Translations under genes and position numbers: made by a program
Part shown: piece after piece, positions 1-21,691 of the stretch
How the letters are laid out: the number at the start of each line of letters is the position of its first letter
Numbering within the stretch: position 1 is the stretch's first letter
Virus record (IMG/VR): IMGVR_UViG_3300007514_000076
Coordinates: 1-21,691 of that record
Source: a virus
Direction: 5' to 3' (one strand)
Length of the DNA: 21,691 nucleotides
The notes under the pieces: model-generated
What the model was told of the DNA's origin: nothing
Seen by the model: the letters and a program-made list of their open reading frames with translations, nothing else
Database searches by the model: none

Positions 1-795
1 ATATATGGTTGTAATGCCATATATAGAGATTTTGTTCCAGATGTTTTGGTTTCTGTAGACCAAGCTACAATGCACGAAATATATCATACAGGTTATGCTT
101 GGGAAAATGAAATGTGGTGTCGTGGTTGGACTAAAGTGCCTATTAATATGTACGAGTCTATGCTACAAGGTGGTTTAGATAAGTTAGAGTCTGAATCGTT
201 GATAAGAGACGAAAATATTTTAAGATGTAATGAAAGAGATAATACCACAAATGAATTTGTTATGCACGGTTCTAATTTACAAGGACTTGCCACAATTATA
301 AAAAAGAATAGAGATAGAAAAAAAGAATATATTAATCATAATAAAATATATGTTAGTTTTATAAAAGACAATGATAAATCACATATACTTGAAGAGGTGA
401 TGGTAGATAAAAAAGCAAAAGGTCAACCGCCAAAAGATTTAGGTTGGTCTGCTGGACCTACGGCAGGTTATATTGCCTGTGCTAGAGAAAAACCAGATGA
501 AGTATATTTGATTGGTCACGATTTATATTCACAGGATAGTAAAGTTAATAACATATATGCTGGTACAAAGAATTATGTAACCAAAGAACACGATCCAACA
601 CCGTGTATAAATTGGATAAACCAATGGGCTTATTTGTTTAAAGAATTTGCAGATATTAAATTTTTTAAAGTAAATAAAGATTTAAATAGCGTAGATAAGA
701 CCAACCAGAAGATAGTGGAGTGGTCTGGAAGTCAAATCCAAAACCTATCTTACATAAATTATCAGGATATGCTAGACAAATTGCTCAAAGTATGA
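1..795 (+). CDS. DUF115/MptE-like phage protein, 5' end cut by window
   Basis: The frame is open from base 1, so the gene begins upstream; the TTG at 46 is not a credible start because the coding signal continues through it (GCNAIYRDF, then PDVLVSVD). The 'GCNAIYRDFxPDxLVSVD' block followed about 130 residues later by 'GPTAGYIACAREKPDEVYLIG' with HDLYS is the pattern of the DUF115 / 6-hydroxymethylpterin-diphosphokinase MptE-like Rossmann family, which also occurs in T4-like marine phages. Family membership is recognition from memory; the substrate in phages is unknown to me. No membrane segment or signal peptide is visible in the part present. It ends at a TGA just before a late promoter, so the porin behind it is probably a separate late unit. 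Function is unresolved; a nucleotide- or sugar-phosphate-binding role is inference. Confidence 0.6.
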   Translation: MYGCNAIYRDFVPDVLVSVDQATMHEIYHTGYAWENEMWCRGWTKVPINMYESMLQGGLDKLESESLIRDENILRCNERDNTTNEFVMHGSNLQGLATIIKKNRDRKKEYINHNKIYVSFIKDNDKSHILEEVMVDKKAKGQPPKDLGWSAGPTAGYIACAREKPDEVYLIGHDLYSQDSKVNNIYAGTKNYVTKEHDPTPCINWINQWAYLFKEFADIKFFKVNKDLNSVDKTNQKIVEWSGSQIQNLSYINYQDMLDKLLKV

Positions 796-801
796 TACAA
801 C

Positions 802-809
802 TATAAATA
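802..809 (+). promoter_or_regulatory. T4-type late promoter, TATAAATA
   Basis: Exact match to the T4 late promoter core. Counting as in T4 (core at -13 to -6), transcription would start near 815, giving a leader of about 26 bases with the AGGAG ribosome site in front of the porin gene at 841. Confidence 0.75.
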
Positions 810-840
810 GAATTATAACATTTATATCCAGGAGATCGGA

Positions 841-1887
841 ATGAAAATATTAATATTGATTTTCATTATGCTGACTTTTGCAACTACAAGTCAAGCAGAT
901 GAACAATCAGAATTATTAAAACGAATTGAAGCTCTTGAGTCAAAACAATCTAATATTCCTGATGGTTTCTTTGTTAACGGAAATTTAGAAGCCTATTATG
1001 ATGATAAGACTTATGATGATAGTTGGGACTCACGAACCGAGGTAGTTGTCGGAATTGAAAAGACTTTACAAAATGATTTTTGGGTAGGAGGTTCAACTAA
1101 ATTGGATTCTCATTATTCATTAGATACATCTTTGAACAACACCCTTGTTGAAAAACAAATAGGTTTTGGTAATGACACCTGTAGATTATTCATAGGTGAA
1201 ACAGACGCACAAAGATTAGGCTTTGCCAAAACACCTAAAATATCAGCACCATTAATATACACACAAAGCAATTTTAGAATTGACCATAATGAAAAGACGG
1301 TCATTGCTTGTGGAGGTTATCAATGGAATAATGAATTTGCGTTTGACTCTCATAGATTGAAGAGAGATAAACCTTATGCAGTTAATTTAGGTTATGATAG
1401 AAAGCAAGACACCACATATTTCACATCAACATACAATTTTGGAGTTGCTGAAATTTCTTATATGAGAATATCATCACCATCTACAGCGCCAGGTTACTCT
1501 ACCGATAAGGTACAGGAAGGCTATGCAGTTGGAGGTGCTCTACATAGATTTAAGATACCTCTAGTTTGGGGTGTTGAAATGTGGGACGATAAAGATACTG
1601 GTTTAGCCGCTGATAACCGTTGGGATGTTGGTGGATTGTATAGTATTAGTCCAAGTCTATATGCAACAGCACATAGGACGATTAATGACGACCTAGGCTA
1701 TACTGGAAACTACTATGGTTTGGTATATAACATATATAGCGATAATGACCATAAAGCAAGACCAGACCAAAGGGACGGCTTGGAATTTGGTGTTTATCTA
1801 CACGATAAAGAACAAACTAGCGTCTATACAGGTGCCCATACTGATTATAACCAACAAATTATTGGCTCAATTAGATGGAAGTTTTAA
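841..1887 (+). CDS. outer-membrane porin-like beta-barrel protein
   Basis: The 348-residue product has a clear signal peptide (MKILILIFIMLTF, then TTSQA with probable cleavage before DEQSE). A short charged helix (ELLKRIEALESKQ) follows, a common lead-in of Gram-negative porins. The rest is rich in alternating aromatic/polar strands and glycine turns, and the chain ends in SIRWKF; a C-terminal Phe is the outer-membrane barrel signature read by the BAM machinery. Size fits a 16-strand trimeric porin. The start has AGGAG 8 bases upstream and a late promoter at 802. A phage gene for a host-type porin is unusual. By analogy with the Lc porin of the lambdoid phage PA-2 it could replace or alter the cell's porins and block further adsorption, or alter nutrient entry; that role is inference. 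It is not a structural gene by any motif I can see. Confidence 0.75.
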   Translation: MKILILIFIMLTFATTSQADEQSELLKRIEALESKQSNIPDGFFVNGNLEAYYDDKTYDDSWDSRTEVVVGIEKTLQNDFWVGGSTKLDSHYSLDTSLNNTLVEKQIGFGNDTCRLFIGETDAQRLGFAKTPKISAPLIYTQSNFRIDHNEKTVIACGGYQWNNEFAFDSHRLKRDKPYAVNLGYDRKQDTTYFTSTYNFGVAEISYMRISSPSTAPGYSTDKVQEGYAVGGALHRFKIPLVWGVEMWDDKDTGLAADNRWDVGGLYSISPSLYATAHRTINDDLGYTGNYYGLVYNIYSDNDHKARPDQRDGLEFGVYLHDKEQTSVYTGAHTDYNQQIIGSIRWKF

Positions 1888-1898
1888 TGCTAGGAGGG

Positions 1899-1927
1899 TT
1901 GACAGGCTTAGCGTTTTATGTTATATT
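1899..1927 (+). promoter_or_regulatory. strong sigma70-type promoter (TTGACA-17-TATATT)
   Basis: A perfect -35 box TTGACA (1899-1904), a 17-base spacer and a -10 box TATATT (1922-1927, five of six to consensus). Expected start of transcription is about 1934-1936, immediately before the first hairpin of the structured stretch. It lies just past the porin stop and points toward gp32. This is the best host-type promoter I noticed in the window. Confidence 0.6.
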
Positions 1928-1933
1928 ATAATA

Positions 1934-2155
1934 ATAGCATTTAATTGTTAGCTGCAATTAAATTATAGTGCAAGGAAGTGCTGTCTTACCAGAGGCGGTA
2001 ACTTGACTTTCGAGGGGTTGTACCCAGGCTAGTTGTGGAAAACACAAAGAGTCACATCATTGACAGATGGCGGGAGGTTGCTGGGGTTATAGAATGGTAT
2101 CTGTGTCTCTGGCTTGTAGGTGTAACCAAGTCCTACCTATTTTGCTATAACAAAG
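1934..2155 (+). ncRNA. putative structured RNA or gp32 leader
   Basis: Noncoding stretch, visibly richer in G than its surroundings, holding a series of complementary stems. ATTTAATTG 1939-1947 pairs with 1955-1963 (loop 7). TTACC 1986-1990 pairs with GGTAA 1997-2001. GGGT 2015-2018 pairs with ACCC 2022-2025. TTGTG 2033-2037 pairs with CACAA 2043-2047 (loop GAAAA). GTCA 2051-2054 pairs with TGAC 2061-2064. GTTATAG 2086-2092 pairs with CTATAAC 2145-2151 around an inner GTAGG/CCTAC hairpin (2116-2120/2132-2136). TTATAG at 1963-1968 could compete for the same 3' strand, suggesting two alternative folds. It follows a sigma70-type promoter and precedes a late promoter and gp32. It does not fit tRNA, tmRNA, RNase P or group I intron landmarks. 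It could be a free small RNA or a regulatory leader; T4 gp32 is known to control its own mRNA through a 5' pseudoknot. Confidence 0.45.
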
Positions 2156-2158
2156 TAT

Positions 2159-2166
2159 TATAAATA
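2159..2166 (+). promoter_or_regulatory. T4-type late promoter, TATAAATA
   Basis: Exact late core; predicted start near 2172 gives a leader of about 45 bases ending in AGGAGA (2201-2206) before gp32. With the sigma70-type promoter at 1899 it would give gp32 both an early-type and a late transcript. Confidence 0.65.
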
Positions 2167-2216
2167 ATAATAATACAATAATACGAAAATACATTAATAT
2201 AGGAGAATATAGAAAT

Positions 2217-3119
2217 ATGGATTTCGCACAATTAAAACAAAGTCGTTCTAACTTTGATAAACTAACAAAAGCATTAGAACAAAACCTCAATCCCGAGGAT
2301 AAATCAACATCAAACAAATACCAAGACGATAGAATCTGGAAACCAGAACTAGATAAAACTGGAAATGGTTATGCAGTAATTAGATTTTTACCAGCAACGG
2401 ATAAAGAAGATATGCCGTGGGTAAGAGTTTGGTCTCACGCATTTCAAGGACCAGGTGGTTGGTATATTGAAAATTCATTAACAACATTAGGCAGAAAAGA
2501 TCCAGTAAGTGAAGAGAATACTAGATTATGGAATACTGGAGTTGATTCTGATAAAGATATAGCTAGAAAGAGAAAGAGAAAATTATCTTACTATTCTAAC
2601 ATATATGTTGTAAGCGATCCAAAGCATCCAGAAAATGAAGGTCAGGTAAGGTTATTCAAATTTGGTAAAAAAATATTTGATAAGATTACAGAAGCAATGC
2701 AACCAGCATTTGATGATGAAAAACCAATCAACCCATTTGATTTTTGGCAAGGTGCAAACTTTAAGTTAAAAATTAGAAAAGTTGATGGATTTTGGAACTA
2801 TGATAAGTCTGAATTTGAGGCTGTTTCCCCAATTGCAAGTGATGACGAACATATCAAAGCATTATGGGCTAAGCAGTATGCTCTACAGCCTTTCCTAGCC
2901 GATAGTAATTTTAAATCTTATGAGGATCTTAAAGAGAAACTTAATAGGGTAATTACAGGCAAAGGAAGCAATGGTGCTACAACGGCAGCTGAAGTGGAAC
3001 TCCCACCACAATCTGCTAAACCATTGAAAAGTGAAGAAGCGCCTGCTCAAGTAAGCAAGGTGAATGATGAGGACGAAGATACCTTATCATATTTCAGTAA
3101 ACTTGCTGAAGACGAGTAA
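2217..3119 (+). CDS. 32: single-stranded DNA-binding protein gp32
   Basis: The 300 residues match T4 gp32 (301) in length and order. There is a short basic N-terminal region (KQSRSN); the OB-fold core with 'GNGYAVIRFLP', 'SHAFQGPGGWYIE' and 'YYSNIYVVSDPKHPENEG'; then 'FKFGKKIFDKI' and 'WQGANFKLKI'; and an acidic C-terminal tail (NDEDEDTLSYFSKLAEDE). In T4 the protein coats single-stranded DNA during replication, recombination and repair, and its acidic tail recruits partner proteins. The T4 zinc ligands (one His, three Cys) are not conserved: the segment equivalent to CPVC reads DPVS, and the whole protein contains no cysteine, so zinc binding of the T4 kind is ruled out. The start is chosen by AGGAGA 11 bases upstream. 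The gene is isolated between an RNA-like leader and a strong terminator, so it is probably its own transcription unit. Confidence 0.93.
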   Translation: MDFAQLKQSRSNFDKLTKALEQNLNPEDKSTSNKYQDDRIWKPELDKTGNGYAVIRFLPATDKEDMPWVRVWSHAFQGPGGWYIENSLTTLGRKDPVSEENTRLWNTGVDSDKDIARKRKRKLSYYSNIYVVSDPKHPENEGQVRLFKFGKKIFDKITEAMQPAFDDEKPINPFDFWQGANFKLKIRKVDGFWNYDKSEFEAVSPIASDDEHIKALWAKQYALQPFLADSNFKSYEDLKEKLNRVITGKGSNGATTAAEVELPPQSAKPLKSEEAPAQVSKVNDEDEDTLSYFSKLAEDE

Positions 3120-3147
3120 TATCTCTCTCTAAAACTTCTGAACTTTG

Positions 3148-3177
3148 AAGGGGGGACCGAAAGGTCTCCCCTTTTTT
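3148..3177 (+). terminator. intrinsic terminator after gp32
   Basis: A G-rich stem at 3150-3158 pairs with 3163-3171 (nine pairs, one G-T), capped by a GAAA tetraloop and followed by six T (3172-3177). AA at 3148-3149 can extend the stem into the T run. It is the only textbook rho-independent terminator I see in the window. Confidence 0.92.
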
Positions 3178-3188
3178 ATTGGAACTCT

Positions 3189-3196
3189 TATAAATA
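3189..3196 (+). promoter_or_regulatory. T4-type late promoter, TATAAATA, next to the start codon
   Basis: Exact late core whose T4-style start point falls at about 3202, the A of the ATG of the following gene. No ribosome-binding purine run lies between, so the transcript would be leaderless or nearly so. Confidence 0.7.
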
Positions 3197-3201
3197 TCCG
3201 T

Positions 3202-3756
3202 ATGGCAAGTGTATTAGATAGTTTAGTAGATAAACAAGGCGATTCAGTCAAATCGGCTGCTTGGTATCAAGCAAATGTCCGTAAGATTGCAGGTAGGGCT
3301 ACAGCAAGACAATTAATGTCTTCTGGTAAATTGAATAGCAGACCAAGTACAGGTAGGTTAAATATGTTTTTTTATGACCCTAAAACAAAAGTCAAACTGC
3401 CTTATTATGATACATTTCCATTAGTGCTACCTTTAGAAGGAATTAGAGGTGGGTTTATGGGTATGAATTTTCATTATTTACCACCATTATTGAGATTTAG
3501 ATTATTGGAACTTATGCAAAGATATGCTACAAGTCCTGATTTAAAATCTTCAACAAGGATGGATGTAAGTTATGATAGAGTTGCAGCTTTACCAATAGTT
3601 AGACCAACAATTAAAAAATATTTATGGTCTCACGTTAGATCAAACTTTTTAAGGATAGATATACAAGAGGCAGCTATAGCAGTACATTTACCAGTACAAC
3701 AATTCAAGAAAAGGTCAGCACAATATGTTTGGTCACAAAGTAGGAGAAGAATTTAA
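3202..3756 (+). CDS. conserved T4-like phage protein of unknown role, probably virion-associated
   Basis: I start it at the ATG at 3202 (MASVLDSLVD), not at the upstream TTG at 3145, which would run through the gp32 terminator. The 184 residues carry a central block 'MFFYDPKTKVKLPYYDTFPL' then 'GGFMGMNFHYLPPLLRFRLL', which I recall from proteins of marine T4-like phages without a firm function. The C-terminus is basic (QFKKRSAQYVWSQSRRRI). There is no signal peptide or membrane segment. The stop overlaps the next start (TAATG at 3754-3758), so it is coupled to the tube-initiator gene, which supports a tail or baseplate assembly role by context only. A role like DNA-end protection or head-tail joining cannot be excluded. 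The late promoter lies 5 bases before the start, and no Shine-Dalgarno is seen. Confidence 0.75.
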   Translation: MASVLDSLVDKQGDSVKSAAWYQANVRKIAGRATARQLMSSGKLNSRPSTGRLNMFFYDPKTKVKLPYYDTFPLVLPLEGIRGGFMGMNFHYLPPLLRFRLLELMQRYATSPDLKSSTRMDVSYDRVAALPIVRPTIKKYLWSHVRSNFLRIDIQEAAIAVHLPVQQFKKRSAQYVWSQSRRRI

Positions 3757-4751
3757 TGGCAATATTAAGAGGAGGTAGACGTATCGGTAATATGGATATC
3801 CGTATGGGTATTCCTAGAGATAGGTCTTTGGATAATGTTGCAGGTGATAAAAGACTTAAAAGAACTTTGGGTGCAAGTCCTGAATCTGCTATGGGTAGAT
3901 TTATGGGTTATGTTATTGAAGGAGAAGGATTTGCTAAAAGTAATAAATTTTTAGTTGATTTTATTTTACCCCAAGGTGTTGACCAAGGTTTTGATACCGT
4001 GGATATGGGAGGTGCTGATGTTGCTGCTACTATTCCATTTGAGGAAGAAGTTAGATATGCTACAAAGACAGGTGATATGCAACAAGTTAAAACTTTACAA
4101 AGAGGTTTAAGAGCATATTGTGATACAATTGGTTTGCCTTCAAGAAATATTGATACAACACCATTTAGAACTTACGGACCTAAAAGAGAAATACCTTATT
4201 CATATAGTTTTTCAGGTGAGCTTACTGCTACTTTTTATTGCGACAAGTATTTAAGACAAAGACAATTTTTTGAAATGTGGCAACAAGCAATATTTAACCA
4301 AAATACTCACAACTTAAATTTTTATGATGAGTATGTTGGTGGTATGAGAATATACCAATTAGGGGCATTTTCAGGAGGCAATACAGATCAAATGGGTGGA
4401 GAAGGTACTAGAGACAGAATTTCTTACGGTGTTACCTTGTATGAAGTTTTTCCAAAAACAATTACAGAATTAGGTATGGATTTTGCTAGTGCCGAAATAC
4501 AAAAGATTTCCGTTGGATTTCAATATAGAAAATGGGAGAATTTTACATTTGACCAAATGGGTAATTATACTACAGGAACTGGATTTAGTCAACCTGTGGT
4601 TAAAGAAGGAAGAGTGGGATTATTGAACAGCATTTTAGGTAAATTACCACCTGAAATGAGACGTGCTGGTAGAGACGTTGTTCAAACAATAAGAAGAAAT
4701 CTACCAATTGGGCCAATAACTGGTGGTAGAGTATTTCCACCATTTTTATAA
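3756..4751 (+). CDS. 54: baseplate tail tube initiator gp54
   Basis: The 331-residue product is close to T4 gp54 (320). Between about residues 60 and 275 it shows the tube-protein-like domain typical of gp54/gp19 relatives: 'NKFLVDFILPQG', 'YCDTIGLPSRNIDTTPF', 'REIPYSYSFSGELTATFY', 'DKYLRQRQFFEMWQQ', 'LNFYDEYVGGMRIYQL', 'YGVTLYEVFPKTITELGMDF' and 'GFQYRKWENFTFDQ'. In T4, gp54 sits on gp48 at the top of the baseplate and starts polymerisation of the gp19 tube. AGGAG lies 9 bases upstream and the ATG overlaps the previous TAA. A proline/arginine-rich C-terminal tail (about 290-331) goes beyond the domain. gp48 is found separately at 8245. The main alternative is that these two tube-like genes are swapped, since gp48 and gp54 are related. 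Confidence 0.8.
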   Translation: MAILRGGRRIGNMDIRMGIPRDRSLDNVAGDKRLKRTLGASPESAMGRFMGYVIEGEGFAKSNKFLVDFILPQGVDQGFDTVDMGGADVAATIPFEEEVRYATKTGDMQQVKTLQRGLRAYCDTIGLPSRNIDTTPFRTYGPKREIPYSYSFSGELTATFYCDKYLRQRQFFEMWQQAIFNQNTHNLNFYDEYVGGMRIYQLGAFSGGNTDQMGGEGTRDRISYGVTLYEVFPKTITELGMDFASAEIQKISVGFQYRKWENFTFDQMGNYTTGTGFSQPVVKEGRVGLLNSILGKLPPEMRRAGRDVVQTIRRNLPIGPITGGRVFPPFL

Positions 4752-4769
4752 TTATAGAAGGAGTAAATT

Positions 4770-5489
4770 ATGGCATTACCGATAGCCAATACGGCTAAAT
4801 ATGAGTTGACTTTACCGTCTCAGCAAAAAAAGGTAGAGTATAGACCTTTTCTTGTTAAAGAGGAAAAGATTTTGCTACTTGCATTAGAATCTGGAAAACC
4901 AGAGGAAATGTTAAAAGCAGTACAAGAGATAGTTAAATCTTGTACCTTTGGGACTATGAACCCCGAAGAATACCCAATGTTCGATTTAGAATATGTGTTT
5001 TTGCAAATTAGAGCAAAGTCAGTTGGTGAAATTGCAAAGTTAAAAGTTTTATGTCCAGATGATAAAAAGACATATGGCGAAATTGAAGTTGATTTAACAA
5101 AAATAGAAGTTTTTGTTGATGATGACCACACAAACAATATTGTGTTAGATGAAAAAAGAAAACTAGGTGTTATATTAAAATATCCTGGTTTGAAAAATCT
5201 AACAGGTTCTATGCTTGGTGGGAATACTATTAAAATATCCGATTCATATAAATTGGTTGAAAGTTTAATTGACCAAGTATATGAAGGAGAAAATATTACC
5301 TTTGCTAAAGACGCTGGAAAAGATGAAATGAAATCATTTGTTGAAAGCCTATCTTCGGAACAGGTAAAAAAACTTATGAAATTTTTTGAATCAGCACCTA
5401 GACTTGAACATAAAGTCAAGGTTACCAACCCTAAAACAAAGGTTGAGAGTGAAATTACATTAAAAGGCTTGTCCGATTTTTTCGGATAG
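4770..5489 (+). CDS. 26: gp26-like baseplate hub / tail assembly chaperone, zero-frame product
   Basis: The 239-residue product has the N-terminal hallmark of the T4 gp26 baseplate family ('YELTLPSQQKKVEYRPFLVK', then 'EEKILLLALESGKPEEMLKA'). A mid-region begins 'FDLEYVFLQIRAKSVGE' and includes a hairpin-like 'LKVLCPDDKKTYGEIEVDLT' segment. The last codons GAT TTT TTC GGA TAG contain a -1 slippery heptamer, so this is probably the short product of a pair, with the longer form adding the 5483-5677 reading frame. Tail assembly chaperones of long-tailed phages (lambda gpG/gpGT type) are classically made this way and bind the tape measure protein, encoded here two genes downstream. It is preceded by GAAGGAG and a clean ATG. 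A large minus-strand open frame over the same bases (4820-5500) is a composition shadow. Confidence 0.8.
   Translation: MALPIANTAKYELTLPSQQKKVEYRPFLVKEEKILLLALESGKPEEMLKAVQEIVKSCTFGTMNPEEYPMFDLEYVFLQIRAKSVGEIAKLKVLCPDDKKTYGEIEVDLTKIEVFVDDDHTNNIVLDEKRKLGVILKYPGLKNLTGSMLGGNTIKISDSYKLVESLIDQVYEGENITFAKDAGKDEMKSFVESLSSEQVKKLMKFFESAPRLEHKVKVTNPKTKVESEITLKGLSDFFG
5477..5483 (+). promoter_or_regulatory. -1 ribosomal frameshift slippery site, T TTT TTC
   Basis: Zero-frame codons TTT TTC preceded by T form the canonical X XXY YYZ heptamer, four bases before the TAG stop (5487-5489). After slipping to TTT TTT the ribosome reads CGG ATA GCC and stays open to 5677. Eleven bases downstream (5495-5525) lies an imperfect hairpin: TCTCA + GATTC, loop ACTACA, GAATC + TGAGA, which could be the stimulator. 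Confidence 0.7.
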
Positions 5490-5677
5490 CCCTTTCTCAC
5501 GATTCACTACAGAATCATTATGAGACTAATTTTGCTTTAATGCAACATCATAAATATTCGTTGAGTGAATTGGAAACAATGGTGCCTTGGGAAAGGGAAA
5601 TTTATATTAATTTGTTAATAAATCACTTGAAAGAAGAAAAAAGAAAACACGAAGAAAGAGCTCAAAGAGGAAAATAA
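5483..5677 (+). CDS. gp51-like frameshift extension of the gp26 chaperone
   Basis: This -1 frame starts RIALSHDSLQNHYETNFAL, then QHHKYSLSELETMVPWEREI, then a charged helical tail ending in AQRGK. I recognise the 'LMQHHKYSLxELExMxPWERxIY' pattern from small gp51/hub-catalyst-type proteins of marine T4-like phages. The frame has no convincing own start: the only in-frame ATG codons (5540, 5579) lie inside the conserved block and have no Shine-Dalgarno. It becomes continuous with gp26 if the ribosome slips back one base at 5477-5483. The fusion product would be about 302 residues. Its stop (5675-5677) sits directly before the next ATG at 5679. The alternative, independent low-level initiation, would cut the conserved LSHDSLQ segment. 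Confidence 0.7.
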   Translation, partial: RIALSHDSLQNHYETNFALMQHHKYSLSELETMVPWEREIYINLLINHLKEEKRKHEERAQRGK

Positions 5678-5678
5678 A

Positions 5679-5990
5679 ATGTTAGAAGAGAGTTTATCGA
5701 AGGCAAAGAAAACAGGCATTGACACTATTAAAATGGTGTGGGAATTTTTTACAGATGAAATACCACACGTTTTATCTAATTGGAGATTTGTTCCAAGAGC
5801 AATGATGTTATTGTATTGCTACGCTTTCTATCAAACTATGAACTGGTTTATGGCATTACCTGAACCTAACAACGCACAAGCTGGTTTTGTATCAGTAGTT
5901 GTTGGTGCTGGCGCTGCCTGGTTTGGTTTATATGTTAATAGTGGCGGAGTTAAAAAAGCACCGAAGAAAAAAGAAGAACAAATAGGCTAA
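5679..5990 (+). CDS. holin-like two-helix membrane protein
   Basis: A 103-residue protein with two hydrophobic segments, about 39-58 (PRAMMLLYCYAFYQTMNWFM) and 67-86 (QAGFVSVVVGAGAAWFGLYV). A short prolyl/polar turn (ALPEPNN) separates them and a lysine-rich tail (KKAPKKKEEQIG) ends the chain. Two membrane helices, small size and a basic cytoplasmic tail fit a class II holin, which would time lysis by opening the inner membrane. Similar 'WRFxPRxMM...WFMALPxPxNxQAGFVSVVVGAGAAWF' proteins occur in T4-like phages. T4's own holin (gene t) is a different one-helix type. AGAGG precedes the ATG at a normal distance. It sits between the chaperone and the tape measure, not beside an endolysin; no endolysin gene is visible in this window. 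A membrane-bound tail-assembly factor is the alternative. Confidence 0.6.
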   Translation: MLEESLSKAKKTGIDTIKMVWEFFTDEIPHVLSNWRFVPRAMMLLYCYAFYQTMNWFMALPEPNNAQAGFVSVVVGAGAAWFGLYVNSGGVKKAPKKKEEQIG

Positions 5991-5994
5991 TTAA

Positions 5995-7770
5995 ATGGCA
6001 AATGAACCGATAGTATCACTTTCAGAAAAAGATAAAGGTATAAAAGCATTAGGTGATAAGATAGTTGGCAGTTGGAAAAATTTAGAACTTTCTGTTAAAC
6101 AGAACCTAATGTTACCAGCACCTGCTGCTATTCCTGCTGTACTAAAGCAAGACGCAGAAATGGAGGCTACTAATCCAATATTATCGGCATTGGACGATAT
6201 TAAACAAGCAATATTATCACTAGTAGATAAATTTACAGATATTCTAGGAATAGAACAAAATCAATTAGACATTTTAGAAAAACCACCTGAAGAAGATGTT
6301 GACGCAGCTATGGCTGACGCTCAATCAACGGAACTTTTAAAAGAAAAAGATGATGATACAGGACCTGGAGTAATGAGAAGAACTTGGGACTCACTAAAAG
6401 ATAAGGCTCGTGGAATGAAAGATAATTTAATGGGTCTATTGAAAAAAGGTGCTGTAATGGGTTTGTTAGCAGGAGCATTTATTCTTATTAATAAGTATGC
6501 AGACGAAATATCAGCAGCTCTAACACCTGTGGTTGATGGTTTAAAAAGATTTTGGACTTCTATAAAAGAAGATATTGGTCCTTTATGGGATACTCTTATA
6601 GATACGGTGAAATCTGCTTTTGAATCTTTAAGTAATATTATTGTAGGATTATTTACACTAGATACTGGAAAATTTATGACTGGTCTTAAACAATTATTTG
6701 TAGATTTTATTCCTAATGTAATAAGTTATATCGGTCAAGGTATAACAATGACCGTAAAAGCAATAGGTGAATTGTTTGGGTTTAATATGGATTTTTGTCA
6801 AGATATTTTACAATTCTTTAGAGATTTTCCTGAAAATGTTAAAACAATGATTGAAAACGCTATTAACTTTATTACAGATGAAATACCAGCAAAATTTGAT
6901 GAAATGAAAACAGCAGTCTCCGATTGGATAGGTGAGAAGATAGATTTTATAAAAGATGAATTTATGGGTGCTTTTACATTTATTACAAAAGATGTACCAG
7001 AGAAGCTTGGTAAAATGAAAGATAAAATTATAGATGGTGTGATTAATATGGTTGATAAAATATTCACACCTATTAGGAATTTAATGCGAGATATGGTATA
7101 TGCCACCAAAGTATTTCTTAATAGTGTAATTGATAAAGCCAATAAATTATTACCTAAAAAGTTTGAAATTCCAAAATTTGATCTTTTACCAGAAGTTTCA
7201 AAAGAACAAAAATTAAGAGAACAAGAAGATGAACAGAAGGCACCTCCAGAATCAATTCTACCATTAAGCACAGGTATTGATGAAGACCAAAGAAAACATA
7301 CTGGTGACATTAAAACAGCAAAAGATTTTTTAAAAGAAGCAAAATCGTCTGATTTCTTTAATAAAGAATTATATGGTGATAGTATAATTGATAGAGGAAT
7401 GGTTGATGAAGTCCCAACTAAACATATAAAAGCAGTATTAGATTTAGAAAAAGACGATTTAAGTCCAGAAGATATAAATTTTCTTGAAAATGAATTAGAA
7501 AAAAGACGATTTGATAAATTAAAAAGTATTGGTGTGTTACCTAATGTTATTGTACCTGAGCATATAACAAAAGGTGCAACATTAAATGCTGATTCGGCTG
7601 CATATGCTACTGCTGGCTCTTCCAATCCAAAAATTAATATTATTTCAAAAAATCAAGGTGATACAATTGCCGCTACAAAAAATATAACCATCAATGAAGA
7701 AAAACCTGTAGGCGCCGATACGAGTCATTTGTCTAGTACATTTTTCAGAAAGAGAGCAGGAATTCGATAA
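5995..7770 (+). CDS. 29: tail tape measure / baseplate hub protein, gp29-like
   Basis: At 591 residues it nearly equals T4 gp29 (590), the tail-length determinator. Order of features: an N-terminal charged helical region; a hydrophobic helix at about 150-166 (KKGAVMGLLAGAFILIN) as many tape measures have; a mid-region with amphipathic helices and a loose repeat in which D-(F/I/V)-P-(E/A)-(N/K)-x-x-x-M recurs three times (FPENVKTM, IPAKFDEM, VPEKLGKM, about 275-345); a predicted helix-rich middle; and an acidic, glutamine-rich C-terminal half. Assignment rests on length, helical architecture and position right after the chaperone pair, not on a diagnostic motif, so gp29 is probable, not certain. 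The ATG at 5995 follows the holin-like stop by four bases with a weak AATAGG site. It converges with the minus-strand gp4 gene with no bases between the two stops. Confidence 0.7.
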   Translation: MANEPIVSLSEKDKGIKALGDKIVGSWKNLELSVKQNLMLPAPAAIPAVLKQDAEMEATNPILSALDDIKQAILSLVDKFTDILGIEQNQLDILEKPPEEDVDAAMADAQSTELLKEKDDDTGPGVMRRTWDSLKDKARGMKDNLMGLLKKGAVMGLLAGAFILINKYADEISAALTPVVDGLKRFWTSIKEDIGPLWDTLIDTVKSAFESLSNIIVGLFTLDTGKFMTGLKQLFVDFIPNVISYIGQGITMTVKAIGELFGFNMDFCQDILQFFRDFPENVKTMIENAINFITDEIPAKFDEMKTAVSDWIGEKIDFIKDEFMGAFTFITKDVPEKLGKMKDKIIDGVINMVDKIFTPIRNLMRDMVYATKVFLNSVIDKANKLLPKKFEIPKFDLLPEVSKEQKLREQEDEQKAPPESILPLSTGIDEDQRKHTGDIKTAKDFLKEAKSSDFFNKELYGDSIIDRGMVDEVPTKHIKAVLDLEKDDLSPEDINFLENELEKRRFDKLKSIGVLPNVIVPEHITKGATLNADSAAYATAGSSNPKINIISKNQGDTIAATKNITINEEKPVGADTSHLSSTFFRKRAGIR

Positions 7771-8208
7771 TTATTTAATTCCTAATTCTTTTTCAGTAAA
7801 TATTTTAAAGAACATATTATTATCATCACAAAACTTCTCAGCGGCTTGCCATTTGGCTTTATTCTTGATATAGTCAAAACTCTCTTTCATAAATGCTTTA
7901 CTTTTTCGTTTAGGTTTTTTAGGGGGTCTTGTATATCTATCAGGTTTAATCTCTATCATATACTTCTTGCCTTTTACCGTTTTTATGATAAAGTCAGGAA
8001 AGTATCGGTGTATTCTCTTATCAATCGGATTAAAGTATTTCACAGGCACCTCTTCACTAGACCAGTATAATATCTGCTCATTTAAATCACAATAAACCAT
8101 AAACCTACGCTCCCAATTAGAACGGTAGTATATGTAATTGGTATTACCTATGTATTTCTTCGGGTTGGTAGGAGTGTAAACTCCTTTGTAAGTTTTGCTT
8201 CTTTTCAT
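7771..8208 (-). CDS. 4: head completion nuclease gp4
   Basis: The 145-residue product (T4 gp4, also called 50/65, has 150) begins MKRSKTYKGVYTPTNPKKY and continues 'NYIYYRSNWERRFMVYCDLN', 'YWSSEEVPVKYFNPIDKRIH', 'RYFPDFIIK' and 'MIEIKPD'. D72, E86 and K88 form a PD-(D/E)xK-type nuclease triad in the order seen in this family. In T4 the protein completes the DNA-filled head before tail joining. I start it at the ATG at 8208, with AAGGA upstream (8217-8221 on this strand), not at the ATG at 8229. It is a single gene on the minus strand inside the tail operon, transcribed from its own late promoter at 8236-8243, which abuts the gp48 start codon. A lysine/proline-rich insert (RPPKKPKRKSK) near residue 94-104 could contact DNA. 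Confidence 0.88.
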   Translation of the reverse strand: MKRSKTYKGVYTPTNPKKYIGNTNYIYYRSNWERRFMVYCDLNEQILYWSSEEVPVKYFNPIDKRIHRYFPDFIIKTVKGKKYMIEIKPDRYTRPPKKPKRKSKAFMKESFDYIKNKAKWQAAEKFCDDNNMFFKIFTEKELGIK

Positions 8209-8216
8209 TATAAATA
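8209..8216 (+). promoter_or_regulatory. T4-type late promoter for gp48
   Basis: Exact TATAAATA on the plus strand. It touches the start codon of the minus-strand gp4 gene (8206-8208). Predicted start near 8222 gives a 23-base leader with AAAGGA (8228-8233) before gp48. Confidence 0.72.
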
Positions 8217-8235
8217 TCCTTATATACAAAGGAAC

Positions 8236-8243
8236 TATTTATA
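8236..8243 (-). promoter_or_regulatory. T4-type late promoter for gp4, opposite strand
   Basis: TATTTATA on the plus strand reads TATAAATA on the minus strand. It ends one base before the gp48 ATG (8245). Predicted start near 8230, with a 22-base leader carrying AAGGA before the gp4 start. It is the mirror image of the gp48 promoter at 8209. Confidence 0.72.
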
Positions 8244-8244
8244 A

Positions 8245-9405
8245 ATGGCTTCAATCAAATTAGGACAGATAATCGGCACAATGGCTGGAAACTTTTTAAT
8301 GAATAAGTTTACCAGCACGGCAGCTAAAACATCAGCGGCTGCAGCTCAGCTTTTAGAAAAATCACCATTAGAATCTGGTAATGCTCCAACTATGCATATG
8401 GAGGCAAACAAGTTAAAGTTTACCAGCATACAATTCCCTAGAGACCTTGGTAATAATGAACAAGGCCATTATATGATTTTCTACACGGTTTCTAATAAAC
8501 GTAGTGTTGCTTTAGATAGAAGATTTAATACTGCTGTTGGGATTAAACAAATAGATAGAAAATTTAATTATTCTGGAGACGCTGAAGCACAAATCGAAGA
8601 GGAAGCTGCAGGGCCTTCTGGTTATGATATTCCAACTTTAAGAGACGCAACTTCACAAACAGGTTATACCGTTATTGGACAACCACCAACAAATAGTGTT
8701 GTTGGAAATAAAATACATAACACGGTAACTTCCGCTATTGCTTTGTATATGCCACCAGAAATTAAAACTTCTTATTCTGCTGAACAAAATGTTAGTGAAT
8801 TAGGTTTATCAGGTCTGGTTGCAAAAACTATTGGCGGTGTTGCTTCTGCTGAAGATACACAACAACAAATTAAGGCTGCATTATTGGGAAGTGGTGCTGT
8901 GGCTTTAGAAGCTGCTAGAAGATTATTAGTTGGTGCTGGTGAAGCGTTAGGTGGCGGTGATGTATCAGGTGCTATTAGTAAGGTAACAGGTTCTTCCGTT
9001 AATCCATTCCAAGAAGTGGTATTTGAGAAAATGAATTTAAGAGAATTTAGTTATACATTTACTTTTATGCCAAGAAATAAAGAAGAGGTACAAGACGTAG
9101 ATAAGATTTTAAAAGTATTCAAATATCATATGCACCCCGAAATGGATTCTGCTACAGGCGGTCTGTTTATGAGAGTGCCTTCCGAATTTGAAATACATTA
9201 TGCATATAAAGACCAAGTTAACCAATATTTACATAAATTAGCAAGATGTGTTTTAAGAAGCTGTAGTGTTGCTTATGGAGATGGAGATTATAATACCTTT
9301 AGACAATTTGACGCCAAAGGTGCTGCTTCAAATAAAATTACAATGCGATTGGATTTCCAAGAAACAGAAATGCTTACTAAAAATAAAATTATGGAAGGTT
9401 ATTAA
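8245..9405 (+). CDS. 48: baseplate tail tube cap gp48
   Basis: The 386-residue product (T4 gp48, 364) carries the phrase 'IQFPRDLGNNEQGHYMIFYT' near residue 60, characteristic of gp48 of T4-like phages, and later 'FQEVVFEKMNLREFSYTFTF', 'MPRNKEEVQDVDKILKVFKY', 'HMHPEMD' and 'MRLDFQETEMLTKNKI', a tube-protein-like fold. gp48 caps the hub and forms the base on which gp54 and the tail tube assemble. An alanine/glycine-rich hydrophobic stretch at about 185-255 is longer than I expect and looks flexible. AAAGGA lies 12 bases before the ATG. The stop overlaps the next start (TAATG, 9403-9407), so gp53 is translationally coupled. Confidence 0.85.
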   Translation: MASIKLGQIIGTMAGNFLMNKFTSTAAKTSAAAAQLLEKSPLESGNAPTMHMEANKLKFTSIQFPRDLGNNEQGHYMIFYTVSNKRSVALDRRFNTAVGIKQIDRKFNYSGDAEAQIEEEAAGPSGYDIPTLRDATSQTGYTVIGQPPTNSVVGNKIHNTVTSAIALYMPPEIKTSYSAEQNVSELGLSGLVAKTIGGVASAEDTQQQIKAALLGSGAVALEAARRLLVGAGEALGGGDVSGAISKVTGSSVNPFQEVVFEKMNLREFSYTFTFMPRNKEEVQDVDKILKVFKYHMHPEMDSATGGLFMRVPSEFEIHYAYKDQVNQYLHKLARCVLRSCSVAYGDGDYNTFRQFDAKGAASNKITMRLDFQETEMLTKNKIMEGY

Positions 9406-9950
9406 TGAGTACAAAATATTTCAACCAATTTCCAAAACTCTTATACGATATTGATGGTAAAGGTATAAATTTTAAACTTGTTACCGATATTTGGAGAAGA
9501 ATAAAAATGAGAGAAGAGTTGAAGGACAATATTGCCTTATTTGCCAAGTATAATGTACCAAACGGAGAAACACCTGAAGTAACCTCTTTTAAACATTTTG
9601 GTTCTCCAGATTATTTTTGGATTGTACTGATAACTAACAATATGACGGACAGGTTTCACGATTGGCCTATGAGTAATTTACAATTTGAGGATTATGTTAA
9701 GGAAAAATATACAAATCCTGGTGCTATACATCATTATGAAATTGCACAATCAAGTGGACCTACAACATCAAACGGACTAAATGATTACGAACATTTAATA
9801 GAGGTAACTGCTGATACGGTAGGTGCTGCTTCTGTTTCCAATTACGATTATGAAATGAGATTACAAGATAAGAAAAGAGAAATTAAATTAGTTGACCAAA
9901 GATATTTACCTCTATTCTTGGAAGAATTTGAATCACTAGTGAAAAGATAA
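9405..9950 (+). CDS. 53: baseplate wedge subunit gp53
   Basis: The 181-residue product (T4 gp53, 196) has the typical opening 'YFNQFPKLLYDIDGKGINFK' and 'LVTDIWRRIKMREELKDNI', then a LysM-like region 'YNVPNGETPEVTSFKHFGSP' and 'YFWIVLITNNMTDRFHDWPM', which is the gp53 signature. In T4 it joins the wedges to the hub at the final step of baseplate assembly. The region between about 105 and 150 (TNPGAIHHYEIAQSSGPTTS and on) is less conserved. The ATG overlaps the gp48 stop. The stop is followed after four bases by the hub gene, so gp48, gp53 and the hub are one operon. Confidence 0.88.
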   Translation: MSTKYFNQFPKLLYDIDGKGINFKLVTDIWRRIKMREELKDNIALFAKYNVPNGETPEVTSFKHFGSPDYFWIVLITNNMTDRFHDWPMSNLQFEDYVKEKYTNPGAIHHYEIAQSSGPTTSNGLNDYEHLIEVTADTVGAASVSNYDYEMRLQDKKREIKLVDQRYLPLFLEEFESLVKR

Positions 9951-9954
9951 TGAA

Positions 9955-11481
9955 ATGTCAGATAACGAAACTTTAAAAAAAGCGGGTGAATATAGACTCG
10001 ATATTTGTACTATAATATCATACCGTACCGACCCCGATAATGCTTCAAGACCTTTAAGACTTGATGTTCAAAAATCTTTAATCAGTTTATCCTTAATAGA
10101 AGATATTACTATGCCGTGTGTTCACGGTGAATTAACTCTCCTTGATAATACAGATGTTAGAACTTTATTACCTTTAACAGGAAATGAAAGACTAGAAGTA
10201 AGATTTTGGACACCATCATACGGTGCTTTTGAAAAGATTACTGCTTTAGAAGGTATTACTGAACCATTTTATATTTACAAAATGGATAGAGTGGTGCCAA
10301 GTCCAGGTGGTACATCAAGAGGTTCCGTAATACGGATAATGTTTACAACAAGGGAGGCATATAGAAATAATACTTGCCGAGTATCACAAGCATTTGAAGG
10401 ACCTGTAGAAAATGGATTTTTCAATATAATGTATAGCGACAAATATTTGGATAGTAGAAAGCGTTTCTTTATTGAAGAGACAAAAACAAATACAAAAATG
10501 GTTATGCCTACGGTCAAACCATTTGAGGCAATACAAATGCTGGCAGCTTCTGCTGTATCAAAAAATTATAAAGCAGGTGGTTATTTACATTTTGAAACAT
10601 TACAAGGCATCCATTTCCGTTCTATTGAATCATTGATGGCAATAGGAGGTGCTACAGCAAGACCAGTTAAAAGAAGATTTAGAAGACAACAAGCAAATGT
10701 AAAAGACGCTGGTGGTAATACGGATATTATGAAAGATATGGAAATGGTAAGGACATATTCTTTTGATAATCCAGTTGACATAATGACCAACATAGATGAC
10801 GGAGTATTGGCAAATAGATTAATTGTACATAATGCTTTTGATAAGACATTTACCACTACAGATTTTGATTATCATAAAGAATTTGGTAATTATTTCCATA
10901 CGGAACACGAACACCTTGGTACAAAGACGGCAAAGAAATATACTATTCCATTTACACCTTTTGATGGTACAAAGAAAACATTATCAGAATATCCCGAGGC
11001 ATCCATTTCATTAAAATCCTCAACCTCATCTATACATAATGATTATGAGTCGGTGCCTGCTACACTATCTGACCAATCCAGTATATCACAAAGAGGATTA
11101 ATGTTAACTCACAATTTAATATTAAATGTACCTGGAGATACAAATTTACACGCTGGTGATATGATAAACTTTGAATTACCTTATCAAAAACCAGTAGAAG
11201 AAGGAGAGAAACAGGAATTAAACCCATATTGGGCAGGAAGATACCTAATTATATCTCTAAAACATATTATTGACCAGACAAGTCAAGAGCATATGATGGC
11301 GATAAGATGTGTTAAGGATTCAACATTAAATAGATTACCTGACCAGACCGAGAGTCATTTAATCAACCATAGAACAAAAACAAAACACCAGGTATGGTCA
11401 ATTAATAAGATGGACGAAGAGTGGATAAACCAGAATAAAGCCTCTATAATGTCCTCTGGCCCTCCTGGCAGGAACTATTAG
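9955..11481 (+). CDS. baseplate hub protein, gp27-like
   Basis: A 508-residue protein between gp53 and gp5. The N-terminal 'YRLDICTIISYRT' and 'LSLIEDITMPCVHGELTLLD' followed by 'LLPLTGNERLEVRFWTP' is the layout of gp27/gpD-type hub proteins, where two tube-like domains form a trimeric ring. The C-terminal third ('LTHNLILNVPGDTNLHAGDM', 'FELPYQKPVEEG', 'YWAGRYLIISLKHIIDQTSQ') again fits such a tube-like domain. It is longer than T4 gp27 (391); a basic linker (KRRFRRQQ near 240) lies in the middle. gp27 holds the gp5 spike, and gp5 is the next recognisable gene. Family assignment is by layout and position, and a direct profile match would be needed to fix it. No strong Shine-Dalgarno precedes the ATG, so coupling to gp53 is likely. 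Confidence 0.65.
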   Translation: MSDNETLKKAGEYRLDICTIISYRTDPDNASRPLRLDVQKSLISLSLIEDITMPCVHGELTLLDNTDVRTLLPLTGNERLEVRFWTPSYGAFEKITALEGITEPFYIYKMDRVVPSPGGTSRGSVIRIMFTTREAYRNNTCRVSQAFEGPVENGFFNIMYSDKYLDSRKRFFIEETKTNTKMVMPTVKPFEAIQMLAASAVSKNYKAGGYLHFETLQGIHFRSIESLMAIGGATARPVKRRFRRQQANVKDAGGNTDIMKDMEMVRTYSFDNPVDIMTNIDDGVLANRLIVHNAFDKTFTTTDFDYHKEFGNYFHTEHEHLGTKTAKKYTIPFTPFDGTKKTLSEYPEASISLKSSTSSIHNDYESVPATLSDQSSISQRGLMLTHNLILNVPGDTNLHAGDMINFELPYQKPVEEGEKQELNPYWAGRYLIISLKHIIDQTSQEHMMAIRCVKDSTLNRLPDQTESHLINHRTKTKHQVWSINKMDEEWINQNKASIMSSGPPGRNY

Positions 11482-11490
11482 TTTATAGAT

Positions 11491-11682
11491 ATGCGATTTA
11501 CTATGAGAAAGTCCGAATTTTTCCAGACGCTTTGTAAGGGCATAATACTTGGAAGCTTTGCAACTACAGATTACGCTGGCCACTTTAGAACATATGACAA
11601 TATAAACTTACAAAAGCATAGAACAAATGAGAAACAAAGAGAGAATAATGAGAGAAACGAGAGCAACCGTAGCAACGCATAA
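11491..11682 (+). CDS. doubtful small open frame, 63 residues
   Basis: MRFTMRKSEFFQTLCKGIIL starts a 63-residue frame ten bases after the hub stop, ending in a low-complexity N/E/R run. It has no clear ribosome-binding site. It overlaps the next small frame in another phase. I do not recognise it. It is listed because the 472-base gap between hub and gp5 has no other convincing gene, and it may simply be chance. Confidence 0.22.
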   Translation: MRFTMRKSEFFQTLCKGIILGSFATTDYAGHFRTYDNINLQKHRTNEKQRENNERNESNRSNA

Positions 11683-11875
11683 CGGATACGCCATAACCAC
11701 TATAGGTGACCGAGAGAGTACCGAGTTGGTACGAGGTAATGAGTGGTTATCATCTTTAGAGGCAGACCTCCGAGATAAAGTCGGCGTAGCGCAAATATGG
11801 TCTACGCAACGCTTACGCAGGTCTCCTATACACGCTCTTATTCTGTTTTATAAGTATATGAGAAAAGGAGTGTAG
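11649..11875 (+). CDS. small open frame of unknown function, in phase with gp5
   Basis: MRETRATVATHNGYAITTIG begins a 75-residue frame (82 if the ATG at 11627 is used); GAGAG lies before the ATG at 11649. Its composition is protein-like, ending in 'ALILFYKYMRKGV'. Its TAG stop (11873-11875) is in the same reading phase as gp5, and the phase stays open from 11876 to the gp5 ATG at 11954. The DNA is also full of nested inverted repeats and has many CpG, so it may be a structured RNA or remnant and not a gene. I recognise no family. Confidence 0.35.
11690..11826 (+). repeat. nested inverted repeats
   Basis: Two compound stem systems. ATAACCACT 11693-11701 pairs with 11742-11750 and encloses GTACC/GGTAC (11718-11722/11728-11732, loop GAGTT). 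AGACCT 11764-11769 pairs with AGGTCT 11819-11824 and encloses GCGTAG/CTACGC (11784-11789/11802-11807). All pairings are perfect. They lie inside the small open frame at 11649, so either the frame or the RNA fold may be the real element. Confidence 0.5.
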
Positions 11876-11953
11876 CTTGCGTATGATTCATTTAAATGGT
11901 TTACTAATGCGTATGTTGACTTCTTTAAAAGTCGAGCAATATCGGTAAAAAAT

Positions 11954-13009
11954 ATGGAATATGATAGAAACTTTTTAGGACTAAACGGCTTCGTCTGGTT
12001 CACAGGCGTTGTCGAAGATAGAGAAGACCCCGAGAAACTTGGGCGTATGCGAGTACGTTGCGTAGGGTTTCATACGCAGGACAAAACTATTTTGCCAACG
12101 GAAGATTTGCCGTGGGCTCAGGTTATTTTACCCATTACAAGCGCAGGCATTTCAGGACTTGGCGTGTCGCCGTCTTTTGTAATACTTGGGTCTTGGGTCG
12201 TAGGATATTTTAGAGACGGCGATATGTGTCAAGAGCCTGTGGTGTTTGGTACTTTACCTGGCAAACCGAAAAATCTTGATACAGGAGTTAAAGTTGCAGG
12301 CGAGGTGGACACCAATAGGCTCGCAGTCAATGATGAAGAGAAAGAGCACGCTTCATATACCGAAAGAAAAGAATACGCAGAACAAAACAAGAACATACCT
12401 ACGGCGGACTTTGACGCAACTACGGACGCTAGCGGAGGCTCTATTACCGCCAGCGATTCAGAAACCTGGAATCATCCTGCCATTTTATATTTTGCGAAGT
12501 ACCCATACAATCACGTGATGGAGAGTGAGAGCGGACACATAAAAGAATTTGATGATTCGCCAGGTTGGGAAAGAATCCACGAAAGGCATAAGACAGGAAC
12601 AGGATACGAGATTGATACCTTTGGCAATAAAACAAGTATATACAAAGACGGCAAATATGATTTGATTGAAGGCAAGGCAATGTCCCATTTTAAATCTAGT
12701 AAGGACATTACAATAGATGGACGCCATAAGCTTTTTATTAATAAGAGTGGGTCAACCGATAACCATTATGACATACACATCGGCCCGAATGCCAATGTGA
12801 ATATACAAGTAGATACAGGCAATATTAATTTGGTTACCAAGGAAGGTAAAGTAAATGTTAACGCAGGCGGAGATTACAATGTAAAGGTCGGCGGTAATTA
12901 TACTTTATCAGTTGCAGGTAATAAGGCAGAAACAATTGAAGGCACAAAGACAAGTAATACTAGCGGCGCCGTTATTCATAGAGGTAGCACTATTGATCTT
13001 AACCCATAA
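11954..13009 (+). CDS. 5: baseplate spike protein gp5, without lysozyme domain
   Basis: The 351 residues open with the gp5 OB-fold domain (about 8-115): 'LNGFVWFTGVVEDREDPEKL', 'GRMRVRCVGFHTQ', 'PWAQVILPITSAGISGLG' and 'VVGYFRDGDMCQEPVVFGTL' align with T4 gp5 N-terminal text. The T4 lysozyme domain (T4 residues about 174-342) is absent: T4 gp5 has 575 residues. After a polar linker the C-terminal part (about 215-345) is made of short V/N/G repeats ('NVNIQVDTGNINLVTKEGKV', 'DYNVKVGGNYTLSVAGNKAE'), the triple-stranded beta-helix needle. It should form the membrane-puncturing spike seated on the hub and capped by the PAAR protein at 18237. The start has no Shine-Dalgarno and follows a 21-codon frame (11883-11948) that has AAGGAG, so re-initiation is possible. 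Its DNA is visibly richer in G+C and CpG than neighbours. Confidence 0.9.
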   Translation: MEYDRNFLGLNGFVWFTGVVEDREDPEKLGRMRVRCVGFHTQDKTILPTEDLPWAQVILPITSAGISGLGVSPSFVILGSWVVGYFRDGDMCQEPVVFGTLPGKPKNLDTGVKVAGEVDTNRLAVNDEEKEHASYTERKEYAEQNKNIPTADFDATTDASGGSITASDSETWNHPAILYFAKYPYNHVMESESGHIKEFDDSPGWERIHERHKTGTGYEIDTFGNKTSIYKDGKYDLIEGKAMSHFKSSKDITIDGRHKLFINKSGSTDNHYDIHIGPNANVNIQVDTGNINLVTKEGKVNVNAGGDYNVKVGGNYTLSVAGNKAETIEGTKTSNTSGAVIHRGSTIDLNP

Positions 13010-13248
13010 ACCACCGAAAACCTCCAGAAAAAGACGTCATTAATAAAAGAACGTCAACGTCTAAACTATAAATGCAATAAAGGTGTCTAAAGATATAACG
13101 ATAGCGACTTTATCTCTAAATCAAAGGAATACTATATAAGGGTGTGGAACCCTCCGAGAAACCTTAAAGGACCAGCACCAGAAAAACACTATATAGTTTA
13201 TATGGAAAATTTCCTCGGAAATAAATATATACTGGAAAGTGAGAAATT
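13010..13248 (+). ncRNA. intergenic region with pseudoknot potential, possible structured RNA
   Basis: No protein frame. AGACGT 13032-13037 can pair with ACGTCT 13057-13062. ACTATATA 13131-13138 pairs perfectly with TATATAGT 13190-13197. Inside lies AGGGT/ACCCT (13139-13143/13149-13153). TCCGAGAAA 13153-13161 can pair with 13210-13219 (one bulged C), crossing the previous stem as in an H-type pseudoknot. The block ends just before a late-promoter-like AATAAATA and the next gene. It may be a leader, processing signal or stable RNA; I cannot name a class. Confidence 0.4.
13220..13227 (+). promoter_or_regulatory. probable late promoter, AATAAATA
   Basis: One mismatch at the variable first base (NATAAATA is the form I recall for marine T4-like phages). 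Predicted start near 13233, 16 bases before the ATG at 13249, with GGAAAGTGAG as the ribosome site. Confidence 0.5.
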
Positions 13249-13773
13249 ATGGGAACAACATTAGCGAGAATACCTGAAGCCTTTTATCAACATAAGGGAA
13301 AAGGCAGTACCAAAAGTGAAATCTTTCCTGGTGCAAAACCCCCTATATGTAAGATAACTCACAAAGCAGTTGATGAATTATTGAACCTATGTAAACAAAG
13401 GGATTTCTGGTGTTTAGAGTTAAGGCGTAGGTATGGTTACAAGTATGGAGAGTATGTATGGGAATTTCAAGATTCACCTGATACATCTATACACAGGCAA
13501 TTTGAAGTCCCTTATCTGTTAACCGTCTTTTCGGTGACCAAGGAAATTGAGGATGAAATACGAGGTAAAACTCTTTGTTTCAAATATTTAAGGGATAAAA
13601 CTTTTTTCTGGCCTGTCCTGTTTATAAGGGAAGGCAGTATAGAAAGAGAACGGTTGGCAAGAGAAGCGACTCGGCCAATGAAAAATAAAAGTGAACAGGT
13701 ACGATTCGAAGACCTTTCACAAACAACAAAAGATTTTATAAGGAATAACAATGATAAAAGCAATAAAGAATAG
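13249..13773 (+). CDS. phage protein of unknown function, 174 residues
   Basis: I do not recognise a family. The product begins MGTTLARIPEAFYQHKGKGS, has a compact aromatic-rich middle ('FWCLELRRRYGYKYGEYVWE', 'EVPYLLTVFSV', 'LCFKYLRDKTFFWPVLFIRE') and a charged, asparagine-rich tail. It has three cysteines but no metal-binding spacing, no signal peptide and no membrane helix, so it is probably a soluble cytoplasmic protein. It is the first gene of the accessory block, has its own RNA-like leader and late-type promoter, and overlaps the next small gene (ATG at 13751 within its 3' end), so it is translated together with the membrane micro-protein and the Fe-S carrier. Confidence 0.75.
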   Translation: MGTTLARIPEAFYQHKGKGSTKSEIFPGAKPPICKITHKAVDELLNLCKQRDFWCLELRRRYGYKYGEYVWEFQDSPDTSIHRQFEVPYLLTVFSVTKEIEDEIRGKTLCFKYLRDKTFFWPVLFIREGSIERERLAREATRPMKNKSEQVRFEDLSQTTKDFIRNNNDKSNKE

Positions 13774-13879
13774 TAAGTGTTGTAAATGGTTATTGGGCGC
13801 ATATGTAGGTTGGTCTATTATTGTTGATTTAACTTTATTAGCGGGGGTAATTATTTTACTTTGGAAATATGTTAGTTAA
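13751..13879 (+). CDS. micro membrane protein, 42 residues
   Basis: MIKAIKNSKCCKWLLGAYVG is followed by one strong hydrophobic span (about residues 14-38, ending LLAGVIILLW) and KYVS at the end. The lysine-rich N-terminus suggests an inside-facing N-terminus. AAGGA stands eight bases before the ATG, which is good support for a real gene despite its length. It starts inside the 3' end of the previous gene in another phase and overlaps the Fe-S carrier start by eleven bases, so the three are translationally coupled. The cysteine pair at 10-11 near the membrane is notable. Function unknown: candidates are an antiholin-like or superinfection-exclusion factor, both inference. Confidence 0.6.
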   Translation: MIKAIKNSKCCKWLLGAYVGWSIIVDLTLLAGVIILLWKYVS

Positions 13880-14198
13880 TTTAAGTGATAACGCCAAGAA
13901 ACAGATTCAAGTTCTTTGTGAGAAGAACAAAAAGGACTACGTGTTGCTTCAGGCTAAAGGTGGCGGTTGTGCTGGTTTTATGTATGATTGGTCTTTCGTG
14001 GAAAAATCGGATATAGGCGATAAAGATTCTGTAATACCTGTGGAAAAAAATGCGAATCTTGTTATAGATGGAAAATCGGAATTCGCTCTGATAGGTATGA
14101 ATGTTGATTATGTTGAGGAAGTGTTTGGGTCCCATTTTGAGATTAATAACCCGAATGCGAAAAGTGGTTGTGGTTGTGGGGTCTCATTTTCTGTATAA
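13869..14198 (+). CDS. A-type iron-sulfur carrier, IscA/HesB family
   Basis: The 109-residue product has the family length and the three invariant cysteines: C34 in 'KGGGCAGFMY' and C101/C103 in the C-terminal 'SGCGCGVSFSV'. Flanking motifs 'LSDNAKKQIQ' at the start and 'LIGMNVDYVEEVFGSHFEIN' before the tail are typical. Such proteins accept Fe-S clusters from the scaffold and pass them to client enzymes. Related genes are known in marine cyanophages and other T4-like phages as host-derived metabolic genes. Clients could be host enzymes or phage Fe-S proteins outside this window. It is coupled to the micro membrane gene and its stop (14196-14198) lies within the late promoter that drives the following lipoprotein gene. 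Confidence 0.92.
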   Translation: MLVNLSDNAKKQIQVLCEKNKKDYVLLQAKGGGCAGFMYDWSFVEKSDIGDKDSVIPVEKNANLVIDGKSEFALIGMNVDYVEEVFGSHFEINNPNAKSGCGCGVSFSV

Positions 14199-14201
14199 AT
14201 A
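14194..14201 (+). promoter_or_regulatory. T4-type late promoter overlapping the Fe-S carrier stop codon
   Basis: Exact TATAAATA whose inner TAA is the stop codon of the IscA-like gene. Predicted start near 14207; AAGGA at 14211-14215 and ATG at 14220 follow. It should drive the lipoprotein, oxygenase and epimerase genes. Confidence 0.72.
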
Positions 14202-14219
14202 GTAGAAGAAAAGGAAACA

Positions 14220-14387
14220 ATGAAATATATACTAATATTATTAATTGGTTTTGTCCTAGTTGGGTGTAATGCAATTTCTTTAGGAAAGAAATGTACTTAC
14301 TCAGCTGATGGTACAAAAGTTTGGTCATACGTGTGGTTGCATAAAGATGGCAAACCTGCTGATATACAAAAAATCAATTGTAATTAA
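14220..14387 (+). CDS. small phage lipoprotein, 55 residues
   Basis: MKYILILLIGFVLVGCNAIS shows a lipoprotein signal: positive start, hydrophobic core and lipobox L-V-G-C with C16 as the lipidated residue. The mature part of 40 residues has a second and third cysteine (C25 and C54) that could form a disulfide in the periplasm, and a 'YSADGTKVWSYVWLHKDGKP' stretch. AAGGA lies five bases before the ATG, and the late promoter at 14194 is placed correctly. Asn at +2 after the cysteine predicts transfer to the outer membrane by the E. coli rule. Phage lipoproteins commonly act as superinfection-exclusion factors (e.g. Cor, Llp of T5) or as Rz1-type spanins; it is not proline-rich as Rz1 is, so exclusion is the better guess. 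Confidence 0.7.
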   Translation: MKYILILLIGFVLVGCNAISLGKKCTYSADGTKVWSYVWLHKDGKPADIQKINCN

Positions 14388-14392
14388 AAACA

Positions 14393-14962
14393 ATGACACA
14401 CTATCAAGTTGCTGAAGACATTAATATAGATGTTAATAGGTTGCGTGATGAATATGTACAATTTAAAGAAAATTTGGGTTTTACTACAGATGACCCTAGC
14501 AAGGTGGACTTCAACGCAATTTGTATTAATAGAAAACCTGGCGATTCTAACTCTATTACTGGTGGCAACATAAGGGGATTATATTGGACTTATGCTAACG
14601 AAGATAATAAAGAAGAACAAAGACTCGAAAAGGTTGACGAAGAATCCTTTACAGAAATTTGTCCAGATTTTGAGGCCACGTATATCGAAGAAGTCTATAA
14701 TCAAATCAAAAGTAAATACAAAGTAGGTCGAGTGCGTTTCTTAATGAAACCACCAAGAAGTTGTTTATCTTGGCATAGAGACCCCGATAAAAGATTACAT
14801 ATTCCTATTATTACAAATAAAGGATGTAAAATGGTAATTGAAAATGAGGCGTTCCATATGCCTGCTGATGGCAAAGCCTATATAACCGATAATACAAAAT
14901 ATCACAACTTTTTTAATGGGAGTGAATTAGATAGAGTTCATTTAGTTGCAGTATTATTATAA
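14393..14962 (+). CDS. 2OG-Fe(II) oxygenase-like protein (aspartyl/prolyl hydroxylase type)
   Basis: A 189-residue protein with a double-stranded-beta-helix pattern in its C-terminal half. 'SCLSWHRDPDKRLHIPIITN' gives the iron-binding H128-x-D130, 'YITDNTKYHNFFNGSELDRV' gives the distal H171, and R181 is placed to bind 2-oxoglutarate; 'FHMPADGKAYITD' is the linking strand. Such enzymes use iron, oxygen and 2-oxoglutarate to hydroxylate a protein side chain or small molecule. T4-like marine phages often carry them, mostly with unknown substrates. The first 110 residues resemble no domain I can name and may choose the substrate. It follows the lipoprotein by five bases without a Shine-Dalgarno and ends just ahead of AAGGAG for the epimerase. 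Confidence 0.8.
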   Translation: MTHYQVAEDINIDVNRLRDEYVQFKENLGFTTDDPSKVDFNAICINRKPGDSNSITGGNIRGLYWTYANEDNKEEQRLEKVDEESFTEICPDFEATYIEEVYNQIKSKYKVGRVRFLMKPPRSCLSWHRDPDKRLHIPIITNKGCKMVIENEAFHMPADGKAYITDNTKYHNFFNGSELDRVHLVAVLL

Positions 14963-14971
14963 GGAGAATAA

Positions 14972-15721
14972 GTGAATATATTATTAACAGGTTCCGAAGG
15001 ATTTATCGGAAGTCATTTAAAGAAATTTCTTATTAAAGAAGGTCATAGTGTTCTAGGCTATGATAATAAAATCAATAAACCAGTAGAAGAATTATTTACA
15101 AAACTTGATGAGTTTTGGAGACAAATAGATTATGTTATACACTTAGCCGCCCACGCAGGCGTGAGGAAATCAATAGAACAACCTGAACATTATTGGCATA
15201 ACAATGCCGAATTAAGTAAAAGACTTTTTGATAAATGTTGGGACTTTGGTATACCTATTTTATATGCTAGTTCATCTACAGCAAAAAATTGGTGGTTATG
15301 TCCATATGGTGCAAGTAAGAAAGCAACAGAATTAGTAGCACACGAAGGACAAATTGGTTTAAGATTTTCTACCGTATATGGTGATGGCGCAAGACAAGAT
15401 ATGTTTATTGCAAAATGTAAAAATAGAAGTTTAGAATATGTAACCACTCAACGAAGAGATTGGATTCATATTGATGATGTTGTTTCTGCTATTGACCATA
15501 TTATGAGTTATCATACAGATGGTCCAGAAATTTATGATGTTGGTTTAGGAAATTTATATAATGTTAAAGATATAGGAAATATGTGTTGTCCTGGAGTTGA
15601 AGTTAAAGAAGCATTACCTTGCGAACAAGAAAATAATAAAGCAGATAATTTACCTTTAATAAGATTAGGGTGGAAACCTAATAAGAGTTTATTTGAATAC
15701 TTGGATATACCTAATGATTAG
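14972..15721 (+). CDS. NAD-dependent nucleotide-sugar epimerase/dehydratase
   Basis: An extended short-chain dehydrogenase. The Rossmann GxxGxxG motif is G7-x-x-G10-x-x-G13 (LLTGSEGFIGSHL), 'YVIHLAAHAGVRKSIEQP' follows, then catalytic S/T near 101-103 and Y112-x-x-x-K116 (PYGASKKATE), and 'LRFSTVYGDGARQDMF' with 'RRDWIHIDDVVSAIDHIM'. This is the UDP-glucose 4-epimerase / dTDP-glucose 4,6-dehydratase group. At 249 residues it is shorter than the usual 310-340, mainly in the substrate-binding C-terminus, so the exact sugar cannot be told. It starts with GTG supported by AAGGAG six bases upstream. A phage copy could alter the host's surface sugars or supply sugars for phage or DNA decoration. 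It is coupled to a small frame that overlaps its stop. Confidence 0.85.
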   Translation: MNILLTGSEGFIGSHLKKFLIKEGHSVLGYDNKINKPVEELFTKLDEFWRQIDYVIHLAAHAGVRKSIEQPEHYWHNNAELSKRLFDKCWDFGIPILYASSSTAKNWWLCPYGASKKATELVAHEGQIGLRFSTVYGDGARQDMFIAKCKNRSLEYVTTQRRDWIHIDDVVSAIDHIMSYHTDGPEIYDVGLGNLYNVKDIGNMCCPGVEVKEALPCEQENNKADNLPLIRLGWKPNKSLFEYLDIPND

Positions 15722-15869
15722 TTTTCGACAAATACATAATTTAAAATCTTATATGAATGAAAATAAGAAAGTCTTTTTAGAAGAAATGAAGAAAATACAT
15801 AAACGATTAGATAGAATTGAAAAAAAGATAAATGCGAAGTCTAAAAGAAATAAACAAACAACTGAATAA
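15714..15869 (+). CDS. small basic coiled-coil protein, 51 residues
   Basis: MISFRQIHNLKSYMNENKKV begins a frame whose ATG overlaps the epimerase stop (ATGATTAG). Residues about 14-45 form a heptad-like amphipathic helix rich in Lys, Glu, Ile and Leu (EEMKKIHKRLDRIEKKINAK). There is no strong Shine-Dalgarno, so translation would rely on coupling. An internal ATG at 15753 would give 38 residues with the same helix. I do not recognise it. The codon pattern is ordinary for the region, and the tight overlap on both sides supports a real gene. Confidence 0.5.
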   Translation: MISFRQIHNLKSYMNENKKVFLEEMKKIHKRLDRIEKKINAKSKRNKQTTE

Positions 15870-15975
15870 AGAATATCCTAAATTCTTAAAATCAATTCCC
15901 AAATTAAGTAATAAGGATATTTTAAAACACCCATTAATGAAACTATTAGAGGAGTTAAAAAAATGTCTAATGTAG
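15832..15975 (+). CDS. small protein, 47 residues, overlapping guaC
   Basis: MRSLKEINKQLNKEYPKFLK starts a second tiny frame in another phase that overlaps the coiled-coil gene by 38 bases and guaC by 13 bases. It is lysine- and leucine-rich and probably helical (LSNKDILKHPLMKLLEELKK). It has no clear Shine-Dalgarno. Function unknown. The GAGGAG that serves guaC lies within its last codons, a packing that suggests coupled translation, but chance cannot be excluded at this length. Confidence 0.4.
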   Translation: MRSLKEINKQLNKEYPKFLKSIPKLSNKDILKHPLMKLLEELKKCLM

Positions 15976-17012
15976 AATTTGATGTCAAACTAGGTTTTGA
16001 TGATGTATTATTGAAACCAAAAAGAAGTACCTTAACAAGTAGATCAAAAGTAAATTTAACACGCATACATAAATTTAAACATAGTACAAAAACTTTTGAA
16101 GGCGTTCCTTTAATTGCAGCTAATATGGATGGAGTTGGAACATTTAGTATGGCAAAAGTTATGCAAGATTTTAATTGTTTAACGGTTATTAAAAAACATT
16201 ATACAAAAGAAGATTGGGAAAAAGCAGTAGGTGAAGGATTAAGTTTAAGACATATTGCCGTTTGTACAGGTTCAAATATGATACACGACCCTAATGCTGA
16301 AGATTACTTTTTAACTAAACTTCTATTAGAGAAGTATCCTGATATTAATTATATTTGTATAGATGTTGCAAACGGTTACCAAGAAGCGTTTGCTAATTTT
16401 GTTGCAAGAGTAAGAAAAGACTTTCCAGATAAAGTTATAATTGCAGGTAATGTTATTACTCCAGAAATGACCGAACAATTAATTATTAGAGGTGCAGATA
16501 TTGTAAAATGTGGTATTGGTCCTGGTAGTGTATGTACAACAAGAGCAATGACAGGAGTTGGATATCCCCAATTATCTGGTATATTAGAATGTGCTGACGC
16601 AGCTCACGGTTTAAAAGGACATATTGTTTCAGATGGTGGTTGTAGAACACCAGGAGATGTTTCAAAAGCATTTGCTGCTGGTGCTGATTTTGTAATGTTA
16701 GGTGGAATGTTAGCAGCTCATAAAGAATCTGAATTGCAATTAAAAGATGGTAAGTATGAATTTTATGGAATGGCGTCTGATAGAGCAATGGAAAATCACG
16801 GTAATAGAAAAGATGGTTATAGAGGTGCTGAAGGCAAATTAGTTCATTTACCAGATAGAGGTCCAGTACAACATACTATCAATGAAATATTAGGTGGAGT
16901 TCGTTCTTCTTGTACCTATGTTGGTGCAGAAAGATTAAAAGATTTACCTAGATGTGCGACGTTCGTACAAACCCGAGAAATACTTAATCGGGTTTATAGT
17001 GATTTTGAATAA
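15963..17012 (+). CDS. guaC: GMP reductase
   Basis: The 349-residue product follows E. coli GuaC (about 346) almost end to end. 'KLGFDDVLLKPKRSTLTSRS', 'VPLIAANMDGVGTFSMAKVM', 'YICIDVANGYQEAFANFVAR', 'GADIVKCGIGPGSVCTTRAM', 'GVGYPQLSGILECADAAHGL', 'VSDGGCRTPGDVSKAFAAGA' and 'ILGGVRSSCTYVGAERLKDL' are all conserved. C191 in GPGSVCTTR is the catalytic cysteine. No CBS pair interrupts the barrel as in IMP dehydrogenase, and the whole sequence is closer to GuaC than to GuaB. The enzyme reduces GMP to IMP with NADPH, releasing ammonia, and so returns guanine nucleotides to the adenine branch. In a phage of an AT-rich genome this would help convert salvaged host GMP to AMP/dATP. GAGGAG precedes the start. 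It converges with a minus-strand gene with no gap. Confidence 0.95.
   Translation: MSNVEFDVKLGFDDVLLKPKRSTLTSRSKVNLTRIHKFKHSTKTFEGVPLIAANMDGVGTFSMAKVMQDFNCLTVIKKHYTKEDWEKAVGEGLSLRHIAVCTGSNMIHDPNAEDYFLTKLLLEKYPDINYICIDVANGYQEAFANFVARVRKDFPDKVIIAGNVITPEMTEQLIIRGADIVKCGIGPGSVCTTRAMTGVGYPQLSGILECADAAHGLKGHIVSDGGCRTPGDVSKAFAAGADFVMLGGMLAAHKESELQLKDGKYEFYGMASDRAMENHGNRKDGYRGAEGKLVHLPDRGPVQHTINEILGGVRSSCTYVGAERLKDLPRCATFVQTREILNRVYSDFE
16969..16995 (+). terminator. possible weak hairpin terminator inside the guaC 3' end
   Basis: AAACCCGA 16969-16976 pairs perfectly with TCGGGTTT 16988-16995 across an 11-base loop, ahead of the converging stops at 17012/17013. It codes for guaC residues and has only three T after the stem, so it would be a weak or factor-assisted terminator at best. 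Confidence 0.25.
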
Positions 17013-17303
17013 TTATCTGTAATATACTGAAAAAGTATCAGCGCCGTGTATATGGCAAAATGATTGAGGTCTTTTATACCAAGATTTAGACTTTCCTCTA
17101 TATCTGTATCTAATATTTTTAGCTCTTTTAGATTTACTAATTGCTTTAAAATGTGGTAGATACTTAATTGGTATATTAGCTGCAATACAATTACCTTTAT
17201 ATTTCCACGGATCAAGTAAATACTTTAACAATTGAGCGTTCATTATCTCAAAATGTTGGTCTCTAGTTAAATTGTCTATATTTTTTTGTTTTATATCGTT
17301 CAT
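17013..17303 (-). CDS. basic protein of unknown function, 96 residues
   Basis: MNDIKQKNIDNLTRDQHFEI leads into 'LLKYLLDPWKYKGNCIAANI' and 'PHFKAISKSKRAKNIRYRYR', ending 'CHIHGADTFSVYYR'. The C-terminal half is very basic (many Lys, Arg, Tyr), compatible with nucleic-acid binding, but no family is recognised. GGGAG lies before the ATG, within the end of the upstream gene, and the two genes share TAA-ATG with no gap, so they form a two-gene minus-strand operon. The stop abuts that of guaC. Two cysteines and two histidines near the end (CHIH) do not form a standard zinc motif. Confidence 0.7.
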   Translation of the reverse strand: MNDIKQKNIDNLTRDQHFEIMNAQLLKYLLDPWKYKGNCIAANIPIKYLPHFKAISKSKRAKNIRYRYRGKSKSWYKRPQSFCHIHGADTFSVYYR

Positions 17304-17480
17304 TTATATCTCCCTTGACATTAAATAGATTGAAATAACGCCAGATACTAACATAGTACCAAACATTGCAAAAAATAAGGGCCAATTATCATTACCTAGA
17401 CAATGACCGCCACAATCCTCGATTGCACCAACAGCAAATATTGCTGAAAGTATTGTTATTGTTGAAAATAAAGTTTTCAT
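17304..17480 (-). CDS. small two-helix or signal-bearing membrane protein, 58 residues
   Basis: I use the ATG at 17480 (MKTLFSTITILSAIFAVGAI) because AAGGAAA precedes it; the longer frame from 17546 has no such site. The first 20 residues are a signal-anchor or signal peptide, a short polar loop with two cysteines follows (EDCGGHCLGNDNW), and a second hydrophobic span (about 34-54, LFFAMFGTMLVSGVISIYLM) ends at REI. The CGGHC spacing recalls a thiol or metal site but is too short a context to call. It is divergent from the lipoprotein gene at 17552 and coupled to the basic protein behind it. Confidence 0.6.
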   Translation of the reverse strand: MKTLFSTITILSAIFAVGAIEDCGGHCLGNDNWPLFFAMFGTMLVSGVISIYLMSREI

Positions 17481-17502
17481 AGTGTTTCCTTTCAATTTAT
17501 AC

Positions 17503-17510
17503 AATAAATA
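17503..17510 (+). promoter_or_regulatory. possible late promoter, AATAAATA
   Basis: Fits NATAAATA with A at the variable base. It stands 41 bases before the lipoprotein ATG at 17552, in the divergent gap. On the other strand TATAAATT (17494-17501) is a weaker candidate for the minus-strand pair, but would start transcription only eight bases before that ATG. Confidence 0.35.
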
Positions 17511-17551
17511 TACACTATTCCAAGCAGGAGTCAAGCGAAAAATCAAGAAAA

Positions 17552-17752
17552 ATGCATAAAAAAGTCAATAAAATCAATGGTTTAGTAATTATTTTGTTCT
17601 GCTTTTGTTCTTTTTTACTCAATTCCTGCGTGAAAGTGCAAAAATGTGAAGTAAAACCCGATTATGAGCGAATCAGCGAATCAATTTCAGACAATGAAGG
17701 AAATTTAAGCGAAACGGAGTTGAGGAGTGGGATATTGAGCTGTAATTTTTAG
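17552..17752 (+). CDS. small phage lipoprotein, 66 residues
   Basis: MHKKVNKINGLVIILFCFCS begins a lipoprotein signal with a long positive start, a hydrophobic core and lipobox L-L-N-S-C (FLLNSC), giving a mature chain of about 40 residues starting CVKVQKCEVKP. The mature part is short, polar and acidic, with two further cysteines (C33 and C64). No close Shine-Dalgarno is seen: AGGAG at 17526 is too distant. It is the second lipoprotein of the window and shares no evident sequence with the first beyond its type and cysteine habit. Likely roles are exclusion of competing phages at the envelope or a spanin part, both inference. Confidence 0.65.
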   Translation: MHKKVNKINGLVIILFCFCSFLLNSCVKVQKCEVKPDYERISESISDNEGNLSETELRSGILSCNF

Positions 17753-17759
17753 ATAAATA
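17752..17759 (+). promoter_or_regulatory. probable late promoter for bL12, GATAAATA
   Basis: NATAAATA with G first, overlapping the lipoprotein stop. Predicted start near 17765, twelve bases before the ATG at 17777, with AAGGA between. The spacing is like the other late units. Confidence 0.5.
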
Positions 17760-17776
17760 GTCTTAAAAAGGAAATT

Positions 17777-18142
17777 ATGAGTCAAGTAGATACATTGGTT
17801 GAACAATTAGGTAAATTAACGGTTTTAGAAGCCGCTGATTTAGCAAAAAAATTAGAAAAAGCGTGGGGTCTTGATTATGAGAAAATTCTACAAGGCGCAA
17901 AACCTCAAATAGTTGAGGAAGTGAAAGAAGACACACTTTTAAAAGTAATTTTAACTGGTTATGGTGAACAGAAAATAGCAGTAATCAAAGCAGTAAGACA
18001 AGTTAAAGATATGGGTCTTTTGGAAGCTAAGAATTTTGTAGAAGGCGTTCCACAAGAATTAAAAAGTGATATAGAAAAAGAGGAAGCTGATAAAATCAAA
18101 GTTGCTATAGAAGCAGCTGGTGGTTCAGTAGAAATAAAATGA
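17777..18142 (+). CDS. rplL: ribosomal protein bL12 (L7/L12)
   Basis: The 121-residue product has both domains of L7/L12. The N-terminal dimerisation helices (1-32) read 'LVEQLGKLTVLEAADLAKKL' then 'EKAWG', close to the alphaproteobacterial 'LSKLTVLEAAELSKxLEEKWG' form. The C-terminal factor-binding domain (about 52-121) has 'KIAVIKAVRQVKDMGLLEAK', 'FVEGVPQELK' and 'AAGGSVEIK'. The usual Ala-rich hinge is replaced by a short non-alanine linker (33-51). On the ribosome, bL12 forms the stalk that recruits elongation and initiation factors. A phage copy could join host ribosomes and favour phage messages or counter loss of host protein; viral bL12 genes have been reported in surveys of aquatic viruses. 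It has its own AAGGA and a late-type promoter, so it would be made late. The next gene's ATG overlaps its stop. Confidence 0.95.
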   Translation: MSQVDTLVEQLGKLTVLEAADLAKKLEKAWGLDYEKILQGAKPQIVEEVKEDTLLKVILTGYGEQKIAVIKAVRQVKDMGLLEAKNFVEGVPQELKSDIEKEEADKIKVAIEAAGGSVEIK

Positions 18143-18237
18143 TAGAAGAATTAGAAAAAGCAAAAGATTGGTTAGTAAATACAAAGGTACCAGTATATGT
18201 ACTAGTATTATTAGTCATTATCTGGATATTAGTATAA
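18139..18237 (+). CDS. single-helix micro-protein, 32 residues
   Basis: MIEELEKAKDWLVNTKVPVY followed by VLVLLVIIWILV. The first 17 residues are a charged helix and the last 14 a membrane anchor running to the stop, so it is a C-tail-anchored peptide. The start ATGA overlaps the bL12 stop and the stop TAATG overlaps the PAAR start, so it is translationally locked between the two. Too short to assign a family. The exact overlaps on both sides argue for a true gene or at least a coupling device that passes ribosomes from bL12 to PAAR. Confidence 0.6.
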   Translation: MIEELEKAKDWLVNTKVPVYVLVLLVIIWILV

Positions 18238-18539
18238 TGCCAGCAGTTAGTAGAAAAGGCGACACTACTACAACTGGTCATATTTGTGCAAGTACAACAA
18301 TATTAGATACACCTGCTCAAAGTACGGTAAGAGCTAATAGTATTTTGATAGCAAGACAAACTGATCCAACGGTATCTCACCCCTATCCTCCAGCACCACC
18401 TTGCGCTCCTCACGTTGCAAATGTTAATGTTGGTTCATCAACGGTTCGGGTAGTTGGTTTACCAATTTCAAGAATTGGTGACTCAACGGATGCTGGTGCA
18501 TTAACTACAGGTTCTTCAAATGTTTTTGCAGGCGGCTAG
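18237..18539 (+). CDS. PAAR-repeat baseplate spike tip protein
   Basis: I start it at the ATG at 18237 (MPAVSRKGDTTTTGHICAST), since the longer frame from a TTG at 18168 overlaps the micro-protein and is not conserved in character. The 100 residues show the PAAR pattern: 'VSRKGDTTTTGHIC' and the P/H/C-rich 'SHPYPPAPPCAPHVANVNVG', then 'VRVVGLPISRIGDST' with repeated D-S/T-T turns. H15/C17 and C58/H61-type residues can bind the metal that sharpens the cone. In T4 the equivalent gp5.4 caps the gp5 needle. Because gp5 here has a needle but no tip, this is its likely partner, although encoded 5 kb away. No Shine-Dalgarno: expression probably depends on coupling to the micro-protein. Confidence 0.85.
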   Translation: MPAVSRKGDTTTTGHICASTTILDTPAQSTVRANSILIARQTDPTVSHPYPPAPPCAPHVANVNVGSSTVRVVGLPISRIGDSTDAGALTTGSSNVFAGG

Positions 18540-18547
18540 ATATTTCT

Positions 18548-18555
18548 TATAAATA
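18548..18555 (+). promoter_or_regulatory. T4-type late promoter with almost no leader
   Basis: Exact TATAAATA; T4-style start near 18561 lies three bases before the gp25 ATG (18564). No ribosome-binding purine run is present, as at 3189. Confidence 0.7.
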
Positions 18556-18563
18556 TTACCGTT

Positions 18564-18989
18564 ATGGCAAATTACGACTCATCAAGTTCAAATTTAAGTA
18601 AAAGTTCGGTAAAGACTTATAGCGATCTTAATTTAGACTTTACTAGAAATGTTATCACTAATGATATTTCTAAAATTAAAGGTGTGGATGCTGTTAAACG
18701 TAGTGTTCGTAATTTGATTCAAACAGCATTTTATGAAAGACCATTTCATCCAGAAATGGGTTGTGGTGTAAGAGAGTTATTATTTGAAAATTTTACTCCT
18801 GCAACTAGTATGTTTATTCAAAGAAAAATTGAAGAGGTTATAACAAATTATGAACCAAGAGCAAGATTACATCAAATATCGGTAAACGAACAACCAGATA
18901 GAAATGCTATTGAAGCTACAACATATTTTTATGTTGAGAATTTACCAGAACCAGTAGTGGTGACTACCGTATTACAAAGGATTAGATAA
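18564..18989 (+). CDS. 25: baseplate wedge subunit gp25
   Basis: The 141-residue product (T4 gp25, 132) has 'DLNLDFTRN', 'AVKRSVRNLIQTAFYERPFH', 'PEMGCGVRELLFENF' and the conserved E97-P98-R99 ('NYEPRARLHQI'), the EPR motif of gp25-like sheath-starter proteins, which share this feature with TssE of type VI secretion. gp25 attaches to the (gp6)2-gp7 wedge core and starts contractile sheath assembly. A serine-rich 18-residue N-terminal extension precedes the domain. The stop is two bases before gp6. The late promoter directly abuts the start, so the mRNA may lack a leader. Confidence 0.93.
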   Translation: MANYDSSSSNLSKSSVKTYSDLNLDFTRNVITNDISKIKGVDAVKRSVRNLIQTAFYERPFHPEMGCGVRELLFENFTPATSMFIQRKIEEVITNYEPRARLHQISVNEQPDRNAIEATTYFYVENLPEPVVVTTVLQRIR

Positions 18990-18991
18990 CA

Positions 18992-20845
18992 ATGGCGTCA
19001 AACAAATTAACGGTTTCAGATTTAGATTTTGATAATGTTAAATCAAATTTAAAAAACTTTTTAAGTCAACAAACAGAATTTCAAGATTACGATTTTGAAG
19101 GATCAGGTATGGCAATACTTTTAGATCTTTTAGCGTACAATACTCACTATCTAGGATTTAATGCCAATATGCTGGCAAATGAAGTTTATTTAGATAGTGC
19201 TGATGTTAGAAAAAATATTGTATCATTAGCAAAAATGTTGGGTTATACTCCAACATCACCAAGATCACCACAAGCTCAAGTTGACATTACGGTTAATAAC
19301 GCAACAGGAACATCCTTAACACTTACTAAAGGAACAATATTTACTTCGATAGTAAATAATGTTTCATATCAATTTTTACCTAATGAAGATTTTACAATTA
19401 CACCATCAAGTGGTGTTTATAAATTTTCAGGTGTACCATTATATGAAGGTACATTAACAACTTTTAAATATACGGTTGATAGTTCAGATGTTGACCAACG
19501 ATTTATAATTCCAAATTCAAATGTAGATACAACAACTTTAAAAGTTACCATACAAGATAGTGCTACAGATACTAGCTCAAATGTTTATAATTTATCAGAA
19601 GGTTATACAACATTAACAGATACATCAAAAGTTTATTTTATACAAGAAAGTGAAGATGGTAGATTTGAAATTTATTTTGGTGATGGGGTGGCAGGTAAAA
19701 AATTATCTGATGGTAATATTGTTATAATGGAATATATTATAACAAACAAAAAAGAAGCTAATGGTGCTTCAAGTTTTGTATTAGCAGGTACTATTGGCGG
19801 ATTTTCAAACGTAACGATTACAACAACATCAAATGCTCAAGGTGGTGCTATAGGAGAATCAAAAGATTCAATAAGACAAAATGCACCTTTACAATATTCA
19901 GCTCAAGATAGAGCAGTTACCACAAAAGATTATGAGGCATTGGTTAAATCAGTTTATCCAAATGCTTTATCAGTTAGTGCTTATGGTGGTGAAGATGATG
20001 AAACGCCGTCATATGGAATTGTTAAAATTGCAATTAAAGCAGGTAGTGGTTCTACATTAACAACACAAACAAAAGCAGATATAGTTACCAAATTAAAAAC
20101 TTATAATGTTGCTTCGGTAACTCCTATGATTATTGATCCAGAAACTACATCTATATTGTTAACTTCAAGTGTAAAATATGACGCTAACGCAACAACAAAA
20201 AGTAAAGATACAATTAAATCGGGTGTAATTACTACATTGAAAAATTATAATACAAATAATTTACAAACTTTTGATGGAGTATTCAGACATTCTAAAATTA
20301 CAGGATTAATTGATGATACTGATACAAGTATTCTATCAAATATAACAACATTAAAAATAAGAAAAGAATTAACACCTACATTAGCTACTTCAGCAAAATA
20401 TAATGTTTATTTTAGAAATGCATTATATAATCCAGTTTCAGGATATAATGCAACAGGTGGAGGTATATTTTCATCTACAGGATTTTATGTAAGTGGTGAC
20501 GCTAACGAAATGTTTTTAAATGATGATGGCGCAGGAAATGTAAGAAGATTCCATTATGTTTCTGGTGTTATTACATATGATAATACAGCTCAAGGTACAA
20601 TAGATTATGGTACAGGTGCTATAACAATTAATTCATTAACAATTTCGTCTGTATCAAATATTAGAGGTGCAGCTTCAACGGTAATAGAATTAACAACTCA
20701 ACCTGCTTCAAATGATATTGTTCCAGTTCGTGACCAAGTATTAGAAATAGATACAGCAAATTCTACGGTAACTGCTGAGGCAGATACTTTTGTTGGAGGT
20801 TCAGCGGACGCAGGAGTAGGATACACAACTACTAAAACTTATTAA
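18992..20845 (+). CDS. 6: baseplate wedge subunit gp6
   Basis: The 617-residue product (T4 gp6, 660) opens with 'LDFDNVKSNLKNFLSQQTEF' and 'GMAILLDLLAYNTHYLGFNA', followed by 'NEVYLDSADVRKNIVSLAKM' and 'LGYTPTSPRSPQAQVDITVN', diagnostic of gp6/gpJ-like wedge proteins. 'RFEIYFGDGVAGKKL' and 'SIRQNAPLQYSAQDRAVTTK' then 'DYEALVKSVYPN' form the conserved baseplate_J core (about 225-330). The C-terminal 150 residues are Thr/Ser/Asn-rich with small repeats and resemble the extra domain of marine phage gp6 more than T4. gp6 dimers form the ring around the hub that holds the baseplate together and triggers sheath contraction. It is followed 11 bases later by the partial gp7-like gene. Confidence 0.93.
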   Translation: MASNKLTVSDLDFDNVKSNLKNFLSQQTEFQDYDFEGSGMAILLDLLAYNTHYLGFNANMLANEVYLDSADVRKNIVSLAKMLGYTPTSPRSPQAQVDITVNNATGTSLTLTKGTIFTSIVNNVSYQFLPNEDFTITPSSGVYKFSGVPLYEGTLTTFKYTVDSSDVDQRFIIPNSNVDTTTLKVTIQDSATDTSSNVYNLSEGYTTLTDTSKVYFIQESEDGRFEIYFGDGVAGKKLSDGNIVIMEYIITNKKEANGASSFVLAGTIGGFSNVTITTTSNAQGGAIGESKDSIRQNAPLQYSAQDRAVTTKDYEALVKSVYPNALSVSAYGGEDDETPSYGIVKIAIKAGSGSTLTTQTKADIVTKLKTYNVASVTPMIIDPETTSILLTSSVKYDANATTKSKDTIKSGVITTLKNYNTNNLQTFDGVFRHSKITGLIDDTDTSILSNITTLKIRKELTPTLATSAKYNVYFRNALYNPVSGYNATGGGIFSSTGFYVSGDANEMFLNDDGAGNVRRFHYVSGVITYDNTAQGTIDYGTGAITINSLTISSVSNIRGAASTVIELTTQPASNDIVPVRDQVLEIDTANSTVTAEADTFVGGSADAGVGYTTTKTY

Positions 20846-20856
20846 GGGATATATTA

Positions 20857-21691
20857 ATGGCCAAGTTTGATAATAAAATATCCACACTTGTTAAATCACA
20901 ATCACCAGAGTTTGTCTTAGCAGACCATCCAAAATTTTTAGAGTTTGTTAAAACTTACTTTCAATTTATGGAAGCTGCCGAATTAAAGGTCAGCGATATT
21001 CAAGCTACAGATGGTATTTTATTAGAAACAGAAACCAACCAGGTTAATACTTTACTTTTAGATGGTTCAAGATTAGCTACAGATAGAACACCATTAGATT
21101 CAGGTGATAAAGTTCTTCAAGAAACTTCTACATATGGAAAATTTTCATTTGGAGAAGTCATTACAGGTCAAACTTCAAAAGCAACAGCAACGGTATTAGC
21201 AGAAGACTTAACAACTAATTCAAGATTGTTTATATCATCACAAGATAAATTTAAAGAAGGAGAAATTATCACAGGTAATTCTTCTGGTGCTTCTGCTACA
21301 ATAAGTTCATACAGACCAAATCCAGTAAACAATATTCAAGAGTTGGTAAACTTTAGAGATCCAGATAAAGTTATTTCTGGATTTTTAGGAAAATTTAGAG
21401 AAGAGTTTTTAAAGACAATACCTGAAAATTTAGATGGTGATGTTGATAAAAGAAAGTTAATTAAAAATATTCGTTCAATGTATCGAGTAAAAGGTACTGC
21501 TAAAGGTCACGAATTATTTTTTAGATTATTATTTAACGAACAAGCAGAAACTCTTTATCCAAAAGAGAATATGTTAAGAGCTTCAGATGGTAATTTTAAT
21601 ACTAAAAAGATTATGAGAACAATTGATCCAACTGGAGAAACTACAGATTTAATCGGTAAAAGTATTTCAGGTGCCACATCACTTGCAACAG
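20857..21691 (+). CDS. probable baseplate wedge gp7-like protein, 3' end beyond window
   Basis: At least 278 residues, starting MAKFDNKISTLVKSQSPEFV with AAGGGA just upstream. 'ADHPKFLEFVKTYFQFMEAA' and later 'NNIQELVNFRDPDKVISGFL', 'GKFREEFLKTIPENLDGDVD', 'SMYRVKGTAKGHELFFRLLF' form a pattern I recall from the large protein that follows gp6 in marine T4-like phages. Between them two copies of a short unit appear: 'FGEVITGQTSKATATV' and 'EGEIITGNSSGASATI', with a third beginning near the window end ('GKSISGATSLAT'), so the rest probably carries more of these beta-repeats. By position after gp6 it is the gp7-type wedge partner; the match to T4 gp7 is not visible by eye. Confidence 0.7.
   Translation, partial: MAKFDNKISTLVKSQSPEFVLADHPKFLEFVKTYFQFMEAAELKVSDIQATDGILLETETNQVNTLLLDGSRLATDRTPLDSGDKVLQETSTYGKFSFGEVITGQTSKATATVLAEDLTTNSRLFISSQDKFKEGEIITGNSSGASATISSYRPNPVNNIQELVNFRDPDKVISGFLGKFREEFLKTIPENLDGDVDKRKLIKNIRSMYRVKGTAKGHELFFRLLFNEQAETLYPKENMLRASDGNFNTKKIMRTIDPTGETTDLIGKSISGATSLAT

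Follow-up and report, generated by a model that had tools for sequence, protein, structure and literature searches.

Programmed -1 frameshifting in a tail assembly chaperone gene is known from phage lambda, where it yields the G and GT proteins (Xu, Hendrix and Duda, 2004; reviewed in PMC5009743). Efficient E. coli frameshift motifs include U_UUU_UUC; U_UU.C is the second-best tetramer there but requires a strong stimulator (PMC4066793). The gp26 and gp51 proteins of phage T4 are hub assembly chaperones, gp51 being described as essential and of unknown function (PMC3004832). Sullivan et al. (2010) reported that gp51 of cyanophages has only about 20% of the usual length, without the first ~200 residues, and that gp51 is missing only in Aeh1 (PMC3037559). 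In the record of phage Abraxas, the depositors label gp26, gp51 and gp28 tape measure protein assembly chaperones, so a tape-measure chaperone role is not new here, and no prior report of a frameshift in a gp26/gp51-like gene was found in the open-licence literature. We propose that one gene of this family, beside the tape-measure gene, in all likelihood yields a short/long chaperone pair like that of lambda through -1 frameshifting.

The window analyzed here is the whole of a 21,691-nt stretch of DNA (IMG/VR record IMGVR_UViG_3300007514_000076, positions 1 to 21,691), a 21.7-kb virus record that carries T4-type tail genes. The features on which the comparison rests are the following.

3756-4751, + strand: tail tube or gp54-like protein, upstream of the chaperone gene (phrog_45, 2.3e-35)
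4770-5489, + strand: gp26-like short form, 239 aa (open reading frame; stop TAG at 5487-5489)
5460-5483, + strand: conserved motif L-x-G-L-x-x-F-F at the C-terminus, which includes the slippery codons (alignments)
5477-5483, + strand: slippery heptamer T TTT TTC in the zero-frame phase X_XXY_YYZ (sequence)
5477-5677, + strand: predicted -1 extension FFRIALSH...RGK*, 64 aa after FF, a gp51-like tail (translation)
5495-5525, + strand: candidate hairpin stimulator, beginning 11 nt past the heptamer (MFE -7.9 kcal/mol)
5540-5542, + strand: earliest ATG of the -1 frame, lying 63 nt beyond the start of the heptamer
5679-5990, + strand: 103-aa protein separating the chaperone from the tape measure (phrog_10198, 1.1e-23)
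5995-7770, + strand: probable tape-measure protein, 591 aa (31 PHROG matches)

The gp26-like open reading frame matches PF12322 (T4 baseplate protein) at 4.1e-59 over positions 2-218 of 219 and phrog_150 (gp26 family) at 8.2e-63, and its AlphaFold2 model has a pLDDT of 84.8. It is the one PF12322 copy in the record, which is a fragment. With one small open reading frame intervening, it lies just upstream of the tape-measure-like frame, whose 31 PHROG matches are mostly to tape-measure families (best 2.9e-16). The intervening 103-aa protein is apparently membrane-spanning. Other + strand genes of the window encode a phage-borne ribosomal protein bL12 (17777-18142; PF00542 3.7e-23, PF16320 2e-10), an IMP dehydrogenase/GMP reductase-like enzyme (15963-17012; PF00478 1.4e-66), a HesB/IscA-type iron-sulphur protein (13869-14198; PF01521) and a 348-aa protein that has no Pfam match, seems to carry a signal peptide and looks barrel-like (841-1887).

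The gp26-like frame ends GAT TTT TTC GGA TAG, so T TTT TTC at 5477-5483 stands in the phase needed for a -1 shift, as the first-pass annotation had said of the 239-residue frame; the gap to the TAG, put there at four bases, is actually 3 nt (GGA). Read from 5477, the -1 frame encodes FFRIALSHDSLQNHYETNFALMQHHKYSLSELETMVPWEREIYINLLINHLKEEKRKHEERAQRGK and stops at 5677, and the predicted fusion (4770-5483 joined to 5483-5674) has 302 aa. The -1 block matches phrog_634 ('baseplate hub assembly catalyst', annotated gp51) at 2.5e-29 and the C-terminal end (231-281) of phrog_150 at 2.2e-07, which agrees with its earlier description as 64 residues of a recognisable conserved block. When the -1 extensions were compared with the C-termini of T4-type gp51 proteins by hhalign, the probability was 97.8 and the E-value 9e-13; the reversed control, taken from an earlier run by the same method, gave 0.1.

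This organization resembles lambda G/GT in that a short protein and a -1 long form with a common N-terminus would be encoded just upstream of the tape-measure gene, with a slippery heptamer ending the first frame and a downstream frame that has no proper start. It differs from lambda in that the chaperone belongs to the PF12322 family, the slippery site is U UUU UUC, many relatives of the window have strong hairpins and the 103-aa gene precedes the tape measure. With respect to lambda G homology, Pfam and PHROG searches of the window gave only PF12322, phrog_150 and phrog_634. A fold search of the PDB with the gp26 model found no match with E <= 0.001 and hence gives no ground for linking the structure to lambda G or HK97-type chaperones; the BFVD matches that bear names are mainly gp26/gp51-like proteins. 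The gene is therefore filed as working like G/GT and not as its homologue: of the match to lambda that had been put forward, the likeness of strategy stands, whereas homology to lambda G in sequence or fold was not found. E. coli dnaX likewise combines a heptamer with a downstream hairpin, and some relatives of the window share with it a GAGG about 10 nt upstream. The window site is, however, a U-run where that of dnaX is an A-run, its frameshift product is longer and not shorter, and it has no strong Shine-Dalgarno-like element. Also close are cyanophages and pelagiphages annotated with gp26 and a short 'gp51' (P-SSM2, S-PM2 and HTVC008M), which have the same locus, arrangement and heptamer (a T run in HTVC008M) and differ in annotation, with two independent genes or, as in ACG-2014j and S-PRM1, an unannotated tail.

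The slippery site is conserved far beyond the window. In-phase TTTTTTC is found in the window and in all 80 of its 80 nearest IMG/VR relatives. In a set of 182 loci comprising the nearest IMG/VR relatives, the window, reference phages and two further scans, phase-correct T6N is present in 179 and TTTTTTC in 176, figures that count sequences and not independent events; the three loci without T6N are all of the Ackermannviridae type. A phase-correct heptamer was also present in every heptamer-type locus of a further comparison; an all-lineage profile was too divergent for a collection scan. The arrangement spans at least eight lineages, including Kyanoviridae, KVP40, Cronobacter S13, Aeh1/PX29/CC2, Stenotrophomonas, Variovorax and two rhizobial groups. 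Attributed at first to marine T4-like phages, it does hold for the marine relatives but is not marine-only, occurring also in the other lineages just named besides Kyanoviridae. The distance from heptamer start to stop is 7, 10, 13 or 31 nt among relatives, but in every case the heptamer coincides with the FF that ends the L-x-G-L-x-x-F-F motif. The slippery Phe pair is TTT TTC in 123 of 126 distinct contexts, compared with TTTTTC at only 12 of 136 FF pairs elsewhere in the same genes, and the two codons are almost without synonymous variation (synonymous identity 1.00 and 0.97). Heptamer and -1 overlap are thus both conserved in related phages, which is the check that the first-pass annotation had suggested, and a lack of heptamer conservation, which would have spoken against frameshifting, was not seen.

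Conservation extends into the frame that slipped ribosomes would enter. Over the 50 codons downstream, amino-acid identity is 0.56 in the -1 frame vs 0.37 and 0.33 in the other two. In 80 of the 126 contexts, the window included, an ATG is missing from the first 18 codons of the -1 block; in the window, consistent with the earlier statement that the block has no start of its own, no Shine-Dalgarno sequence was found upstream of the ATG at 5540, and a start at this ATG would lose 21 conserved residues of the tail. The sequence R-[IVL]-x-L-x-H is conserved at the beginning of the -1 frame despite the missing early ATG, and residues that precede any ATG are kept in the ATG-less contexts (R in 76/80, I/V/L in 80/80 and L in 79/80). 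By these measures the -1 frame is genuinely coding and under purifying selection, without a start of its own.

The same observations bear on termination followed by re-initiation, by which the tail would be a separate small protein (gp51) made from its own start with no frameshift. Databases do annotate a separate gp51, with ATG or TTG starts in P-SSM2, S-PM2, R10Z and Ps15, and about a third of the contexts, belonging to some clades, have an early ATG within roughly 15 nt of the heptamer (12 nt from the heptamer start in 4 contexts and 15 nt in 35), so that re-initiation may there provide a separate tail peptide as an additional route. As a replacement for frameshifting it is improbable, given the many contexts without an ATG, the conserved residues ahead of the first one and the near absence of Shine-Dalgarno motifs for the -1 frame across the 126 contexts. 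Moreover, T4 gp51 has the tail fused to a gp26-like body, and conservation of the heptamer would be unneeded. Relatives in which the tail has its own ATG and Shine-Dalgarno sequence would have favoured two genes; no consistent start codon or Shine-Dalgarno sequence was found.

As to stimulators of the slip, the hairpin that had been noticed at 5495-5525, 11 bases past the heptamer, was confirmed (p = 0.02 when compared with synonymous resamples of the -1 frame). It is modest, and its spacing from the heptamer is farther than usual. By the criterion that the 47 nt after the heptamer be stabler than 95% of synonymous resamples of the -1 frame, downstream hairpins are significant in 81 of 126 contexts, and four control windows in the same genes gave 5, 8, 15 and 20 significant of 126. 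In cyanophage clades the stems reach up to 12-17 bp and start about 4-6 nt after the heptamer, at the same place but with different sequences between clades. Covariation, including a C-G to U-A double change, was considered as decisive proof of the hairpin and rejected, as each clade shows a single double change and registers that were slid give much the same counts; little of it can be seen in a hairpin that is part of coding sequence and shows scant variation. The stronger evidence comes from synonymous resampling. Upstream of the slip site, the window has only a weak Shine-Dalgarno-like AAAGG (within 5460-5483). Enrichment of a Shine-Dalgarno-like GAGG some 10 nt upstream is limited to part of the family; at this site the Glu codon is GAG at 37:15 vs 784:2107 elsewhere. 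As a general feature, a Shine-Dalgarno stimulator was rejected, being observed in 62 of 126 contexts vs 37 expected, clade-restricted and weak in the window.

Transcriptional slippage on the T run, which would insert a base so that a share of the mRNAs encode the fusion directly, could draw on the six T in a row, and on the seven or eight in phiM7 and HTVC008M. Six T are, however, short for slippage by bacterial RNA polymerase, and the strict phase of the heptamer, the non-T seventh base in 177 of 179 loci and the hairpin fit ribosomal slippage better, making this explanation highly improbable. A further alternative, in which the -1 frame is left over from a decayed gene or reflects a frameshift error in assembly and the heptamer is coincidental, has nothing in its favour but the overlap itself and can practically be dismissed, since the same frame relation and heptamer recur in isolate genomes and independent metagenomes and the purifying selection on the -1 frame contradicts it.

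Programmed -1 frameshifting of one chaperone gene also offers a new view of T4 itself. Both T4 gp26 and T4 gp51 match PF12322 over full length, and gp51 extends further at the C-terminus, with matches there to phrog_634 and the end of phrog_150; judged by these sequence matches the two are paralogues, which is new here. In the alignment, T4 gp26 ends ...GLKEFFELL at the frameshift position and gp51 continues into the same C-terminal block. The AlphaFold2 models of the window gp26 and a T4-type gp51 (pLDDT 81.8 for the latter) have a similar order of strands and helices, to which gp51 adds three C-terminal helices. T4 thus shares with the window the PF12322 family, a gp26 that stops at the frameshift position and a gp51 composed of the body plus the C-terminal block. 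It differs in having two separate paralogous genes, each without the heptamer, that are divergent in T4 and tandem in RB43. In the latter, a gp51-like and a short gp26-like gene lie in tandem on one strand (positions 3001-4294 of locus L101), a possible trace of duplication. PF12322 genes number two in 6 of 6 T4-type genomes and one in 20 of 20 others tested, and the heptamer is absent from both the gp26 and the gp51 genes of the T4 type, with T4 gp26 writing FF as TTC TTT. Copy number and heptamer pattern together suggest that the signal accompanies a single gene that has to supply both forms and is lacking where two genes do so.

The first-pass annotation had treated gp51 as a short, separate partner of gp26, which does not hold for T4, where gp51 is a full-length gp26 paralogue with the same tail; it follows that the marine 'gp51' would be only the tail of the long form. 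Cyanophage gp51 thus appears 'truncated' because the portion that it lacks is encoded as gp26 in the overlapping frame, and gp51 appears to be 'missing' in Aeh1 because that phage has the heptamer and a -1 tail that is present but unannotated. The broader proposal that many annotated 'gp26' and 'gp51' genes of marine T4-like phages are one frameshifted gene is supported by the conserved heptamer and -1 tail, as far as sequence conservation can speak to it.

The Ackermannviridae-type loci examined (L201-L219, L093, L095 and L096) have one PF12322 gene and no heptamer. At the homologous codon they have a conserved T_TTC tetramer (T_TTT in Vibrio K444), followed by a conserved -1 tail that is unannotated in Klebsiella T765, and they may possibly use this simpler frameshift site. 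In Vibrio YC and K444, where there is also a TAATG overlap, the tail may be translated by re-initiation. For Klebsiella phage May, it is reported that no tape measure chaperone was detected upstream (PMC6509524).

The conserved signal, the selection on the -1 frame, the paralogy and the copy number were computed here, and from them we infer ribosome shifting in the cell, the product ratio and tape-measure binding as follows. The 239-residue short chaperone (the gp26 form) would come from the majority of ribosomes, which keep to the zero frame and terminate at 5487. A fraction would slip back one base on U UUU UUC, with tRNA-Phe re-pairing from UUC to UUU in the A site and from UUU to UUU in the P site, probably aided by the downstream hairpin and in some relatives also by the upstream Shine-Dalgarno-like GAGG, and would produce the 302-residue long form with its predicted helical gp51-like tail. 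In a fixed ratio, the short and long forms very probably handle the tape-measure protein encoded downstream, as G/GT do, and the pair may couple this protein to hub/tube assembly. In T4 and its close relatives the same pair would come from the paralogous genes gp26 (short) and gp51 (long).

We consider it likely, if less firmly than the frameshift itself, that across the T4 superfamily the short/long pair is made interchangeably by -1 frameshifting of one gene, probably the ancestral state, or by two duplicated genes (gp26 and gp51), and that Ackermannviridae may use the simpler U_UUC tetramer at the same site. A gene tree separates gp51, T4-type gp26 and the frameshift-type genes; its resolution is weak at the root and for the T4-type gp26 group, so it gives no order to frameshifting and duplication. 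For annotation, the finding means that in hundreds of genomes of marine and other T4-like phages, gp26 and the start-less 'gp51' should be one gene. This reading gives T4 gp51 a role that can be tested, that of long partner to gp26, and within the family frameshifting and gene duplication can be compared as natural alternatives for setting one protein ratio.
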